A stretch of DNA of 64,000 bases. It comes from a virus. The position numbers were made by a program, and so were the translations under genes. The DNA lies in IMG/VR virus record IMGVR_UViG_3300045971_000577, positions 124,001 through 188,000 of that record; one strand, 5' to 3'. Positions 1 through 64,000 of this stretch are shown in pieces; the stretch's first letter is position 1; every line of letters starts with the position of its first letter. The notes under the pieces are model-generated. The model saw nothing but the letters and a program-made list of their open reading frames with translations. It had not been told where the DNA came from and ran no database searches.

Positions 1-321
1 ACGGTGATTTAGAAAAAATCGTAAATCTCTCGATGGATCAAGATACACCACTGTGGTTTTCCAGTGCTGATTTATCAACAATGGATTATTACGAGATTCG
101 TAGATTAGTGTTTGTTCAATCTCGAATGCAGTCTTTGGGTTATTAAATTCGGCAAGGATCCTGTATGTGTAATCGGCGAAATTTTTACTAACTTCTTCCG
201 AGCTAGTAAAATAGTGTGTACCGAAATCTAAATTAGCAGGAAAGTAATTAGCTTCTCTATAACCTATATAGAATTTCTTCGTTACTTTGTGCTCACACCG
301 ATACACATAAGCTCTTGTCAT
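1..321 (-). CDS. GIY-YIG-like endonuclease, 3' end cut by window edge
   Basis: The frame is open from ATG at 321 to base 1, so the C-terminus lies outside the window. The start, with AYVY then FYIGYRE about ten residues later, has the GIY-YIG spacing. It is followed by FGTHYFTSSEEV and FNNPKTAFEIEQTLI, which match in order the YYFTSSDSV and YGKKSFET stretches of the plus-strand gene at 37825. The two are probably related free-standing homing endonucleases. The family call is my reading of the pattern; catalytic residues downstream cannot be checked here. Confidence 0.6.
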   Translation of the reverse strand, partial: MTRAYVYRCEHKVTKKFYIGYREANYFPANLDFGTHYFTSSEEVSKNFADYTYRILAEFNNPKTAFEIEQTLIYESRNNPLLINQHWKTTVVYLDPSRDLRFFLNHR

Positions 322-335
322 ATTACCTGTTTTTA

Positions 336-923
336 TTATCCGTTAAGGACCCAACCGAAGATTTCTTTCCACGGTTGCTCAACACTTACTTTCGGGAATA
401 GATCCGTTTCGTAATGTGTGTTGTATGGGTGATTGATAAGAATAGGCCGTAGACCTGCTTCATATCCTGCCTCTGCTTGACGCATGTGATCCTCAATCCA
501 GAAATAATTTGTATCAGCCCAACGCAGTAGTTCATGCGCCTTGCTAATGCCCGTTTCTAGACAGACAATCTCGTTAAAAATATCCCCGAAGATTGCCTTC
601 AGGTTTTTAGTCCGATTGATCTTAGCATCCGGATGACTACTGATACTTGTAACAATAGTAAATCTGAATCCTAAATCAACAATCTTCTGAACATATTCCA
701 CAGAGTCTGCAAAAGGTTCCAAATCTGCCACTAGCGGACCTTCATTGAATTCTTTTACAAACTGGTGTGCAAGTGTTGACGGAATATTATGTCGGGTATG
801 AATAGTATAATCACTATCTGTACCAGGAATACGCGGGAAGCCTTTGCTATCCATGAACTTTTCGAAACCTTTGTTCCAGTTTAACAGACAACCGTCTGCA
901 TCTGATAGGATTACTTTGTTCAT
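336..923 (-). CDS. HAD-superfamily phosphatase
   Basis: 195 residues. Motif I is DADGC with D8 as candidate nucleophile and D10 as acid/base. Motif II is TIVTSIS near residue 92, a lysine follows near 106, and motif IV is WIEDH with E144-D145. This order is standard for small HAD hydrolases such as 5'-nucleotidases. Phage members often act on deoxynucleotides, but the substrate here is not shown by the sequence. The start overlaps the stop of the upstream gene by ATGA, indicating translational coupling. Confidence 0.82.
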   Translation of the reverse strand: MNKVILSDADGCLLNWNKGFEKFMDSKGFPRIPGTDSDYTIHTRHNIPSTLAHQFVKEFNEGPLVADLEPFADSVEYVQKIVDLGFRFTIVTSISSHPDAKINRTKNLKAIFGDIFNEIVCLETGISKAHELLRWADTNYFWIEDHMRQAEAGYEAGLRPILINHPYNTHYETDLFPKVSVEQPWKEIFGWVLNG

Positions 924-1270
924 ACGTCGAATACTGTTCTGGCACGAACGGTGCCGAATTGGTCGACAAATACTTCGGGACTGGGTTCAGCCTCAACTGG
1001 TGTGCGATATGCTGCATCTAGCTGAGCCAATTGCTTTGCATACTTTTCACGAATGTAGCTTTCAAACTTGTCATAATCAGTTACACCGTAACGGGAACCT
1101 GACAGCATCTTCTTGCTGAGGTAATCACCAATAGCAGAAGACATAGTGGTATGCTTCTTACGCAGTTGATTTACAAACTCAACAGTTTCTTCAGTTTGCC
1201 AATCGTCCTTGTCCTTAGACTTGAGCGAATGCTTATGTGATACAACAATGTAAACTTTTTCTTTAGCCAT
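920..1270 (-). CDS. Hypothetical phage protein
   Basis: 116 residues, charged, with a helical middle (EETVEFVNQLRKK) and a short C-terminal tail. No family is recognised. It overlaps the genes on both sides by a few bases, so it belongs to the operon that begins with the clamp-loader gene. It lies where T4 carries gene 62, but I see no resemblance to gp62. Confidence 0.75.
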   Translation of the reverse strand: MAKEKVYIVVSHKHSLKSKDKDDWQTEETVEFVNQLRKKHTTMSSAIGDYLSKKMLSGSRYGVTDYDKFESYIREKYAKQLAQLDAAYRTPVEAEPSPEVFVDQFGTVRARTVFDV

Positions 1271-1517
1271 GACTTTCTCCTATCCGGTTAACTTTAATAT
1301 TCTTCATTCCTGCAAACTTTAATTGCATGTAGGTGTCTGATTCTTTATCGTATGTTAGAATTATAGCAGTCCTCTCCGTGCCTTCTCTGATAGCCACGTC
1401 TAATCCGCTAACTGTTACTCCATTATTTGTTCCCGACATATTCCTATACTCGTCAAATATTACAGACGAAGGTGTCAGGCCTATAGGATATTCGTAACGA
1501 GAATATATTTTCTGCAT
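1263..1517 (-). CDS. Hypothetical phage protein
   Basis: 84 residues. The frame is open further upstream, but that part lies inside the neighbouring gene. ATG at 1517 forms a TAATG overlap with that gene's stop, so I chose it. Product is small and beta-rich (TAIILTYDKESDTYMQLKF). No function recognised. Confidence 0.75.
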   Translation of the reverse strand: MQKIYSRYEYPIGLTPSSVIFDEYRNMSGTNNGVTVSGLDVAIREGTERTAIILTYDKESDTYMQLKFAGMKNIKVNRIGESHG

Positions 1518-1738
1518 TAGTAAATATCTGCAGCGAATTTGGATGCACGCATCCATGATTCCCAATCTTCGATTGCTTCTTTCTTTGTGTCGCCGCGTCC
1601 AATAAGTCCGTAATCGCGCCAACCTAATCCATTTCTTGTAGCAATGTCGTCACGCGGAACTGCACAATGCCACTTCCCATCTACACGCCAAAATCGTAGA
1701 TTTTCTACGGTCCATTCGCTTTGTGGAATATATCTCAC
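1517..1738 (-). CDS. Hypothetical phage protein, HicB-like shape
   Basis: 73 residues, with W-rich strands (WRVDGKWHCAVPRDD) followed by YGLIGRGDTKKEAIEDW. A strand pair followed by G-x-T-x-x-E-A and a helix recalls the HicB antitoxin or RNase-H-like fold, but similarity is only in shape. Coupled by ATGA to the clamp loader upstream. Confidence 0.7.
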   Translation of the reverse strand: MRYIPQSEWTVENLRFWRVDGKWHCAVPRDDIATRNGLGWRDYGLIGRGDTKKEAIEDWESWMRASKFAADIY

Positions 1739-2673
1739 ATCAGTCCCTTTGCAACCATCTCTAGCTCTACAAGTGTTGCTGATAGATTTAGCTCAACGTC
1801 GCCAATCTGTCCGTGTTTTACGAGTCCGTCGCGAATGACAAGAATGCACTTGTTTTCTTTCTCTTCGTTGTCAGCCCACACAGCAAGATTTTCATACATG
1901 AAGCGATAAACGCCTTCGTAATCTTCTTGATTGAACTTTTCGCATACGTGAAGTCTACCTTCTCTATATTTTCCGCTTCGGAATAGCGCGACCATATCGA
2001 TCATTGCGTCTGACGTTTGCTCGCTGTCCGCATTAGGCGATACCAGCTTACTACCGCGTACATTCGCCTGAATCATGCTAATACCGCGCCTTAGATCCGG
2101 GTATGTCTTCTCTACTATTGCTTGCAATGCGTCTGGGTCAATCTCGACATTTTCAGTGTCGAGCACTTCTACCAGTCGTCCGTAGAACTCACCCATGTCG
2201 AGACTTTCAATGTGCATGCGCCCCGTTTCGCAACGTGATTTGATAGCATCTGTAATCTTATTTGGGTGATTGCAAGTTAGCAGGAATCGTACCGAGCTTG
2301 CATACTTTTCCATAGTGCCTCTAAGGACACCCTGGGCTGCTGGAGATAGTCCGTCTGCTTCGTCTAGGAAGACATACTTCATATCACCGTAACCCATTGT
2401 CTCAGAAAATCGAGTAATGGTTTCGCGGATGTAATCGACACCGTTATCTTTAGATGCATTAACTTCGAGAACGTCGAATGGATCGATGTTCAACTCGTTA
2501 AGAAGCAGCTTGATTAGTGTAGACTTACCAGTACCGGGAGACCCGGATAGAAGCATATGTGGTAATGCACCACCTGCTATCCATTGTTCGATCTGTTGTT
2601 TTTGTTTCGGGTCTTTGAATACATACCCGCTCGCCTTAGGTGGGCGATATTTTTCTGTCCATAGATCTTTCAC
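1735..2673 (-). CDS. 44: Sliding-clamp loader large subunit, gp44-like
   Basis: 312 residues; T4 gp44 is 319. An AAA+ ATPase that opens and loads the sliding clamp at primer ends. Walker A is GSPGTGKST (residues 44-52), Walker B VFLDEAD (101-107), and the arginine-finger SRC motif is at about 146-148. The N-terminal WTEKYRP is typical of replication factor C proteins. The start is GTG at 2673, preceded by GAAAGG; no better ATG lies nearby. A strong host-type promoter sits 23 bases upstream. No gp62-like small subunit was recognised in the window. Confidence 0.95.
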   Translation of the reverse strand: MKDLWTEKYRPPKASGYVFKDPKQKQQIEQWIAGGALPHMLLSGSPGTGKSTLIKLLLNELNIDPFDVLEVNASKDNGVDYIRETITRFSETMGYGDMKYVFLDEADGLSPAAQGVLRGTMEKYASSVRFLLTCNHPNKITDAIKSRCETGRMHIESLDMGEFYGRLVEVLDTENVEIDPDALQAIVEKTYPDLRRGISMIQANVRGSKLVSPNADSEQTSDAMIDMVALFRSGKYREGRLHVCEKFNQEDYEGVYRFMYENLAVWADNEEKENKCILVIRDGLVKHGQIGDVELNLSATLVELEMVAKGLM

Positions 2674-2695
2674 AGTATACCTTTCTATTTGCAGC

Positions 2696-2724
2696 AGTGT
2701 AACAAGTTACAAACGAAAGGTCAA
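2696..2724 (-). promoter_or_regulatory. Early sigma70-type promoter for the clamp-loader operon
   Basis: Reading the minus strand, TTGACC is followed after 17 bases by TACACT. It overlaps the last codons of the co-chaperonin gene and ends 22 bases before the GTG start. Confidence 0.75.
2699..2712. repeat. Palindrome TGTAAC-AA-GTTACA, possible operator
   Basis: A perfect 6-bp inverted repeat with two central bases. It covers part of the -10 box and the adjoining spacer of the early promoter. A longer inverted repeat with the same half-sites occurs upstream of folE at 30426-30447. A repressor site is inferred. Confidence 0.4.
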
Positions 2725-3077
2725 TATTGCGGTGCTCGTTCGTTCGCTGCCGAAAATACTGAGAAAATAGCTGTCTCTGGATCTGTGTCGGAAACTAGCA
2801 TCACACTCTGCGGCCATTCTACGCCCCACAGTTGGGTGTCTGTTCCGTTGTCTTCCTTAACCTTGAGCATTCGAGTCCAACGGCCATTCTCGATAAGAAT
2901 CCACTGCCCGGGTACAATATCGGTAATGTCTTCTCCGACAGAATAAACCTTTCCCCAACGAGGGCGAATACCTTCGCTCTTGCCGTTATCATTAGGGATG
3001 ATAATGCCGTTAACAATGCGCGAACCTCTTTCGAGATCCGTAACCAAAACCTTACCCTTTAGTGCTTTGATACTCAC
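2721..3077 (-). CDS. GroES-like co-chaperonin, gp31-like
   Basis: 118 residues; T4 gp31 is 111 and GroES 97. It begins with ALKGKVLVTDLERG, has the loop IVNGIIIPNDNGKS where GroES carries its mobile loop, then GKVYSVGEDITDIVPGQWIL, the cpn10 core. Phage co-chaperonins replace GroES on host GroEL so that the larger capsid protein can fold. It runs by ATGA overlap into the preceding gene. Called from domain pattern and length. Confidence 0.8.
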   Translation of the reverse strand: MSIKALKGKVLVTDLERGSRIVNGIIIPNDNGKSEGIRPRWGKVYSVGEDITDIVPGQWILIENGRWTRMLKVKEDNGTDTQLWGVEWPQSVMLVSDTDPETAIFSVFSAANERAPQY

Positions 3078-3418
3078 TTAACTTCCTTCACGATAATGTC
3101 ACCAGATGGCAACTCTGTTTCTACTTGTGTCGACTTCGGTACAGGAGGATTTGTCTTGATGACTTTCGGTGTAGGAGTCATATTCATTCCTACAGCACTA
3201 GGTACAGGTCCCTTCAAACCAGTCGCAACAACTGCTTGCTGAACGCGATGATTTTCACGAGCAATTTGTTCGGCAGTCTTTGCAATTTCGCCACCGTTGA
3301 CAAGTTGATCACCGCGAGCGTTTACCTTCATGTTTCCAATTGCAGGTGATTTTTCGTTTTCACGGCGAATAGAATCCATGTCTATTGTTACACCGCGATA
3401 TGTTACATGTTTAGCCAT
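3074..3418 (-). CDS. Conserved T4-like phage protein, unknown function
   Basis: 114 residues. The N-terminus VTYRGVTIDMDSIRRENE and the motif VNARGDQLVNGGEI resemble a short conserved protein I recall from T4-like phages of water bacteria; I know no function for it. The C-terminal third is proline- and threonine-rich and probably disordered. Confidence 0.7.
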   Translation of the reverse strand: MAKHVTYRGVTIDMDSIRRENEKSPAIGNMKVNARGDQLVNGGEIAKTAEQIARENHRVQQAVVATGLKGPVPSAVGMNMTPTPKVIKTNPPVPKSTQVETELPSGDIIVKEVK

Positions 3419-3960
3419 TATGCTATTTCCTTTAGATAATCTTTAATGTCGAGTCCGTACTTAATGGAATCGACTTTGTGAACCCCGATAAGATATAGTA
3501 TATACGAGGATACACTTGATCCTCTACCTACACCCCATATAAATTTATTCTTTCTCATGTAATCGATCAAGAATATAAACACACGCAGAAGCATAATCAA
3601 CTCACGCTCTTCGTACATTTTGTATTCTTGATGCACGCGATCAATCTCTTGCTGTACCTTGCATTTATCGAGCAGCCACGCAAGCACGTCTATTTGCTGA
3701 TAGATTACTGGAAAAATCCATTGATCAGCACACTTTTCGTGAAACTCATCGAATGATAATATTTCTTCGGGCGCACCCTCGAAAGTTATTACTTCGGACA
3801 GGAGTTCTGATTGGTGTTCTTGATGTAGTCTTATCTCGTCGTCAAAAATTACATTCAAGTGGCTGATGTTTTTGCCTTGCAATAACAATTCTCGCAGGCT
3901 ATCACTATTTAGTATTGCCTGGCCGTATGTGTTTATTGTTAGATTTTCTTCGGCTTCCAT
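3418..3960 (-). CDS. DnaE-like polymerase fragment
   Basis: 180 residues. The C-terminus WGVGRGSSVSSYILYLIGV then VDSIKYGL matches, in order and spacing, the GPGRGSAAGSLVAY ... VDPL-Y-L segment of bacterial DNA polymerase III alpha. The preceding helix (ELIMLLRVFIFLIDYM) also fits. The protein stops just before the PDFDVDF aspartate pair, so it cannot be a polymerase alone. A second DnaE-like piece lies at the right edge (63457-64000). It may be an accessory protein, one part of a split enzyme, or a remnant. Confidence 0.6.
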   Translation of the reverse strand: MEAEENLTINTYGQAILNSDSLRELLLQGKNISHLNVIFDDEIRLHQEHQSELLSEVITFEGAPEEILSFDEFHEKCADQWIFPVIYQQIDVLAWLLDKCKVQQEIDRVHQEYKMYEERELIMLLRVFIFLIDYMRKNKFIWGVGRGSSVSSYILYLIGVHKVDSIKYGLDIKDYLKEIA

Positions 3961-4670
3961 TTTTCAACTTGAACTATTCTTGCAGGCTCTCTTACCATTC
4001 CCACTGTTGTTTCGGTATTCATATCGTTGATAACTTTACGAAACTCGTCCATCGGATCTTGTATGTCGGGGAAGTCTTCCTTAACTTGTTCTTCACCTTC
4101 CTTCGCTTCGTCCGGAAATGGCTTCACAAATTCAAAACAGAACCCATCATCTCTGAACCACCAAGGACCAGTATCCTTTGTCATCCCCTCAGTATAATAT
4201 TCTGCAGAAATTGATGGCAATTCATATCCATCCTCGGGTTCATCGAACGTGTATTCCAAATTTGTATCGCTTCCACGCAATCTTATTTCACCAACTACTA
4301 GATTCGGTCCGGCAAGTGATGATATCTTAGCATGCAGAAGCTGAACTAATAAATCGTCATGTGGATTATCGGGACAGAACATCGCTATGTTAGACGAAAG
4401 ACATGCAAGATACAAGTCATCTTCGTTACCGACATCGACTACCAGGATGTTGGGTAGATTTGTATCTAACCAGAAGTAAATTTTCTGATATGCGATGGTT
4501 GCATTTATCTCTATGTCTTCCTTTGACTTACCTTTCTTTCCGCCAGCAACCAAGCTAACGTGCAAAGACCAATCGACCGGAGTCAATACTGTATTTTGAA
4601 TTCTGATCCCGGAGAAATCGTACTCCAGAGTCATGTGGCTCTTAATGATATGTTTTCCCTTCTTGATCAT
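3939..4670 (-). CDS. Conserved phage protein, unknown function
   Basis: 243 residues. Many beta strands in the first half (IRIQNTVLTPVDWSLHVSLV), an acidic stretch near residues 185-215, and a C-terminal basic tail. No family recognised. Its end overlaps the DnaE-like fragment by 22 bases, and its start overlaps the next upstream gene by ATGA. Confidence 0.75.
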   Translation of the reverse strand: MIKKGKHIIKSHMTLEYDFSGIRIQNTVLTPVDWSLHVSLVAGGKKGKSKEDIEINATIAYQKIYFWLDTNLPNILVVDVGNEDDLYLACLSSNIAMFCPDNPHDDLLVQLLHAKISSLAGPNLVVGEIRLRGSDTNLEYTFDEPEDGYELPSISAEYYTEGMTKDTGPWWFRDDGFCFEFVKPFPDEAKEGEEQVKEDFPDIQDPMDEFRKVINDMNTETTVGMVREPARIVQVEKWKPKKI

Positions 4671-4912
4671 TCTAGTTTTCCAAGTTCGATGGGCTTATTT
4701 GTATCAGGGAATTTTTTCTTGTATTCCTCGTCCATATTCTTCGCCATTCTGTTACGGCGTTCATCTTCTAGGGACTGTATGACTTCTTGAATACTCACCA
4801 CAGTGGGTGTATGACCCATTTGCTTCTGATAATTCATATGAGTATAGGCCTTACCTAATCTCTCAATAATTTCTTCGTCTGTTAGTTTGCTTACATCTAA
4901 GAATGGGTGCAT
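4667..4912 (-). CDS. Conserved small helical phage protein
   Basis: 81 residues, almost wholly helical (LTDEEIIERLGKAYTHMNYQ, then VVSIQEVIQSLEDERRNR). Similar short proteins starting MHPxLD are, from memory, common in T4-like phages. A late-type box (CATAAATA) lies 19 bases before the start, so late expression is likely. Confidence 0.7.
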   Translation of the reverse strand: MHPFLDVSKLTDEEIIERLGKAYTHMNYQKQMGHTPTVVSIQEVIQSLEDERRNRMAKNMDEEYKKKFPDTNKPIELGKLE

Positions 4913-4931
4913 GTCGTTCTCCGTGCTGAAG

Positions 4932-4939
4932 TATTTATG
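4932..4939 (-). promoter_or_regulatory. Late promoter box CATAAATA
   Basis: T4-type late box in the short gap between two genes, 19 bases upstream of the start at 4912. Confidence 0.6.
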
Positions 4940-5554
4940 TCAGCCCAGGAGGTACGAACTTATTGTTGATATTGTTTTGGCTTGATTTGCAACCGCAGTT
5001 TCTACTGTTTTGTAATATAGCTCTGCCCATTTTTTATCATAGAATAGGGCATTATATGTTATGCCACGCCCCGGAAATACGGGCAGTGCCACCAAATCGA
5101 CACAAATCATTGGATCAGTATCTGTTATAAGCTCTTTTTCCACACCCACATTCATATAATGAGATGCCGATGATAGATACGCCCTAACATTGCTCTTTAA
5201 CGGTAGATCATCCTGATGAATAAATCTTCCAGGACGTTGCGGAAATCCAAAATGGGCTACAGATTTTTTTATTTCTACCAGATGAGATTCTGTATCATAT
5301 CTACGCGGAGATACAACAACATCAATTAGTGATCTTTTTATTTCTACCATCCAAATATCGCATTCATGCAGAGCAATAATTTGCTCAGGGAATTCTATGC
5401 GATATTTCCATTTGAAATCATGATTATGAATTTCGCTCTCAGGACGAATCCTATTCATCTGCACTTCCATATTTCTATAAAAGTCAGCTTCTTCTGGCGA
5501 GCATCCCACAAGCTTGAATGTCCTGAATTCATCAGTAAAGAATTCAGTACTCAT
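4940..5554 (-). CDS. Hypothetical phage protein
   Basis: Start placed at ATG 5554 (MSTEFFTDEF), because the longer frame only reads back through the upstream gene. 204 residues, mixed alpha/beta, with a histidine- and aspartate-containing middle (EQIIALHECDIWMVEIKRS). No family recognised. Confidence 0.7.
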   Translation of the reverse strand: MSTEFFTDEFRTFKLVGCSPEEADFYRNMEVQMNRIRPESEIHNHDFKWKYRIEFPEQIIALHECDIWMVEIKRSLIDVVVSPRRYDTESHLVEIKKSVAHFGFPQRPGRFIHQDDLPLKSNVRAYLSSASHYMNVGVEKELITDTDPMICVDLVALPVFPGRGITYNALFYDKKWAELYYKTVETAVANQAKTISTISSYLLG

Positions 5555-5942
5555 CTGTAATCTCAGTAACTGTAAACCAACGGTCCGGCCACATGAATAC
5601 CTGTATAGCAGGGCACTCGACACTTAGGCGAAACTGAAGTGCATCCATTTCGTCTGCAAAGCACCAGTAAGAGCGATATTTGCCATCACCCGATCCGGTA
5701 AAGATTGCAGTCAGTTGGTTGGCGGACGTTAGTGCAGTAAAATCTACAGGAGATATTTTCTGAATAACTTCATATTCAGGCTGACTACATCCCCATGTGC
5801 CGCCTAGGTTTTTTCTAGCAATCTTCAGGGCAGACCGATAGGAGACCGACATCGTAGTGGCGCCGGTCTCCTCGTGATCTAATCTAACAACGTACGGATT
5901 AGGAAAGAATATTTTTGATTTTGTTAGTAGCCGTTTTGCCAT
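5544..5942 (-). CDS. Small-family protein with F-x-D-x-x-D-A motif
   Basis: 132 residues. The C-terminal part YRSYWCFADEMDALQFRL shows the motif that recurs in at least six other small proteins between 5.5 and 11.1 kb: a tryptophan strand, then F-x-D/E-x-x-D-A-x-x-F-x-L. Function unknown. Its start forms a TAATG overlap with the next gene. Confidence 0.7.
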   Translation of the reverse strand: MAKRLLTKSKIFFPNPYVVRLDHEETGATTMSVSYRSALKIARKNLGGTWGCSQPEYEVIQKISPVDFTALTSANQLTAIFTGSGDGKYRSYWCFADEMDALQFRLSVECPAIQVFMWPDRWFTVTEITDEY

Positions 5943-6184
5943 TAGATATATGTATGATGGAGTCTATGGAATTCCGTCAAGTCAGCCTTTTCAGAAAAAC
6001 GGATCAATACATATTGTCCGAGGTCGAGTTCTGCGTACATGCCCTTCACCTTGTCGAGTCCGTCCTGAATCTCGTTCATGCGACGATAAAAAGTGAGAGG
6101 ATGTAGCTTCACCGAAAGCCAATCAGCCGTATAGCTATGAATACGAATAGGATCACCTGTAAGACACTTACCGACCTGTTTCAT
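5942..6184 (-). CDS. Small-family protein, divergent
   Basis: 80 residues. The end LDLGQYVLIRFSEKADLTEF is a weaker form of the same C-terminal motif: strand, acidic turn, A-D-x-x-E-F. Lies in the tight cluster of small genes transcribed from the promoter at 6760. Confidence 0.65.
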   Translation of the reverse strand: MKQVGKCLTGDPIRIHSYTADWLSVKLHPLTFYRRMNEIQDGLDKVKGMYAELDLGQYVLIRFSEKADLTEFHRLHHTYI

Positions 6185-6456
6185 TACTTTTTCTCCATAG
6201 TTTCAACCCACTTGTGATACACATCATTGCGAATATCTCGAATCGAATAGTCCCGGAGATAGACTAGTCGATTTTGCAGATATTTCATCGAGACAGAATA
6301 TACACTACCGGATGTCATTACCACCTCGATATGCAAGTCGTCTCGAAGAATATCTGCCGTTAGTTCCTCGCCATCCGGGAATCTCATACTTTCGACTTGT
6401 CGCAGGGCTACAGCGAACTTATCGTCAATATAAAGAACCGCCGAATGGTATGCCAT
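6184..6456 (-). CDS. Hypothetical phage protein
   Basis: 90 residues from ATG 6456, which forms TAATG with the upstream stop. The longer frame upstream reads through the neighbour and is arginine- and glutamate-rich noise. Beta-rich start (YHSAVLYIDDKFAVALRQV), helical end. No family recognised. Confidence 0.7.
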   Translation of the reverse strand: MAYHSAVLYIDDKFAVALRQVESMRFPDGEELTADILRDDLHIEVVMTSGSVYSVSMKYLQNRLVYLRDYSIRDIRNDVYHKWVETMEKK

Positions 6457-6725
6457 TACAGCAGGCTGAGGTACAGTGAGGAAGCCGGATCGAAGTCTTG
6501 CTTGAAGATGTAGACCTTCGGATTCACACTCTTGCCCTGCTTCAGCGTCTTCAGCACGCGACCTTCCATGGTCCACTTGTCTTCGCCCTTGCCGACGTTG
6601 TCGTTCAGCCACTTGATGAGCTTGTAGAAATGTTCACGATCGCGAATCGTGACACGGAAGGTATGAGCAGCGTTTTGTTCCTTCAGGTTCACGGGTTGTG
6701 CCTTGGGAGTAGTTTGCTTGGTCAT
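6456..6725 (-). CDS. Small-family protein, first gene after an early promoter
   Basis: 89 residues. IKWLNDNVGKGEDKWTMEGR followed by a strand (VYIFKQDF) and a hydrophobic end shows the family layout W-x-x-x-N-V-G ... W. It is the first gene behind a strong host-type promoter, with AGAAAG before its ATG, so it should be made early and in quantity. Confidence 0.75.
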   Translation of the reverse strand: MTKQTTPKAQPVNLKEQNAAHTFRVTIRDREHFYKLIKWLNDNVGKGEDKWTMEGRVLKTLKQGKSVNPKVYIFKQDFDPASSLYLSLL

Positions 6726-6759
6726 ATTACACTTTCTGTAAGTTAGGTGTTGAGCTTAC

Positions 6760-6788
6760 ATTTTACTACGGCCGCTTAGTTACGTCAA
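6760..6788 (-). promoter_or_regulatory. Early sigma70-type promoter
   Basis: TTGACG, 17 bases, TAAAAT on the minus strand, in the gap between the dCMP deaminase gene and the small-gene cluster. Confidence 0.75.
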
Positions 6789-7243
6789 TCGGCTTTTGCT
6801 TCCACAACTTCTACACCTGCTTCTTTTAACATTTCCAAAGCTACAAGCATATCTTCTTGCCAACGTTCTGGCATTTTGTGTGCTGCAAATTCTTCATCCA
6901 CTACAACAGTCTTGATTTGCTTGTTGATGATTGATCGGGCACAACGGGAACAGGGTGAAAATGTAACAAACATAACACAGCCGGAGAGATCTCCTGTCGC
7001 GGCTAAGTCTATTGCATTTTCTTCAGCATGGCTGAACCATTTATATTTGAGTGGTCGCTCGTGTCTTTCGGGCACATCATCGTTGATACCCATAGGCATT
7101 CCGTTAAATGCCCACGAAACTGGTCTGCCAACGGAGGTTGTTATTACTGCACCTACCTTAGTCGACTCGTCCTTTGAGAAGGTTGCAAACTTCTTAGCAA
7201 CTCCCAGCATTCTGGAAGTCCACTTTGGAGAAAGAATGTTCAT
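6785..7243 (-). CDS. cd: dCMP deaminase
   Basis: 152 residues. Converts dCMP to dUMP, the substrate of thymidylate synthase, which the phage also encodes (30783-32258). Zinc site: H72-A-E74 (HAE, with E74 as proton shuttle) and PCSRC, with C98 and C101. The N-terminal SKDESTKVGAVI is typical of the family. Overlaps the upstream gene by ATGA. T4 cd is 193 residues; this shorter form is common in other phages. Confidence 0.93.
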   Translation of the reverse strand: MNILSPKWTSRMLGVAKKFATFSKDESTKVGAVITTSVGRPVSWAFNGMPMGINDDVPERHERPLKYKWFSHAEENAIDLAATGDLSGCVMFVTFSPCSRCARSIINKQIKTVVVDEEFAAHKMPERWQEDMLVALEMLKEAGVEVVEAKAD

Positions 7244-7566
7244 CTGCTGAGAGATTCCTTTGTAATGATTTGACCAAGCTCTTCGCCTAGGTTTTCCTTA
7301 TCTGTAACCACATAGAGGGTGGTATTTTCGCGATCGGTACGTGGATCATAGGAATGAAATCGTACAACCTTACCACCTACGGCGGGGAAAACAGTAAAAT
7401 TCAATCCGTGACCCATTCCACCGGAAGATCCCGACGAAACCATGTTAGATGATTTGGTTAGATTTCCGTAACCAATAGACACTGGTTCGCACGGAGGCTG
7501 ATCTCTACCAGATCTATTATCAATCCATCTGATAAGACGAAATAGCATATTTTTCACTGGTTGCAT
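7240..7566 (-). CDS. Hypothetical phage protein
   Basis: 108 residues. A short positively charged N-terminus, a glycine/serine-rich linker near residues 40-55, then strands (LNFTVFPAVGGKVVRFHSYD). A start at 7548 is also possible; 7566 has GGAAAA at a suitable distance. No family recognised. Confidence 0.6.
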   Translation of the reverse strand: MQPVKNMLFRLIRWIDNRSGRDQPPCEPVSIGYGNLTKSSNMVSSGSSGGMGHGLNFTVFPAVGGKVVRFHSYDPRTDRENTTLYVVTDKENLGEELGQIITKESLSR

Positions 7567-7759
7567 CTTTTGTTTTCCATGTTAATTTGAATAGGAACAG
7601 GTGTTCCGCTGTTTTGAATGCATATGTGCTGTTGTTATATGCATACCAATCTTCATATTCTTTACCTACGACATTTTCACACCATTTGTCGACAGTCGAA
7701 ATAGTCGATTCGCGCAGTATGGCTTGATATGGCCAGGCTTTCTTATTTAAGTGTCTCAT
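7520..7759 (-). CDS. Small-family protein
   Basis: 79 residues from ATG 7759, preceded by AAGGTGG; a GTG two codons upstream is less likely. KWCENVVGKEYEDWYAYN followed by YAFKTAEHLFLFKLTW carries the family signature: W-C-x-N-V-G, a second tryptophan, then F-x-L-x-W. Coupled by ATGA to the upstream gene. Confidence 0.72.
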   Translation of the reverse strand: MRHLNKKAWPYQAILRESTISTVDKWCENVVGKEYEDWYAYNNSTYAFKTAEHLFLFKLTWKTKDATSEKYAISSYQMD

Positions 7760-8043
7760 ACCCACCTTAACTTAAAGAGTGATGCATCTTCGTCATCTTT
7801 GATAAGAACGGTAAACATAGGATCCCCGCTGTTAAATCTAAAGGAGCATTCGTATACCTCTTTCATATTATCATGCATCCAATTTGTAAACTCAATATCA
7901 TCACCAGGATATACCCAGCAGTGCCATCCTGCCATTTCTTCACGGTATTCTGTAATTGGATCATCTTCGTGTTTTCGAAATACTTCGGGTATAATGTGCC
8001 ACCCGGTATCATATCTCCAATGATTCACGATTGTTTTATACAT
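7756..8043 (-). CDS. Small-family protein
   Basis: 95 residues from ATG 8043, which forms TAATG with the stop of the next gene. Tryptophan-rich start; the end FTVLIKDDEDASLFKLRW is the clearest copy of the family motif F-x-x-x-x-D-D-x-D-A-x-x-F-K-L-x-W. Function unknown. Confidence 0.75.
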   Translation of the reverse strand: MYKTIVNHWRYDTGWHIIPEVFRKHEDDPITEYREEMAGWHCWVYPGDDIEFTNWMHDNMKEVYECSFRFNSGDPMFTVLIKDDEDASLFKLRWV

Positions 8044-8216
8044 TACCACCACTTAGTTTCTCTGCACAACTTGCATTCATATGCATCATCATTATGTCCG
8101 TGGCCCATATGTCTCCATCCACCATTGTGGGGACACTTTCCCTGAAGAATTCGCAGGGTTTGTTCTTCCTTAGATGGAGTAAAAATTCTCTCCATTTGTT
8201 CTTCGTCTAGATTCAT
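8043..8216 (-). CDS. Small zinc-ribbon protein
   Basis: 57 residues, found by reading the gap. After an acidic N-terminus comes CPHNGGWRHMGHGHNDD and then CKLC, giving C-x-H ... H-x-H ... C-x-x-C, a plausible single zinc site. The stop overlaps the next start as TAATG and its own start overlaps the previous stop as ATGA, strong evidence for a true gene. Confidence 0.78.
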   Translation of the reverse strand: MNLDEEQMERIFTPSKEEQTLRILQGKCPHNGGWRHMGHGHNDDAYECKLCRETKWW

Positions 8217-8521
8217 ACACCTAGTAACCTTTTCAATACCATAAATTCATCCCATACTGCCTTCAGTGCAGGATGTTTTTCTAATTGTTCTTCTGTAGGT
8301 GGGGTAAAAGAGTGATTCTGTTCACTGGTCGAAAACGGTGCCCAGTCATTTCCGGTCCACGCATAACTCTCATAGGTATTGGTGTCAATATACACGTCGC
8401 CGAACTGTGGACTGGGAGGTTTAGAACTATGAAATGTTATACCGGTTACCATTGCGTCTAATTGTTGTTTTGTTACAGCCACGGAAATCCTTGGCGAAGA
8501 AAGATTACTTATTGTGGCCAC
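8213..8521 (-). CDS. Hypothetical phage protein, GTG start
   Basis: 102 residues. The middle GDVYIDTNTYESYAWTGNDW reads like the short strand-turn-W units seen in phage adhesin and structural proteins. The only in-frame start before this region is GTG at 8521, which overlaps the upstream gene; the ribosome site is weak. Function unknown. Confidence 0.6.
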   Translation of the reverse strand: MATISNLSSPRISVAVTKQQLDAMVTGITFHSSKPPSPQFGDVYIDTNTYESYAWTGNDWAPFSTSEQNHSFTPPTEEQLEKHPALKAVWDEFMVLKRLLGV

Positions 8522-8925
8522 GAGAGTTCGAATATTGTTGCGTGTTCTTTGTTGGCAAACTCAATCGTCAACATGTCAAGGTTATCCCGACATATATCCC
8601 AGTTCCAGTCGACACCTTGTTTACCTACATGTTTTTCAAGCCAGGGGCGATAGTATTCGTTTGGTTCGAATTCTGGGCCTGACCCTTCCATAAATCTTCT
8701 ACGGGTAGAATACTGTACTTCCATGGTGCGTGTTCTCTGGTTATTGTCTGTAAATAATTTCGAGCGTGATTTTACAAGAGTTTGAAATTCAGTGGTGAAC
8801 GTTAACAGGCTGCCTTTTAACTGTAAACTGTAACAAATCGGGCACATCCACTGATGGCCTGGCAATAGATCTGTCTTCGATCCTATCACCAGACAATCCA
8901 GACACACCGGTGGGCCTAACTTCAT
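8509..8925 (-). CDS. Zinc ribbon fused to a small-family domain
   Basis: 138 residues from ATG 8925, preceded by GGGTGA; an upstream GTG is less likely. The N-terminus has CLDC and, after a loop, CPIC, a zinc ribbon. The C-terminus WLEKHVGKQGVDWNWD then LTIEFANKEHATIFELSW is the repeated family domain. This fusion suggests that the small-family domain works beside a nucleic-acid or protein-binding zinc finger. Confidence 0.72.
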   Translation of the reverse strand: MKLGPPVCLDCLVIGSKTDLLPGHQWMCPICYSLQLKGSLLTFTTEFQTLVKSRSKLFTDNNQRTRTMEVQYSTRRRFMEGSGPEFEPNEYYRPWLEKHVGKQGVDWNWDICRDNLDMLTIEFANKEHATIFELSWPQ

Positions 8926-8955
8926 TACGTCACCCGAATGTCTCGTCACTTTTGA

Positions 8956-9363
8956 TTATAAGTCGTTTTCGGCTCTGTTTTCAGCGTGAAATACTGAGAA
9001 CTTGCCGCCTGGATAACGTGCTTCTAGTTTCACCACGTTTTCAGAAATAATCGCGTTAGGATCAACGCCAAGAGCAAGGCAAGCTTGAGTCCAATACCAT
9101 GCAACATCACCCAATTCCTTCTTCATGCTTTCCACATTGTCTGTGTAGCTCTTGCCGTGGAACATAATCTTCTTGACGAATTCGCTATATTCGCCGGATT
9201 CTCCAGGCAAGCCAATACCCGATGTAAGCAAACGTGGTACATTGGCACCCTGTTGCTCAAGTTCAATCATTCTGCTAATCAACGTTTGCAAATCCTTGCT
9301 TGGCTGACTGGTAACTCCGTCCACAAATGTGGCATACTTCTTTAGGTCGACTTCTTTTGTCAT
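8956..9363 (-). CDS. mazG: MazG-like nucleotide pyrophosphohydrolase
   Basis: 135 residues. The helices LPGESGEYSEFVKKI (E55, E58, E61) and MKKELGDVAWYW (E83, D86) give the E-x-x-E ... E-x-x-D magnesium site of all-alpha NTP pyrophosphatases. Phage MazG proteins hydrolyse dNTPs, preferring dGTP and dCTP in studied cases; earlier proposals involving ppGpp are debated. It sits with the dCMP deaminase in the early nucleotide-metabolism region. Confidence 0.88.
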   Translation of the reverse strand: MTKEVDLKKYATFVDGVTSQPSKDLQTLISRMIELEQQGANVPRLLTSGIGLPGESGEYSEFVKKIMFHGKSYTDNVESMKKELGDVAWYWTQACLALGVDPNAIISENVVKLEARYPGGKFSVFHAENRAENDL

Positions 9364-9372
9364 TCTATATCC

Positions 9373-10539
9373 TTATACAAACGTCTCTGATTTGACGTGC
9401 TTCACTATTTTATAGAATTTCGCAAAATTGTCAAGCTGTTTCGGGGGTGTTCGCGGATTAGATCTGTATACCCAATTATTCGATGTATTTTTCGGACCCA
9501 TAATTAGGTCTGTGGTGCTAAGATCAGTAATAATTTCAGCTGTGTCGAACTTGTTAAGATCACATGTAGTACGACCCTGTGAGTAAGAACTTGTGGGTTG
9601 TTCTACAATAAACTTTCGCCCTGTACCTGTTTCTATCATTGCAAGCATGCCGATATCGCACTTCTTGAACCCATCTGCAAATATCTTTTCGGCATCGTCC
9701 TTTGTAATCTCGATAAACGACATGGGAATCTTAGGCACCGCATTAACTGATACCAGCACAATAGCGCCACGATTAGAAAAGTACCCTGTATTGAAATTGT
9801 TTATCGTGGAGAATTGTGCCTTACCGGCCGCAAGCTCTGTATTAAGTCGTAATGCGGATTCTTCCCTTGTTATGGGTGTTGTTGCCCTATTTGTTACCTT
9901 CAGAATTTTAGCATCTGATTGGTACACATACTTACCCTTACTTACCTCAATAATCTGCCTACGCAAAAATACCTGTGGCTTATATCCGCCAGCAGCTTCA
10001 ATAATAGGTCCATATAGAGATAATACGCCCATGTAGGTACCATCAATGCCAGTTTGTGTCATAACCGTATCACCGATTTGCACATCTTTGATTGAAATCT
10101 TGTCTTCAATCAGTTCTGTGTTCTGTACAGCGGCAACATAGTCGGGAGATGTTACGGGAACCAGTGTCATTGTGGTTTGGCTATCTTCTCTAGCCCATAC
10201 ACACTTCTCTTGGATCAATCCTTCTGTGATACCAGTAACGTGCAGTATCTTTTCCAGATTGTTTGGCGAGATTCTTGACAAGAATCCACGTGGGTCAATG
10301 ATCAACCAAGTTTGGTCTAACGATCCCCAGGTTTTTCTTTCTGTCTTTAGCAATGTGAATCCGGGAAGTGGAACATTCTCGTGTTCCTTTAGCGTATTGT
10401 TACGCTTGGTTAGATTGCTTAATTTTCTTTTCTCGTTTGATGTATTTCCGATGGGTACAATTTCTGCTTCATGCAGCCCGGATGTTGCCGATTTTGTTGA
10501 GTCCCACGCTACTTGAATTTGTCTTGCGATATTGAGCAT
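9373..10539 (-). CDS. Conserved phage protein, unknown function
   Basis: 388 residues. Motifs such as FTLLKTERKTWGSLDQTWLI and ITEGLIQEKCVWAREDSQ suggest a well-folded beta-rich protein; DVQIGDTVMTQTGIDGTYMG resembles a small beta-barrel. No catalytic motif or membrane segment is seen. It is the largest protein in this early cluster. Confidence 0.65.
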   Translation of the reverse strand: MLNIARQIQVAWDSTKSATSGLHEAEIVPIGNTSNEKRKLSNLTKRNNTLKEHENVPLPGFTLLKTERKTWGSLDQTWLIIDPRGFLSRISPNNLEKILHVTGITEGLIQEKCVWAREDSQTTMTLVPVTSPDYVAAVQNTELIEDKISIKDVQIGDTVMTQTGIDGTYMGVLSLYGPIIEAAGGYKPQVFLRRQIIEVSKGKYVYQSDAKILKVTNRATTPITREESALRLNTELAAGKAQFSTINNFNTGYFSNRGAIVLVSVNAVPKIPMSFIEITKDDAEKIFADGFKKCDIGMLAMIETGTGRKFIVEQPTSSYSQGRTTCDLNKFDTAEIITDLSTTDLIMGPKNTSNNWVYRSNPRTPPKQLDNFAKFYKIVKHVKSETFV

Positions 10540-10541
10540 TC

Positions 10542-10811
10542 TTATTTTGATAGTTTTAGTAATAGTTGATATTCATCATACGCCCTCTGTAGCGTAGGAT
10601 TTCGTGCTCTTAGTGCTTCTTCTGCTTCGTGTTTCAGTATCTGTCTGATATGATTTGCAAATCTGGTCGTATCTTGATCGTAAAACATCTCCAGTGTAAA
10701 TGATATTACTTTAGATGCCGGTTCTGTGCAAGAATCATCGTAAAGTTGGACATCGTAATTCGAATGCCCGTATCTATCAAGAAATGCAATGATAGTTTTT
10801 ACGTCGCTCAT
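10542..10811 (-). CDS. Hypothetical phage protein
   Basis: 89 residues: a short strand region, then long helices (RFANHIRQILKHEAEEALRA). Coupled by ATGA to the upstream gene. No family recognised. Confidence 0.68.
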   Translation of the reverse strand: MSDVKTIIAFLDRYGHSNYDVQLYDDSCTEPASKVISFTLEMFYDQDTTRFANHIRQILKHEAEEALRARNPTLQRAYDEYQLLLKLSK

Positions 10812-11053
10812 GTCATTCCGAAGCCGAACTGAATTTTGAACATAGTTGCATCGGTAGCATCTTCGAAACCAAACTTATTGCCACCTAACATAGTCCATCT
10901 GCCTTGCAGATTTTCTACACACCACATGACAATACCATTCTTAGCAATTTCCGTATAAGGTAAGTGCAGATTGGTGAATGTCCATGACGTATCTTTGTCC
11001 CTAATGAGTTCATTCATAGGAACATACATGTCTTTCTTATCTTTATTATCCAT
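10808..11053 (-). CDS. Small-family protein, promoter-proximal
   Basis: 81 residues. MWCVENLQGRWTMLGGNKF then FEDATDATMFKIQFG is a full copy of the family pattern (W-C-x-x-N ... G-x-W ... F-x-D-x-x-D-A-x-x-F-K). GAGGGG precedes its ATG. It is first in the operon behind the best early promoter of the window. Confidence 0.78.
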   Translation of the reverse strand: MDNKDKKDMYVPMNELIRDKDTSWTFTNLHLPYTEIAKNGIVMWCVENLQGRWTMLGGNKFGFEDATDATMFKIQFGFGMT

Positions 11054-11073
11054 AGACCCCTCGCTTGTGTGTA

Positions 11074-11102
11074 ATTATATACAGTAGTCGACCAAGTGTC
11101 AA
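11074..11102 (-). promoter_or_regulatory. Consensus early sigma70 promoter
   Basis: Perfect TTGACA, 17 bases, TATAAT on the minus strand, 20 bases before the start at 11053. Confidence 0.88.
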
Positions 11103-11119
11103 CTTTAGTTTACATCGTA

Positions 11120-11143
11120 AGAAAACCGGTGTTACACCGGTTA
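11120..11143 (-). terminator. Hairpin terminator after the alpha/beta hydrolase gene
   Basis: The inverted repeat AACCGGTG-TTA-CACCGGTT begins at the stop codon and is followed on the minus strand by TTTTC. It separates this unit from the promoter at 11074. Confidence 0.7.
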
Positions 11144-11869
11144 CTTTTTGTACGGAGTCCAGGTGCCTTTTGGTTGTGCCAGTCTATTAGCAATAACATA
11201 CATTGTGATTGGATTATGACCGAGCCCTAAATGACTTGCTCCAGGAATCTCAATATTTTCCCGCATAGGACCTGTTATTTCCAAAGAACACTCCCAAGAA
11301 ACCACGCCATCTGTCTTACTATAGATAGATGTAAATGGTACAGGTGGTGGTTCACTTATTTGCTTGATGATTTCGGGATTTCGATGACTCTTATCCTTAC
11401 TAAGCAATTCATACAGGCGTGCTGCATTGGTGGATTCGGCTGTACCCTTGAACGGAGTACCCAATGTTATTACTTGACGTACCAATTCGGGATTTTTCTT
11501 AGCAATTTCTCTTGCATAAATCCCGCCTAGACTCCATCCGATAATGCTAACTTGTTCTCCGCCAGCTTCTTCGGATATCTTCTCGAGTCTTTCGACTAGA
11601 GTAGAAATCATTACATCAATTCCCGAACGTGGACCAAGATTTCTACCCTGATTCCATGGTTGGGAATTGTATCCTAACTCTTGTAGGAAATTTCTAATGT
11701 AATGTGTCGAAGAATCTGTGGTACCCAATCCTGGCAAAACCAAAACTGGGTGTCCATCACCTCGCGGAGATACAAGTTGCAATGGCATGTTGAGCGCCCA
11801 TCCTAATCCATACTCATATACACCACGGATGACCTCAAGTGTGAGTAAGATTGGTGATGGTGCGTCCAT
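11141..11869 (-). CDS. Alpha/beta hydrolase, lipase-like
   Basis: 242 residues. After an N-terminal amphipathic stretch comes PVLVLPGLGTTDSS (oxyanion-hole region), the nucleophile elbow GWSLGG with S113, the LGTPFKG motif typical of the PGAP1/lipase group, a candidate acid D187 (SKTDGVVS) and a candidate histidine H213 (GASHLGLGH). The family cleaves ester bonds in lipids or small molecules. Such enzymes are uncommon in T4-like phages. The substrate is unknown; a role in envelope lipids or lysis is a guess. A late-like box lies four bases before the ATG. Confidence 0.82.
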   Translation of the reverse strand: MDAPSPILLTLEVIRGVYEYGLGWALNMPLQLVSPRGDGHPVLVLPGLGTTDSSTHYIRNFLQELGYNSQPWNQGRNLGPRSGIDVMISTLVERLEKISEEAGGEQVSIIGWSLGGIYAREIAKKNPELVRQVITLGTPFKGTAESTNAARLYELLSKDKSHRNPEIIKQISEPPPVPFTSIYSKTDGVVSWECSLEITGPMRENIEIPGASHLGLGHNPITMYVIANRLAQPKGTWTPYKK

Positions 11870-11873
11870 ACGC

Positions 11874-11881
11874 TATTTAGC
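11874..11881 (-). promoter_or_regulatory. Variant late box GCTAAATA
   Basis: Ends four bases before the ATG at 11869; differs from GATAAATA at one base. If used, the transcript would start at about the start codon. Confidence 0.4.
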
Positions 11882-11885
11882 GGTA

Positions 11886-12482
11886 TTAGACACGCTTATC
11901 GATAATCTGATCAGCCAACCCCAATTCAAGTGCCATCGGTGCAGTCAACCACTTATCTCTATCCAGCAACTGAACAAATTGCTCGTAAGTCGTGCCCTTG
12001 GAGTTGTGCCTGACGTACAATTCGGTCATTTCCTTCTTGATACGCAAGCTTTCAATCAAATCAATCTCCATGTCCGACACCTTACCACGTGTCCCAGACG
12101 ATGGCTGGTGAATCATGGTGATAGCACGGGGCAACAGATAACGCATTCCTGGTGCACCTGACTGGGCAATGAATGATCCCATACTCGCTGCCATACCTGT
12201 CACGTAGGTAGCCACCGGGCACTTGATATATTGCATGACGTCATACACACCAAGTCCGTCATACACGCTGCCACCAGGAGAGTTGATGTACATGTGAATG
12301 GGTTGTTCGGGATTTTCAGCTTCAAGGAACAATAATTGTGCAATCATGATGTTGCACATATGTTCTTCCACTTCACCACTGAAGAAAACAACACGTTCCT
12401 TCATCAATCTCGAATACAAATCGTAAGAACGTTCACCTCGGGCGGTTTGTTCAACAACTACTGGTACCAATGCGTTTCTCAT
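11886..12482 (-). CDS. clpP: ClpP protease subunit
   Basis: 198 residues, co-linear with E. coli ClpP from the start ([18 protein letters not shown] against ALVPMVIEQTSRGERSFD). Serine S100 in GMAASMGSF, histidine H125 in MIHQP and aspartate D176 in LLDRDKW form the triad. It should form the barrel peptidase. The phage also encodes ClpX (25702) and ClpS (23845), so it has all parts of a Clp system. It has a full-length body, and little N-terminal propeptide. Confidence 0.95.
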
Positions 12483-12496
12483 TTTGCGTTTCCTAT

Positions 12497-12504
12497 GATA
12501 AATA
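12497..12504 (+). promoter_or_regulatory. Late promoter box GATAAATA
   Basis: Plus-strand box five bases before the ATG at 12510; no ribosome-binding site fits between them. Confidence 0.65.
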
Positions 12505-12509
12505 CTGTT

Positions 12510-12899
12510 ATGAAAATCAAAGACATCCTAAACGAAGGCGCTACTGACGTCGTTGCTCGATTTTACAAGGAAGCGAGCAAGGGTTACGACCAATTCTACA
12601 ATCCTGACGACGTAAAGTATAAGGATAAGAACAAGAAATACTATGACGAGTATTTCAAAGAGTGGTTTAACGAAGATATCGTCCCCGTTTTCACTAAACC
12701 AGTTGATAAGCCAGAGCACGAATACAGACCTTTCCCAAAAGAGGGTAAACTTCAGTCGCCGGGTTATCGCGGATTGCAGTATGCACTCGCTGCTGCTGGG
12801 TTACCTTATAATCACAAGGTACAGCAATACAAAACCGATCCTGCTCGTGCAGTTGCCTCAACAACGATGGACGGCGCACGAAACAGCAACGGTCAATAA
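12510..12899 (+). CDS. Hypothetical late protein, leaderless start
   Basis: 129 residues from ATG 12510 ([10 protein letters not shown]); the frame is open for 58 codons upstream, but that part is antisense to clpP. The protein is charged, with tyrosine- and lysine-rich repeats ([17 protein letters not shown]). The late box and the K-I-x-D-I-L-x-E start shared with other late genes suggest a virion protein. Its end overlaps the convergent gene by seven bases. Confidence 0.75.
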
Positions 12900-13180
12900 G
12901 AGTATTTCAGCTTTTTGAAGGTTAGTTCTTCTATTTGGTCATCAGTTAGCCTTACCACTTCTATGGTATCGTAGCTATAGATTTTACGAAGTCTGTTTTT
13001 CCTAGACAACGCTTCATCGTATGTTTCTGCAGCATACGCACATCCGGTATCGTCAAACGTCTGCCATACAGATGACATCCGAATAGTCACGGTACCGTCG
13101 GAGTTTATTCTTATTCGTTCGGGGTGAGGCACTGTCTTATCGCAGAGATATTTTTCCTTGTCCCTCAGTATAGCGTACAT
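12893..13180 (-). CDS. Hypothetical protein, paired with the next gene
   Basis: 95 residues from ATG 13180, forming TGATG with the upstream stop. The end [21 protein letters not shown] parallels VYELDDDEMAEITIRKLQGLY in the neighbour, so the two are probably paralogs. Function unknown. Confidence 0.68.
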   Translation of the reverse strand: MYAILRDKEKYLCDKTVPHPERIRINSDGTVTIRMSSVWQTFDDTGCAYAAETYDEALSRKNRLRKIYSYDTIEVVRLTDDQIEELTFKKLKYSY

Positions 13181-13419
13181 CAATACAAGCCCTGCAGTTT
13201 TCTTATAGTTATTTCAGCCATCTCGTCGTCGTCGAGCTCGTATACTATGAGACTGTAATCAGAAAAGTCAACAGAAACCTGTTGTAAGATTTCATCTATT
13301 TCCATATTAGATTCTCTTACAACAGGCTCGTGATTTTCATTCTCGGACATATGCCAAATATCAATACCAGCAAAACGATCATGCCTTAAAACTCTAGGAC
13401 CGGATCGTATCCCGAACAT
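13180..13419 (-). CDS. Hypothetical protein, paralog of its neighbour
   Basis: 79 residues with the C-terminal strand-acid-helix unit shared with the gene at 12893. Start and stop overlap both neighbours, so it belongs to the exonuclease operon. Function unknown. Confidence 0.68.
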   Translation of the reverse strand: MFGIRSGPRVLRHDRFAGIDIWHMSENENHEPVVRESNMEIDEILQQVSVDFSDYSLIVYELDDDEMAEITIRKLQGLY

Positions 13420-14189
13420 TATTCCAATACTGCGGCAATACTCGCTGCTAGATCGGGATCATAATTATCAGCTTCTTCATTGAACCAATCTGTATTCTTC
13501 ATTGCCCATTGCCAATAGCTGTGAGGAACATTTCTCATGAACTCTCCCTTGTGCTTACCGAAGGGCATACGCTCATAAAGGATAGGAGAAGCAGCCCATT
13601 TGCAAATTTGTGGTCCGTATGGCTTATCTTTGTCGATAATCTTTGCTTCTTCCAGCAAATCAACCAACACTTCAAGCAAACGACCGGTAATGAAAGAGTC
13701 GTTACCTGCACGATGGCAATACATCTCGATAGGTACATCAAGTGCTAATGCAAAGCGAAGATAAGGGAGGTTTGTTTCTGCTACAGATTCCATACCATTG
13801 AACAACTTCTTAGCCATTCTCCAGGTACATATCCATTGGTGATTTTCTGTGCTGACACCGTGGCGTTCAAGCACACGCATATCGTAGAAATGATTGTGAG
13901 CTACAAGGTAGCCACCTTGGAATCCGTCTACAACGGATTGAAATACTTCGCGTGCATCGATAAAAGACGGCTTATCTTCTACCATCTTGTTTGTAATGTA
14001 GCAGATTGATTCGACCCTAGGTGGAATCGGACGGTCGATTGGCTTATGCAGCTCTTGAAAGATTGTCCATGTGTCATCTTCGCGGATAACAAATCCTGCT
14101 TCAATGATTTCTGCAATTTTGTAGTCGTCGGAGTTGGTCTCAGTGTCTAAGACAAGGCAACTCTTCAAAAAATCTTCTTTATGTGACAT
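13419..14189 (-). CDS. DnaQ-like 3'-5' exonuclease with C-terminal DUF3820-type domain
   Basis: 256 residues. CLVLDTETN gives D15 and E17 (exo I), VAHNHFYDMRVLERHG is the exo II region, and HRAGNDSFITG the exo III H-x(4)-D motif, so this is a DEDDh nuclease. The C-terminal MPFGKHKGEFMRNVPHSYW is a short domain also found attached to such nucleases. Likely roles are proofreading or trimming of DNA or RNA ends. TGGAGA precedes the ATG, and an early promoter lies 20 bases upstream. Confidence 0.9.
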   Translation of the reverse strand: MSHKEDFLKSCLVLDTETNSDDYKIAEIIEAGFVIREDDTWTIFQELHKPIDRPIPPRVESICYITNKMVEDKPSFIDAREVFQSVVDGFQGGYLVAHNHFYDMRVLERHGVSTENHQWICTWRMAKKLFNGMESVAETNLPYLRFALALDVPIEMYCHRAGNDSFITGRLLEVLVDLLEEAKIIDKDKPYGPQICKWAASPILYERMPFGKHKGEFMRNVPHSYWQWAMKNTDWFNEEADNYDPDLAASIAAVLE

Positions 14190-14209
14190 GAAATTCTCCA
14201 GTAAATAAC

Positions 14210-14238
14210 AGTGTAGCAGTTACTTACTGAAAAGTCAA
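14210..14238 (-). promoter_or_regulatory. Early sigma70-type promoter
   Basis: TTGACT, 17 bases, TACACT on the minus strand, upstream of the exonuclease gene. Confidence 0.72.
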
Positions 14239-14244
14239 TGCTTC

Positions 14245-14661
14245 TTAGCGTTTTCTTGATTCGTCCAATGGACCGACATTAGGATTATTGATGGTTTTGA
14301 TCATCATGTCGATAAACTTCTGATAGATTTCAGGATCATCATAATCTCTAAGCTTCAAAAAGATTTCGTGTGTTAGATCCCTGATTTCTCTGTTAGGAGT
14401 AGTCATTTTGCTACCTAGCTGAGCCGAAGGTTCGGTATTATTGGTAATATTATTCATCATACCATCGAATCTAGCATCACCTGTAGCTTCTTTTACTTTC
14501 TTAACAGGTTTTACAACGGCTTTAACTTCCTGTTTTGTCTTCTTATATTTGGCCTTAAACTCTTTATCAGACATTTTATTGTCCTTAAGGTCAAGGTCAA
14601 GCTCAGACATTTTACTTTCGGAAACACTTCCCTTTTTCCCACTAAACTCACCGAGTTTCAT
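14245..14661 (-). CDS. Hypothetical late protein
   Basis: 138 residues, lysine-rich N-terminal half (KEFKAKYKKTKQEVKAVVK) and a helical C-terminal half. It follows the two large late genes with two bases between, so it is probably a virion or assembly protein. No family recognised. Confidence 0.65.
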   Translation of the reverse strand: MKLGEFSGKKGSVSESKMSELDLDLKDNKMSDKEFKAKYKKTKQEVKAVVKPVKKVKEATGDARFDGMMNNITNNTEPSAQLGSKMTTPNREIRDLTHEIFLKLRDYDDPEIYQKFIDMMIKTINNPNVGPLDESRKR

Positions 14662-14662
14662 A

Positions 14663-16168
14663 TCAGCGACCGTAACCTTTCATATTTCCTAGCTTAGAGA
14701 AACGCTGCATCCATTCTAACACTTCGGTGTCGGCAGATTCTGCAACCTTTTCTTCGGGTAGTTTCTTACCCTTGGCTGGGCCGTCGATAGGAAATGCCTT
14801 CTTATATTCTTCGGGATCGGCCTTCTTAATACCTTTTACTTCATTACCGTAATCCTTCATCATATTCTTCGGACGTTGGGCAAGTGTATCTCCGGTTTTA
14901 GGCGCGTTCTTTTCAGAAATCGGTGTCGAGCCGGTCAGTGTCTTCATTCCGAGTACAGGTGCGATGGATTCTGCAAGAATATCGTACTTCTTAAGTGATT
15001 GAAGCATTGCTGCTACGTCTTTGTCTACATTTTCCATGGCTTGTTGTCCTTGTGGTTGTGGTTCGTTGCCTAGTTGTGGTTGAGCTGGCATTTCTGCACC
15101 AGGCTCCGATGGTTCCTCGGCTGGTTTAGCCTTGGGTCTTACCTTGTCTGTGAAATATCTTTTTAGCATAGACAGTTTATCGATTTCTTTGTCTATATCG
15201 TATTTCTTTATCTTACCTTCTTTATTGCTGTTTAGTGTTTCGTCCTGCGATAGTGCATCTAATGCTTCCTGCATCTTTGATTTATTTGTATTCAATCCTG
15301 CAACAAGATCAGTGTATAAAAATGGAAAAGTTTCTTTGATATAGTTGGTCGATGCCGGATCGTCTGCAAGATCGTTAAATGATCCGCCGTGGCCGGCATC
15401 GAACTGATATTTTTCTGTGCCGCGAGTTTCTTTTCCAACTATTTTACCTGTCTTTACAATTTCCTTTGCGTCCTTAGGATAAAGCTGGAACAGCATTGCC
15501 CTGTCAGAATAGGTATTATAGTTAGCATCGGAACTACTATTGGCTGTACACCATTGTGTGCCCAATCCCAGTCGTCTTGCTGCTGCCCAGTTAAATACTG
15601 TGTAGATTTTGTAATCATCGTTATCCACCACGCATGCACTTTTCGCTACCTTGTTGATTGCAGCATTCTTTGCGGCATCGCGCACATCCTTTAGTCTATC
15701 TTCGTAGTGTACATTCATGTATTTTCCGATGTCACGCACACTGCTGAACTTAGGAATGTCTCGGTGATTCGCATCTAGCATGTTTCTATTCTTTAGAACA
15801 TACCAGTCGCGAAGATTCATGTTCATTACGCCAACTAGATCTTCCCAGTTATGACTTCCAGCAATATATCGACGAGCAATCCATTCACTATTAACACCAT
15901 CGCGAGAATATACAACTCCATCGTATCCTTCTTTCTCAATGGTATCAATATTCTCTAAAAACCATTGTGCAAGTGATTCATCGGTGGCTTTTTGTGAAGT
16001 TTTCCAAAATCCAGTAGCAAATGCTTTTGGATTTGAACGTGCATCATCACGAATGGCGTCGGCAAGGTTAGCAACCATGTTTTTGTCGTTCATAACTCGC
16101 TGGCTGCCCTTTGTCAAGGCAGCAGCTTCCATTATGATAGCTTCAATGAGACTGTCTAATTCATCCAT
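14663..16168 (-). CDS. Large late protein with GTQWCTA motif
   Basis: 501 residues. The folded part spans about residues 1-300 and holds RRLGLGTQWCTANSSSDANY followed by a tyrosine- and phenylalanine-rich strand. This G-T-x-W-C-T ... Y-N-x-Y arrangement recurs, from memory, in large phage proteins of unknown role. The C-terminal third is proline- and glutamine-rich. Its start overlaps the stop of the 1108-residue gene, so both should be transcribed from the late box at 19520. Probably a virion protein. Confidence 0.65.
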   Translation of the reverse strand: MDELDSLIEAIIMEAAALTKGSQRVMNDKNMVANLADAIRDDARSNPKAFATGFWKTSQKATDESLAQWFLENIDTIEKEGYDGVVYSRDGVNSEWIARRYIAGSHNWEDLVGVMNMNLRDWYVLKNRNMLDANHRDIPKFSSVRDIGKYMNVHYEDRLKDVRDAAKNAAINKVAKSACVVDNDDYKIYTVFNWAAARRLGLGTQWCTANSSSDANYNTYSDRAMLFQLYPKDAKEIVKTGKIVGKETRGTEKYQFDAGHGGSFNDLADDPASTNYIKETFPFLYTDLVAGLNTNKSKMQEALDALSQDETLNSNKEGKIKKYDIDKEIDKLSMLKRYFTDKVRPKAKPAEEPSEPGAEMPAQPQLGNEPQPQGQQAMENVDKDVAAMLQSLKKYDILAESIAPVLGMKTLTGSTPISEKNAPKTGDTLAQRPKNMMKDYGNEVKGIKKADPEEYKKAFPIDGPAKGKKLPEEKVAESADTEVLEWMQRFSKLGNMKGYGR

Positions 16169-19100
16169 TATGCAAGTCCGACTAGATTCTGTCTGAATGC
16201 ATCTAATACTGGTCCCAACTGTGACGAGCTTCCACTTGCACAGTCGCGCAAGAAATCCTGGAACTCCTGGGAGTACGATGGTACGTTAGATGCATCGGCC
16301 AACGCCTTTCTGAGCTGAGCAGTTAGTGTTGGATTCATTGCAACGTCACCAGATGTGTCAATGGTTGCAAGAAAATTCTTCAACTTTATACCCTTCGATG
16401 CTAGATCTTGCGCGCCCTCGAAGTTGCCACCGTCAATAAACCGCTTCACACGGTTGTTGATCTGCGATAATGCTTGATTTCCGAGTGTTTTTAGCACTGG
16501 GCGAACTTTCTTAAAGATTGTGTTGATTGCATCTGCTTCGGTCATCTCAGGTGCTTTCTTCATATTAGCACGAGCATTCATCTTATCGTGTGGAACAGCA
16601 CCGGTACGCCATCCTTGACGGTTGATAGAACCGATATCGTCATCCTCTGGACGTTGTTCGACACCAGTGATCCAAATAGTTTGCAATGAGCCAATCTGAT
16701 CAGCAAGTAGATCGAATGCATTATCACTATTCTGAACGTCCTTATTGGCAATCTTACCCATACGTGCCTTAGATACAGTTGGATCACCGAATCTTCCTGC
16801 CTTTGCTGGATCTTTTTCTTCTGGCTTCAGCAATTCAGGATCAATCTGTGTGCCATCGTTGGTAAACGCAATAATCTGATACGGAATGGTGTTGTCACCT
16901 GCTGGATTATAGGCCTTGCCCTTTCTTGCAAACTCAGCCTTCCGATCAGCAATATACTTCGAGTATGGCTTAATAGCTGCAACACCGTTTGCAGCCGAAA
17001 CAACAACAAAGTTGTCGCCATTCTTCTTAAATTCAGTCCATAGAGGTCTATGGGCATCGGCATTTGTAATCTTCAATGGCGATAGTTCGGCTTCATTATC
17101 CAGACGATGTCTTCCGTGTAACCATTTAATAAGATTCTTGCCGCCGGGCTGCTTACCTACACGACGTGCAAGCTGCGATGCTTCCTTTGGTGCGTCTGGT
17201 GGAGCATCGCCGGCATCAATTGCATTCGCTCTACGTTTTTCGTAGCCAGCGGACTGACGTGCTGCTCTGTCCTTGGCGTTTGGCTTACCAAATGCCTCAT
17301 CTAACGACTCGAAAATCTCGCGGATTTCCTCATCAAACTTCATTTGTTCAAATAGTGTAGGTTTCATGCCTTCTGTGCCTTCTCTGAGTTGTGGAATACC
17401 TCCACCGTTACCGATCTGATCGCCGCCCATTTCCGGAGGGCCTCCCAGTACTGAATCCTGATCTGGATATGCATAGATATATTGCCCGACCGGGTCACGA
17501 ACTACGTGGAATCTTACGCCATTGATGCGAAATTCCTTCACATCCGGCTTGTAACCCGGGATGGCCAGGCCGTGACTCAAATCAATCTTACCTAAATCTT
17601 CTGCATTATTACGCAACCAACCTGCAACTGCACGCATTTCCTCGTCTGTGTTGGGCCCTTGTCCGTCTACGTTTGCAATAGTTTGGATTTGCTCTAATGG
17701 AGTTCTTGTGAACATGCTGAATACGCTACGACCCATTCCGCGAATGTTCTTACGCATAAATCCTGGCAAATCCTGTACACTGTGCCATTCCGGAACTTGT
17801 GTTCCGGACGCCTGCATCGCATTGCTGATAACTGCTGGAACATCCTGTGCAGTTCTTACCATTACTTGATTCTGTGGTTGAACCGGTAGTCCTGGCTCGT
17901 CGGCTCCTACATCTGGATTGATACGATTCATCATATTACGCATTTGATCGGATGGAGTCATACTTCCAACCTTTCTGCGTGTGTCTGCAGGGTTAGCACG
18001 TGGCATGGATGGTGTTGCTGGACCGCCAGCATCTGGTTCGCCTTCTGGTTCGTCGATATTTGCTGGAAGATGAGCTTGTCTCGGATTTAGAATGTCATCC
18101 ATATCGTCAAAATCGGAGAATGACTGCTTTGTCTTAGTTGGCTTTGCTTCTTCGTCAACTGTTCCGCCCATAACCTGGCCGTGAATCTTTCTCAAAGATT
18201 CCACATCAGTAAAATTAGCAAGTTCTCCATGAGTATAATTCTTGCCGGCTTTGCTTAGTCCCATATCTTGCATATACTTGATGGCGCTAATCATATCAAA
18301 CGCATCGTTTGTGTCTTCTTCACTAGGCTCATCCGAGTCGAGTTGGTCGGCAGCCACCATGTCATCCTGCGAAGGATCCTGCATATCATCCATCTCGGGA
18401 TCATACCAGTCACCCTCGTCAACTTCACCAAAATGTTCCTGGGAATAACGACCAGCCTTACCATATGCATCAGTTGTTGTGTCTGGCATCATTGGTTGTT
18501 CGTCAAGATTATCGTCGCCGTATGTCATAGGAGACTTTTGTCCGCCTGTTGGGCGTACTTCAGTCTTTTGAACGATATCGCCTAGCTTAACGCCCTTACC
18601 GGACTTTGGCTTTTCAACAAATTCCTGTTCTTCTTCGTCAACCAATGGAAGTTCGACTTCCATTTCGTCTGCGCCCATTGCTGGATCTTGCATTCCAGGT
18701 CCTACAGGAGCAATAGGTTCCGAAGGCATCATATTTCTTTCTTGATCGTTCATTGCGTTTGGATCAGGGAAGCAAACAGAGCAATCCCACGACCCGCACT
18801 GGCAATCGCCGCCAGCAGGAACTACTTCTGCCAACTCTTGTACACCTTCTGTAGACAATGCTTCTTCAACAGCACTCATCCACTTACTAAATTCATCACG
18901 TTGGTCCATTACAGGTTCCTCTTTATCAATCTTTACATTTTGTGCGCCAAGAGACATCGGTGATAGTACACCGTCATTATCTGTTTGGCTAAAATTGTCT
19001 TTTGCATCTTGTTCTAACACGGCTGCTACATTTTCAACCGGTACTACTATCTCTTTGCTATCAAAGCTTAGGATACAATCTTTTCCAGTTGTTCCATAAG

Positions 19101-19494
19101 CAATAAACACACCAAATCCTGGTCCAATAACGGAGCCGTACACATCGGCAATCTTTACCAAGTCACCTGCACGGAATTCAGGCTTGTCACGCTGAGTTCC
19201 AATGGTATCTTGATTAACACTAGAATGGAACCAGTCGTTACCCTTCTGATATGGATCCTCGTAGTCGCGTTCTGGTGCTGAAAAGTCATCTGCGGAAAGT
19301 TCTCTAGCGATGCCCTTGATATCTACCATAGCACCATCTTGTGTACTATGCATAAATCTTCCTGTGCCGCCGCCAACTCGTGGATCGACCATCAATGTGG
19401 CGTCCTGCTTAAACATTACTTCCTTAGAGGGCTGTTCTGGAAACACTGCTGGAACGCTTTCCATAATTTTGAGCCACTTTCTAATATCCGACAT
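16168..19494 (-). CDS. 1108-residue late protein, probably virion-associated
   Basis: The second longest reading frame is far shorter, so this dominates the region. N-terminus MSDIRKWLKIMESV is a helix seen at the start of several late proteins of such phages. There is a small beta domain near residues 100-170 (GDLVKIADVYGSVIGPGFGV), a cysteine cluster CQCGSWDCSVCF near 230, a long acidic disordered stretch to about 550, and folded parts in the C-terminal 500. No enzyme motif is recognised. The late box and size suggest a structural or injected protein. Confidence 0.65.
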   Translation of the reverse strand: MSDIRKWLKIMESVPAVFPEQPSKEVMFKQDATLMVDPRVGGGTGRFMHSTQDGAMVDIKGIARELSADDFSAPERDYEDPYQKGNDWFHSSVNQDTIGTQRDKPEFRAGDLVKIADVYGSVIGPGFGVFIAYGTTGKDCILSFDSKEIVVPVENVAAVLEQDAKDNFSQTDNDGVLSPMSLGAQNVKIDKEEPVMDQRDEFSKWMSAVEEALSTEGVQELAEVVPAGGDCQCGSWDCSVCFPDPNAMNDQERNMMPSEPIAPVGPGMQDPAMGADEMEVELPLVDEEEQEFVEKPKSGKGVKLGDIVQKTEVRPTGGQKSPMTYGDDNLDEQPMMPDTTTDAYGKAGRYSQEHFGEVDEGDWYDPEMDDMQDPSQDDMVAADQLDSDEPSEEDTNDAFDMISAIKYMQDMGLSKAGKNYTHGELANFTDVESLRKIHGQVMGGTVDEEAKPTKTKQSFSDFDDMDDILNPRQAHLPANIDEPEGEPDAGGPATPSMPRANPADTRRKVGSMTPSDQMRNMMNRINPDVGADEPGLPVQPQNQVMVRTAQDVPAVISNAMQASGTQVPEWHSVQDLPGFMRKNIRGMGRSVFSMFTRTPLEQIQTIANVDGQGPNTDEEMRAVAGWLRNNAEDLGKIDLSHGLAIPGYKPDVKEFRINGVRFHVVRDPVGQYIYAYPDQDSVLGGPPEMGGDQIGNGGGIPQLREGTEGMKPTLFEQMKFDEEIREIFESLDEAFGKPNAKDRAARQSAGYEKRRANAIDAGDAPPDAPKEASQLARRVGKQPGGKNLIKWLHGRHRLDNEAELSPLKITNADAHRPLWTEFKKNGDNFVVVSAANGVAAIKPYSKYIADRKAEFARKGKAYNPAGDNTIPYQIIAFTNDGTQIDPELLKPEEKDPAKAGRFGDPTVSKARMGKIANKDVQNSDNAFDLLADQIGSLQTIWITGVEQRPEDDDIGSINRQGWRTGAVPHDKMNARANMKKAPEMTEADAINTIFKKVRPVLKTLGNQALSQINNRVKRFIDGGNFEGAQDLASKGIKLKNFLATIDTSGDVAMNPTLTAQLRKALADASNVPSYSQEFQDFLRDCASGSSSQLGPVLDAFRQNLVGLA

Positions 19495-19519
19495 GTAATA
19501 CGTCCTTGTTATGATTTAG

Positions 19520-19527
19520 TATTTATC
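19520..19527 (-). promoter_or_regulatory. Late promoter box GATAAATA
   Basis: 25 bases upstream of the 1108-residue gene, immediately after the terminator of the RNA ligase unit. Confidence 0.75.
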
Positions 19528-19550
19528 AAGGATCGGGCATATCGCGGCCA

Positions 19551-19577
19551 TAAAAAAAGGACGCTCGAAAGCGCCCT
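19551..19577 (-). terminator. Intrinsic terminator after the RNA ligase gene
   Basis: On the minus strand GGGCGCTTTCGAGCGTCC forms a hairpin (one wobble/mismatch) followed by seven T residues. Confidence 0.82.
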
Positions 19578-19595
19578 TCATCGGAGTGGTTTTGC

Positions 19596-20222
19596 CTACT
19601 TCTTTAGTACATTTGGTACCAGCATTTGTGTACGCCAGTGACTTTCGTCGTCAACGTGCCCCTTTCTGACATATTTTGCAACACTCTTATCGAAGTTATC
19701 GTATGCAAACTTATCAGCAAGGCGAATAACAAAGCCTTCGTCTTTCCCCGGATCTAATCCTTCATGGAGTTTTCTGATTTTAGCTTCATCCCATATGTCA
19801 TCATAGATAACATAGACAGGTTCGATACCAAGCAATGCGAAATAGTGCAGAGTTTCATCCCAACTGAGACACATGTTATCGTCATCCCAGATCGAAAAGC
19901 CCATGAAATACGAGGGCAGGTCTGTGTAGTGGATCGCGTGCTTGGCCCACAGGTTCTCGCCGCAAATTCGCCAATTTTCGGGAATATCGTGCGCTATCTG
20001 TGCATGTAGTTGCTTGACCCAGTCTCGGTCAATGCCACCCCTGCTGTCTAAACTGCGAGCATGGGTGTAATCTTTACCCAAAGTTGTATTCTCGCCGTCC
20101 ATTTTCTTAGATCCGATCGCTCTTTTACCCACAAAGTGGGAAAGGTCCGTTAGGACCTTGTCATCACTCGTGAATCCTGGACTCCAGGGTAGGTGATAAG
20201 TTCTCGGATACTTGATTTTCAT
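19596..20222 (-). CDS. RNA ligase, Rnl2-like nucleotidyltransferase
   Basis: 208 residues from ATG 20222, which overlaps the previous stop by ATGA. The adenylation motif is K40-M-D-G-E-N; then SYFMGFSIWDD (motif III region), EGFVIRL (motif IV) and VAKYVRKGH (motif V). The protein is about the size of the Rnl2 catalytic domain without a C-terminal domain. These enzymes seal nicks in RNA, usually tRNA cut by host anticodon nucleases. It sits in one operon with the DNA ligase. Confidence 0.85.
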   Translation of the reverse strand: MKIKYPRTYHLPWSPGFTSDDKVLTDLSHFVGKRAIGSKKMDGENTTLGKDYTHARSLDSRGGIDRDWVKQLHAQIAHDIPENWRICGENLWAKHAIHYTDLPSYFMGFSIWDDDNMCLSWDETLHYFALLGIEPVYVIYDDIWDEAKIRKLHEGLDPGKDEGFVIRLADKFAYDNFDKSVAKYVRKGHVDDESHWRTQMLVPNVLKK

Positions 20223-20518
20223 CTGCAAATCTTCTGAATGTCGTCTGCCGACCTTCCTACCTTCATTGCATCTACTCTACATTGATTCTTTGCATAGCTT
20301 TCGTATGCCATACCACCCATTGACAGAAAGAACATTATGGCAACGGTAGCCATTAGGTAGCGTTCCATTATCGACAAGCCCTCAGAACTTCTTCGCCCTT
20401 CATGCCAGCTTTGATAGCTTCGAGCTTGCACTGATGGCCTTGATAACCCCAAAAAAGCAAAGGCACAGATAAGTACAACTGCAACAACTCCAACAACGAT
20501 AGGTTCGGTGCGATTCAT
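20219..20518 (-). CDS. Small membrane protein, two segments
   Basis: 99 residues. Hydrophobic segments near residues 7-25 (IVVGVVAVVLICAFAFLG) and 53-70 (YLMATVAIMFFLSMGGMAY), with a basic loop between and a cysteine-containing tail. Inner-membrane location is inferred; function unknown. Confidence 0.72.
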   Translation of the reverse strand: MNRTEPIVVGVVAVVLICAFAFLGLSRPSVQARSYQSWHEGRRSSEGLSIMERYLMATVAIMFFLSMGGMAYESYAKNQCRVDAMKVGRSADDIQKICR

Positions 20519-20519
20519 T

Positions 20520-20693
20520 TCACTTTACCTTCGGTGGATTCCACTGTCTTGCAACAGTAAGGATTGAAGAGATTGCAGAACGCAACGGCTTACCTGCAGT
20601 CATAGATTCTACGACTTGCCAGCACGCCCATTTGCATAGATCATCAAACGACCAGTCGTCCAGATCCTTTTCTGTGTTTACAGGAGCACTCAC
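20520..20693 (-). CDS. Small protein between membrane gene and DNA ligase
   Basis: 57 residues, found by reading the gap. GTG at 20693 overlaps the ligase stop as GTGA and has AAGGAA at the right distance. The product is a tryptophan-containing helix pair (DDWSFDDLCKWACWQVVES, then RSAISSILTVARQW). No family recognised. Confidence 0.75.
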   Translation of the reverse strand: MSAPVNTEKDLDDWSFDDLCKWACWQVVESMTAGKPLRSAISSILTVARQWNPPKVK

Positions 20694-22039
20694 TTGATTT
20701 CCTTTGAGCTATTTGCAACAGACTTATCGTAACGACGTTCTTGGAAGCGTGGCAGGAACAAAGAATCCACGCCAACACGGGTTCTGCTCGAAATACGCTC
20801 GTTGTAAAGGACAGTGACAATGCCGCCCATCCAACTGTCGATATCGCGAGTGATCTCTGCACGCAAATCGTCTGAGAATCCACTGATTGCAGTTTCTACA
20901 AGACGATCACTGGATGCACAGATCAAACTACCGACCATTCCGACAAACTTGCCTTCACCGGGGTTCCAGCCAATGACTTCGAGGTCAGCATCCTTCTCGG
21001 CCTTGAACTTAACCAAGTGCTTGCTGCGGGTATCTTCCCACAGACCACAGAAGTTCTTCAGAATGGTACCTTCTTCGCCTGCTGCGAGCATTTCATTGAA
21101 GTGGGAAACTGCTTCATCCAGATTATTGACAATCTTGTATGGAATCAGGCGGAACTTCAACGCACCGTGCGTCAACTTGTGCGCGGTGTAATCAGCACTG
21201 GTGGTAATCTGTTGCATTGCGGCAACAAGCTTCAGGAAACGCTTGTCATACGTTTCTGCAGACTTGCGTGCGAAGAATTCAGACAGCGGGAATGCATCCC
21301 ACACCTGGAATCTCACCATCTTAGCTTCTGCATCGCTAATCGTGCCCTTGATGGCTTTGTTAATGATGCCGTTACCAGTCTTGCGATCGATAATGTTCTC
21401 GTTTGCATCCACAACAACGAATTCGCCGTCGTAGAACATATTAACTCCGTAATGCGCAGAAACATACAGCGCATCTTCGTCCATGTAACCCAACAAATCA
21501 ATTGCACGACCAGAACGACCACACAGAGTAACCTTGCCATTCTGGACAAGTGCATTTGCACGCAGGCCGTCAGCTTTTAGTTGACTGAATGCCTGATAGG
21601 TGATGTTTTTGACGTTCTTCTCGTCGTAGGGACGAGCAAGCAGGCAGGGATAAGTGGGAATGAAGTCGGGGATTACCGAGTTGACCGTACCATCTCCAGC
21701 ACCGCAACGCAAATCCTTGCCAATAATGCGCTCAACAACAGTAGCATCATCAGCGGAAAGCTGACTGAGAACACTGCGTAGATGCTCAATCCCTGCGCCA
21801 CCTGTGAATTGTCTCGAAGAAAGCTTTTCAAGTTCAACCAGTGCCCAGTCGAGGGTCTGCCCGCCTTTTGCGTCATAAGCAGGGATCTTCCTGATGAAAA
21901 AGTTCACATACGGATCGAGTGCAAGTTTTGCAACCGTACGGAACTGTTGATTGTCCTTGTATTTCCCGATAACTGCGATCTTGTGACCGCGTTTGGTATC
22001 GGAATTGATTTCTTCGAGGATTTGTAGAATGTTTATCAT
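20690..22039 (-). CDS. 30: ATP-dependent DNA ligase, gp30-like
   Basis: 449 residues; T4 gp30 is 487. The start INILQILEEINSDTKRGHK resembles T4 ligase, which supports the chosen start. Motif I is K155-A-D-G, then GRSGRAIDL, FYDGEFVVVD (motif III) and EGTILKN (motif IV), with KHLVKFKAEKD as motif V. Joins Okazaki fragments and seals nicks. The -10 box of its promoter ends six bases before the ATG, so the message seems to be leaderless. Confidence 0.94.
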   Translation of the reverse strand: MINILQILEEINSDTKRGHKIAVIGKYKDNQQFRTVAKLALDPYVNFFIRKIPAYDAKGGQTLDWALVELEKLSSRQFTGGAGIEHLRSVLSQLSADDATVVERIIGKDLRCGAGDGTVNSVIPDFIPTYPCLLARPYDEKNVKNITYQAFSQLKADGLRANALVQNGKVTLCGRSGRAIDLLGYMDEDALYVSAHYGVNMFYDGEFVVVDANENIIDRKTGNGIINKAIKGTISDAEAKMVRFQVWDAFPLSEFFARKSAETYDKRFLKLVAAMQQITTSADYTAHKLTHGALKFRLIPYKIVNNLDEAVSHFNEMLAAGEEGTILKNFCGLWEDTRSKHLVKFKAEKDADLEVIGWNPGEGKFVGMVGSLICASSDRLVETAISGFSDDLRAEITRDIDSWMGGIVTVLYNERISSRTRVGVDSLFLPRFQERRYDKSVANSSKEIK

Positions 22040-22045
22040 ACTCTT

Positions 22046-22074
22046 AGTATAAGCTAGACCACAGTCTGCGTCAA
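22046..22074 (-). promoter_or_regulatory. Early sigma70-type promoter at the ligase start
   Basis: TTGACG, 17 bases, TATACT on the minus strand; -10 box ends six bases before the ATG at 22039. Confidence 0.72.
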
Positions 22075-22247
22075 GTGGTTGATTTCAGTTCTTTTTCTAA
22101 TATATAATCAGCCATCTCCGGGAGAAGAGTTAGATACATCCTGTCGTGATGTGGTTCGCAATACGACCGTCCATATATGGTCGGATGGCGGCAGCACTCT
22201 CCTTCTCCGATCCATACACATACTTTATTTTCTTTCTCTTCATCCAT
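22071..22247 (-). CDS. Small zinc-finger protein
   Basis: 58 residues, found by reading the gap. WIGEGECCRHPTIYGRSYC followed by EPHHDRMY gives C-x ... CC ... Y-C-x-x-H-H, a likely zinc finger. The ending Y-C-x-x-H-x-x-x-x-Y recalls the C-terminal finger of GcrA-type regulators, but that is only a short resemblance. Its end overlaps the -35 region of the ligase promoter. A promoter at 22400 reads towards it through a 150-base leader. Confidence 0.7.
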   Translation of the reverse strand: MDEEKENKVCVWIGEGECCRHPTIYGRSYCEPHHDRMYLTLLPEMADYILEKELKSTT

Positions 22248-22282
22248 TTTATTGTTCGCGCCCCATGATGTAACACTTCAAA

Positions 22283-22315
22283 CCATCGACCTACCAGTTA
22301 CAAGCTGGCCACTCT
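22283..22315 (-). other. Degenerate tRNA-Thr(UGU)-like arm
   Basis: The minus strand reads AGAGTG, stem GCCAG, loop CTTGTAA, stem CTGGT, then AGGTC and GATGG. That is the D-stem end, anticodon arm with UGU, variable loop and T-stem start of a threonine tRNA. The T-loop is wrong, no CCATC partner follows directly, and there is no acceptor pairing. I read it as a decayed tRNA or a mimic. Confidence 0.35.
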
Positions 22316-22341
22316 AAGTGTAACTAGAACAATATTAAGCC

Positions 22342-22353
22342 GGCGGCGCCGCC
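22342..22353. repeat. Self-complementary GGCGGCGCCGCC
   Basis: A perfect 12-base palindrome in the untranslated stretch 22248-22411, much more GC-rich than its surroundings. It may fold in the leader RNA. Confidence 0.5.
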
Positions 22354-22399
22354 TTGTGTTTAGAGATCATTCGTATTTCTGAGCTAATGAGGCATGCTC

Positions 22400-22428
22400 A
22401 GTATAGCAGAATTATTCGATATCCTCAA
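22400..22428 (-). promoter_or_regulatory. Early promoter inside the 3' end of a gene
   Basis: TTGAGG, 17 bases, TATACT on the minus strand. The -35 box lies within the last codons of the gene at 22412. It would drive the leader and the zinc-finger gene at 22071. Confidence 0.6.
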
Positions 22429-22738
22429 TGTGCTCCAAAATAATTCTGTCGTAATCATTTTTTACTGCGTATTCGATGACTTCTGCAAGGACAACTTCGT
22501 CGTCCAACGAAGCATACCATAAAACCTTGCCATAGTCGACATTATTGAATCCAGAAAGAACTTTCTTGGATGTTTCGAGGTAGTTTTCGTATGAACCAAA
22601 CTCCTCTGTATATGGGCCAAGGGCAGCATCAAGTATATCGCCTTGTGTCATTATTTGTACTGTTTTGATAATCTTACCGCTGCGGTCTGCAACGGTATAT
22701 TCAGTCCCAATGGATAGGACATCGGTGTTTTTGTACAT
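22412..22738 (-). CDS. Hypothetical late protein
   Basis: 108 residues, acidic, mixed alpha/beta (SIGTEYTVADRSGKIIKTVQ, then YASLDDEVVLAEVIEYAV). GAGG precedes the ATG, and a late-type box lies 41 bases upstream. No family recognised. Confidence 0.68.
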   Translation of the reverse strand: MYKNTDVLSIGTEYTVADRSGKIIKTVQIMTQGDILDAALGPYTEEFGSYENYLETSKKVLSGFNNVDYGKVLWYASLDDEVVLAEVIEYAVKNDYDRIILEHIEDIE

Positions 22739-22779
22739 AGTGGTACCTCAATAAAGGTGTAGAGCCAACGGCTCATTAG

Positions 22780-22787
22780 TATTTATG
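22780..22787 (-). promoter_or_regulatory. Late promoter box CATAAATA
   Basis: Overlaps the stop codon of the gene at 22783, 41 bases before the start at 22738. Confidence 0.55.
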
Positions 22788-23811
22788 GAAAGTGCAGAAA
22801 CTTAGATTTGATATCGTAAAATCGTTTGGCGCCTGTCATCCTTTCTAGTACCGCACGCTCGACAATATCTTTTATATATCCGTCCTTAGTGGATTCAATC
22901 TGATCATCCGGAATATCGTCAAGGTTTATATTAGAAACTACTATCGATGCGTTCGATGAAGGTATGACCACGGGAAAGAATGTTATATTTCCATTTCCGC
23001 TGATAATATCTCGATAATCTACATCAACACTATAAGAAACCGCTGCTGGCTGTACACTAAGAATAGAATGAAAATTTCTACCATGTGAGTTTATGCAGCC
23101 AAATATCTCAGCCTTTGAACTGCTATGCGACGCGATCTTATTTTCGTCAATGACACCAGCTGAACCTTTACCGAACAAGATATGACTATAGGCCGCCCCT
23201 TCTAACGCAATAATATTTCTATATGCAAATGATGCAGATGCTACATTATTATTATAAAAGGTGGTCAGATTCAATCTCGAAGAAGGATTCAGAATATAGT
23301 TGGTCACACAATTCAGCGCACTGTGACTTTCAATCTCTTCAACAATTTCTGCTGAAAATGTTTCACTGATGCGAAATACAACTACAGAGTTGTAGAATGT
23401 TTCGTATTCTGTTCGATACTTGACATAAATCGGTTCGTCAATATCGCCGACTATTTCAAACATAGTGTGATTATTACACACCAGGTATGCTACTGTAGAA
23501 AATGTCTCAGGATTATATAAACTCTGGGGATTGGTGGTTTGATTATTATTTTCGAGAGAATTCGTTACCAGAATGTTCGGATGATCATACATCTCTTTAC
23601 TGATGTGTATTTCGTTACCGGTAATTATGACAATAAAACCTGTCAGCGCAGGGTCTACTATCATCTGAGACTTATTATTCTGGATAAAGAATCGTTGATC
23701 GAAAAACTTATCTAGTTCAGTGGTCTTATATTTGTCCTGCGCTGCCGAATAGAGCAACTCCGGATAATATTTTCCAAGAAATGATTTTACTGGTATGAGA
23801 TTTGTCGACAT
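22783..23811 (-). CDS. Late protein, weakly SufB/SufD-like
   Basis: 342 residues, strongly beta-rich. The stretch LEGAAYSHILFGKGSAGVID, then HSSSKAEIFGCINSHGRNFH and later IPSSNASIVVSN with a helical end, resembles in layout the beta-helix core of SufB/SufD iron-sulphur scaffold proteins. I cannot align the key residues, so it may equally be a beta-helical virion protein. Preceded by a late box 24 bases upstream, which favours the virion view. Confidence 0.4.
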   Translation of the reverse strand: MSTNLIPVKSFLGKYYPELLYSAAQDKYKTTELDKFFDQRFFIQNNKSQMIVDPALTGFIVIITGNEIHISKEMYDHPNILVTNSLENNNQTTNPQSLYNPETFSTVAYLVCNNHTMFEIVGDIDEPIYVKYRTEYETFYNSVVVFRISETFSAEIVEEIESHSALNCVTNYILNPSSRLNLTTFYNNNVASASFAYRNIIALEGAAYSHILFGKGSAGVIDENKIASHSSSKAEIFGCINSHGRNFHSILSVQPAAVSYSVDVDYRDIISGNGNITFFPVVIPSSNASIVVSNINLDDIPDDQIESTKDGYIKDIVERAVLERMTGAKRFYDIKSKFLHFP

Positions 23812-23835
23812 TTATTTCCCGTATCTGCTACGAGA

Positions 23836-23843
23836 TATTTATG
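23836..23843 (-). promoter_or_regulatory. Late promoter box CATAAATA
   Basis: 24 bases before the start at 23811, directly after the clpS stop. Confidence 0.65.
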
Positions 23844-23844
23844 G

Positions 23845-24150
23845 TTATAGTTCTTCGAATGTAGCAGTTAACGGGAATCCATTTGCTCTAGAATAAGCAA
23901 CGGTCTCAGTGGTTTTCTCTTCTGCAATCTCGCGTGTGTATGGCGAGCCTGCAATACCTTGCCCTTGGACGTGGATCATCTTGGTAATCTCCACAGCATC
24001 CTGCATGCTCTTATGAAAGACGCCGACAAGTACAGAAATCACAAACTCAAATGTGGTTGAATCGTCATTATGAAGGATTACCTTGTACATCTTTGGCTCG
24101 ACGACGCGGATGGTCTCATCAATCTTTTCGATTACTTCAATATCAGACAT
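23845..24150 (-). CDS. clpS: ClpS-like protease adaptor
   Basis: 101 residues from ATG 24150. The longer frame would start inside its own promoter, and GGGA precedes this ATG. YKVILHNDDSTTFEFVISVL, the HVQGQGIAGSPYTREIAEEK stretch and the end ANGFPLTATFEE follow ClpS closely. ClpS binds N-degron proteins and, in bacteria, passes them to ClpA. The window has ClpX but no ClpA, so it may work with host ClpA, redirect it, or pair with the phage ClpX. Confidence 0.92.
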   Translation of the reverse strand: MSDIEVIEKIDETIRVVEPKMYKVILHNDDSTTFEFVISVLVGVFHKSMQDAVEITKMIHVQGQGIAGSPYTREIAEEKTTETVAYSRANGFPLTATFEEL

Positions 24151-24178
24151 TGTTAAATCCCGGGTAGTAGTAGACCTA

Positions 24179-24207
24179 AGTTTACTGTACCCGGACCCTT
24201 GTGTCAA
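24179..24207 (-). promoter_or_regulatory. Early sigma70-type promoter for clpS
   Basis: TTGACA, 17 bases, TAAACT on the minus strand, 28 bases before the ATG at 24150. Confidence 0.78.
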
Positions 24208-24212
24208 GAAAC

Positions 24213-24626
24213 TTACTTGATGGTAATTAGCTTGGGCTGAGCCTCAAGCGGCACATTCTTAACAAATGTGATAGTCAAAATACCATCTTCCATCTCTGCA
24301 CCACCTACATCAAAGAATTCGGCAATGCGGAATTGCTTTGAGAACGAACGGTTGGCGATTCCACGGAATTGATACGTAGAATTCGGATCAATTGCTTTCT
24401 CACCCTTGATAGTGAGCAAACCTTGATGTTCTTCTAGCGTGATTTCCGCTTTCTTGAATCCTGCGACAGCCAATTCGATGTAGAATTCATTGTCAGAGAC
24501 TCTAACAATGTTGTGCGGTGGATAGTTGTTATTTTGAATGTGAAAATCCCTGAATACGGGACCGAAGCCTACAGTAATAGATTCGAGTTGATCGAATAGA
24601 CGTGAGATGTCGTTCTTAGGTAGCAT
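24213..24626 (-). CDS. Hsp20 small heat-shock protein
   Basis: 137 residues from ATG 24626, with AAGGAGT before it. The alpha-crystallin domain runs from about YPPHNIVRVSDNEFYIELAV to the end, with the GLLTIKGEK strand and the GILTITFVK strand that closes the domain. The start LFDQLESITVGFGPVF resembles IbpA. Such chaperones hold unfolded proteins; phage versions are known from T4-like phages of cyanobacteria, where they are virion-linked in some reports (from memory). A late box lies 99 bases upstream. Confidence 0.92.
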   Translation of the reverse strand: MLPKNDISRLFDQLESITVGFGPVFRDFHIQNNNYPPHNIVRVSDNEFYIELAVAGFKKAEITLEEHQGLLTIKGEKAIDPNSTYQFRGIANRSFSKQFRIAEFFDVGGAEMEDGILTITFVKNVPLEAQPKLITIK

Positions 24627-24676
24627 GATTTTACTCCTTTTAAGCAAGTTTAGATGTGCTTTACCTTAGTACAGTT

Positions 24677-24724
24677 GCGTCACCATGACGCGAAGTGTAG
24701 GGCCCCTAATGGGCACCCTACACT
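24677..24724. repeat. Two adjacent hairpins downstream of the PEP-CTERM gene
   Basis: GCGTCA-CCA-TGACGC (24677-24691) and a 9-bp stem AGTGTAGGG ... CCCTACACT (24694-24724). There is no T-run on the minus strand, so a factor-independent terminator is not certain. They fall in the leader of the Hsp20 message from the late box at 24726. Confidence 0.6.
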
Positions 24725-24725
24725 T

Positions 24726-24733
24726 TATTTATC
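24726..24733 (-). promoter_or_regulatory. Late promoter box GATAAATA
   Basis: Overlaps the stop of the PEP-CTERM gene and precedes the Hsp20 gene. Confidence 0.6.
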
Positions 24734-25445
24734 TCCGATCAATAGATCGTCTATATTTTAGACCACCCATTGCAAATAATCCTATTATTATCAGAAATAC
24801 AGTAGATGGTTCGGGTGCTGCGGGGAGGGAAACAACGGAGTGGCAACACCAGCTGTGTGTATCAGAATAGTAAAATGGCGAAGCAATAATCGAATATTGA
24901 GGTACACCGTTATGTGGCGCTGGTGATATACCTGACTTAGCCTGAAAAGAATCTAAGGGAATTGGCGCAGATAGTGATAAAATTATTGGAGTAATTCCAA
25001 CAGATGATATGCTTTCGTGAATTCCACCTGGCGGAAGAATCCACCCAGTATTCTTCAATCGAGCAACTCTACTAAGGTTTCCACAAACAGTTGGCACCAC
25101 AATGCAATAATTCTCTTCGCAATATACCATTCCGCGTTCTTTGGATACACGAGTCCATTTATCTCGAGTTACACGCTGACAAACACGATTCTTACCAAAA
25201 TGCATATCCCTGAGATCAGTATATTCTTCTTTGCCGATGATACTATCTTTTGTGATATCAACTATGTCATCATATTTTTTAGAATTTAGTCGCTTTTCTA
25301 GCTTATCTCGAATATTTTTTGGAATATCTATATAATCGTGAACTGCCACTGATACATCACCCGTAAATCTATTTGCGCCGGGCTGATCCCACTGACATAC
25401 CGGCGACACAATAACCGATGCCGCAAATAGAATTTCTGATAACAT
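24729..25445 (-). CDS. Secreted protein with PEP-CTERM sorting signal
   Basis: 238 residues. A signal peptide covers about residues 1-17 (MLSEILFAASVIVSPVC). The middle has DMHFGKNRVCQRVTRDKW (residues 80-97) and further cysteines at 109, 114 and 121. The C-terminus is PAAPEPSTVFLIIIGLFAMG, then YRR: the PEP motif, a membrane helix and basic residues of exosortase substrates. The MHFG stretch matches a PEP-CTERM family of betaproteobacteria that I recall. The host exosortase would cut and sort it to the cell surface. This is almost certainly a host-derived gene; its role for the phage is unknown, and surface alteration against other phages is one idea. Confidence 0.88.
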   Translation of the reverse strand: MLSEILFAASVIVSPVCQWDQPGANRFTGDVSVAVHDYIDIPKNIRDKLEKRLNSKKYDDIVDITKDSIIGKEEYTDLRDMHFGKNRVCQRVTRDKWTRVSKERGMVYCEENYCIVVPTVCGNLSRVARLKNTGWILPPGGIHESISSVGITPIILSLSAPIPLDSFQAKSGISPAPHNGVPQYSIIASPFYYSDTHSWCCHSVVSLPAAPEPSTVFLIIIGLFAMGGLKYRRSIDRR

Positions 25446-25448
25446 CTA

Positions 25449-25709
25449 TCAATATTTCTTGTCTTTATGCCAATGACCGGATTCAATCATTTCTTCGACA
25501 GTACGTTCCCAACGCTTACGAGCTTGTTTCTTCATACGCTGTTTGGCCACGGCAGGTTTCTCGTAGGCCATTCGATCTTTTACTTCCTTTAATAGACCAG
25601 TGTCTTGAACCTTCTTCGACCATGTACGCAGGGCGCGGCCAAAATCCTCGCCCCTAACTTCGACTGTGATTCCCTGCTGCTTTTTTCCGTCTCTGAACTT
25701 ATTAGACAT
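25449..25709 (-). CDS. rpsU: Ribosomal protein bS21 homolog
   Basis: 86 residues from ATG 25709, overlapping the clpX stop by eight bases. GITVEVRGEDFGRALRTW, then TGLLKEV and MAYEKPAVAKQR, match bS21: the V-x-E ... A-L-R-x-W/F core and YEKP at 49-52. The C-terminal tail is a little longer than usual. bS21 sits near the anti-Shine-Dalgarno end of 16S rRNA, so a phage copy could bias ribosomes towards phage mRNAs. Confidence 0.9.
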   Translation of the reverse strand: MSNKFRDGKKQQGITVEVRGEDFGRALRTWSKKVQDTGLLKEVKDRMAYEKPAVAKQRMKKQARKRWERTVEEMIESGHWHKDKKY

Positions 25710-26937
25710 TATTTGCTCGTTTCTTTGTTTTGTAAACATGTTGTGTTATACCATTTTCGTCAACAAATATTTTGTTGACTCCTTCCTTATGTAATCGTGG
25801 TAGTATAAACTGAGTAGCCTGGAGATCCTTCTCCATTACCGCACGCAATCCTCTAGCACCTACCTTTTGCTTCAGACATTGTTCAGCTACATTCAGTAGG
25901 TATTTATCGTCAAACTCTAAAGTGACACCATCAATTTTGAACAGTGCTCTGAATTGGCTTACGATGCTATTTTTAGGTTCTCTTAGAATACGAAGCATCA
26001 TATCCGGTGTTAGGTCGTCAAACACAACAACCACCGGGCAGCGGCCCACAAACTCCGGGATCAATCCATATTTAATAAAATCTTCGGAACCCGCCGATCT
26101 GATTGTATCAGAAAATGGAGTCTTTGTACTCAGTGTTGCACCAATACCGATGCTTGTTTTGGAACGACTCTTTCGAATTACTTCATCAAGCCCGACAAAG
26201 GAGCCACTGCACACAAAAAGGATGTTCTTTGTATCAAAATCAATGATATCGTCGTGCAACTCAACTTTTATGGATGTACCTTCAATAAGTTTCAATAATG
26301 CTTGCTGTACACCTTCTCCGGAGACGTCTCTGTTCGCAGAGGCTGTATCATTCTTTCTACTTTTCTTGTCAATTTCATCGATAAAGATAATACCACGCTG
26401 AGCACGCTCAATATCATCATCTGCTTCCATAATTAATCGCTTGATTAGATTTTCAACATCTTCTCCAACGTAGCCCGCTTCAGTCAATGAGGTTGCATCG
26501 GCAATAATGTATGGTAAATCAAACATCTTGGCTACAGTTTTCACTGTAAGAGTCTTTCCGCTGCCAGATGATCCCACAATAAGCAAATTAGACTTATCGA
26601 TTTCTGTCTTTGACTTACTGTTAATACGTTTGTAGTGATTATAGACTGCAACTGAAATTGCTTGCTTTGCAGAATCCTGTCCTACAACATATTCGTCAAG
26701 ATATTTTTTTATCTGTTCCGGGGTGTAGATCTTATCTTTCTTTTTCTTCTCAGGTTCTGCTTTTTCTTCAGTATGCAATATTTCGTGACTAACATCTACG
26801 CATTCATTGCAAATATACAGATTGGCTCCGTTTACAATAGGACCTTCGACTAGATGTTTTACCTGATTCCTACCTTTACCACAGAAAGAGCAATTGATTG
26901 CTAATTTCATAACTGGTGCGTCGTCATTTTCAATCAT
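25702..26937 (-). CDS. clpX: ClpX ATPase with altered RKH and IGF loops
   Basis: 411 residues; E. coli ClpX is 424. Zinc domain with C16, C19, C43, C46. Walker A GSSGSGKT (122-129), pore loop GYVG (155-158), Walker B IIFIDEID (183-190), sensor II GARGLR (360-365). Two changes stand out. Between LLKLIEGT and NILFVCSGSF there are 16 residues without the usual PPQGGRKHP loop. The ClpP-docking tripeptide IGF is IGI (263-265, in TSIGIGAT). The first loop helps choose substrates and the second docks on ClpP, so the phage unfoldase is probably tuned to its own targets and its own ClpP. Confidence 0.95.
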   Translation of the reverse strand: MIENDDAPVMKLAINCSFCGKGRNQVKHLVEGPIVNGANLYICNECVDVSHEILHTEEKAEPEKKKKDKIYTPEQIKKYLDEYVVGQDSAKQAISVAVYNHYKRINSKSKTEIDKSNLLIVGSSGSGKTLTVKTVAKMFDLPYIIADATSLTEAGYVGEDVENLIKRLIMEADDDIERAQRGIIFIDEIDKKSRKNDTASANRDVSGEGVQQALLKLIEGTSIKVELHDDIIDFDTKNILFVCSGSFVGLDEVIRKSRSKTSIGIGATLSTKTPFSDTIRSAGSEDFIKYGLIPEFVGRCPVVVVFDDLTPDMMLRILREPKNSIVSQFRALFKIDGVTLEFDDKYLLNVAEQCLKQKVGARGLRAVMEKDLQATQFILPRLHKEGVNKIFVDENGITQHVYKTKKRANNV

Positions 26938-28697
26938 TAGTCTCTCCTAAACTCGGTTAGCCAACTCAATGTTTTTGGGTACTTAGCCTTTTGCGCCAGC
27001 TCGTCGGTCGTAATCTCGAATGGAGATAATGCCATCTGATCCATCTCCTCCTCCGGGACTTCTCCGTCCAACGGGCCTTCGGTGGGGGCAGCCCGGGACC
27101 GCGGCGCCGCCGAATCGGCTTCAGGGGCTTGTGATACCATTCTTTCTTGGACTTTTTCTTCATTTACTCGTTGAGGTGTAAAATGTGCGTCGCCTACTAA
27201 TTCTCGATATACGTTTGCTTGGTGGGCCCACGGTATTACCACTGGTCCTCCGGAAGGAATCTCCAGCGGTATGGCGGTAGTGGCGGAATCGGATCTACTA
27301 ATTTGTGGAACATCGGCAGTTGCTTCCATCGCTGTGTCAGGATCTTGGATAACCTGAGTCGGTGCTGGTTGCCGTACCCCGGCGTAACTCTTCCCGCGTA
27401 GAAGCCACGACGCCATAATTGCCTTTTCTTCCTCACTTATTCCCACCTCTTCGGTCTCGTCGATACTTTGAACATTTTCTTCATCGGTATCTTCGCCAAC
27501 TTCCATTCTAGCAAGCACGAATCCAGCAATCGGCGCTTCAGGTTCTGACGAAAGTACACTCGCTTCTTTTTCACTTAGTATCTCAATTTTCTCACTTTGT
27601 TCGGTGTCTTGTATCTGACCCAGCCGAATCTGCGTGCCACCATCATCCACCGCGGCATCTTCTTGGGTCGATTCTTGCAAAGACCAAGTCTCCCAAACGC
27701 TTTCCTTATCTTTCTTTGTTTCATCTACTCTTTCTAAATCCACCAAAGAAGGCGGTGCGTATAGGGCGGCTTTCTCATCTGCTGTAACTGACGTGATACT
27801 CTGCGGAAGATGCCGGCACGCTGGTGACACCCATGGCGTGTCAGTTATACCCTCAACTCCTCGATCCTTTGTCTGCTCATCTTCCTCGGGTTCGAGAGGA
27901 ATTTTTGGTGATGCATCTCTCTTCGTATCGTCTTGCTTTTTCTTTTTTTCATTTTGGATACGAAGAATGGTGAAGTTAGCCGCAATCAGCAGTGTAATGG
28001 CCAATGGATCTAAAGTCGAGACAATAATCAGTGTGAATATGCGTACAGCCGACTCTAATGATTTATTGTCGCTCTTTTCCGAGCCGTAAAACAATTCTGC
28101 GATGTATCTTATAGGTCCAACCTCGAGTTGAAGCTTGCGTAAATCGGATTCTAGCTTGAATTTTTCATCATTTATCGCTTCTATGCGCTTTTGAGCTTCA
28201 TCGGAGTCATTTTTTAGCTGTTTTCTTTGTGAAAGTTGGCTTTTTCTGACAGAAAGTGCTCTATCTGCACGGTCTTTTCCAAGAAAACTATTAACTGTGG
28301 CGTCAAGTTGCAGTATAACCCCATCATTATCGGCAATTATCGACTTTTCTCGTAAGATTTGTTCTTCCATACGGACAATTTTAGAGGAATTGTCCATAGT
28401 TGAAGCACCTTGCTCTAAGTGTGCCTTAGATAAGAAGCCAAAAACTCCCAAACTTGTGGAAAGCATAAGTGCAAGCGTGAAATAGACAAGAGGGCCCCTT
28501 AGGCCCCATCCCGCTTCTTTCCAATTTCGGTATAACCAACTTGTTGTTACCAGCTTACCGGCTTCTAAAGTTATACCCAGCACTAATGCTGCTATAGGTT
28601 GTCCAGCCAAAATAGCCATCAAACCAATAATTGAGAACCATCCAGCGACAGCAGCCAATAGTAAGGCTGCCAATAATGTTAGCAGAGCGAATATCAT
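26937..28697 (-). CDS. Large membrane protein with coiled coil and acidic tail
   Basis: 586 residues. Hydrophobic segments lie near 3-20, 22-45, 69-90 and again about 215-245 (IFTLIIVSTLDPLAITLLIA). Between them is a coiled coil (KFKLESDLRKLQLEV region). The remaining 330 residues are acidic, proline- and threonine-rich and probably disordered in the cytoplasm, with a locally GC-rich segment near 27.1 kb. The start is four bases after a late box. Function unknown; its stop forms TAATG with clpX. Confidence 0.75.
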   Translation of the reverse strand: MIFALLTLLAALLLAAVAGWFSIIGLMAILAGQPIAALVLGITLEAGKLVTTSWLYRNWKEAGWGLRGPLVYFTLALMLSTSLGVFGFLSKAHLEQGASTMDNSSKIVRMEEQILREKSIIADNDGVILQLDATVNSFLGKDRADRALSVRKSQLSQRKQLKNDSDEAQKRIEAINDEKFKLESDLRKLQLEVGPIRYIAELFYGSEKSDNKSLESAVRIFTLIIVSTLDPLAITLLIAANFTILRIQNEKKKKQDDTKRDASPKIPLEPEEDEQTKDRGVEGITDTPWVSPACRHLPQSITSVTADEKAALYAPPSLVDLERVDETKKDKESVWETWSLQESTQEDAAVDDGGTQIRLGQIQDTEQSEKIEILSEKEASVLSSEPEAPIAGFVLARMEVGEDTDEENVQSIDETEEVGISEEEKAIMASWLLRGKSYAGVRQPAPTQVIQDPDTAMEATADVPQISRSDSATTAIPLEIPSGGPVVIPWAHQANVYRELVGDAHFTPQRVNEEKVQERMVSQAPEADSAAPRSRAAPTEGPLDGEVPEEEMDQMALSPFEITTDELAQKAKYPKTLSWLTEFRRD

Positions 28698-28701
28698 CTA
28701 A

Positions 28702-28709
28702 TATTTATC
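28702..28709 (-). promoter_or_regulatory. Late promoter box GATAAATA
   Basis: Only four bases (TTAG) separate it from the ATG at 28697; there is no room for a ribosome-binding site. Confidence 0.65.
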
Positions 28710-28763
28710 GTGATTTTTTGTGTGATATGTTAGCTTTAGTATGATAAAAAATCTGTGATAGCA

Positions 28764-29006
28764 TTATGATATATTATCCATATTGAATCGTACCACCTTG
28801 TCAAAGGACCAACCATATGGTAATAGTTCCTTATCTACCCGTTCTCTTAGTTCGGATATCGATATAGCCGAGTTCCACGGCTTAGGGGCCGAAGGATTTG
28901 CAGATTCATGTTCGCGCAATAGTTCGTCGTACACGCGAGCATGTATATCTTCGGCTTCCTCCCTTGTCAGCCCTTGTAACTTTTTGAAAGTAGCTTCTTC
29001 AGTCAC
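28764..29006 (-). CDS. Hypothetical protein, GTG start
   Basis: 80 residues from GTG 29006, just before the queD stop. The longer frame from 29057 would lie inside queD. The product is helical (FKKLQGLTREEAEDIHARVY) with a W-x-F strand at the end. No family recognised. Confidence 0.62.
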   Translation of the reverse strand: MTEEATFKKLQGLTREEAEDIHARVYDELLREHESANPSAPKPWNSAISISELRERVDKELLPYGWSFDKVVRFNMDNIS

Positions 29007-29550
29007 GATAAAACACACTTCTCGACTTCGGAGTTTCCCACCAATCAATATGGTCAACCTTTACGTTTAGTTCACGCATCTTTACGTCAACCAATTCTGC
29101 CATCCATTCACTAAGCTTCTCACTTGTAGGAACAAATGTAACGATAAGAAATCCATCGTAGTATTCATACTCCGGGCTATCTGGCTGAAGATCGTCTAGA
29201 TCTAGCTTGTATCCAGCTACAAAATTTGTATCAGGCACATAGACAGGAATACGGGCTCGCGAATAACCTACCATTTGATCGTATAATGGATCGCCTATGT
29301 CAAGGATAAACTGGTGATCAATATTTTCATTGATCCACTTCTTTAGCCACTCTAGGTGCCTAAAGTCAGTTACCATGCTTGTATTATCAAGTTTATCACC
29401 TGTTAGATACACTTGCATCTTACCTTCATGACCGTGTAGATGTCTGCAAGCACATTTCAGGTCAGCAGCGAACTTTCCGTTCAGCTTCTGTGTCCATACT
29501 CTGTGTCCATAGCAGAATTCAAATGTCTTATCGATTACCCATTTGCTCAT
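28999..29550 (-). CDS. queD: 6-carboxytetrahydropterin synthase, QueD-like
   Basis: 183 residues. Zinc histidines are H16 (CYGHRV), H39 and H41 (HLHGHEG); C33 or C35 just before them would be the catalytic cysteine. It turns dihydroneopterin triphosphate, the product of the FolE encoded two genes upstream, into carboxytetrahydropterin. That is the first committed step to preQ0, queuosine and 7-deazaguanine DNA bases. It is longer than E. coli QueD (121), as in many phage copies. Confidence 0.9.
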   Translation of the reverse strand: MSKWVIDKTFEFCYGHRVWTQKLNGKFAADLKCACRHLHGHEGKMQVYLTGDKLDNTSMVTDFRHLEWLKKWINENIDHQFILDIGDPLYDQMVGYSRARIPVYVPDTNFVAGYKLDLDDLQPDSPEYEYYDGFLIVTFVPTSEKLSEWMAELVDVKMRELNVKVDHIDWWETPKSRSVFYRD

Positions 29551-29705
29551 ACAAGCTCCTCGATAATACCGACCACTTCTGCAATGATAAGGAATGCACC
29601 GCAGAATGTAAATGCACCAAGCACAAGGCCTGTACCTGCAAGAATTCGCAATGCGCTCTTTACCAGGCTAATTCGAAGATGTAGTTTAGGATCAGGATGC
29701 TTCAT
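29547..29705 (-). CDS. Small single-pass membrane protein
   Basis: 52 residues, found by reading the gap. Its stop overlaps the queD start by ATGA and it starts two bases after the folE stop. A basic N-terminus is followed by a hydrophobic stretch from about 20 to 45 (LAGTGLVLGAFTFCGAFLII). Function unknown. Confidence 0.78.
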   Translation of the reverse strand: MKHPDPKLHLRISLVKSALRILAGTGLVLGAFTFCGAFLIIAEVVGIIEELV

Positions 29706-29706
29706 A

Positions 29707-30390
29707 TTATTCCTTACCTACAGAAACAAGTCTCATGAATTCTGTTCTAACATTTGGATCAGACTTGAATACTCCACCGAGCTTACTTGTTACGGTGCTC
29801 GAACCTGTATCTTCAACACCACGACTCTTTACGCAGAAGTGTTGTGCAGTGATTACAACACCAATATTATCTGTTTCCAGAATGTATTGCAGTGCATGGT
29901 ACACTTGTTCGGTAAGTCTTTCTTGGATTTGTGGACGCTTGCTGAAATATTCCACGATACGATTGATCTTAGATAGACCAAGTACCTTTTGATTAGGAAT
30001 ATATGCAACTGTTGCAAGTCCGTCGATAATGACAAAGTGATGTTCGCAATTGGATTGTACGTTGACATTTCGTTCAACTACCATCTCGTCGTACTTCATT
30101 TTGTTATCTACCGCTGTGCATTTTGGAAATGCATCGTAGTCCAATCCCCAGAAGATTTCATTCACGTACATCTTAGCAACACGCTTTGGTGTTTCGATCA
30201 AACTGTCATCAGTTAGATCCAATCCCATAATGTGCATGATATCTGTGAAGTGCTTTTCGATCTCGGTAATCTGATCTTTACGATCTAGAAGTTTACCTTC
30301 ACGTACTGGAGTTTCTACTCCCATCTTTACTAGGTGGGCGTGAACTTGTTGACCCAATTCGGGGTCGCATTTTGTTTTATTGTATGACAT
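29707..30390 (-). CDS. folE: GTP cyclohydrolase I, FolE
   Basis: 227 residues. VNVQSNCEHHFVIIDG is the zinc-binding C-E-H-H region; GLSKINRIVEYFSKRPQIQE and the final CVKSRGVEDTGSSTVTS are core motifs. It makes dihydroneopterin triphosphate from GTP. Its place beside queD suggests supply for deazaguanine synthesis rather than folate. QueE and QueC were not found in the window and would have to lie outside it or come from the host. Confidence 0.93.
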   Translation of the reverse strand: MSYNKTKCDPELGQQVHAHLVKMGVETPVREGKLLDRKDQITEIEKHFTDIMHIMGLDLTDDSLIETPKRVAKMYVNEIFWGLDYDAFPKCTAVDNKMKYDEMVVERNVNVQSNCEHHFVIIDGLATVAYIPNQKVLGLSKINRIVEYFSKRPQIQERLTEQVYHALQYILETDNIGVVITAQHFCVKSRGVEDTGSSTVTSKLGGVFKSDPNVRTEFMRLVSVGKE

Positions 30391-30425
30391 GATAACCTTC
30401 CTTTGTGATGGTTTTGTTTTGATAG

Positions 30426-30447
30426 TTTGTAACCGTTGTGTTACAAA
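30426..30447. repeat. Inverted repeat TTTGTAAC-N6-GTTACAAA
   Basis: Perfect 8-bp arms upstream of folE, sharing the TGTAAC half-site with the palindrome in the clamp-loader promoter. Possible operator. Confidence 0.45.
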
Positions 30448-30449
30448 AG

Positions 30450-30457
30450 TATTTATC
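30450..30457 (-). promoter_or_regulatory. Late promoter box GATAAATA
   Basis: 59 bases upstream of folE, next to the inverted repeat. Confidence 0.6.
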
Positions 30458-30459
30458 TG

Positions 30460-30786
30460 TTAGTAGATGTTGTGCTTTTGTTTTAGGTTATTAAACTCTT
30501 GGTTATATGTTGGCGAGAATAATTCCTTATTTAGGATTCTAACCAAATCCTGGAAGTCGTTTTTCAACACAAGTGTATCACTTCTGAGATTCATTAGTTC
30601 TACTGCCTGAAACTCGCTGGTCCTAATCAATCCCTTCAATATTCCGGGATTGGCCATATTGCCGCGTAGTTTTGATGCAACGCATTCCTGCTCAGTCAGC
30701 TCTTTTAGTTGTTCTACACTCAACGAACCGAAGAGTGTATCCAGAAGATCAATCTTCAGGAGTTGGTCATTTGTAAGTGTAATCAT
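30460..30786 (-). CDS. Hypothetical phage protein
   Basis: 108 residues, helical, leucine-rich (LTNDQLLKIDLLDTLFGSL). Coupled by ATGA to the thymidylate synthase gene. No family recognised. Confidence 0.68.
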   Translation of the reverse strand: MITLTNDQLLKIDLLDTLFGSLSVEQLKELTEQECVASKLRGNMANPGILKGLIRTSEFQAVELMNLRSDTLVLKNDFQDLVRILNKELFSPTYNQEFNNLKQKHNIY

Positions 30787-32258
30787 ACGGCCATCGGTGG
30801 TTTGTTGGTTACATCGGGATATGGGTCATATCCGATAAGCTCAATGTCTTCCCACTGCAAAGATAGTATATCTTCGAATGTAGGTAGTTCCTTCTTGATG
30901 TTTAGTGTAGGCAACTTACGTGGAGTGCGCTCCAACATCTGCTGTACCATATCCATTTGGTTCTGATAGATGTGTACGTCCCATCCCATGTATACCAAAT
31001 CGCCCGGCTCCATACCCAAGTGCTTCGCAAAGATATGATTCAGTAGGGCATAAGACGCGATGTTGAACGGTAAGCCATAAGGCACGTCGTTACTACGCAT
31101 TACGAAACAGGTGTTTAGTTTGCCCTTATTTAGGGTAAAATCGCCCTCTACACTGTGCATATGCATCATGTGGCAGGGCGGCAGTGCCATCTCATGTAAT
31201 TGTCCAGGATTCCATCCCGTTACCACGTGCCTGCGTCCGTACGGATCTTTCTTGATACCGTCAATCAGTTCTTTGATTTGATCTACCCCTAAATGCTCAG
31301 TAGTCTTTTCTGGAATAAAAATAGATGAATATAACAGTTGAGTTTTTAGATCAACCCACTGGCACGTTTTTTCACTATAATATCCTTTGCCGGCAATATC
31401 TTTATCTAATGAATATTTCTTCCAATTAGTTATTTTTTTATCCCATCCCGGCAATGTCTGTGCATCGATAACGAAGTTAGAAAATAATAACCATCGAGCA
31501 GACACATATATATTTTTTCTACCGTAGTTAGGATATGAATGATCTTTTTCATCATAACATCTCGATATCATTGCATCCCACATTGGGCGAAGTTTTTTCC
31601 ATAGTTCCGGGTACGCAGACTTTACGGTTATATCACCGGAACATGCTACACCTGCCACATTGGGGAAATATGGATCGTATATCTCACCTTTATCGATATT
31701 CTGCTTACGAACATTTGCTACATACCCGGTCTTATGAAACTTTACATCAAAAAATAACTTATTTCCATTACCCCTGATTTCTTTTGTTACGGTATATTGT
31801 CCACAAGAGTTTGATGTGAACTCTTTCCCGACATATCCATGAACATCTGAAGAAGTATCTATTATGATATCTTTTGTAAATGGTGTATCAATACCCGGAG
31901 GTATTTTTGCAAAACCATCAAAGTTTCTCCATTGATGCGAATAACCATATCCTAAACTTCCAGAAGGCAAATGGTTTAGGCTGCGCTTGTCCAGGAACTC
32001 ACGCGAGGTGTTTCCCTTCCAGATGTTGATGTTTTTAGCTTCTAAGAGCTTGGTCTGTGTTTCTCCACGTAGGAAAAACATAGTCTCTTCGAAAGCAATA
32101 CGCAAAGGTGTTTTGCGTGTAGTTTGGATGGGAAAGCCTTGCGCTAAATCCCAGCGTAGAAGTCTGCCAAATACAGCTCGAGAGCCAACACCTGTTCGGT
32201 CTGGTTTATCGACGCCATTTTCGACGACATCCTTTAAAAGTTCAATATAGTTTTGCAT
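30783..32258 (-). CDS. thyA: Thymidylate synthase ThyA with in-frame endonuclease-like insertion
   Basis: 491 residues. Residues 1-115 and 323-491 together form a normal ThyA of about 284 residues. The N-terminal part has DRTGVGSRAVFG and ends at HQWRNFDG. The second part starts at GVDQIKELIDGIKKDPYGRR and holds the catalytic C362 in ALPPCHMM, then SNDVPYGLPFN. The enzyme methylates dUMP to dTMP. The 207-residue insertion is described separately. Whether the fusion is active, or the insert is removed, cannot be told from sequence. Confidence 0.93.
   Translation of the reverse strand: MQNYIELLKDVVENGVDKPDRTGVGSRAVFGRLLRWDLAQGFPIQTTRKTPLRIAFEETMFFLRGETQTKLLEAKNINIWKGNTSREFLDKRSLNHLPSGSLGYGYSHQWRNFDGFAKIPPGIDTPFTKDIIIDTSSDVHGYVGKEFTSNSCGQYTVTKEIRGNGNKLFFDVKFHKTGYVANVRKQNIDKGEIYDPYFPNVAGVACSGDITVKSAYPELWKKLRPMWDAMISRCYDEKDHSYPNYGRKNIYVSARWLLFSNFVIDAQTLPGWDKKITNWKKYSLDKDIAGKGYYSEKTCQWVDLKTQLLYSSIFIPEKTTEHLGVDQIKELIDGIKKDPYGRRHVVTGWNPGQLHEMALPPCHMMHMHSVEGDFTLNKGKLNTCFVMRSNDVPYGLPFNIASYALLNHIFAKHLGMEPGDLVYMGWDVHIYQNQMDMVQQMLERTPRKLPTLNIKKELPTFEDILSLQWEDIELIGYDPYPDVTNKPPMAV
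31293..31913 (-). mobile_element. Homing-endonuclease-like domain inserted in thyA
   Basis: About 207 codons, in frame and without a stop. It has GYVGKEFTSNSCGQYTVTKE, TGYVANVRKQNIDKGEIYDP and WDAMISRCYDEKDHSYPNYG, then LDKDI and CQW. This pattern is that of HNH/AP2-like phage endonucleases that normally stand alone. It lacks the N-terminal Cys/Ser and C-terminal His-Asn of an intein. It looks richer in A+T than the flanking thyA parts. An intron with a continuous frame is a less likely alternative. Confidence 0.75.
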
Positions 32259-32283
32259 TACTCTTCGTCTCCCGCAATGCCGT

Positions 32284-32312
32284 ATGATACGACATTAGGG
32301 CACGAAAGTCAA
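32284..32312 (-). promoter_or_regulatory. Early sigma70-type promoter for thyA
   Basis: TTGACT, 17 bases, TATCAT on the minus strand; GGGAGAC precedes the thyA ATG. Confidence 0.7.
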
Positions 32313-32572
32313 AGAGTATCAGCTAACTTCCTGACTATATATTCTTCTTCAGTAATATTGCCCATACAATCCTGATGATATGCTGCCATAAGCGTACTAT
32401 CCTGCGAATTTGCAGCATTATATGTATGCCCCCAATTTACATAATGGATATAATATGGCTTCCACCAAATCTTTACGTCATTTTCACACTTAACCGGAAT
32501 CCACGCGAACTTCTTCTCGTATTCACATTCGAATATAAGACCGGGATCATTTCTCCATGTCTTTTTTAACAT
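32309..32572 (-). CDS. Hypothetical phage protein
   Basis: 87 residues, tryptophan- and tyrosine-rich (VKIWWKPYYIHYVNWGHTY), with a short acidic helix at the end. Its stop overlaps the thyA promoter. No family recognised. Confidence 0.65.
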   Translation of the reverse strand: MLKKTWRNDPGLIFECEYEKKFAWIPVKCENDVKIWWKPYYIHYVNWGHTYNAANSQDSTLMAAYHQDCMGNITEEEYIVRKLADTL

Positions 32573-32577
32573 TAGCT

Positions 32578-32597
32578 AAAACGGGGTCGAAACCCCG
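32578..32597 (-). terminator. Intrinsic terminator after the lysin gene
   Basis: On the minus strand CGGGG-TTTCGA-CCCCG is followed by TTTT. Confidence 0.75.
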
Positions 32598-32603
32598 CCC
32601 AAG

Positions 32604-33149
32604 TTACTCCGTTTTTAGTGGAGGCAGTTTATAGAAATCGTGGTTTCCCACTTTCATCGTCTTCTTCAGTGTATTCCGCCAGGCTGGCTGACTCGTGAAG
32701 GGATTATGGAAGTGTGTTGCACCTAAAGTATTGTCTTCGACGTTTCCACCGAGTGCAGTAATAGCAACTATCGTCGCTACCTGGAACTGGTCAACCACCT
32801 GCTGGTTGATAGAACCGTCTCTATTTGTTACAGGTATTTCTTTACCCCGTCTATTGTTTTCACAGTACCACGAAAAGGCACATACAACATTCTTAGTGAT
32901 ACGGGAAATAGCTGTCTGTTGGACAACCCCGCACACTGTTTTCGGGAATCGCGGATCATTGGCGCGATTTAGGGTAACAGAAGCAACTGCAAACTGTCCT
33001 CTGATATCTTCATTTCGTGCTTCATAATAGATATTCTGTGCAAGGCAATAAACCTGCTCGGGATCTATAATGGTTGTATCTACTGGTAAACCAGCAATAC
33101 TAGCAGTCTGGAGAAGATATGCAAGCAAGATTTTTGCTGTTATCATCAT
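32604..33149 (-). CDS. SleB/CwlJ-type cell-wall hydrolase with signal peptide
   Basis: 181 residues. The hydrophobic start MMITAKILLAYLLQTASIAG is a signal peptide or signal-arrest segment. CLAQNIYYEARNEDIRGQFA with the glutamate E in YYEAR, VTLNRANDPRFP, and the end GATHFHN follow the Hydrolase_2 family of peptidoglycan-cleaving enzymes. It is the probable endolysin. It has both an early promoter and a late-like box; AGGAG precedes the ATG. Confidence 0.88.
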   Translation of the reverse strand: MMITAKILLAYLLQTASIAGLPVDTTIIDPEQVYCLAQNIYYEARNEDIRGQFAVASVTLNRANDPRFPKTVCGVVQQTAISRITKNVVCAFSWYCENNRRGKEIPVTNRDGSINQQVVDQFQVATIVAITALGGNVEDNTLGATHFHNPFTSQPAWRNTLKKTMKVGNHDFYKLPPLKTE

Positions 33150-33192
33150 TTTTCTCCTAAATGGTCTCTGTTGAAACTACCAACAGGGAAAT

Positions 33193-33200
33193 ATTTAGCC
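33193..33200 (-). promoter_or_regulatory. Variant late box GCTAAATA
   Basis: 43 bases before the lysin start; would give late expression in addition to the early promoter next to it. Confidence 0.4.
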
Positions 33201-33213
33201 TAATGGCTAAGCC

Positions 33214-33242
33214 ATTATATACAATGTGAACTCGTTTGTCAA
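33214..33242 (-). promoter_or_regulatory. Consensus early sigma70 promoter for the lysin gene
   Basis: Perfect TTGACA, 17 bases, TATAAT on the minus strand. Confidence 0.82.
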
Positions 33243-33248
33243 GTTCTG

Positions 33249-33256
33249 GATAAATA
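33249..33256 (+). promoter_or_regulatory. Late promoter box GATAAATA
   Basis: Plus strand, 21 bases before the ATG at 33278, with AAGGGG between. Confidence 0.75.
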
Positions 33257-33277
33257 AGATAAAGGATAAGGGGTTAT

Positions 33278-34300
33278 ATGAAGCTTGATTTTATGAAAAT
33301 ATTAGAGAATATGGACATACAGGGGCCATCACCAATTGTTCCTTCTGTAGGCGATACCATTCGCACAGAAAAGACTCAAATGACCGGTAAAGTCGAGGGT
33401 GTGAGGGGCAACATGGTATTCTTTCGCGAAGGCGATGGACGCCTAATGAAAACTGACGTAAAGAATGTTTCTGTTGTTCAACCTATTGCAGACGAAGATG
33501 ATGACATGGTCTGCGAACTTTCCACAGACAAACTAACCAAATATAAGACTGCTGCGGCTGCCGACGCTCGTGCTGCTGATGCAACAGGTAATATAGCACA
33601 AGGAAATAAAAGATTCCACGGTATTGTGCAAGCAACCAAGAAGCAATTTGCCAACGATGCAAAGAAAACAACCAAAGAAGGTACAATGGGAGGCATCAAT
33701 CGTTGTGCACCTGCACAAGATGTTAGCTATGAGAAAATGCTTGACGAAATTATGAAGGAAGAAGAAATGAAGTTGAATGAACTAAGTGTCGGTAAAATGC
33801 AAGACTACGTCGACACAGCAAAATCCACTCAAGGATTTAGAAGTGGCCGTTCACTTGGCAAGATTGCTAAAACTACCGCTGTTGGTGTTCCTACAGCTAA
33901 AAGCAAGATCAATGCCAAAACTGGCAACAGAACAGGTTCTGCCCCGAAGTACGGACCTATTAGAGAGCAATCACTCGAAGAAAGACTAGCAACATTTGTC
34001 GATGAAGCATTTATGAATCCATGGCACGGTTATGTGCCCGGTGAGAAGGGTAAGGCAGACCCTAAACTATCTCCAGGCGGCAACCCAAACAATATTTCAC
34101 CAGATGCAGAAGCACCTGACAAGAAACTAGGCGCGCTCGCAAAGGCTCCAAAAACCTCTATGCAGGGCAAGGATGATGTAAGATTCAGTGAATTAGTTCA
34201 AGACACTATCGAAACTCATGGCATTAAGTGGGCATTCAACTTCTATGTCGTGAAACACGGACTTCCGCCAAGACAGTTTAGAATCTTTGCAGGTATATGA
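33278..34300 (+). CDS. Late protein with two related helical segments
   Basis: 340 residues. A small beta domain (about 20-70, DTIRTEKTQMTGKVEGVRGN) is followed by ELSTDKLTKYKTAAAADARA and later ELSVGKMQDYVDTAKSTQGF: two copies of a L-S-x-x-K-x-x-x-Y-x-x-x-A helix each followed by a basic stretch. The C-terminus from 290 is a compact helical unit. The late box and a clear terminator mark it as one transcription unit; probably a virion protein. Confidence 0.72.
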   Translation: MKLDFMKILENMDIQGPSPIVPSVGDTIRTEKTQMTGKVEGVRGNMVFFREGDGRLMKTDVKNVSVVQPIADEDDDMVCELSTDKLTKYKTAAAADARAADATGNIAQGNKRFHGIVQATKKQFANDAKKTTKEGTMGGINRCAPAQDVSYEKMLDEIMKEEEMKLNELSVGKMQDYVDTAKSTQGFRSGRSLGKIAKTTAVGVPTAKSKINAKTGNRTGSAPKYGPIREQSLEERLATFVDEAFMNPWHGYVPGEKGKADPKLSPGGNPNNISPDAEAPDKKLGALAKAPKTSMQGKDDVRFSELVQDTIETHGIKWAFNFYVVKHGLPPRQFRIFAGI

Positions 34301-34325
34301 AAAAGGGCCCCGAAGGGCCCTTTTT
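34301..34325. terminator. Bidirectional terminator between convergent genes
   Basis: AAAA-GGGCCC-CGAA-GGGCCC-TTTTT works for both the plus-strand gene ending at 34300 and the minus-strand nadV. Confidence 0.88.
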
Positions 34326-34339
34326 GCTTATGTGCTGTC

Positions 34340-35728
34340 TTATCTGACAGCTTCTCTGGATTTGGCCCGAACCTTGACGAAATTGGTTTCGTTGTATGCC
34401 TTACCATCCTTGTAACGGGAAATCAAGTAGTCAACAGACGACGGTGCAGCACGGTAATCGAGCTGGTTAGTGCTGAACTTTCCATCACGGATATTAAGCA
34501 TCAAACGACCCTTCTTGCTCTTCTTCATGGAAGAAGTAATCGGATCCTTGTACACTTCGACCCATTTACCGTTGATGAAAGCAGCCGAGCACTTCATTGC
34601 AAATTCCAACGTGTCACGGTTGACCATTTGCAGCAACGCACCACCCTGACCGAACGCAACGTTGTCGGCACTGTAGCCATTCATATCCATCACAGTAAGG
34701 ATGGCACGGATCATTGCGTGATCAATACCGTCACCCTGGATGATGCGAACGTTGTTGAGTACCTTGTAACCCTTGGCATTCACGGTGTGGCCGTAATACT
34801 TGTCCAGGATCTTCAAGCAGTCATTTACTACTTGCACGGGATCGCCGCTGTCAGGACGAACAACAACTACCGCACCACTGGCCTTGACTTCGTCAATCAG
34901 TTCAGTACCCCACTTCTTGCAGGCTTCGTAGATGTCGTAACTGTCGCTCACGAAAGCAACCGGTTGACCGGGCTTACCGTAAATCTTCAGCATGTTACGA
35001 TAGGAAGCAACTTCGTTTTCACGACCCCAGCTGGTAACCGTACTGTGCTCCATAGCAGGGATACTGAAGCCACATACTTCGGCGTCGTAGTATTCCATTG
35101 CAGCCATGATGCCAGAAACGGTGTCAGTGCCCATGAAGTTGATAAGGTGAGCCATGCCACCTAGTGCAGCACTTTCCAAACTAGACACGCCGCGAGCACC
35201 AAAGTCATGCAACTTGAAGTCGATAAGCGAAGGATCGCCGTTCTTTTCCAGGAAGTGCAGGATAATTTGCTTGCTAACGTAGCTGTTGGATGCAACAGTG
35301 GTTGGATACCAAATTGCGCGGAGCAATGCAGTTTCCAGGAAGCTGGTCAACCAGTAGCAACGCGGATCGGTGTTGACAATCGAAACCAACACGTTCTTCA
35401 AGTACATAACGGAACCTTCGTCCACCGACTTGATTTCGACAGGCAGATGACCGCCGTGCGTGTTGACAATGTACATCCAGTCGTCGTAGTTGAACGGCTC
35501 GCCATGCACTTGCATGACCTTACGTGCTTGTTCTACCATTGCGGCAGTAACAGGAGTGGTCAGGTACTCACGGATGAATGCTTGCAGACCAAAGAAGACG
35601 AGCTGGTCATACTTTCCGCCGCGTGATTCGATGTAGGAATACACATATTCAGTACCGGGTGGATATTGGCAAAATTGTGAATATTTATATGAATCCGAAT
35701 TCAAAATTATATTGCGTGCAAATTTCAT
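34340..35728 (-). CDS. nadV: Nicotinamide phosphoribosyltransferase, NadV
   Basis: 462 residues. SDSYKYSQFCQYPPGTEYVY and YSYIESRGG at the start, then FKLHDFGARGVSS, VVVRPDSGDP and NVAFGQGGALLQ, are all NAMPT motifs. It makes NMN from nicotinamide and PRPP. With the NadM-Nudix protein 0.9 kb upstream it gives a two-step route to NAD+. AAGGAG precedes the ATG. Confidence 0.95.
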   Translation of the reverse strand: MKFARNIILNSDSYKYSQFCQYPPGTEYVYSYIESRGGKYDQLVFFGLQAFIREYLTTPVTAAMVEQARKVMQVHGEPFNYDDWMYIVNTHGGHLPVEIKSVDEGSVMYLKNVLVSIVNTDPRCYWLTSFLETALLRAIWYPTTVASNSYVSKQIILHFLEKNGDPSLIDFKLHDFGARGVSSLESAALGGMAHLINFMGTDTVSGIMAAMEYYDAEVCGFSIPAMEHSTVTSWGRENEVASYRNMLKIYGKPGQPVAFVSDSYDIYEACKKWGTELIDEVKASGAVVVVRPDSGDPVQVVNDCLKILDKYYGHTVNAKGYKVLNNVRIIQGDGIDHAMIRAILTVMDMNGYSADNVAFGQGGALLQMVNRDTLEFAMKCSAAFINGKWVEVYKDPITSSMKKSKKGRLMLNIRDGKFSTNQLDYRAAPSSVDYLISRYKDGKAYNETNFVKVRAKSREAVR

Positions 35729-35780
35729 TTTGATAAACTCCTTATCAGTTAATGCCTAACTCTATGTCAGGACTTAGGTT

Positions 35781-36029
35781 CTATAACACTGCGGCCTTTA
35801 GTACAAGGGCAACCGCATCTTCCCTGGATATATGGAAGTCTCTCAACTCTCCATATCTGTCCTTTATTACCTTTGCTGTAGTTCCTTCTATTACATAAGC
35901 TCTATCAGCAATTTCAAAAAATCGTCTATGTCTGGGATTCTGTTCCAATGGTCGATGTATCACACATATTTTGGCCGGGGCCCTTTTGTGGAAATCTACC
36001 ATTGCATCAGAAAACTCCAGCACGATCAT
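35781..36029 (-). CDS. Hypothetical phage protein
   Basis: 82 residues, alpha/beta (KICVIHRPLEQNPRHRRFFE). ATGA overlap with the upstream gene; lies in the NAD operon. No family recognised. Confidence 0.65.
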   Translation of the reverse strand: MIVLEFSDAMVDFHKRAPAKICVIHRPLEQNPRHRRFFEIADRAYVIEGTTAKVIKDRYGELRDFHISREDAVALVLKAAVL

Positions 36030-36343
36030 TTGATTCCAAGCGCCTTCTTTTGATCTTCGGTTAAGGTTGCCATCAAATCTTCCTTTACCCTTGCAAGGCG
36101 CGCCTTTTCGGCCTCTTTCTTTCTCTCTTTTTCTTCAGCAAGTTTCCGTAGACGATCAGATTCTTTGTGATCGCGCCACCAGGCACCTACTTCGGGATCT
36201 CTCAGGATAATGGCTTCTACAGTGCCGTCATCAAGGGCTTCGAGCTCTCTCAAAAGGGTGCAATTGATTCTTGCCAACTTATCGTTTCTTTCTGTGTAGT
36301 CACGAATGACCCACGCATCATCTCTATCATCTCTGCAGGGCAT
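36026..36343 (-). CDS. Hypothetical charged helical protein
   Basis: 105 residues. The last half is a long charged helix (KLAEEKERKKEAEKARLARV), probably a coiled coil. Member of the NAD operon by position. Function unknown. Confidence 0.65.
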   Translation of the reverse strand: MPCRDDRDDAWVIRDYTERNDKLARINCTLLRELEALDDGTVEAIILRDPEVGAWWRDHKESDRLRKLAEEKERKKEAEKARLARVKEDLMATLTEDQKKALGIK

Positions 36344-36352
36344 ATAAACTCC

Positions 36353-36616
36353 TTATACGTCTTCCGGGTAATAATTTCTGTCGGGATTTACCTTTGGTAC
36401 TTCCCTACACATCTCACCACCGTATGCTAATACAAATGCCATAGCATCGGCTTCGTCTTCAAATTTTAGGTGAGAGGCAATATTGAGCACTGAAGAATCT
36501 GCCCACCCACCGCTGTAATATTCGGCACCTTCGTCAAATCCTTTCTCGTTGAGATCTTCAGCAAGCTTCAGCAAGCCTTGCCTAGTCAGCGTTGGGATTT
36601 TGACGAAGACAGTCAT
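36353..36616 (-). CDS. Small protein with F-x-D-x-x-D-A motif
   Basis: 87 residues. HLKFEDEADAMAFVLAYGG is the motif of the small family of the 5.5-11 kb region, set here in a different N-terminal context. Overlaps the NadM-Nudix stop by ATGA. Confidence 0.65.
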   Translation of the reverse strand: MTVFVKIPTLTRQGLLKLAEDLNEKGFDEGAEYYSGGWADSSVLNIASHLKFEDEADAMAFVLAYGGEMCREVPKVNPDRNYYPEDV

Positions 36617-37671
36617 CCGCGTGCTCTTGCTACCAGCGTGTTGATGATGTGCTTGTGGTCACCGTAGATCAGTTCTTCCATCTTGTCGATTTCGGACAAC
36701 TTGAACCACTTGGCCTTCTTAGCATCGTCGGACCCCTTCACACGGGGCAGTTTACCGTCACCACCAGTAAGTTCGATAAGATATGCCATAGTGATGGTAC
36801 GACCACGCAAATCGCGATCAGGATGGTCAAATGTTTCGTTGTAGGTAATACCCTTACGAAGCACGATTTCTGGAACCTTGATCTTGGTTTCTTCCACCAA
36901 CTCGCGGATAACGCAATCTGCCAAACGTTCCTTGGGATTGATGAATCCACCCGGGAGTGCCCAAAGGCCCTTGCCCGGAGCGTAACCGCGTTGGATAAGC
37001 AGGATGTGGCCGCCTTGGATAACCACTGCATCAGTAGTCTGGAATACAGGCACAAAAGGTGCAGATTCCCAGGACTTGTGATAGTCCTTGTAGAAAATGT
37101 ACTCTTCAACCATGTCGCTGTATCCGGGAGTATTTCTCCAAGATTTCATGTATTCGAATACTGCGGCAGGAACTGCACCCTGGATGTAATCCAGGTGGCC
37201 TTCGAAGTAGAGTTCGCGCACCTTAGTGGCGTCGATTGGCTGTGAACCGTGTTCGACAAATCCGTTCAGTGGAATAAAGTCCCACTCCGGGAATGCATGG
37301 TTGTACCAGCTGGAATCGTCCTTGTCGTAACCCATGATTGCGATATCAGCATCGTCGATATCAGGGCTGTCAGTCTTCACCACGGATTGCACGTTGCTAA
37401 TCCAGTTGTTGTTGCTGTACTTGAAGTCTCGCAGAGGATAGATCTCGAACTGAGCATTTGGCCGCACAGCTTCGATTGCACTCGTAATCATTTCCTTACG
37501 TTCAGCAAACTTGAACGGATTCTTCGGAGTGCGGGGCTGGAATGAACTGCCGACGAGAATGATTACCTTTTCGGCAATATCCAGGGCTTGGAGGAAGTTG
37601 GCAAGATGCCCGTTGTGGGCGGATTGAAATCGTCCGATGAGGACGACACGCTTGTATCGTTTTATTGACAT
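36613..37671 (-). CDS. nadM: Bifunctional NMN adenylyltransferase / Nudix hydrolase, NadM-Nudix
   Basis: 352 residues. The N-terminal half is a nucleotidyltransferase: RVVLIGRFQSAHNGH with H19-N-G-H22, and a later YFEGH. The C-terminal half is a Nudix domain with GGFINPKERLADCVIRELVE and ETK. The first domain joins NMN and ATP into NAD+; the second, in relatives, hydrolyses ADP-ribose. Together with NadV it could rebuild NAD+ after a NAD-depleting defence and remove ADP-ribose. GGGAG precedes the ATG; both early and late promoters lie upstream. Confidence 0.93.
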   Translation of the reverse strand: MSIKRYKRVVLIGRFQSAHNGHLANFLQALDIAEKVIILVGSSFQPRTPKNPFKFAERKEMITSAIEAVRPNAQFEIYPLRDFKYSNNNWISNVQSVVKTDSPDIDDADIAIMGYDKDDSSWYNHAFPEWDFIPLNGFVEHGSQPIDATKVRELYFEGHLDYIQGAVPAAVFEYMKSWRNTPGYSDMVEEYIFYKDYHKSWESAPFVPVFQTTDAVVIQGGHILLIQRGYAPGKGLWALPGGFINPKERLADCVIRELVEETKIKVPEIVLRKGITYNETFDHPDRDLRGRTITMAYLIELTGGDGKLPRVKGSDDAKKAKWFKLSEIDKMEELIYGDHKHIINTLVARARG

Positions 37672-37720
37672 ATTTTGGCTCCCAAAATAAATAAGTTGAA
37701 CAGTCTGTCTGTTACTGTTA

Positions 37721-37728
37721 TATTTATG
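37721..37728 (-). promoter_or_regulatory. Late promoter box CATAAATA
   Basis: Overlaps the -10 box of the early promoter, 49 bases before the nadM start. Confidence 0.55.
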
Positions 37729-37754
37729 TTACTATGTTGTGAACCGTTTGTCAA
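37726..37754 (-). promoter_or_regulatory. Early sigma70-type promoter for the NAD operon
   Basis: TTGACA, 17 bases, TAACAT on the minus strand. Confidence 0.7.
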
Positions 37755-37824
37755 TGTGGTAAATAAGTGTAGTTCGCGATGCGCCAACATCCAACTACCC
37801 TAACGCTACAAGGAGCAATCAGCT

Positions 37825-38433
37825 ATGTATTTAGCATACACTTATTTCGTTCGAAATAAAATTACAGATCAATTCTATTATGGATCTCGTTATAAAAATG
37901 TAAAATATAATAGATCGGCAATAAACGACTTGTGGATATATTATTTTACATCTTCAGATAGTGTCCTCAGACTTGTTGATCTTTACGGTAAAAAATCATT
38001 CGAAACTTCTATAGTATATGAATCTAATGATTACGATGCATGTTATTGGAAAGAGCAAACGCTTATATCAGAGAATATAGATAATATACTATGTCTCAAT
38101 AAGCATTATACTCGAGACGGAAAAGTCAAGTTTCTCCGAGCAGGGATAGTGTTATCGGACGAAACTAAAAATAAGATGTCGGCGGCGAAGAAGGGAAAAT
38201 CTCACTCTACTGAGCACAATAGAAAAGTATCTGTGTCTCTAAAACAAAAATATAACTCAGATATCAAACCAAAATCAACACGATTTAGAAAATCTGCCAC
38301 AGAAGAAACAAAGCTAAAAATGTCACAAGCCAATATTCTACGGCCGCGACTCGAATGCATTCATTGCGGAAACAGATATGATCCGGGAAACTATAACAGA
38401 TATCACGGACCAAAATGTAAAATGAATAGATAG
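37825..38433 (+). CDS. GIY-YIG homing endonuclease with NUMOD3-like repeats
   Basis: 202 residues. AYTYFVRNKITDQFYYGSRY is a GIY-YIG start, followed by YYFTSSDSV and YGKKSFET. Next come ETKNKMSAAKKGKSHS and ETKLKMSQA, NUMOD3-type DNA-binding helices, and CIHCGNRYDPGNY with a final cysteine. It is on the opposite strand to its neighbours and looks clearly A+T-richer than they are, both signs of recent arrival. Related to the partial gene at 1-321. Confidence 0.85.
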   Translation: MYLAYTYFVRNKITDQFYYGSRYKNVKYNRSAINDLWIYYFTSSDSVLRLVDLYGKKSFETSIVYESNDYDACYWKEQTLISENIDNILCLNKHYTRDGKVKFLRAGIVLSDETKNKMSAAKKGKSHSTEHNRKVSVSLKQKYNSDIKPKSTRFRKSATEETKLKMSQANILRPRLECIHCGNRYDPGNYNRYHGPKCKMNR

Positions 38434-38730
38434 TCAATTATCCTCGACCGTGGCTACGCCTTTCAGGCGATTGATGATCTGTACATCTTCGGTTGGCATT
38501 TCTCTTTCAAACTGACGCCAGGTATTTCGGATTTTCCAGCCAAAACCAGCCAACCACCACCCCGCCCAGGCCGGCAGCACGCCGCCGGCCAACAACTGAA
38601 CGCCGAGATGACCTATCCAAATGGTTGAAATACCACACGGAATAATCCAGAAGAGCAATGTAGGAATAGCAATGCGGTTGAATGAATCGTTCTTATCCCA
38701 CCACCATTTGGCAAATTGAACAATTCTCAT
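38434..38730 (-). CDS. Small membrane protein, paralog of the next gene
   Basis: 98 residues. Starts FAKWWWDKND, has hydrophobic segments near 20-45 and 47-65, and ends with EDVQIINRLKG. The neighbour starts GWWWKKRDY and ends YIVDRLAG with the same layout. The stop lies directly after the homing endonuclease stop on the other strand. Role unknown; superinfection immunity is only a guess based on size and topology. Confidence 0.72.
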   Translation of the reverse strand: MRIVQFAKWWWDKNDSFNRIAIPTLLFWIIPCGISTIWIGHLGVQLLAGGVLPAWAGWWLAGFGWKIRNTWRQFEREMPTEDVQIINRLKGVATVEDN

Positions 38731-38999
38731 CGGCGGCCTGCCAATCTGTCAACGATGTACTGGCGTTCGCGGTCACGCTCTTCTTTGTACTTGTTGATTT
38801 GCTCAACAAGAGCATAATAGGCCTGGCACAAGAACGCAATCAATATGGTACCTACTATTCCACCAAGAAGGACTGCGAATGCACTCATGCCAATGAATGG
38901 TGCTGAAACCAATGCAGCAAATATCCACGAAAACATCACAGTAAGTATTTTCTCACCATAATCTCGCTTTTTCCACCACCATCCAATGAAACCGAACAT
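38727..38999 (-). CDS. Small membrane protein, paralog of its neighbour
   Basis: 90 residues. WWWKK start, two long hydrophobic segments (about 18-38 and 40-62), and a charged helix at the end. Coupled by ATGA to the gene at 38434. Function unknown. Confidence 0.72.
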   Translation of the reverse strand: MFGFIGWWWKKRDYGEKILTVMFSWIFAALVSAPFIGMSAFAVLLGGIVGTILIAFLCQAYYALVEQINKYKEERDRERQYIVDRLAGRR

Positions 39000-39000
39000 T

Positions 39001-39147
39001 TTAGTCCCTTTCTGACCAATCGTTGTGCATGTATTCCAAATCTGCTTCCATAAACGGATCGATGTCTTCGAACTCGTCTATTTCGTCATAAACGGGAAGT
39101 GGCTTCGGCATGTTCTTTGGAACTACCGGATCCTCTTTCTTATTCAT
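39001..39147 (-). CDS. Small acidic protein
   Basis: 48 residues, found by reading the gap. ATG 39147 overlaps the previous stop by ATGA. Proline-rich start, then acidic (YDEIDEFEDIDPFMEADLEY). Very acidic small phage proteins can be inhibitors or DNA mimics; nothing here proves that. Confidence 0.72.
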   Translation of the reverse strand: MNKKEDPVVPKNMPKPLPVYDEIDEFEDIDPFMEADLEYMHNDWSERD

Positions 39148-39419
39148 GGCTTTTCTCCAGTTGGGTACGGCCAGTAAGGTCTGGGAGGATTTGTTGTCGC
39201 TCCTTCGACCTTCTCAGTGTCATACTGGTCCTTAATGTTAGCAGCAAAATACTTGCCCGTCGACTCGGCTTCAAATAGTTCATTGGCAACATCCGGCAAA
39301 ACATCTTTATACAGATACTTGCTGCCAGCCATGAACTCGACCAACAAGATATTGGTCTTGAGGTCAAATTCAATCTTGGCAATTGAGCTACTCTTTTCTG
39401 TGATTTTTCTTCTTTTCAT
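39144..39419 (-). CDS. KTSC-domain protein
   Basis: 91 residues. SSSIAKIEFDLKTNILLVEF, KYLYKDVLPDVANELFEA and STGKYFAANIKDQY follow the KTSC domain, a short domain also found at the end of some lysyl-tRNA synthetases. Its function is not established. Confidence 0.8.
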   Translation of the reverse strand: MKRRKITEKSSSIAKIEFDLKTNILLVEFMAGSKYLYKDVLPDVANELFEAESTGKYFAANIKDQYDTEKVEGATTNPPRPYWPYPTGEKP

Positions 39420-40180
39420 TTGAACTCCATAAAACTATCAACTTTGAACTTACCCTTGCTGTGCAATACCACTGCACCAGTCATGAATCCACCCTTACCG
39501 CATCCTGTATCCAAGAAGATGGCTTTACCGCCGTCTTTGTTGGTAACAGTCATTGGTTCAGTGATAAGAACGTTGTGGATAGGATGACTATCGTGTCCAA
39601 CCATAAGCGTCTTACCCATAGGGATTTCGTCAATCCAGTTGTACAACCTAACAGGATATCCATCAGGGTATACTTCGTTGTTGGTTTCGCCAACAAGGAA
39701 TCTCGATTGCGCGCTTTTGGATGTCGGCGTACCATCCCAAAGGGAGTGATGGCCGGCAGCATGCACAAGAACCAAATCTCCAAACTTGTGGAACAATGAG
39801 GACTGCATCTTCATTTCGACGATTTCGCAGTACATTCTCAAGAAGTCAGTCATTCTTTCTTCGCCAACATCCTCGAGTGTCTTCTTTCCGTCCCTGGAGA
39901 ATCTTACATCCGCACCGTTGGCGTATCTGTAAAACTTGTTGTCGTGGTTGCCTACAATGAAACCGGCTCGGCCATCGTATATTGCACGGTACATCAATTC
40001 AACAACTTCGAATGGATGCGGACCGCGGTCAACCAAGTCGCCCAACGACATAAAGAAGAAGTTTTCACTTCTTGCGTAGTCATGGGCACGCCTGAAGGAT
40101 GCAAAGTCGCTGTGGGTATCCCCGACAACAAGCATGCCATCAAAACTTTCTGCCACATAATCACTTACACTATACGTCAT
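39416..40180 (-). CDS. Calcineurin-like metallophosphoesterase
   Basis: 254 residues. VVGDTHSDF, SLGDLVDRG, VGNHD, LVHAAGHHS and VGHDSHP are the five metal-binding motifs of PPP-type phosphatases, close to lambda phosphatase and bacterial PNKP phosphatase domains. Substrate may be phosphoprotein or a nucleotide end; the window's RNA ligases would suit an end-healing role, but that is inference. Confidence 0.9.
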   Translation of the reverse strand: MTYSVSDYVAESFDGMLVVGDTHSDFASFRRAHDYARSENFFFMSLGDLVDRGPHPFEVVELMYRAIYDGRAGFIVGNHDNKFYRYANGADVRFSRDGKKTLEDVGEERMTDFLRMYCEIVEMKMQSSLFHKFGDLVLVHAAGHHSLWDGTPTSKSAQSRFLVGETNNEVYPDGYPVRLYNWIDEIPMGKTLMVGHDSHPIHNVLITEPMTVTNKDGGKAIFLDTGCGKGGFMTGAVVLHSKGKFKVDSFMEFK

Positions 40181-40535
40181 TTGTTATAGGTTTCCAACCT
40201 AGTTCTGCCAATGCTTCTCTAACCAGCTCTGATACATGACCTTCATTACCACAGCAATAAAAGTCCATGTAATCTTCATGTAGATTATAATTGAGGGTTC
40301 GTATTTGAGCAATGAGTCCGCCGGCATAACGCCAGGAACAACTCCACTCTGATCGATCAACACCCATCAAGGCATCTATGATCTGCTCGTCTTCGGGTAT
40401 CTTACTAATTCTTACCCATTCAACGTTGCACAATGCTGAATAGAATTGTGCAGCGGTGTCGCTATCTTCGAGTAACTTGATAATGGCTCTACTACTCGCC
40501 ATATCATGTTCCATGTCATATTTCTTTACGTCCAC
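40170..40535 (-). CDS. Hypothetical protein, GTG start
   Basis: 121 residues. GTG at 40535 with AGGAAG at good distance is preferred over ATG 40514. Mixed fold with cysteine- and tryptophan-containing strands (EWSCSWRYAGGLIAQIRTLN). No family recognised. Confidence 0.65.
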   Translation of the reverse strand: MDVKKYDMEHDMASSRAIIKLLEDSDTAAQFYSALCNVEWVRISKIPEDEQIIDALMGVDRSEWSCSWRYAGGLIAQIRTLNYNLHEDYMDFYCCGNEGHVSELVREALAELGWKPITNDV

Positions 40536-41305
40536 ATCGACTTCCTAATTTTGATAAGTCGCAAGAGCATTTCTTCGTCTTCTTTTTCCCATTCGCGTGC
40601 CATTACAGAATTTCTACCGCAAATCTCGAGATGTTTCTTATAGTCTTCCGCGTCATGGTCAAAGTCATCATCCAACGGAGCAAGAATGTCATCGAGCCCT
40701 TGATTGCTGTATCTAGGAGGTTCCAATTCCTTACGCATAGGACGAATTTTAGTCCACCAAAGATACAATTCTCGCTGTTCACGAGCATCCTTAGCCTGCT
40801 GTGGGGACTGGTCCTGTGAAGGAATAGTCGGATCATCCAGGGTTACTTCCCAGTCGAGATGCGCCATTCCAAGATCAGGCCTACGGAAAGGTATGAACTT
40901 ATTGTAGAGTGGCATGTGCTTCTGGCACCATGACATCTTGTAAATATCACCCCAAATAAAATTATGCCATGCCTTTTCTACTTCAACATAATCGACAAGC
41001 ATAGTGAAACATGTATACAGCATCTTTCGGTCAATTTCTACATATCCTGGTGGCAATCCAGTCTTAACTACGTGATATCTGTCTAACAGACGATATCTGA
41101 AATAGTCAATCACTTTTCTATACTTCCACTTGATGGGAAGAATACACTTATATCTAAAGGTGTGCCTGCACCAATATCTGACCGGCGCGACCTGCTTGAA
41201 TTCGTAACGGAACAATCTCCATCCTGTAGATGTGAGGGCGCCTGGCGGATTAAAATCCATCCAGGAACCAAATCGTTCGTACAATCTTTTTATTTTGCTG
41301 ATCAT
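40526..41305 (-). CDS. Conserved phage protein, unknown function
   Basis: 259 residues. N-terminal half rich in arginine, tyrosine and tryptophan (WCRHTFRYKCILPIKWKYRK), C-terminal half acidic with helices. No motif recognised. The early promoter's -10 box ends six bases before the ATG, so the message would have almost no leader. Confidence 0.7.
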   Translation of the reverse strand: MISKIKRLYERFGSWMDFNPPGALTSTGWRLFRYEFKQVAPVRYWCRHTFRYKCILPIKWKYRKVIDYFRYRLLDRYHVVKTGLPPGYVEIDRKMLYTCFTMLVDYVEVEKAWHNFIWGDIYKMSWCQKHMPLYNKFIPFRRPDLGMAHLDWEVTLDDPTIPSQDQSPQQAKDAREQRELYLWWTKIRPMRKELEPPRYSNQGLDDILAPLDDDFDHDAEDYKKHLEICGRNSVMAREWEKEDEEMLLRLIKIRKSMWT

Positions 41306-41311
41306 ACCCCT

Positions 41312-41340
41312 ATGCTAGTGTGCGTGTAGGTAGGAGTCAA
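41312..41340 (-). promoter_or_regulatory. Early sigma70-type promoter at a gene start
   Basis: TTGACT, 17 bases, TAGCAT on the minus strand; six bases separate the -10 box from the ATG at 41305. Confidence 0.65.
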
Positions 41341-41538
41341 TCAATGTGGCATACCACCATTTGATACGAATGTATTCAACTTGTTCGCTTCTGCAATCAC
41401 TTCTTCGGTGGTCGGCGCGGTAGTTTGGTTGTCGCCATTCGCCACGCCAGCGGCCTTGTGCTTTTCGTTCAGGATGACTTGAGAGAGTTGAAGCAACTCG
41501 AGGCGGATTTCATATGGGGTCTTGCTAGTTGGTTTCAT
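41341..41538 (-). CDS. Conserved small phage protein
   Basis: 65 residues. The start KPTSKTPYEIRLELLQLSQV resembles, from memory, a small helical protein common in T4-like phages of water bacteria. Followed by a threonine-rich linker and a second helix. Function unknown. Confidence 0.72.
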   Translation of the reverse strand: MKPTSKTPYEIRLELLQLSQVILNEKHKAAGVANGDNQTTAPTTEEVIAEANKLNTFVSNGGMPH

Positions 41539-41552
41539 TTCTTTTCCTTGTG

Positions 41553-41816
41553 TTATTGTGATGTTACGTTTGAGCTACCTACTACTATTACTGCACCGCA
41601 GCCGGCAATAGCACCAACAGTAATTATTTTCTTACCATCTGCATCAGTATCAGTTGTAACAGATTTTAGTTGAGTTGTTCCATGCTTCTTTATCGGGCAT
41701 TGATGAAGATCTCCCTCTAAAGCCATCGGCAATCCGTTTACAGTAACAGTAGATGTTGCTGTAATAATAGTTCCACCGTGGGACGATTTATCACCTAATC
41801 TTGCTACAGGTTGCAT
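41553..41816 (-). CDS. PAAR-motif spike tip protein
   Basis: 87 residues. VARLGDKSSHGGTIITATST and VNGLPMALEGDLHQCPIKKHG, with later TVGAIAGCGAVIVVGSSN, form the PAAR repeat cone with its histidine and cysteine metal ligands. It should cap the tail spike of the baseplate, like T4 gp5.4. Confidence 0.88.
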   Translation of the reverse strand: MQPVARLGDKSSHGGTIITATSTVTVNGLPMALEGDLHQCPIKKHGTTQLKSVTTDTDADGKKIITVGAIAGCGAVIVVGSSNVTSQ

Positions 41817-41817
41817 A

Positions 41818-42117
41818 CTATGCCTTTATTATAGAGCTTTTCGCAGGAAGAGCAATGCCGGTTGTGAGACTTTCGTATTGAGATTCCATTTCAACTGTCG
41901 GAAATCCAATAATGACTGGTTTCGGAATAGTTACATGCTTACTAGGATCTGCGAGCATCATGACAGGAATGAATTGCACACCCTGTTGTGTTTGGCCTAA
42001 TGTAAGAGGTTTTGACACAACATAATCAACTAATGTTTCACTAATTACCTTGCAAATAAATTCTTCACCACTCATCATCTTCATGACAGTGACATATGGC
42101 TGTGTTTGTTTTAGCAT
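41818..42117 (-). CDS. Conserved small protein, Sm/Hfq-like shape
   Basis: 99 residues from ATG 42117, preceded by TAGGAGA; the longer frame reads into the reductase gene. VTVMKMMSGEEFICKVISET then VVSKPLTLGQ looks like the strand pattern of Sm-like proteins. The likeness is by shape only. Confidence 0.6.
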   Translation of the reverse strand: MLKQTQPYVTVMKMMSGEEFICKVISETLVDYVVSKPLTLGQTQQGVQFIPVMMLADPSKHVTIPKPVIIGFPTVEMESQYESLTTGIALPAKSSIIKA

Positions 42118-42131
42118 TTCGTTATCTCCTA

Positions 42132-44711
42132 TTAGCTGCATTTTCCGGATCCACAGTTTACACATTTCTTACAACCTTCTTCGTATACCACATTAGAAGA
42201 TCCGCAATCTTGACATACTTCGCCGTGTGCCTTTTCTCCGTCCTTGATAAATGTTGCAAGGAACTTCTTGATTTGGAAAATAAAGCTACCAATGTAAACG
42301 TCTTCCATTGTGTCCAATACCGCAACGATATTCTTGATAAGAACACCGTGGCGTAGATTCAACGAAACCATACGTGCAACCTTAGATGCATTATCGTTTC
42401 CGCTAATCTTTGCAAGCACTTCATCGATATGAACTTGTGGAATACCCTTTCTTACAGCAAGATCTGTTAGCTTTTCAATAGCGTCAGATGTTGTAATGTT
42501 CTTTTCATGGTGGTTTGTGTGAACAAACAATGCGAAAGGACGAGTTTTCTGTTCGTTCCATACTACAGACAAATACCACTTACGACCTTCAGCCTTCAGT
42601 GTCTTCATCGAAGCCGGTGCAGAGTCAGGCAATGTTACAGATTCCAAGATAATTTCTTCATCGGAATCGTCGGCATGCTGTTCTTCCTTAGCAGACAGTA
42701 CAGAAGTCATTGTTCCAGCACGGTATGTTGTGAAACCCTTGATGTAACCTGTATTGTACACCTTTAGATATAGACCCTTAAAATCTTCGTACGGATAGTC
42801 AAAAGGAATGTTACAAGTCTTAGAACATGCAGAGTCTGTCCAACGTGCAAAGCCTTGCAAGTCAGAAACGTGATCATCAACTGTAAGGTTGGTAGTAGTA
42901 ACTGCCCACGGTGCTGTTGGATCCCATTTGCCAATAGACTTCAGGAAGCGAACACCGTAGTCTTCGCACAATACTTCCTTTACAAGTCCACGGTTCTTGT
43001 CAATCTTATAGGTAACACCATTAAACACGCCGCGGAGAATTTCTTCGTCTCCTTCCTTTGCAAACTTGAATAGATCTGTTTCTTCCCATACACCTTCGTA
43101 CCACTTAGGAGTTACATCAATCATATCTGCAGGAACAACAGATACAATTACTGTACGGACATATTCTGGCATGAAGATTGGCTCAATTCCGCCAGATACC
43201 ACGTTAGCAAGAATAGACGAGTTACCATTAGGTTGTTGGCTCATCAACGAGGAATTACGAATACCTGTGGTGCGAAGCTTGAACATGTACGCATCAGACA
43301 ATCCGAGTTGCTTGACAAACGGAGTCTCTGCGTGCCACATTGGTTCACAATATTCGAACTTGCCCTTTTCTACAGCCAAATCAATGGATGTCTCGTAGGC
43401 AGTTCTTGCAACCAGTTGCATTAGTTCTTCTCTAATAACTGCTGCTTCGGGAGATGCAAATCGTGTCTTCAGCATGAACAAGGAAGAACCCCATCCCATA
43501 ATGCCCAAACCAATACGACGCTTCTTCTGCATAGATTCCACGTATTCTGGAAGAGGTGCAGACGAATAGCTGTTTACGTTGTCCAAGAAACGAACCATGT
43601 AACCAACGTACTTCTTGATTCCATTAAAGTCAAACGAACGACCCTTAACGAACTGTGTTAGGTTGATTGTACCTAGGCAGCAAATATTGCCAGGAGACAA
43701 TGTTTGTTCACCGCAAGGATTTGTTGCGAATATTGTTTCTGCGTAGTTTAGTGGATTGAAATAGTTAGCACGGTCCAGGAACAGAATGCCAGGTTCGGCT
43801 CTATTGTATGTAGACTCCATGATAAGATTCCACAACCACTTTGCAGAGATCGTGTTGAATACCTTTACAGGATATCCCTTAGCAAGCCATGCCTTGATAT
43901 CGCCATTCCACTCGTCTTTGTACTTCTCGAAAGTAGTAACAGGGAAATGAAGCTCCCATAGGTCAAGCAACTTGATAAGTTCTTCGTATTCATCCTTGCG
44001 CTCAGGTTCTGTACCTTCGGCAATACGCTTTTCTAGATCTTCAATCTGGGTAATACGGCTCATGAAGTCATCTGTACAGTTTACAGATACGTTGAACTTG
44101 GTAAGACGGCCAGCCTGTTGCTTTGCAGTAATGAATTCAATAATATCTGGATGCCATACATCAATAACGCCCATCATAGCGCCTTTTCTGATCTTACCCT
44201 TAGCTTTCTTGTTCGTAGACTTCTTACCGGAACCAGCGGTAATGATTTCAGAAGCCTTATCGAACAATTCCATGTACTTGACGGAGCCAGGAGTCTCTAC
44301 GCCAATACCGTTAATGAAAGAACCGCGGGGACGAATATAGGAAAAGTTTTCTCCCCAACCACCTTCAGACTTCAATGTCTGTGATTGACTAAGCAAGTGG
44401 CTGTAAATGCCTTCCAGGCTGTCAATGTCATACTTTTCGCGTGGGCCCACGAAACAATTCATTAGGGTAGTGCCGGACCACTCTGTACCGGCATTCGACA
44501 TAATTCTGCCGCCTGGTACACCCTTGAAGTTTGTTAGAAGATCATAAAAGCGATCTCTCCACAAATCTTGTAATTCTGTTGTTGCTTCTACTGACGAAAT
44601 TGCATTTGCAATTCTTTTCATTGTGTCATCAACGCTATTATCATTGTGATCTTTGTATGTCGTTTCCCAAATTTCATTGGAAAACGTATCCTGAAATACA
44701 GTGGTTCTCAT
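42132..44711 (-). CDS. nrdJ: Class II (B12-dependent) ribonucleotide reductase, NrdJ
   Basis: 859 residues. GGRIMSNAGT, LMNCFVGP, SEGGWGENFSYIRPRG, NPCGEQTLSPGNICCLGTIN and QQPNGNSSI are reductase active-site stretches. The C-terminus CQDCGSSNVVYEEGC plus CVNCGSGKC is the cysteine-rich tail of the adenosylcobalamin class. There is no separate radical subunit. It makes deoxynucleotides for replication. The host, or its surroundings, must supply B12. CAGGAG precedes the ATG. Confidence 0.92.
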   Translation of the reverse strand: MRTTVFQDTFSNEIWETTYKDHNDNSVDDTMKRIANAISSVEATTELQDLWRDRFYDLLTNFKGVPGGRIMSNAGTEWSGTTLMNCFVGPREKYDIDSLEGIYSHLLSQSQTLKSEGGWGENFSYIRPRGSFINGIGVETPGSVKYMELFDKASEIITAGSGKKSTNKKAKGKIRKGAMMGVIDVWHPDIIEFITAKQQAGRLTKFNVSVNCTDDFMSRITQIEDLEKRIAEGTEPERKDEYEELIKLLDLWELHFPVTTFEKYKDEWNGDIKAWLAKGYPVKVFNTISAKWLWNLIMESTYNRAEPGILFLDRANYFNPLNYAETIFATNPCGEQTLSPGNICCLGTINLTQFVKGRSFDFNGIKKYVGYMVRFLDNVNSYSSAPLPEYVESMQKKRRIGLGIMGWGSSLFMLKTRFASPEAAVIREELMQLVARTAYETSIDLAVEKGKFEYCEPMWHAETPFVKQLGLSDAYMFKLRTTGIRNSSLMSQQPNGNSSILANVVSGGIEPIFMPEYVRTVIVSVVPADMIDVTPKWYEGVWEETDLFKFAKEGDEEILRGVFNGVTYKIDKNRGLVKEVLCEDYGVRFLKSIGKWDPTAPWAVTTTNLTVDDHVSDLQGFARWTDSACSKTCNIPFDYPYEDFKGLYLKVYNTGYIKGFTTYRAGTMTSVLSAKEEQHADDSDEEIILESVTLPDSAPASMKTLKAEGRKWYLSVVWNEQKTRPFALFVHTNHHEKNITTSDAIEKLTDLAVRKGIPQVHIDEVLAKISGNDNASKVARMVSLNLRHGVLIKNIVAVLDTMEDVYIGSFIFQIKKFLATFIKDGEKAHGEVCQDCGSSNVVYEEGCKKCVNCGSGKCS

Positions 44712-44727
44712 TTACACTCCTGGCGTG

Positions 44728-45165
44728 TTAGGTTATTGTTTTTATTTGGTCTTGTGGGTAAATTTTGAGCAAGGTCACGTCGGCACAAGCATCTAGGTAC
44801 ATACTTACCTGTCCTAGTTCTCTATTCAACACAAACTGATCATTTACTACAGGAAGCAAACATACGCCGTCTTCATCCTCGACTAGGTAAAGATCTAGTT
44901 TGGCTGCAATCGGAATCATGGCAAGGGTGTAATAAATCAGTAGACTGATTGAGCTTGTGCAAAAGGAACCGTGATACAATATTTCCCACGGCGTTGGCCA
45001 GTCGGCCGGTGAATAGTAGTCCAATGATCTAGCACCAAAGGGGATTCCTGCACAGAATTTTGCAACTTCGTTTAGCTGCTTATCTACGGGCAAATCTTTT
45101 AGATCAGCTCGTAGTTTCTTCCAGAGAATGAGACGGTCCTCACCGTGAACGGTATTCCAAATCAT
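44728..45165 (-). CDS. Conserved phage protein, unknown function
   Basis: 145 residues. LDYYSPADWPTPWEILYHGS and FCTSSISLLIYYTLAM are distinctive, and I recall the same stretches in T4-like phages of water bacteria. The W-E-x-L-Y-H ... C layout could hold a cysteine-protease-like site, which I cannot confirm. A possible late box (ACTAAATA) lies 24 bases upstream. Confidence 0.72.
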   Translation of the reverse strand: MIWNTVHGEDRLILWKKLRADLKDLPVDKQLNEVAKFCAGIPFGARSLDYYSPADWPTPWEILYHGSFCTSSISLLIYYTLAMIPIAAKLDLYLVEDEDGVCLLPVVNDQFVLNRELGQVSMYLDACADVTLLKIYPQDQIKTIT

Positions 45166-45189
45166 AGGCTTCTTTTTATCGTAAGGTTG

Positions 45190-45197
45190 TATTTAGT
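45190..45197 (-). promoter_or_regulatory. Variant late box ACTAAATA
   Basis: 24 bases before the start at 45165; one base different from the main late box. Confidence 0.4.
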
Positions 45198-45858
45198 TAC
45201 GACCGTGTCGGTCGTAATAGGCGCATACTTTGTTTGCCCACATAGTTTCGTAATGGGTGAATTCATCACCCTCGATTATGAATTCTAAATATTTTCCGTC
45301 TCTGGTTGCCATCATAATAACACCCTTACGGATGTTTGTTCCGTACATTTCATTATGTGATAGGGAGTATGCTGCTAGTTGGCAGAAATAGTCTTCGATC
45401 CACTCTCTCTTTTTCTCTTTTAGACTATTCTTGAAGTCCATAATCGCAGGTTCGCCTTCCCAGACGCCGACAAGGTCGGTTGTTCCTGCATAGAGTTCTT
45501 TTGAGTAGAGTGCGACTTCAGATCCCCAAATTTCTGTAATCTTGGGGAAAGCTTTTCGAATGATAAGCTTCGCTAAAGTTTGTGCGTAGAAAGTACCAGT
45601 AAGTGGTAAGCCAAGAATATGATTTTCTAAGTTCTTGTGCATACCGTTACCGATACCAGTCGCTTGTGCCGTTATCTTTTTGGCTTCATCCTCGCCAACC
45701 CGTTCTCGCCATTCTTGAAGATGAGTGTTGTCTTTGGTTGCGGATAAAATTGTTGTAACACTGGGAAGAGGGCGACCCTCACCAACAATGTATTTGCGTC
45801 CGTTGGGACTATCTACACGCTGAAGGGGTTGATAATTGAAGGGGTTTGTTATAAGCAT
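45193..45858 (-). CDS. PD-(D/E)XK nuclease, RecB/Cas4-like
   Basis: 221 residues. LPSVTTILSAT at the start, GNGMHKNLENHI, then GTTDLVGVWEGEPAIMDFKN with D, D and K of the nuclease core, and YFCQLAAYSLSHN as the Q-x-x-x-Y motif of RecB-type nucleases. Probably a DNA exonuclease used in recombination or replication. The early promoter's -10 box ends six bases before the ATG. Confidence 0.87.
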   Translation of the reverse strand: MLITNPFNYQPLQRVDSPNGRKYIVGEGRPLPSVTTILSATKDNTHLQEWRERVGEDEAKKITAQATGIGNGMHKNLENHILGLPLTGTFYAQTLAKLIIRKAFPKITEIWGSEVALYSKELYAGTTDLVGVWEGEPAIMDFKNSLKEKKREWIEDYFCQLAAYSLSHNEMYGTNIRKGVIMMATRDGKYLEFIIEGDEFTHYETMWANKVCAYYDRHGRN

Positions 45859-45864
45859 TGACGA

Positions 45865-45893
45865 AGTGTAACACGAAACGCATCACGAGTCAA
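45865..45893 (-). promoter_or_regulatory. Early sigma70-type promoter at a gene start
   Basis: TTGACT, 17 bases, TACACT on the minus strand; six bases before the ATG at 45858. Confidence 0.72.
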
Positions 45894-45897
45894 TGTT

Positions 45898-47067
45898 TCA
45901 CCAACAAATCTTCCATTGTATCGTTGAGCCAGTTGCGGGATTCGTTTGTTGAGAGATGGTGTAGCCTAGCTTCGTGAAATACGTGATTACTGCATTCATC
46001 TGAAGTAGAATAGGCTTATTGATTTGCGTACCTGCCCATACCTGATAATATAGGTTAGGATTTGTTCCAAAGGTATTTGAGGATACTGCAATAGTCACTT
46101 GTGCTGGAGTTGCAGGTGGATTAGGCAATGCAGCGGTAGGAGGATTGAACACTGTTCCTACCGCTGTATTTGTGTAGTTGGATCCATTAGTCAAAACCGC
46201 AATAGATGCAACAGATGTGCCGCTCAGCGTCACTGCTGTTGTTGCGCCCGTTCCCGGGTTAGTTATCACTAAATATGGCGAATTTACAGCATAACCAGCA
46301 CCGGTGTTGACTACAACGACCTGTGTGATTGCACCAGTGTTATCGGTAATCACTGTTCCATAAAATCCAGAACCTGTAGGATATGGCAATGCAGGATTTA
46401 GAGTAGAAACAATTTGTGCAGTGGTAACACTTGATTCGTAACCTGAGCCCGCTACCAACACAGCAACTTCTAGAATCTGTCCAGTTAGGCTTACCGATGC
46501 GATCTTGAATGTAGCAGTTACATATGCCACGTTAGGAAGAATTGCTCTTGTGGCAGTTACAGTATCATCTACAGTATAACCAGTGCCACTATTGACAATA
46601 TTCACACCCACAATAGATCCTGCAGCGTCAACGAACGGACGAAGATCTGCATTTATACCTGCCAACGAACTTACTGATAAGGACGCGGGGATTGGTTGAT
46701 AACCAGATCCGCCATTTGATATTGTAACGCCAAGAATGTTACCGCCGTTTGTAATAACTGATGCTACCGCATCAACTACTGTTGCACCAACTGGCGGTGT
46801 GAACGAAATGGTTGGTGTGTCAACTAGATATCCTGCTCCACCATTGACTACCGTTACAGACGAGACACCAGACACAAATGTCATTGGAGTGATTCCGCCT
46901 ATTGTGGTACACATTTGGCCACCACCTACTTGGCACTGGCTCGATGCTGCAAGAATGCCTTGTTGAAGCATGCAAATTTCTTCCCAAACTACAGGAAGGT
47001 TGGTAGCAAGTTGCTCCATTTGAGCAGCACTTGGAAAACCTGTACCCGGTGTGCAGCAATCAGCCAT
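45898..47067 (-). CDS. Repeat-rich virion surface protein
   Basis: 389 residues. About six copies of a unit ending N-G-G-A-G-Y / N-S-G-T-G-Y / N-T-G-A-G-Y, each preceded by a V-x-V-x-N strand and spaced about 40-50 residues. Such beta repeats occur in tail fibre or neck appendage proteins. The N-terminus has CCTPG and QMEQLATNLPVVWEEICML; the end is a helix with KLGYTISQQ. AGGATGA precedes the ATG. Confidence 0.78.
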   Translation of the reverse strand: MADCCTPGTGFPSAAQMEQLATNLPVVWEEICMLQQGILAASSQCQVGGGQMCTTIGGITPMTFVSGVSSVTVVNGGAGYLVDTPTISFTPPVGATVVDAVASVITNGGNILGVTISNGGSGYQPIPASLSVSSLAGINADLRPFVDAAGSIVGVNIVNSGTGYTVDDTVTATRAILPNVAYVTATFKIASVSLTGQILEVAVLVAGSGYESSVTTAQIVSTLNPALPYPTGSGFYGTVITDNTGAITQVVVVNTGAGYAVNSPYLVITNPGTGATTAVTLSGTSVASIAVLTNGSNYTNTAVGTVFNPPTAALPNPPATPAQVTIAVSSNTFGTNPNLYYQVWAGTQINKPILLQMNAVITYFTKLGYTISQQTNPATGSTIQWKICW

Positions 47068-47073
47068 TTTCTA

Positions 47074-47400
47074 TCATCCTATTTTCGTGGCCTTAGCAGC
47101 CATATCACTGACTTGTGATGCGCTATCTTCTGCACCGCCACTAGAATCTGTTGGATTAGATCCCTCAGGTGGGGTAAGTTTTATGCTTTGTGGAGTAGCA
47201 TTCAGAACAACAGGATTACGGCTCAGTAAAGGCATAAGGCTATTCACATCAACCGCATAACCCATACCGTGAAGTTGAGTTACGAGTTGTTGCGTTGCAA
47301 CTTCCTGTGCTCCTGCACCTTTTGCGCCTATCAGGATATTACTTAGATCTGATTCTAAGCTCTCCTGATAGTTCTCCTGAATGATTTCTCTTGCTCTCAC
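47074..47400 (-). CDS. Late protein, GTG start
   Basis: 108 residues from GTG 47400, just after the upstream stop; the longer frame lies inside that gene. Helical start (RAREIIQENYQESLESDLSN), then a serine- and glycine-rich tail. Likely virion protein by position. Confidence 0.65.
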   Translation of the reverse strand: MRAREIIQENYQESLESDLSNILIGAKGAGAQEVATQQLVTQLHGMGYAVDVNSLMPLLSRNPVVLNATPQSIKLTPPEGSNPTDSSGGAEDSASQVSDMAAKATKIG

Positions 47401-47401
47401 T

Positions 47402-48835
47402 TTAGCCTCTGGCTTCGCGAAGCTTTCTTGCCTTAGCGACAAGTCTGTGCATTTCCAACACCTTTTGCTGCAAACGTACAGCTTCGGCCTTCATTGAACG
47501 TCCTAGTGGCTCTTCTGTTTCTGCACCACCGAATTCGTCGTCCATTTCTGGATCTGCGCCAAGGTCATCTTCAATATTGTCGAGATCCAATTCGCTACCT
47601 GCGTCCATTGCTGTAGGATCTTCTGCGCCCATGCCGTCGTCCATACCAATATCTTTGTCCATGTCTGTTGGTGCGTCGAACTGGCCTGTTGCGGCCATGC
47701 TCGAAACTGCATCATCGACCTGACCCTTGGCTGTATAGAGTGCATCCATAACGCTTTGTAGGGCTCCGTAGATTTGTGTCTGGAATGCCGACGCAGATTC
47801 CATACCATATGTTTCGCGCATTTGATCAGTTACGGGAGGAAGGTCTTCGTTTTGCAAACGACCAATCTTTTCAATCATTTCCTGGAGTTCTTGTGCAAAA
47901 CCCTTGGCTGCCATCATAACTTCGGCCTGGCTAACTTCTGTTTCTAGAAGACGGCGAAGATTCTTTACTAGATTCTTGTGTTCTTTCATTTCGTTTCCTT
48001 CTCTAACTCTACGTGGTGAGGGTTTCATAAAATTTGCACCCATCTTATTATGTGGATCGGTGCTGGACTGGTTAGGTGCTGCCACCATACGACCATGTCT
48101 ATCTCTAATCATCGGAACCTGTGAATTCCCGGTATCATACTTTTCTCCGCCTGCCGCGCCACCGATTGATAGTCTCGGGTTATCTAACGCGCTCATTGCA
48201 CGCTTTGCCTGCATAGATTGTGGGAGTTGATCTAGAAAATCATGACGCTTACCAACATGCCCGTATGTATCTTCGTCTACTTCTACTCCGGACATTTGCG
48301 CATCGCCGGCGGCCTCGTTCTCAATATCCTCAATGCTATCTTCCACGATTCCTGCAGAATCTCCGCCCGACTGATCCCTGCTGATTCTAGCCAATGCTTC
48401 GCTACGAACCTTTTGTGAAATCATTTCGTCCGGGAAACGGAATTCCGATGAACGATATGCATCCATTGCATTTTCCATTGCTCTGTCAAAATTGGCCTGT
48501 GACACACCACTGCGTTCGAATGATTTGACGACATAATCTACGAGGTCAGAAATAACAGGACCTAATTTAGGCGACTGAAATGTCATCATCGAATATTCTT
48601 TGAGTGCTTGTAATCCTTCGAGTACAAGAAGCCTCTTTGAAATCTCTGAAGAGCTCTTAGCATCGTCGCCCTTCAGCTTCAAGTCAGTAACTTCTTCTTC
48701 GATCTGTTCCATAATAGAAACCAGATCCTTGTCGCTAACATCTTCGGCGATTTTGAATCCGTAGTTAGTTTCGAGGTGCTGATTTATCTTTCTAAATGTG
48801 GCATCTGGTGCATTGCCGATATCGTTCAAAAGCAT
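47402..48835 (-). CDS. Late structural or scaffold-like protein
   Basis: 477 residues. Conserved-looking N-terminus (INQHLETNYGFKIAEDVSDK, then EISKRLLVLEGLQALKEY), a long linker, and a very acidic stretch near 400-445 before a basic helical end. The layout, acidic and helical, would suit an internal head or scaffold protein, but no homology proves it. Late box 31 bases upstream. Confidence 0.68.
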   Translation of the reverse strand: MLLNDIGNAPDATFRKINQHLETNYGFKIAEDVSDKDLVSIMEQIEEEVTDLKLKGDDAKSSSEISKRLLVLEGLQALKEYSMMTFQSPKLGPVISDLVDYVVKSFERSGVSQANFDRAMENAMDAYRSSEFRFPDEMISQKVRSEALARISRDQSGGDSAGIVEDSIEDIENEAAGDAQMSGVEVDEDTYGHVGKRHDFLDQLPQSMQAKRAMSALDNPRLSIGGAAGGEKYDTGNSQVPMIRDRHGRMVAAPNQSSTDPHNKMGANFMKPSPRRVREGNEMKEHKNLVKNLRRLLETEVSQAEVMMAAKGFAQELQEMIEKIGRLQNEDLPPVTDQMRETYGMESASAFQTQIYGALQSVMDALYTAKGQVDDAVSSMAATGQFDAPTDMDKDIGMDDGMGAEDPTAMDAGSELDLDNIEDDLGADPEMDDEFGGAETEEPLGRSMKAEAVRLQQKVLEMHRLVAKARKLREARG

Positions 48836-48866
48836 ATAAACAGTTCCTGTATAGTTGTATTTCTAG

Positions 48867-48874
48867 TATTTATC
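48867..48874 (-). promoter_or_regulatory. Late promoter box GATAAATA
   Basis: 31 bases before the start at 48835. Confidence 0.75.
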
Positions 48875-48885
48875 ATTATGTAATG

Positions 48886-49335
48886 CTATCGTACTCTTTT
48901 GAAAAGTGAGATGCAATCACGGGTCGCCTTTGCAAGCAACTCGGTTACTTGAAATTTATCTTCAAGTATGCACATTCTTTCGAAGTCGTTACGCTTTTTT
49001 GCACCACGATAACCGTGTAGGTAATGTGTCATATCGTTATGATATTTAGAAAATCTTTCTTCCAGATAGAGTACTTTCTTTACTGTCGAATGTTCGCCGT
49101 TGGAGTGCCGTTGAGCGATAATGACAGCAACATCGAAAACAAATATATCTTGATATAAAACTTTCCTATCAATACTTAAAACATTGTAAAACCCACTTGC
49201 ATTCTTTTCAACAAGTGTTGTTCCAATTAACACAGCCTTCTTCGAAACAGATATAGGCATACCTCGCTGAATTGCAAATTCGGCTGCGCGGTCGGTTGCT
49301 TTATCTAAGGTGTCAATGACTGCTGTTCTATCCAT
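48886..49335 (-). CDS. Conserved phage protein, unknown function
   Basis: 149 residues. Beta strands in the middle (KAVLIGTTLVEKNASGFYNV), then a helical, histidine-rich part (KYHNDMTHYLHGYRGAKKRN). No family recognised; it lies among virion genes. Confidence 0.7.
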   Translation of the reverse strand: MDRTAVIDTLDKATDRAAEFAIQRGMPISVSKKAVLIGTTLVEKNASGFYNVLSIDRKVLYQDIFVFDVAVIIAQRHSNGEHSTVKKVLYLEERFSKYHNDMTHYLHGYRGAKKRNDFERMCILEDKFQVTELLAKATRDCISLFKRVR

Positions 49336-50081
49336 TAGCGTCTCTTTCTTCCGTTGTTGATTCTTCCTGCAGATTTTTTACCACTTGCTGCAAGATTAGC
49401 AGATAATGCACCGCTGGCTTGAGCAGGCTTTGTATCTCCAACTACAGTCTTTGCAACTGTAGGAGTATATTCTTTCTTCATTGCAGCTTCGTCAGTTTCC
49501 TGTCTACGCTTTACTTTACCCATTGCGGCTGGAGCAATAGCAATAGATCCTGCACTGGATGCGCCGCAGCTTGCATCTTCTCTAATGCCAGCTAGCTCTT
49601 TCAATCTCATTAGTTGTTTATCTTCTTGAGTTTGAATATTCTGTTGTGGCTGGGTTTGTCCTTGCTGTTGTGGCTGGCCAGATTGACCTTGTTGTGTTGC
49701 GAAAGGTTCCAGCGCATCATTGTTCTGCCATTCTTCTTGACCTGTCGTAGGGTTCTTTACTTTTACACCATTCGACGACATATCTACTTGAGTTACTTCG
49801 CCTGGAACTGGTAATCCATTTGGACCTTTTAGTCCTACGGTCATTCCCATTTCGATAGGGGCACCTTTACCTGGCCAAATTGCTTTCATGTTTGATCCAG
49901 GAGCAGTTCCTTTCTGAACTGCGGGGCTACCTGCACCGCTGGCGCTAGGACCTACAGTCTGCCCGGATGGAGGAGTAATCATTGCCGATGCTTCGGCAAC
50001 ATATTCCATAAATGACTTATCTTTTGTATCATCAATCAACAATGATACAATAGTATTCATTGATTCGTGCATTTTACTCAT
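49335..50081 (-). CDS. Virion-associated protein with glutamine-rich linker
   Basis: 248 residues. Helical start, a small beta barrel near 70-125 (GMTVGLKGPNGLPVPGEVTQ), a glutamine-rich linker near 130-155, then LKELAGIREDASCGASSAGS. This last motif, with a basic tail, recurs from memory in several late proteins of T4-like water phages. Function unknown. Confidence 0.68.
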   Translation of the reverse strand: MSKMHESMNTIVSLLIDDTKDKSFMEYVAEASAMITPPSGQTVGPSASGAGSPAVQKGTAPGSNMKAIWPGKGAPIEMGMTVGLKGPNGLPVPGEVTQVDMSSNGVKVKNPTTGQEEWQNNDALEPFATQQGQSGQPQQQGQTQPQQNIQTQEDKQLMRLKELAGIREDASCGASSAGSIAIAPAAMGKVKRRQETDEAAMKKEYTPTVAKTVVGDTKPAQASGALSANLAASGKKSAGRINNGRKRR

Positions 50082-50578
50082 ATGGACTCCAACCTAGCAA
50101 AAGAAACATTCTGTGCCCAACCTGTAGGGCTACCTGTAACAGTGGTGATTCTTACTCCGCTAGGTAATATTACACCGTTTAGATCATTGATCAGCAATCC
50201 AACCGGGCCGGGGATTCCATAAGGAGTAAAATTGAAAAATTGAACTCCACGTTCAACTGCAAACTTCCAAACAAATCCTTCACCGGATAAGTCTAGTGTA
50301 TAATCAGCCAACTGCAATACTGCTGCTGGATTAGACAGCACTGTAGGCATTGCACGCAATCCTATGCTCATTAGCAATACTTCGAAATTCTTTTGACTTT
50401 CGTCCAATGGATTTCCTGTAACTTGAATGTTTACAAGTCGAGGAAGTTCTTCGTTTGCAGGAGGATTAGGATTAGGATCAGTAAACGCACCAGGAGAGGA
50501 TGCATAGCAGACATAATATTGAAGGTCTGCTGTTAGATTTTGCATCGATGTCGCTGCACCGTGTATTTTTTGTACCAT
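50078..50578 (-). CDS. Virion protein, unknown function
   Basis: 166 residues, beta-rich (LTADLQYYVCYASSPGAFTD; VRITTVTGSPTGWAQNVSFA). ATGA overlap with the next gene. A late-like box (GGTAAATA) ends four bases before the ATG. Confidence 0.66.
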   Translation of the reverse strand: MVQKIHGAATSMQNLTADLQYYVCYASSPGAFTDPNPNPPANEELPRLVNIQVTGNPLDESQKNFEVLLMSIGLRAMPTVLSNPAAVLQLADYTLDLSGEGFVWKFAVERGVQFFNFTPYGIPGPVGLLINDLNGVILPSGVRITTVTGSPTGWAQNVSFARLESI

Positions 50579-50582
50579 GCTC

Positions 50583-50590
50583 TATTTACC
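50583..50590 (-). promoter_or_regulatory. Variant late box GGTAAATA
   Basis: Four bases before the ATG at 50578; one base different from the main late box. Confidence 0.4.
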
Positions 50591-50596
50591 TGGGTT

Positions 50597-51523
50597 TTAT
50601 AAGTTTACAGAACCAATCTGGAGGTTCCACGACGACGAGCCGTCAAACACAAGAATAATTTCCTGGGTTGCGTCGAATTCAACAGAGTCAGTATTTCCTA
50701 AGTCAGTTGCAATGATGTCAGCCAATGAATTTACATTCACAAAGATAATCGAATTGGTTGGCTTAGCAATGATAATTGATGTACCGGCTGGCTTTCCAGA
50801 ACCTGTAGCTGGTGGTAATGTAACTATACCGGATGCTGTTACAAAATATCTCGTGCTGTATGATAATGTAGTTCCTGGTGGAACTGGAATATAATCAGTG
50901 CCGGCTGTAGAAGAAATTGTTACAGACTTTGCAGATGCATTGGTTGTAACAACAATATTGGTACCGCCGATAACAGTAAGCGTATCATTTGTGCCGGAGT
51001 CTATTGTTGGCTGTGATGGAGATGCTACATGAGCGAAAGACGACACAACGGGGATTGGTGTAAAAATCAATCCTGTTGCACCCGGGCTTACTGTTACAGC
51101 ATATCCTGCAGATCCTGCATAGGTACTCGGAGTATCGTTTAGCTGTAGGAAACTTGTTGCGCCTGGGCCGCCACCTAAATCCCAAATATATGGAACTTCA
51201 GTAACTGTGCAAACAGAGCAATCGATATGGTCGACGCCGACATCAGGTCCCAGTGATCTAACCATTTCAGTTAGCTTAGGACCATCCCAGTCTGATCTGT
51301 TTATTTCTAATGCAAATGAAATGTTATACTCATTCGGATTCATAATGTTTATGTAACCGAATCTAGAAATGTTTGTGAAGATGATTTCTGCTGCCGAAAA
51401 TGGCACTGGTTGTCCAAACATATTCATAGCACCGCTGAAATCGGCACCTTCAAGGACGAAGTGTCGCAACGAACCGGTAAGCATCTGCTCGTTGAATACT
51501 CCACCATTTGTTCTAACTGCCAT
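50597..51523 (-). CDS. Virion protein, first of three N-terminal paralogs
   Basis: 308 residues from ATG 51523. The longer frame crosses its own late promoter, and GAGG precedes this ATG. The start VRTNGGVFNEQMLTGSLRHF is nearly repeated in the next gene (IKVNGGIINSQTLTGSLRYF). The C-terminal 180 residues are threonine-, serine- and glycine-rich beta structure, like a fibre or adhesin. Probably attached to the particle by the shared N-terminal domain. Confidence 0.75.
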   Translation of the reverse strand: MAVRTNGGVFNEQMLTGSLRHFVLEGADFSGAMNMFGQPVPFSAAEIIFTNISRFGYINIMNPNEYNISFALEINRSDWDGPKLTEMVRSLGPDVGVDHIDCSVCTVTEVPYIWDLGGGPGATSFLQLNDTPSTYAGSAGYAVTVSPGATGLIFTPIPVVSSFAHVASPSQPTIDSGTNDTLTVIGGTNIVVTTNASAKSVTISSTAGTDYIPVPPGTTLSYSTRYFVTASGIVTLPPATGSGKPAGTSIIIAKPTNSIIFVNVNSLADIIATDLGNTDSVEFDATQEIILVFDGSSSWNLQIGSVNL

Positions 51524-51546
51524 ATTACAATCCTCGATATTTCGTA

Positions 51547-51554
51547 TATTTATC
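51547..51554 (-). promoter_or_regulatory. Late promoter box GATAAATA
   Basis: 23 bases before the ATG at 51523; its position decides the start codon of that gene. Confidence 0.75.
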
Positions 51555-51575
51555 AATAAACTCAAATCGTTGGAC

Positions 51576-51603
51576 AAAAGAAAAAGCACCCGCGAGGGGT
51601 GCC
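51576..51603 (-). terminator. Intrinsic terminator after the second virion paralog
   Basis: On the minus strand GCACCCC-TCGC-GGGTGC is followed by TTTTTCTTTT. Confidence 0.85.
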
Positions 51604-51622
51604 ATTTCCTATTTGAACATTC

Positions 51623-52129
51623 TTATGCTAGCTTGAATGGAACTTCAGTTACCGTAACTGCTGCGAAGTTGGCAACGGCTGTCACAGGTAACGTTGCAGG
51701 GTTTGCTGCACCGACAGTTACATAAACTGTTGCGTTTGGAAGTGCGCGAACTGCAAGCTGCATCGCTGGTGCCGCGGTGGCTGGATCTTCTGGGAACACA
51801 TCTGCATTCCATCCAAATGCCGATGCTGAGCAAGCAAAGTGAATTTCTGTAGTGCCACCGTACAATGCTGGTTGGCAGCTAATGATAACGATATCTGCCT
51901 TCTTGGCGATTTCGTTTAATGCCAATGCTGCGGCGCTGTCTGGTACAGGTCTGTCATTACCAACAACGAAATATGTTGTTGCTGTAACTGCACCACCGGT
52001 GACTTGAACTGGCAAGTTTACCGAACCATTCGAAACTGTCCATGCAAATGGTCCAGTCATCTTGAAATATCTTAGGCTACCTGTCAATGTCTGACTATTG
52101 ATGATACCACCGTTGACCTTGATTGTCAT
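51623..52129 (-). CDS. Virion protein, second paralog
   Basis: 168 residues. IKVNGGIINSQTLTGSLRYF at the start is the shared domain; the rest is alanine- and valine-rich beta structure with a small helical part. Own late box and own terminator, so probably made in large amounts, as expected for a major head or tail component. Confidence 0.75.
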   Translation of the reverse strand: MTIKVNGGIINSQTLTGSLRYFKMTGPFAWTVSNGSVNLPVQVTGGAVTATTYFVVGNDRPVPDSAAALALNEIAKKADIVIISCQPALYGGTTEIHFACSASAFGWNADVFPEDPATAAPAMQLAVRALPNATVYVTVGAANPATLPVTAVANFAAVTVTEVPFKLA

Positions 52130-52154
52130 GTTTGTAATCTCCTACAAGTTGTAG

Positions 52155-52162
52155 TATTTATC
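52155..52162 (-). promoter_or_regulatory. Late promoter box GATAAATA
   Basis: 25 bases before the start at 52129. Confidence 0.78.
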
Positions 52163-52184
52163 ATTGTCCAGATATTTTGGCCAA

Positions 52185-52206
52185 CAAAAAACCGCCAGGA
52201 GGCGGT
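52185..52206 (-). terminator. Intrinsic terminator after the third virion paralog
   Basis: On the minus strand ACCGCC-TCCT-GGCGGT is followed by six T residues. Confidence 0.88.
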
Positions 52207-52231
52207 TTCGTGTGGATTACTAATCTGTGGA

Positions 52232-52813
52232 TTAGATTGTGCCTGGGTAGTAGCCTGGTGTACCAGTTGCACTGTTGTATGGGAATGCACCAGATGTTGC
52301 ACCAATACCGAGTGACAGTGTACCGTTTGCTAGTGTACCAACAGTCATTGTGCCGTTGAATGCTGCAAATTCGATGTCGAATGTAACTGCGGCTGTGTCA
52401 ACCGAAACAAGTGCGCCAAGAACATTTGTTGGTGCTGCACCAGCTGTTGTTACAACTGCTTGTGCGCTTGGAACTGGAACTGCTGCAACGATCAAGCCAG
52501 CTGCGTCCGAGAACCATCCTTCTGCGTTACCGAGCATAACGTCAACGCTGAATGCTGTTGCGTCGTATGTCGAAACTGCAAGAACTGTTGCCTTTGTTTC
52601 GAGTGTCTTGAGAGCTTGAACAACTGCCGACTCGACTACGCCGAACACGGAAGCTGCAACTGTACCAGCACCAGCAGCGGTCGATGTACCAAGAACCTTA
52701 AGGTCAGCTGTTAGAAGAGCTGCGATGTCCTTGCTGAATGTTAGCTTTACGAATGCAACCTTACGCTCGACCCATACGCCAGGATATGCTGCGCCATTTA
52801 CTTTTACTGTCAT
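52232..52813 (-). CDS. Virion protein, third paralog, tail-tube-like composition
   Basis: 193 residues. Begins TVKVNGAAYPGVWVERKVAF, a looser copy of the shared start. Very rich in alanine, valine and threonine and almost free of cysteine. The alanine-coding bias and isolated transcription unit suggest a highly expressed structural protein; the exact role is not visible. AAGGAA precedes the ATG. Confidence 0.72.
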   Translation of the reverse strand: MTVKVNGAAYPGVWVERKVAFVKLTFSKDIAALLTADLKVLGTSTAAGAGTVAASVFGVVESAVVQALKTLETKATVLAVSTYDATAFSVDVMLGNAEGWFSDAAGLIVAAVPVPSAQAVVTTAGAAPTNVLGALVSVDTAAVTFDIEFAAFNGTMTVGTLANGTLSLGIGATSGAFPYNSATGTPGYYPGTI

Positions 52814-52858
52814 GATAAAATTTCCTTATGTTGTTTCGCAGATGATATCTGCATAAAC

Positions 52859-53740
52859 TTATTTATCATTTGACAGAAAATACCGACTTATTTCGATCGG
52901 ATAGTAAAAGTTTCTTCCGGGCGGCCATTCATAAAAGTTAGAAGCTATACGCTTGTATACTCGTTCCTTTTCAACTAATCCACAATATTTATCGACTGCC
53001 GCAAGGATTGTTTCGAGACTCTCTAAATCTTCCTCGGTAGCATTTTCGTCCCGGAACAATAGTTCGGCGATTGAATCCGGATCAAAGTATGGTCCGTCGA
53101 GCACAGTATCCTGCTGCTTTTTTAGCCAATCACCGGAACGAGGATCCTGCAGACTGCGCCTCATTACACGCTTGAAACCAGCAGATCCAAAAATCCAACG
53201 AATGAGTTGAATTGGACGATTCTGAGCATCACGCGCTGGTGCTTCAAAGATACCAACGACCGCAGAAATAGCAGCAATGGCTAAGTTTCGATGAGCTCCT
53301 TTATAACCAGACTGTTCACCAGGACTGTAGTGATAGAACTTTTGCCAGTCGGGATCGCCGAAGTTGAAATCGATCTGAACAAAGCCGGTTCGTGGTTGCG
53401 CCTCTTGTAGTTCTTCCTTGTACGTGACAATGGGATACTTGAGATGCAACATGTCGCCGTTTCGTGCAACATTTTCTTTACCAAATGCTTCTTCGAGATT
53501 TTCTCTGAATGCAGTTACACCATGACCCCACCATTTATCATCGATAACAAGATCGATGTCGCCGGAATAGTTCCGCTTACCTGTCGATCCGATTATGTAA
53601 TCGTTTAGATCGAATGGAAATTCAAGATCGTATGACAGCTTAGTAAGGGTAGGCCCGATTTCTTGCTGATGGATAGTTCCGCACCCAGGAACGGCAGCGC
53701 CCCCTTGGTCAGTGGGGGTAACAATGTATTTCAGTTCCAT
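52859..53740 (-). CDS. Pol-beta-type nucleotidyltransferase
   Basis: 293 residues. GSTGKRNYSGDIDLVIDDKW holds the G-S and D61-x-D63 motif; QIDFNFGDPDW further on could give the third acidic residue. The family adds nucleotides to RNA, protein or small molecules. The same operon encodes an RNA ligase two genes on, so RNA-end repair is a reasonable guess. Confidence 0.85.
   Translation of the reverse strand: MELKYIVTPTDQGGAAVPGCGTIHQQEIGPTLTKLSYDLEFPFDLNDYIIGSTGKRNYSGDIDLVIDDKWWGHGVTAFRENLEEAFGKENVARNGDMLHLKYPIVTYKEELQEAQPRTGFVQIDFNFGDPDWQKFYHYSPGEQSGYKGAHRNLAIAAISAVVGIFEAPARDAQNRPIQLIRWIFGSAGFKRVMRRSLQDPRSGDWLKKQQDTVLDGPYFDPDSIAELLFRDENATEEDLESLETILAAVDKYCGLVEKERVYKRIASNFYEWPPGRNFYYPIEISRYFLSNDK
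52860..52867 (-). promoter_or_regulatory. Late promoter box GATAAATA
   Basis: 46 bases before the start at 52813, overlapping the stop of the nucleotidyltransferase gene. Confidence 0.68.
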
Positions 53741-53958
53741 TATTGTATTAGGTCGTTTAGACTTAGGTCGATTTCGGATAGGAGTCGATCGTAATGCTTA
53801 CGGTGCTTCAATCCCTTTTTCCAAGACTGAATAACTCGATTCTTGATGCGTGTTACGTTTATATCCTGATTGGCATGAGCCTTAAGGTGACGAAGGAGTT
53901 TGATGTACTGGTTTGCCTTTAGTACGTCGTTTAATGTTACTATCTCATCTATTCTCAT
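53740..53958 (-). CDS. Small basic helical protein
   Basis: 72 residues, rich in lysine, arginine and histidine (VIQSWKKGLKHRKHYDRLLS). It joins the nucleotidyltransferase and RNA ligase genes, with overlaps on both sides. Nucleic-acid binding is plausible; unproven. Confidence 0.7.
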   Translation of the reverse strand: MRIDEIVTLNDVLKANQYIKLLRHLKAHANQDINVTRIKNRVIQSWKKGLKHRKHYDRLLSEIDLSLNDLIQ

Positions 53959-55388
53959 GTCAAATCGCCTAGCTGCTTTCCCACAAGTATTTGAAGCAAG
54001 TCTTCGGCTAACACAGCTTCCTTAGTATATGTGATATAAGCCGAGATTCGTTCAAATAATGAGGCAAATGTTTCTTTCGTTCTGCGGTCAATATCTGAGT
54101 TGCCGTAGCTGACAATCGGCGCGCGATGCGGAGTGTCTTCCGATATTGACAAAACTTTCGTAAACCTGTCTTCTTCATATTTATCGAGGATGCGGCAAAG
54201 ATCCGCTTCCTTTCTCTCTAGGAGATTTAACCAGTATTCCTTTACCGCTTCGACATCGGTACCTTCTGATAATACAGCAAGTCGTTCTTCTGTAGAATTT
54301 CCTGCCTTTCTGAGATAATTTTTGGCTTGCATTGTACCAAGTGCAGGATGGCCAAACGCTATTGCCATTTCAACATGCATCTTACCTAAGAAGCTAGATG
54401 CAGTTTCTGTGCTTTTAGCACCTTCGGTAAGTGTGTTGCGAACATCCCACGCAAATTCACGTATGGTCCCGAACACAGTCTTATCGACTAGCTTTACTGT
54501 AGTTCCATTCTTATGCTTTAGCACAACACCTTCAATCCACCCGCCATCTTCGTGTAGTGGACCGAAAGCACTTGCACGATGTCGCACAATGGTATTGAGT
54601 AGGATAGTCTTAATGTTCATCTGTTGTTCTTTTACAGCAGTACGAATAGACTCCTTGGTTTCCTTAACTAGGTCTTTGTAAATCTTCCAATCAGCAGCTT
54701 CGCACCACAATGGGCACTTGTTCAATGGTGTGGATTCGATTACACTGTGTGACATTCCCTTGATTCCGGAATCTGCATTCAGGTAAGTAGTCAAAGCTAG
54801 AGTTGGCGCACTGAGTATTTTCTTCAATGCTTTTGTATCTATTGTGATTTGCGGAACTCGTGCAAATTCCCAAATATCAGTATCCTCAACAATAAGGATT
54901 GTTTTTCCGTTATCTGTCACGGGACGATCAACGCAAATAGTGAAAGATTTTCCACCAAGGTGTTCCTTTAGTGAATCTATACCTATGTTGCCCGCAGTAG
55001 TGCGTAGAAAGATAAGTCTATTTGTGTCCGGGGAATAAGGAACCACATTAGGAAGCTCGCCGAACAATACTTCAGCCTCTACCTGATCTCCTTTACGCAT
55101 ACCCGCTTCTTTTAGCGAAGGTAGCACCCTCTTTAGTAATAAATGCACTGACCGCATATGGGTATTTGAGAATCCAATAGGATAATCGGATGCTTCGTAC
55201 ATCCTTATACCACCCTTCGTTTCTCTGGAGGTATAGAAACCCTTTTCGTCAATGCCAAAGAGAATTTGGGCGCCGTCTACTTTTTCTGTTATTTCGTATT
55301 CTTCGAGCTTCTTGACTAGACTTACAAATTCTATTGGCGGTAAATCTTCAATGTGTGTAATGCTGCTCGATATCTCGATAATGTTCAT
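53955..55388 (-). CDS. Second RNA ligase-like nucleotidyltransferase
   Basis: 477 residues. The adenylation motif is EK36-V-D-G, followed by FYTSRETKGG, QVEAEVLFGE (motif III-like), EGVVLKH (motif IV) and TVKLVDK (motif V). That is the order of covalent ATP-dependent RNA and DNA ligases. No DNA-ligase OB-domain is evident, and the C-terminal 170 residues are helical. The phage thus has three ligase-type enzymes in this window. Confidence 0.8.
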   Translation of the reverse strand: MNIIEISSSITHIEDLPPIEFVSLVKKLEEYEITEKVDGAQILFGIDEKGFYTSRETKGGIRMYEASDYPIGFSNTHMRSVHLLLKRVLPSLKEAGMRKGDQVEAEVLFGELPNVVPYSPDTNRLIFLRTTAGNIGIDSLKEHLGGKSFTICVDRPVTDNGKTILIVEDTDIWEFARVPQITIDTKALKKILSAPTLALTTYLNADSGIKGMSHSVIESTPLNKCPLWCEAADWKIYKDLVKETKESIRTAVKEQQMNIKTILLNTIVRHRASAFGPLHEDGGWIEGVVLKHKNGTTVKLVDKTVFGTIREFAWDVRNTLTEGAKSTETASSFLGKMHVEMAIAFGHPALGTMQAKNYLRKAGNSTEERLAVLSEGTDVEAVKEYWLNLLERKEADLCRILDKYEEDRFTKVLSISEDTPHRAPIVSYGNSDIDRRTKETFASLFERISAYITYTKEAVLAEDLLQILVGKQLGDLT

Positions 55389-56686
55389 TTTTTAATGCGG
55401 CCAAGGTGTGTCTGTTGAAACTGTCGTGCTAATATTGGTTGATCTGAACGTTCTTCATTAACTATAGCGGTGAATATATCTCGTACTTCTTCTGCCACGG
55501 CTTTTCTTTTGAAAAGGCTACCTATTTTATTTCCCACCCTATGTGATATGGATGAAGATTTAGTATCATTGCCGGCATCTAATCCCAGTTCTTTGCTGAA
55601 TTCTCTTTGCATGAATGCGATAATCTCATTATCTATTCCGTTCTTCTTCGAATATTCAGCAAATCGCTGTATTGCAGCACTCTGCGCCGGTTCTTCGGGT
55701 TGGCCGCCGCTGCCTCTGCCAAACACCTGTGCAAACACCTTATCTATTTCAGCACTACTATAGCCAAACTTGCGTGACAGTATATACTTTATGTCTCGTG
55801 TGTCATCCGAATACTGCGGTATACCGTTCTCTGTATCGCCGTCTGCCCACGCTTTCTGCAAATCGCTTATATTGATTTTATCTTTTCTGAGGCCTGGCAA
55901 CTTTCCGAGTATGGATGGATTGGCCCGGAGATCCGACACTCCCTTCAGCACAGCTTTCACGTCAGGTGTGTTTATTTGAGATTCAGCAACCTGCTCCCTA
56001 CCATCTTGTAACGCACGCCATAACATTTTACGTTGCGATGGTGACATGGTATCACGGATGATACGCATCATTTTTTTGATGTCTTCCTGCTTCCTAGCAG
56101 GATCTTCTGGTGTCTTTTCGGCAGGTTGTTGACCTTGCCGTGATTTCTCCTTGCCAGTACTTTTTACACTGGATTCCGGTTCAACAGAACTAAGCATAGT
56201 GAATACTGCTTCTACATCTGCCTCACTAAACTGCTGACCTGTTGTGTCCTTGATTGCTTCTTTGATTTCTCTGAAATTAACATCTTCGGCATCATCCTTG
56301 CTATATTTAGACTTGGAAGGAGGTGTTTCGCGACTCGCTGCCGGCGGAAGGCTTTTTATATCGGTGTGACGTAGATCACCGGGCTGCATATTAGTCTGCT
56401 GCCAAGTGGATAACTCTCTGCCGGGTTCTTTGGGTGTAGGATTATTTTGCAGCCTGCCTGCCTGATTTTTACTGGCACCTTTTGCCATTACCATCTTTAT
56501 AGCATTATTGACTTGTTCTTCGGAATATTCTGTGCGATTCAGAAGAAATTTAGTGATGTCGGTAGTTGTGATTTCCCTTTTGTAATCCAGATCACCGGTA
56601 GCTGGATCAGATTTCATACCTATTATTTGATTATTTTTCAGGTACTGAATCCATTTTGCTGTTAGCTTATCTTTACTTACTGTCAT
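55385..56686 (-). CDS. Late protein with helical domains and linkers
   Basis: 433 residues from ATG 56686; ATGs at 56704 and 56710 are also possible. Alternates short helical units (DKLTAKWIQYLKNNQ; IKYILSRKFGYSSAEIDKVF) with charged linkers. No enzyme motif recognised. It follows the late box at 56986 and is probably a virion or assembly protein. Confidence 0.65.
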   Translation of the reverse strand: MTVSKDKLTAKWIQYLKNNQIIGMKSDPATGDLDYKREITTTDITKFLLNRTEYSEEQVNNAIKMVMAKGASKNQAGRLQNNPTPKEPGRELSTWQQTNMQPGDLRHTDIKSLPPAASRETPPSKSKYSKDDAEDVNFREIKEAIKDTTGQQFSEADVEAVFTMLSSVEPESSVKSTGKEKSRQGQQPAEKTPEDPARKQEDIKKMMRIIRDTMSPSQRKMLWRALQDGREQVAESQINTPDVKAVLKGVSDLRANPSILGKLPGLRKDKINISDLQKAWADGDTENGIPQYSDDTRDIKYILSRKFGYSSAEIDKVFAQVFGRGSGGQPEEPAQSAAIQRFAEYSKKNGIDNEIIAFMQREFSKELGLDAGNDTKSSSISHRVGNKIGSLFKRKAVAEEVRDIFTAIVNEERSDQPILARQFQQTHLGRIKK

Positions 56687-56960
56687 GGTCTTCTTCGTCT
56701 CCATTACCATCAGTCTTTATACGATGTACCATTCGTGTGAAACGATTAGGGTCTGCTCCACGTATACTTGACACAAACCGTTTCTTCAGGGCGTCGGCCT
56801 GCTCTGGGGAAAAGTTCTCATCAATAGAGTCGAGTAAATTTATAGCGGAAACTATAATATGTTGGGCGCGGGCTTCGATGAGGTCTTCTTTGCTATTTTG
56901 AGGAACATAAGAACTAATCTCTTCGAGTATCGATCTACTTCTACGGTTTATAGATGGCAA
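56673..56960 (-). CDS. Conserved small helical late protein
   Basis: 95 residues: helices (SILEEISSYV; DLIEARAQHIIVSAINLLDS) and an acidic tail. Late box 25 bases upstream. Function unknown. Confidence 0.68.
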   Translation of the reverse strand: MPSINRRSRSILEEISSYVPQNSKEDLIEARAQHIIVSAINLLDSIDENFSPEQADALKKRFVSSIRGADPNRFTRMVHRIKTDGNGDEEDHDSK

Positions 56961-56985
56961 AATACAGTCTCCAAATGCTTTGAAC

Positions 56986-56993
56986 TATTTATC
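56986..56993 (-). promoter_or_regulatory. Late promoter box GATAAATA
   Basis: 25 bases before the start at 56960. Confidence 0.75.
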
Positions 56994-57008
56994 TGTGATT
57001 CAGATATT

Positions 57009-58460
57009 TTATCGTTTCTTTACAAACGCTCGTAATGCCTGCGCACCTTCCAACGGATCAACCTTCGACGATGTTTCTCTCGGAGTTATCTTTGTGATTT
57101 CCCCGGAGGTGACATCCAATTTCTCGCCTGACCTAACAACACTCTTCTTCTTTAGTTGTTCATAGATATTCTTCGAAGTTGCTGTTACCGCATTGTCATC
57201 ATCTTCGTCGAGATCAGATATTCTTAAACTCTTGTTGTTGAATGCTAAATCTACTTTTGATCCTACACCAGAACTGGAACGTGTCTTGATAAATTGAATT
57301 TGATATCTTCCCCCTTCCTTCATTGCAGCACTTGTGAAAATACCAATCACATTATCTGCTGTGTTGACTTTAGAAATGCCGCCGGCGATGTGACTTGGAT
57401 CGTATTCAATTTCTTCATAAGATCCACGATTCAATTGTGAAGCTGAAACTGTTACTGTGTCGAGTTCAATCGCCAGATTACGTAATTCTTCTGTTACATA
57501 TTTGTCCTTCACGAACAAATTTTCCGCAGAAATCTTCTTGCTCATGGGCATCATCAAGTCCAAATAGTCAACAAGAATTGCATCAACCTTTAGTTTAGTT
57601 GCAATTTCGTATTCTTTAATGAACGCACGGATGTCGTTTGATGTACAACCGTTGGGTAATTGCTTTACACGAAACGAACCCTTGCTCTTTTGTTGCGATG
57701 CTCGTACCTTGATATGCACATCGTCGATGTTACGCATAACTTCACGAGTTTCATATCCAGTGTGCATTGCGTCAATACGCATGGAGCAAAGCTTTTCACT
57801 AAGTTCAAGTGAAAGATAAACTACGTTTAGTCCAGCCTGTGCCCAATTTACGGCAAGATTTTGGAGAAAAAGCGATTTCCCCGCTCCAGATTGTCCAGCA
57901 AAAATTGTAATCTCGCCCTTGTTGAGACCACCGTACAACTTTTCGTCGACCGTCTTCCACCCCGTCGAACATTGACCTTTACCCTCGCGGATCGCTTCAA
58001 GCCGCGCTTTAGGATTGGCATAGTAATCCGTGCCAAGGTCCTTGACAAGTGCGATCTGGACGGCTGCCTTGATTGACGCTTCAACTTCGCCATATCTTCC
58101 CTCATCGAGTAAATCGGGTGATGCAAGAATAGCATCACGCAATGCCTTATGTCTACAAAACTTTTCAAACTCGCGCAGAAACCAGTTCTCATGAACTGAT
58201 GCCTCTACTTCCATAATCTTTACTTCTTTGCGCGTCAGTGCTTTGATCTGATCTAATGACGGAATGTTAGAGAAGTCCGTGCTGTAGCTTTCAATGAAAG
58301 CAACCGTATCTTTGTTTTGCTTATCATCGAAGTAATCCGATCTAATAATTCCCTTGCAACGAACAAAAAGATCCGGATTACTCATCATAAAACTAATGAA
58401 TAAATCCTCAATATCTTTACTGTAGTCGTTGATTTCACTTGCGTTTTCTTGATCTGCCAT
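57009..58460 (-). CDS. 41: Replicative DNA helicase, gp41/DnaB-like
   Basis: 483 residues. An N-terminal helical domain is followed by TGWKTVDEKLYGGLNKGEIT, Walker A GQSGAGKS (189-196), Walker B VDAILVDYLDLM, and SASQLNRGSYE (motif H3). It should form the hexamer that unwinds the fork. Its start overlaps the primase end by 26 bases. T4 gp41 is 475 residues. Confidence 0.94.
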   Translation of the reverse strand: MADQENASEINDYSKDIEDLFISFMMSNPDLFVRCKGIIRSDYFDDKQNKDTVAFIESYSTDFSNIPSLDQIKALTRKEVKIMEVEASVHENWFLREFEKFCRHKALRDAILASPDLLDEGRYGEVEASIKAAVQIALVKDLGTDYYANPKARLEAIREGKGQCSTGWKTVDEKLYGGLNKGEITIFAGQSGAGKSLFLQNLAVNWAQAGLNVVYLSLELSEKLCSMRIDAMHTGYETREVMRNIDDVHIKVRASQQKSKGSFRVKQLPNGCTSNDIRAFIKEYEIATKLKVDAILVDYLDLMMPMSKKISAENLFVKDKYVTEELRNLAIELDTVTVSASQLNRGSYEEIEYDPSHIAGGISKVNTADNVIGIFTSAAMKEGGRYQIQFIKTRSSSGVGSKVDLAFNNKSLRISDLDEDDDNAVTATSKNIYEQLKKKSVVRSGEKLDVTSGEITKITPRETSSKVDPLEGAQALRAFVKKR

Positions 58461-59502
58461 TTTGCTGAATATTCCATGTTAGTCGGATCTTATCTTTTCC
58501 AGAAACCGCCGAAGAAATAATCGAATGTGTGGTTAGTAACCTACCGTATTTCTCTGCTGCCTTTGCTGCGTCTTTTATGTCCGGCGACCATTTCGGAAAA
58601 GACACAGCCCAATCATTTTCAATAGCAACTTCTACAAGATCCCAGCCTTTTTGATCTCTATCAGGACAGACTATAACCTGCTTCTGTAAACGGTTTATGA
58701 TGTCAACCTTTGATTGGCCTATTTCTCCAAGGTTGCTTACACCATCTACCGTCCAGGCATCCAATACACCCTCGTTTACAATACAGTATTTACGTGACCA
58801 ATCACCCTGAGGGTCTAAGTTATAGACAAAGTCTTCAGGGCACTGCTGATAATACTTGGGTGGGAATTTTTCTCCTGAGTCGTAATTCAATCTTGAAGTA
58901 AATCCAACGATTTTACCGCGGAAGTAATACGGAATTATCACACGCCTATTTAGATCGTGCTTAGTGGATGGTGTCCAATAGAACTCGTCCAGATTGTATA
59001 TTCGCCTATTGATAAGATATTCAACAGTCGTTAGAAACTCTGGATCATCTAGCCCGTATTCTAGCCATTGATTTATTGTCAACGAATCTTCAGGAAGATT
59101 CATAGGCTTCCACTTCTGGAACAATGACTTGAGTTTACTTTCTAATGTTTCGGGTGGCTTTTCGCCGTCGCCCTCTCTCACTTCGGCAATGTTATTTTTC
59201 TGTTTGAATATTTCAAATTCAATCTGTTCAATAAACTTATCGTCAACGTGGATTTGCTTCAAGAAGAACTTCAATGATTTAGAAAGTTCTTTGCCTTCAG
59301 TATATGCTGCGCTAAATCCGCAGTTGAAGCAGTTCATACAAATAGAGTTAGGATTAAACTGTATACCGAAGCGAAATCGTGTATCCGCACCGTGTCCCTG
59401 CGTATGACAGAGTGGGCAATTTCTCTTCTTCCACGATTTAGGTGCATCCCTTAATTGCCCTATGTTAGCTAATATGGCTTCTTTTAATATATCATTTATC
59501 AT
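58435..59502 (-). CDS. 61: DNA primase, gp61-like
   Basis: 355 residues. Zinc finger with C29, C32 and C55, C58, C61 (CPLC ... CMNCFNC). The toprim part has NEGVLDAWTVDGV and VIVCPDRDQKGWD. It makes RNA primers with the helicase encoded next. The start overlaps a homing endonuclease gene by 11 bases. T4 gp61 is 342 residues. Confidence 0.93.
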   Translation of the reverse strand: MINDILKEAILANIGQLRDAPKSWKKRNCPLCHTQGHGADTRFRFGIQFNPNSICMNCFNCGFSAAYTEGKELSKSLKFFLKQIHVDDKFIEQIEFEIFKQKNNIAEVREGDGEKPPETLESKLKSLFQKWKPMNLPEDSLTINQWLEYGLDDPEFLTTVEYLINRRIYNLDEFYWTPSTKHDLNRRVIIPYYFRGKIVGFTSRLNYDSGEKFPPKYYQQCPEDFVYNLDPQGDWSRKYCIVNEGVLDAWTVDGVSNLGEIGQSKVDIINRLQKQVIVCPDRDQKGWDLVEVAIENDWAVSFPKWSPDIKDAAKAAEKYGRLLTTHSIISSAVSGKDKIRLTWNIQQNGRSRKRK

Positions 59503-60283
59503 GTATTTCTTCTAAATTCCATCCATGCTTAGATGGCTTCTTTTTTCGATGACAACCATATATTATGTTGTATGGCAAATTATTCTCTTTACAGAAATCA
59601 TTGATGCTTTTGATTATTTCTGTGCTACCGTCCGGAAAGGTAAGTCTCCAACTTTTTGCAGTGCCGGATGCTTCTTTGAATTTTCTAATTCTTTCCTGTG
59701 CTTCTTCGGCGGTCTCTTTTTCAAATCTATTTTTCTGCCCTATACTGTATCTTAATCTATCTTCCTCTGTAAGCACTTTTTCTTGCCACGCGGCTCTTAA
59801 CCCGTTACTAATCCTGATACCATACTCTTCAAGAGCCTTATCATCCTGATATATTGTATTCCAGAAGTCGTTAGATATTTCACTTCGACGAATTTTTCTA
59901 TCGGGATTCAGTATATAATTCTTTTTTCTTGTTTCGGATGATTTCTGTATTATTTCTTTTAGATGATCACTATCTAAATTTCGGTATGTATTGCCACCGG
60001 TTCCGCCTTCGGTAATATTATATCCATTAGGTTTTATTGTGTTAAATGTAGCAATAAATTCTATTTCAAGATTATCAAGATCTGTAGAATTATCCGTCTC
60101 GGCAAGTATAGTAAGTTCAAAGTTATCTATACCATATTTTCTTAATGCTCGATGAAAATATGATGTTATATTTTCTTTTTTGGATTCTTTAATGTGCTCC
60201 GATAATCTAATATCAATAGTGCGCTCAGTCTTACCTATGTAAGATTTTTGATTTAGTTTATTTGTTGCTTTATAAATTAACAT
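59492..60283 (-). CDS. GIY-YIG homing endonuclease upstream of primase
   Basis: 263 residues. LIYKATNKLNQKSYIGKTER is a GIY-YIG start with R near 26 and E near 72 as expected; the C-terminus FPDGSTEIIKSINDFCKENN plus HGWNLEE resembles NUMOD1-type DNA-binding modules. Visibly A+T-richer than the primase gene. TGGAG precedes the ATG, and a late box lies 36 bases upstream. Confidence 0.9.
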   Translation of the reverse strand: MLIYKATNKLNQKSYIGKTERTIDIRLSEHIKESKKENITSYFHRALRKYGIDNFELTILAETDNSTDLDNLEIEFIATFNTIKPNGYNITEGGTGGNTYRNLDSDHLKEIIQKSSETRKKNYILNPDRKIRRSEISNDFWNTIYQDDKALEEYGIRISNGLRAAWQEKVLTEEDRLRYSIGQKNRFEKETAEEAQERIRKFKEASGTAKSWRLTFPDGSTEIIKSINDFCKENNLPYNIIYGCHRKKKPSKHGWNLEEIHDK

Positions 60284-60319
60284 AATAGATAACTCCAGTA
60301 AAGGATAGTGTATATTATG

Positions 60320-60327
60320 TATTTATC
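60320..60327 (-). promoter_or_regulatory. Late promoter box GATAAATA
   Basis: 36 bases before the homing endonuclease start at 60283. Confidence 0.65.
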
Positions 60328-60333
60328 GAATGA

Positions 60334-60552
60334 TTAAGTTTCTGTCCAGGATTTTACAGCATCAAATGCGCGTGTTAAGTCGGGATCGGCGCCGCCGAGA
60401 AACATAAGAAGATCGTCCCGGTCTATACTATCGAGCTCTCTTATACACCTAGATTTATCGATCTCGTTTTGTTTTTGCTTAGGAAAATATTCTCTAACAA
60501 GATCATATATCTTCCGAATTTCCGGAGTGGAAAATTCAAAATTATTAGACAT
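60334..60552 (-). CDS. Hypothetical small helical protein
   Basis: 72 residues, helical, acidic and lysine-rich. Start overlaps the upstream stop. No family recognised. Confidence 0.65.
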   Translation of the reverse strand: MSNNFEFSTPEIRKIYDLVREYFPKQKQNEIDKSRCIRELDSIDRDDLLMFLGGADPDLTRAFDAVKSWTET

Positions 60553-60871
60553 CTAATCTCGGCCGGATATTTTTCCCATCAATGATAAGATAATGCTGGT
60601 CGCTAAAACGACCAGATGCTATATTAGTCACCAATACCGTTAGCAAATAGCTACCATCTGCAAATTTTCTGTTAATGGTTGCGGGAATACACCCATCCTT
60701 ATCTACAGCACCCTCTGTTCTAAAAATACCAATCGGTTCCCCTTTAAGTGATGCCGGTTCTAAAAATTTAGAACTATCCCATAGGTCAGCATACTCGGCG
60801 TCTTCTAACTCTGTCCATACAAAACACGCTAGTTCAGTAGGAATTCTTACCAGATCTAAATGATTAAACAT
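60545..60871 (-). CDS. Hypothetical phage protein
   Basis: 108 residues, beta-rich (FADGSYLLTVLVTNIASGRF; YLIIDGKNIRPRL). AGGAG precedes the ATG and a good early promoter lies 22 bases upstream, so it is an early gene. No family recognised. Confidence 0.7.
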   Translation of the reverse strand: MFNHLDLVRIPTELACFVWTELEDAEYADLWDSSKFLEPASLKGEPIGIFRTEGAVDKDGCIPATINRKFADGSYLLTVLVTNIASGRFSDQHYLIIDGKNIRPRLDV

Positions 60872-60893
60872 ATCTTTCTCCTATACTTACGCA

Positions 60894-60922
60894 AGTATAG
60901 CAGTTCATGCCATGAAAGTCAA
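60894..60922 (-). promoter_or_regulatory. Early sigma70-type promoter
   Basis: TTGACT, 17 bases, TATACT on the minus strand; ordinary leader with AGGAG. Confidence 0.78.
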
Positions 60923-60938
60923 GTATGATATGGGCTGA

Positions 60939-61322
60939 TTACTTATATCCTAATTCCTTAAGTTTATCGATCACCATATCGAGATATCCATCGGGTTCTA
61001 CCTCTTCCTTGAACTACTTAAATTGCCCGTTGGGTAATGAATATACAATTCTGTTTTTAACATCTACGCGATGTTTATTAGGTTTATCACTGAAAATAGG
61101 ATCTTTTGTCCAACATTCATAGGTATAATTTCCAACTTTTACTATCGAATTTGTATCAAGATAAGATTTCAATTCAGGCGTGTCAGTTCCCTTACCGTCC
61201 CAAATCAAAACCCATTTCCCTTTTGCCTGAGCGCCACCTGCAACGGCCAATCCTGCTGCGCCTGCAGCACCCTTCAAAAATCCACGACGTGAAATATCTT
61301 CTAAAATTTCTTCTAATCTCAT
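60939..61322 (-). pseudogene. Tat-signal-like protein interrupted by an amber codon
   Basis: The first frame runs from ATG 61322 to TAG at 61014-61016 (102 residues). The same frame then continues for 24 sense codons (starting FKEEVEPDGYLDMVIDKLKE) to TAA at 60939. The tail is a sensible amphipathic helix, so the TAG looks like a recent nonsense mutation or a readthrough site. The N-terminus ISRRGFLKGAAGAAGLAVAG is a twin-arginine signal; the rest is beta-rich (KWVLIWDGKG; YTYECWTKDP). I give the whole frame; the 102-residue product ends at 61014. Confidence 0.65.
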
Positions 61323-61323
61323 G

Positions 61324-62193
61324 TTATGTCCTTACAATAAGTTTCTCTAGAACTCCAGGGTTCAACACTTCAGTTGATGGGAAATATCTAAACTTCAACC
61401 ACATGAAGTTGGCAGAGAATGTCCATGCTTGTGTACCAGTATAACCGATATACTCGATACTGGTGGACATCGTTGTAGGGAATATCTCGAACCACCGATT
61501 ATGATTGAGATATGGATCTGGCGTTTCTTCTAATGAACCCCATATTTCTAAGATGCCAGTGAAGTCCTTAGTATATGTCGAAAAGGAATGCACTGAATCG
61601 ACATGATTTTGGACTCGTGACCCGGGAATTCTAGACGAGTAGAAACACGGTCTTGGGGCACCCATAAGTGGAGCCATAATGTCTGGTGTCCAATCTCCGG
61701 GCAATAGTGTTACGCTAGGAATAGGTGACTTGAACGCTTGTTCAGTAATTTCCAATTCCATAGATACATTATTATCCATATCCGAAAACATAGGCATCTC
61801 TACATAATAATCAGGAACATTAACTACAAATTCCTTTGTTCTGATAAGAACCATATTGTAGATACCAGCAGCAATACGGGCAATATCACCACTATCTAGT
61901 TCTAATGTGATAATACCTTTGGCCGGGCCTAGCTTGCATAGCTTTTCAAGTACAACAGTCTTATTGTCGGGATCGATAACCCGTGCATAAACTTGTTGGT
62001 TACACGCAACATCGTACGGAACTCGATCGGGCTGTAAGGCTCTAAAGAAGATTTTATTGTCCACACCTTTATGACATTTTATTGGGTTTTTGGACATGGG
62101 TCCCGTATCCTTACAAGGACAAAAAGAATCACCAACGACTGTCAACTGTCTGACATGGTCGTACATATATACCTTATTTAGGTTTATATCCAT
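61324..62193 (-). CDS. Conserved virion protein, probably tail or neck
   Basis: 289 residues. QPDRVPYDVACNQQVYARVI and a C-terminal part with PGSRVQNHVDSVHSFSTYTK, then FTGILEIWGSLEETPDPYLN and FSANFMWLKFRYFPS. I recall a protein with this layout, beta-sandwich-like, from T4-like water phages. Enzymatic motifs are absent. Stop and start of the next gene overlap. Confidence 0.7.
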   Translation of the reverse strand: MDINLNKVYMYDHVRQLTVVGDSFCPCKDTGPMSKNPIKCHKGVDNKIFFRALQPDRVPYDVACNQQVYARVIDPDNKTVVLEKLCKLGPAKGIITLELDSGDIARIAAGIYNMVLIRTKEFVVNVPDYYVEMPMFSDMDNNVSMELEITEQAFKSPIPSVTLLPGDWTPDIMAPLMGAPRPCFYSSRIPGSRVQNHVDSVHSFSTYTKDFTGILEIWGSLEETPDPYLNHNRWFEIFPTTMSTSIEYIGYTGTQAWTFSANFMWLKFRYFPSTEVLNPGVLEKLIVRT

Positions 62194-62873
62194 TATTTGG
62201 CTACCTTTTTGCAGTTATCAAAATGCCATCTTTGCATGGCGCCTTTTCCACCCGATTTATCACAATACGGGCATGTATTTATTATCTTCTTGCTACCCAA
62301 TAAATGAGATGGCCGGCCCTTTAGCGAATTTGAGCTTCCTTTCTTGGGGCCTGGTTTTCCCTTCTCCTTTATCGGTTTTTCTTTCTTCATTCCTTTGTTC
62401 CACGCGTCTTTACCGAACATGGGATTTTTATCTCCCTGTTTTGACTTGGAAATATTATCTCTATGAGTTTCACTTTTAGATATACCCTTACCAAAACCAG
62501 CAAGCGTGTTGGATATCTTCTCTCTTGTTTCTGCAGTAACCACATAATTATCATTAGATCTACGGGTGACAGCCTGTTTCTTTCTTGACTCTGCCGATAC
62601 TATACGTCCGGCACTTCCTTCGCCACCATCAGTCATATTTCGAAGGATGCCAGTGCCATTATCTTTCCGACCGTACCAGCGGATCATTCTGCGTTCAATA
62701 GCAAACGCACCGAGTTCGGTAAGCTTTGTTTCAAGAAAGATTATTCTATTACGATCTTGCGGTACAGCTATACTATGATTTTTAGAGAATGCTCGGCTAT
62801 CCTTCCCCTTACCTATGTGATAGGGTGAGAAATCCGCACGAAGATAAGCATAAACATAAAATTCTGTGTTCAT
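62193..62873 (-). CDS. GIY-YIG-like homing endonuclease with NUMOD3 repeats
   Basis: 226 residues. The start [20 protein letters not shown] fits the GIY-YIG fold, with R in KDSRAF and [10 protein letters not shown] beyond. NUMOD3-like helices follow ([22 protein letters not shown]), then basic lysine/glycine repeats and a zinc-finger end, CPYCDKSG ... H-x(3)-C. A late box ends seven bases before the ATG. Confidence 0.88.
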
Positions 62874-62880
62874 AATCTAT

Positions 62881-62888
62881 TATTTATC
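62881..62888 (-). promoter_or_regulatory. Late promoter box GATAAATA
   Basis: Seven bases before the ATG at 62873; back-to-back with the plus-strand box at 62907. Confidence 0.65.
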
Positions 62889-62906
62889 ACCCGCAGCGTG
62901 TGTATC

Positions 62907-62914
62907 GATAAATA
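62907..62914 (+). promoter_or_regulatory. Late promoter box GATAAATA
   Basis: Plus strand, five bases before the ATG at 62920. Confidence 0.68.
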
Positions 62915-62919
62915 TCATT

Positions 62920-63291
62920 ATGATAAAATTAGACGAAATTCAATCAAAGTTCCCCTTCCTTAGCGGGTTAAAGTGCCTTACTCACGAGTATATTGGCATC
63001 ATTCAGAACTCTGACGATAAAATTATAAGTTTCTACGATTATGAATCGATTAGGACGCCAGAAGAAAAGAAGCTCTTCTTAGAGTATGGCGAAATTTGGT
63101 GGTGGGAGAGTAATAGACTTCTGCCTATCAACATCTTTATGCAGGGCCAAATGGTCCCGTTTAGGTATTGTCTCAAGACAATGGTCAATAAAGATGTAGA
63201 GATTATGTTTGGTTCGGTAACAAGCCTAAACAACATAATGAAGAAGCGTATTAAGAAACGACAGATTCAGCTAGTAAGACGGCAGGACTAG
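62920..63291 (+). CDS. Conserved phage protein, leaderless late gene
   Basis: 123 residues from ATG 62920 (MIKLDEIQ); the longer frame would start upstream of the promoter. IIQNSDDKIISFYDYESIRT and EIWWWESNRLLPINIF match a protein I recall in T4-like water phages. Basic C-terminus. Function unknown. Its end overlaps the convergent gene by 41 bases. Confidence 0.75.
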   Translation: MIKLDEIQSKFPFLSGLKCLTHEYIGIIQNSDDKIISFYDYESIRTPEEKKLFLEYGEIWWWESNRLLPINIFMQGQMVPFRYCLKTMVNKDVEIMFGSVTSLNNIMKKRIKKRQIQLVRRQD

Positions 63292-63460
63292 ATTCTTCAA
63301 ATTCAATACTGGCGTATTCAAATTGTGCGCCCATAAGACGAAAGATAACCAAGTCTGATTCGTCTACAGTTACATTTTCGCAGCCATTTGAATGATAGAG
63401 TTTGCGAACTCTATCAAAATCACATATTATGAAATTCTCTTTCACACATTTATAAGTCAT
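63251..63460 (-). CDS. Hypothetical small protein
   Basis: 69 residues. ATGA overlap with the DnaE-like gene upstream supports it. It ends inside the convergent plus-strand gene. Beta-rich (LVIFRLMGAQFEYASIEFEE). No family recognised. Confidence 0.62.
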   Translation of the reverse strand: MTYKCVKENFIICDFDRVRKLYHSNGCENVTVDESDLVIFRLMGAQFEYASIEFEESSPAVLLAESVVS

Positions 63461-64000
63461 TCTTGTGACATTTTCTCAACAAGTAGATTTAGGTGGACAA
63501 TAATGGCCAGAGAGTAGGATATAGAATGGCTTCTTTTGAAAAAGTAAGCATCATCGCCCTCGACCTTTACCCACACATCTTTGCGAATTCTATCCCAGTC
63601 ATGCCGCTGTAGGTATGCTTTTGCTGGGCGCATAATCGCCAAAATCATAGCTAAATCCTCGACCGACTTAGGCTTGTATCGCTGTAGTAGGTCGCTATGC
63701 CCTTTGAGGTGGAATAACTGGTCAGTTATCTCTTCGTATTCAAAGAAATCCCAAGGTGGTTCTTTATTTAGAAGGTCAAGTAGATGCTGCTCGCTCCTAA
63801 CACCTTCATACATGTTTACATTCAAGAAGTCAATCTTAAAATATCCATAATCCTTGGCAATACGGTGATCAATCGTAGAAATGTTTGTTACAGGATCGCG
63901 TGGAATATTCTGAAAATAGATAGCCGTATTATGCTTATCATATTTGTTATCAGCACGGTCAATGCGGCCAACAACATGCTCCAATCCTTGCAAGATTTTA
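63457..64000 (-). CDS. DnaE-like polymerase, C-terminal part, cut by window edge
   Basis: The frame is open past base 64000, so the N-terminus lies outside. DYGYFKIDFLNV matches the GLVKFDFLGL segment of polymerase III alpha that holds the third catalytic aspartate (D555 in E. coli); the K-x-D is kept. Then DQLFHLKGHSDLLQRYKPKS and VEDLAMILAIMRPAKAYL match FQ-ES-GM ... LKP ... FEDLIA ... RPG. The protein ends some 40-70 residues later, where DnaE would go on for about 600, so it lacks fingers and C-terminal domains. Confidence 0.72.
   Translation of the reverse strand, partial: KILQGLEHVVGRIDRADNKYDKHNTAIYFQNIPRDPVTNISTIDHRIAKDYGYFKIDFLNVNMYEGVRSEQHLLDLLNKEPPWDFFEYEEITDQLFHLKGHSDLLQRYKPKSVEDLAMILAIMRPAKAYLQRHDWDRIRKDVWVKVEGDDAYFFKRSHSISYSLAIIVHLNLLVEKMSQE

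Follow-up and report, generated by a model that had tools for sequence, protein, structure and literature searches.

The MHFG locus

The window, i.e. the whole stretch of DNA analysed (64,000 nucleotides), belongs to a 369,145-base virus record. On its minus strand, a gene of the MHFG family of PEP-CTERM proteins lies in an operon-like array between the bS21 and hsp20 genes, an interval referred to below as the slot. The features are as follows.

23845..24207, minus strand: ClpS gene, further downstream in this array (PF02617)
24213..24647, minus strand: Hsp20 gene, downstream edge of the slot (PF00011), kept in the related contigs L056, L057 and L058
24693..24725, minus strand: strong RNA hairpin just 3' of the MHFG stop codon (folding energy)
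24729..25445, minus strand: gene of the MHFG-family PEP-CTERM protein, 238 aa (NF038119 match)
24729..24818, minus strand: residues 210-238 and stop codon, PEP-CTERM tail with PEP at 24807-24815, membrane helix and basic end (TIGR02595 and AF2 helix)
24819..25052, minus strand: residues 132-209, variable low-confidence linker (AF2 pLDDT; the length differs among relatives)
25053..25397, minus strand: residues 17-131, conserved Cys-rich core with CxW..PG, MHFG, C, W, E and YC...C...P.VC.N.S (alignments A2 and A3, and AF2)
25398..25445, minus strand: residues 1-16, probable short hydrophobic N-terminal export signal without a basic n-region (translation; the N-termini of relatives are alike)
25449..25739, minus strand: bS21 gene, upstream edge of the slot (PF01165), kept in L056, L057 and L058
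25702..26937, minus strand: ClpX gene, further upstream in this operon-like array (PF07724, PF06689)

The preliminary description placed the gene between those of Hsp20 and bS21, and both neighbours are indeed matched by Pfam families (PF00011, PF01165). The ATG is found three bases after the bS21 stop codon (TGA at 25449). Immediately 5' of it there is an in-frame TAG, and thus the start of the protein is fixed. The hairpin (MFE -22.6 kcal/mol, z -4.06 for a 51-nt stretch) separates the MHFG gene from hsp20.

Organisation of the MHFG protein

The protein is matched by the NCBIfam model NF038119 (MHFG family PEP-CTERM protein) with E=2.1e-60 and 205.2 bits at a cut-off of 100; the match starts at residue 15 and consists of two stretches. 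Residues 210-233 are matched by the PEP-CTERM model TIGR02595 (20.4 bits, cut-off 16). In the HMM check proposed in the preliminary description, these two models exceed their cut-offs, and the Pfam PEP-CTERM model PF07589 stays below its own (16.7 bits, cut-off 20.7).

Phage and bacterial members of the family share the MHFG region and the C-x-W..PG start; their linkers differ in length, and most members have five cysteines. Positions C17, W19, P22, G23, M81, W97, E103, P118, C121 and N123 are invariant in an alignment of 36 sequences, and the mean column identity of the core is 51% (alignment A5). The MHFG-type middle with cysteines, as originally described, is thus borne out by the family score and by the conserved Cys-rich core.

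In the AF2 model, pLDDT is mostly at least 90 at about residues 31-130 and mostly 50-61 in the linker (residues 132-209). The PEP motif is followed by a predicted C-terminal helix at residues 215-237, and the protein ends with LKYRRSIDRR, i.e. with a basic end. The C-terminus claimed from the sequence alone, with its PEP motif, a membrane helix and a basic end, is supported by TIGR02595 and the model. A PDB fold search with the core produced nothing below E=0.25, and the best viral model was A0A1B0UZY4 (E=3e-3). Since no solved fold resembles the core, no biochemical activity can be named for it.

The N-terminus is a weaker signal peptide than had been claimed. The 16 residues ahead of the first cysteine (MLSEILFAASVIVSPV-C), as read from the translation, are hydrophobic; the segment is short and has no lysine or arginine, and thus no basic n-region. 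Similar short N-termini are observed in most phage and bacterial members of the family. As bacterial members share it, the short non-basic N-terminus is a family trait and not a sign of decay. In the viral homolog L024, the N-terminal signal is almost absent.

The slot in related phages

ClpX is 73% identical on three related phage contigs (L056, L057 and L058), one of which is a 362,810-base record. The gene order common to these contigs is 586-aa protein - clpX - bS21 - hsp20 - clpS - 342-aa protein. Between bS21 and hsp20, L056 and L057 have almost nothing, and in L058 this space is taken up by about 3.4 kb with other ORFs (L058:8203-10794). By eye, the latter include two ORFs with signal-like N-termini and one encoding a 308-aa caspase-like protein. 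No PEP-CTERM match was found in the relatives bearing the slot, including the 363-kb one where it is empty; control genomes were silent too.

The view that the gene is cargo and not part of the phage core agrees with a slot that is empty or otherwise filled in related phages. The MHFG gene is best read as optional cargo in a swappable bS21-hsp20 slot, as judged from this comparison of gene content.

Other genes of the phage

The phage has baseplate, virion, DnaB and thymidylate synthase families. Its ribonucleotide reductase, which is class II-like, is closest to those of uncultured phages of 642-735 kb. The thymidylate synthase ORF (window positions 30783-32258, minus strand) contains an intein-like HNH endonuclease region according to PHROG matches. 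Seven PKD_4 (PF18911) domain matches were observed in the phage record, at 213-216 kb, 305.7 kb and 320.4 kb.

Two further PEP-CTERM genes adjoin each other at about 37.0-38.0 kb of the record. The first encodes a 75-aa PEPxxWA-CTERM protein with hardly anything beyond a signal peptide and the tail. The product of the second has a length of 259 aa if read from the earliest possible start codon; counted from the ATG with which it gains an ordinary signal peptide, it has 246 aa:

L011:10246-10986 (about 37.2-38.0 kb of the phage record), minus strand: gene of the 246-aa PEP-CTERM protein

Both proteins have ordinary signal peptides (MIKKLLTSLALAVATLSASA and MKKSLLVLMLLAASAAQA). The GC content of the two genes is 0.60 and 0.57, compared to 0.50 in the surrounding 19 kb. 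A gene of a papain-family cysteine protease (PF00112, E=1.2e-11; L011:9151-9885, minus strand) adjoins this pair.

The 246-aa protein contains the pattern FCVD...MQLAIW. Its match to the thioester domain model TED (PF08341) scores 12.9 bits, below the cut-off of 22; among six homologs, four have a TED match at E<=1, the best being 0.006. Cys77 and Gln130, candidates for the Cys and Gln of a thioester, are invariant in six homologs; in five bacterial homologs picked from the search, Cys77, Gln130 and Trp134 are invariant. The protein may be a covalent (thioester) adhesin.

The exosortase family PF09721 was searched across all 369,145 bases of the phage record and yielded no match. No RpoN-type site TGGCAC-N5-TTGC was observed near the MHFG gene. 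An RpoN promoter was rejected as a candidate, as matches with one mismatch in the window occur at chance level, and those with two mismatches in L011 are below chance.

Viral homologs

Homologs of the MHFG protein were found on at least 17 other IMG/VR contigs, 14 of them with alignment A1 and at least three by scanning for tails of the form PEPxxWA[L/M/V]M. The former contigs span 9.8-342.6 kb. Scans with a single sequence returned nothing from viral or genome contigs, and the homologs surfaced only with an alignment. The pattern scan of IMG/VR returned at least 119 stretches; among the matches listed, 100 of 123 are located at the C-terminal end of an ORF, together with a hydrophobic stretch and a basic residue, at least three of these being MHFG proteins. 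PEPxxWA-CTERM proteins seem frequent on viral contigs (L070-L188, among the matches listed, where host flanks are possible).

A PEP-CTERM-like tail is present in all 17 other viral homologs. That of L022 reads PEL instead of PEP and is not matched by TIGR02595 at E<=0.01; in L025 the match to this model is below the cut-off. None of the 14 viral contigs with MHFG homologs that were searched contains an exosortase. Several of these contigs have genes of phage families adjacent or close to the homolog. In two separate viral contigs, L018 and L019, the MHFG gene lies between genes of a PurZ-like adenylosuccinate synthetase and a metallophosphoesterase. It is found near a tRNA nucleotidyltransferase gene in L016 and beside a tail protein gene in L020. 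In the core tree, the 9.8-kb contig L021 clusters with a Rubrivivax sequence. Some short contigs, such as L021, may be bacterial and are weaker evidence, since IMG/VR contigs can carry host flanks.

The pairwise dN/dS of the viral homologs L094 and L173 is 0.33 at dS 0.60. Two other viral pairs have dN/dS of 0.28 and 0.22 at dS of 1.7-1.9, which is near saturation. These values (0.22-0.33) suggest constraint, the L094-L173 pair being the only unsaturated one.

No convincing match was produced by tblastn with the window protein and four homologs against 50,697 phage records, or with the window protein against 72,556 plasmids. The virus searches found no member of the family in an isolated phage.

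Bacterial homologs and the host

A genome scan identified 24 bacterial loci with MHFG homologs. By title, the carriers are Duganella, Pseudoduganella, Rubrivivax, Scleromatobacter and two uncultured proteobacterial MAGs; the bacterial homologs found are Burkholderiales. All 23 checked bacterial genomes with an MHFG gene have an exosortase. Thus the betaproteobacterial, exosortase-bearing host group named in the preliminary description is retained, although by the indirect route of these homologs and genomes.

At 13 Duganella loci, the MHFG gene is flanked by rpsB-tsf and map-glnD. Since this is a fixed chromosomal place, a prophage origin of the Duganella copies is excluded. The family is rare in the order: in an even draw of 399 genomes, with limited candidates scored per genome, the reference genome was the only one where NF038119 exceeded its cut-off, and a profile of the core alone, similarly limited, gave the same outcome. 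The core tree intermixes viral and bacterial sequences, its well-supported branches requiring at least three changes; therefore the gene has been exchanged more than once.

Possible role during infection

After export, PEP-CTERM proteins are held by a C-terminal helix, and exosortase is believed to process them at the PEP motif (PMC1569441; PMC9850573). The system is linked to exopolysaccharide, extracellular polymer and floc formation (PMC1569441, PMC9850573). By analogy with these proteins, we infer export, sorting by the host exosortase and a surface location for the MHFG protein. Since neither the phage nor related viruses carry an exosortase, the host's own export-and-sorting machinery is probably used.

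Taken as a whole, the phage protein is probably a substrate of the host exosortase, carried as slot cargo and modifying the envelope of the infected cell. The gene would have been inserted as optional cargo between the bS21 and hsp20 genes. During infection, the protein would be exported via the Sec pathway, its C-terminal helix anchoring it in the inner membrane. The host's exosortase would then recognise the PEP motif, and the processed protein would be released to the outer surface or the exopolysaccharide layer, where its disulfide-rich core would alter the envelope. The benefit to the phage is a matter of conjecture: it could be a superinfection block, or changed exopolysaccharide or aggregation.

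The architecture would also suit a superinfection-exclusion factor retained in the membrane: a signal at the N-terminus, a globular periplasmic domain, a linker and a membrane helix with a basic end. In this case, the periplasmic core would keep the DNA of competing phages from entering, and exosortase processing would be incidental; exclusion genes also often sit in optional cargo slots. However, PEP or PE is kept in every viral and bacterial homolog seen, and a plain anchor would not need this motif. Moreover, the bacterial copies reside at a fixed housekeeping locus and not in prophages, and we regard such a factor as unlikely. One could also imagine a decoy, abundant phage PEP-CTERM proteins occupying the host exosortase, so that host display falls, exopolysaccharide thins and the progeny escape. 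That the phage has three PEP-CTERM genes, one of them for only 75 aa, agrees with it, as does the lack of a phage exosortase. However, the tail alone would suffice for a decoy, whereas the core is well conserved (51% in A5, with dN/dS 0.33 in the least saturated pair), which makes this very improbable.

There is even less reason to expect a passenger gene, taken up from the host and useless to the phage. It is indeed missing from related phages, but it is intact and recurs on many viral contigs with low dN/dS. Its GC content (0.40) fits that of its neighbours (0.39 for clpX, 0.43 for the window), and so its acquisition is not recent.

Starting from the preferred reading, a host-exosortase substrate that modifies the envelope, we tentatively propose a generalisation, for which the chances are somewhat below even: some large phages of exosortase-bearing bacteria would routinely carry swappable PEP-CTERM cassettes that use the host exosortase pathway to remodel the infected cell's surface, one of the proteins being perhaps a thioester adhesin.

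If the proposal is true, a surface-sorting pathway of Gram-negative bacteria is exploited by phages; most of its substrates lack a known function, and the finding would provide a handle on what exosortase substrates do. It would also connect infection by phages with the behaviour of exopolysaccharide, flocs and biofilms, and offer a genetic marker for the hosts of uncultured huge phages (exosortase-bearing and, in this case, probably Burkholderiales).

Comparison with known systems

The MHFG family itself is already known. In the literature searched, mostly papers available without subscription, we found neither its carriage by a phage nor a report of phage-encoded PEP-CTERM substrates.

The bacterial members of NF038119 (from Duganella, Pseudoduganella, Rubrivivax and other Burkholderiales) resemble the phage protein in the whole-length match, the Cys/Trp pattern, the MHFG motif, the linker, the tail and the short N-terminus. 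In alignment A3, the phage protein is 30-37% identical to the bacterial copies over the full aligned length and 43-50% over the core. The difference is in the location: the phage gene belongs to the clpX-bS21-hsp20-clpS array of a 369-kb phage, whereas that of Duganella is at rpsB-tsf / map-glnD.

With the PEP-CTERM/exosortase (EpsH) system the phage protein shares the PEP motif, the membrane helix, the basic C-terminal end and, probably, an N-terminal export signal of a kind. Proteobacterial PEP-CTERM genes are usually single and have an RpoN-type upstream motif (PMC1569441). Unlike most of them, the MHFG gene is embedded in an array; the phage has substrates only, and the MHFG gene has no RpoN-type promoter near it.

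The PepA-type floc-forming PEP-CTERM proteins of Aquincola and Zoogloea (PMC9850573) differ from the phage protein in the mature domain, as the model NF033554 matches only its tail (12.3 bits, cut-off 80). However, the sorting tag is common to both, and an effect of the phage protein on aggregation or exopolysaccharide is plausible.
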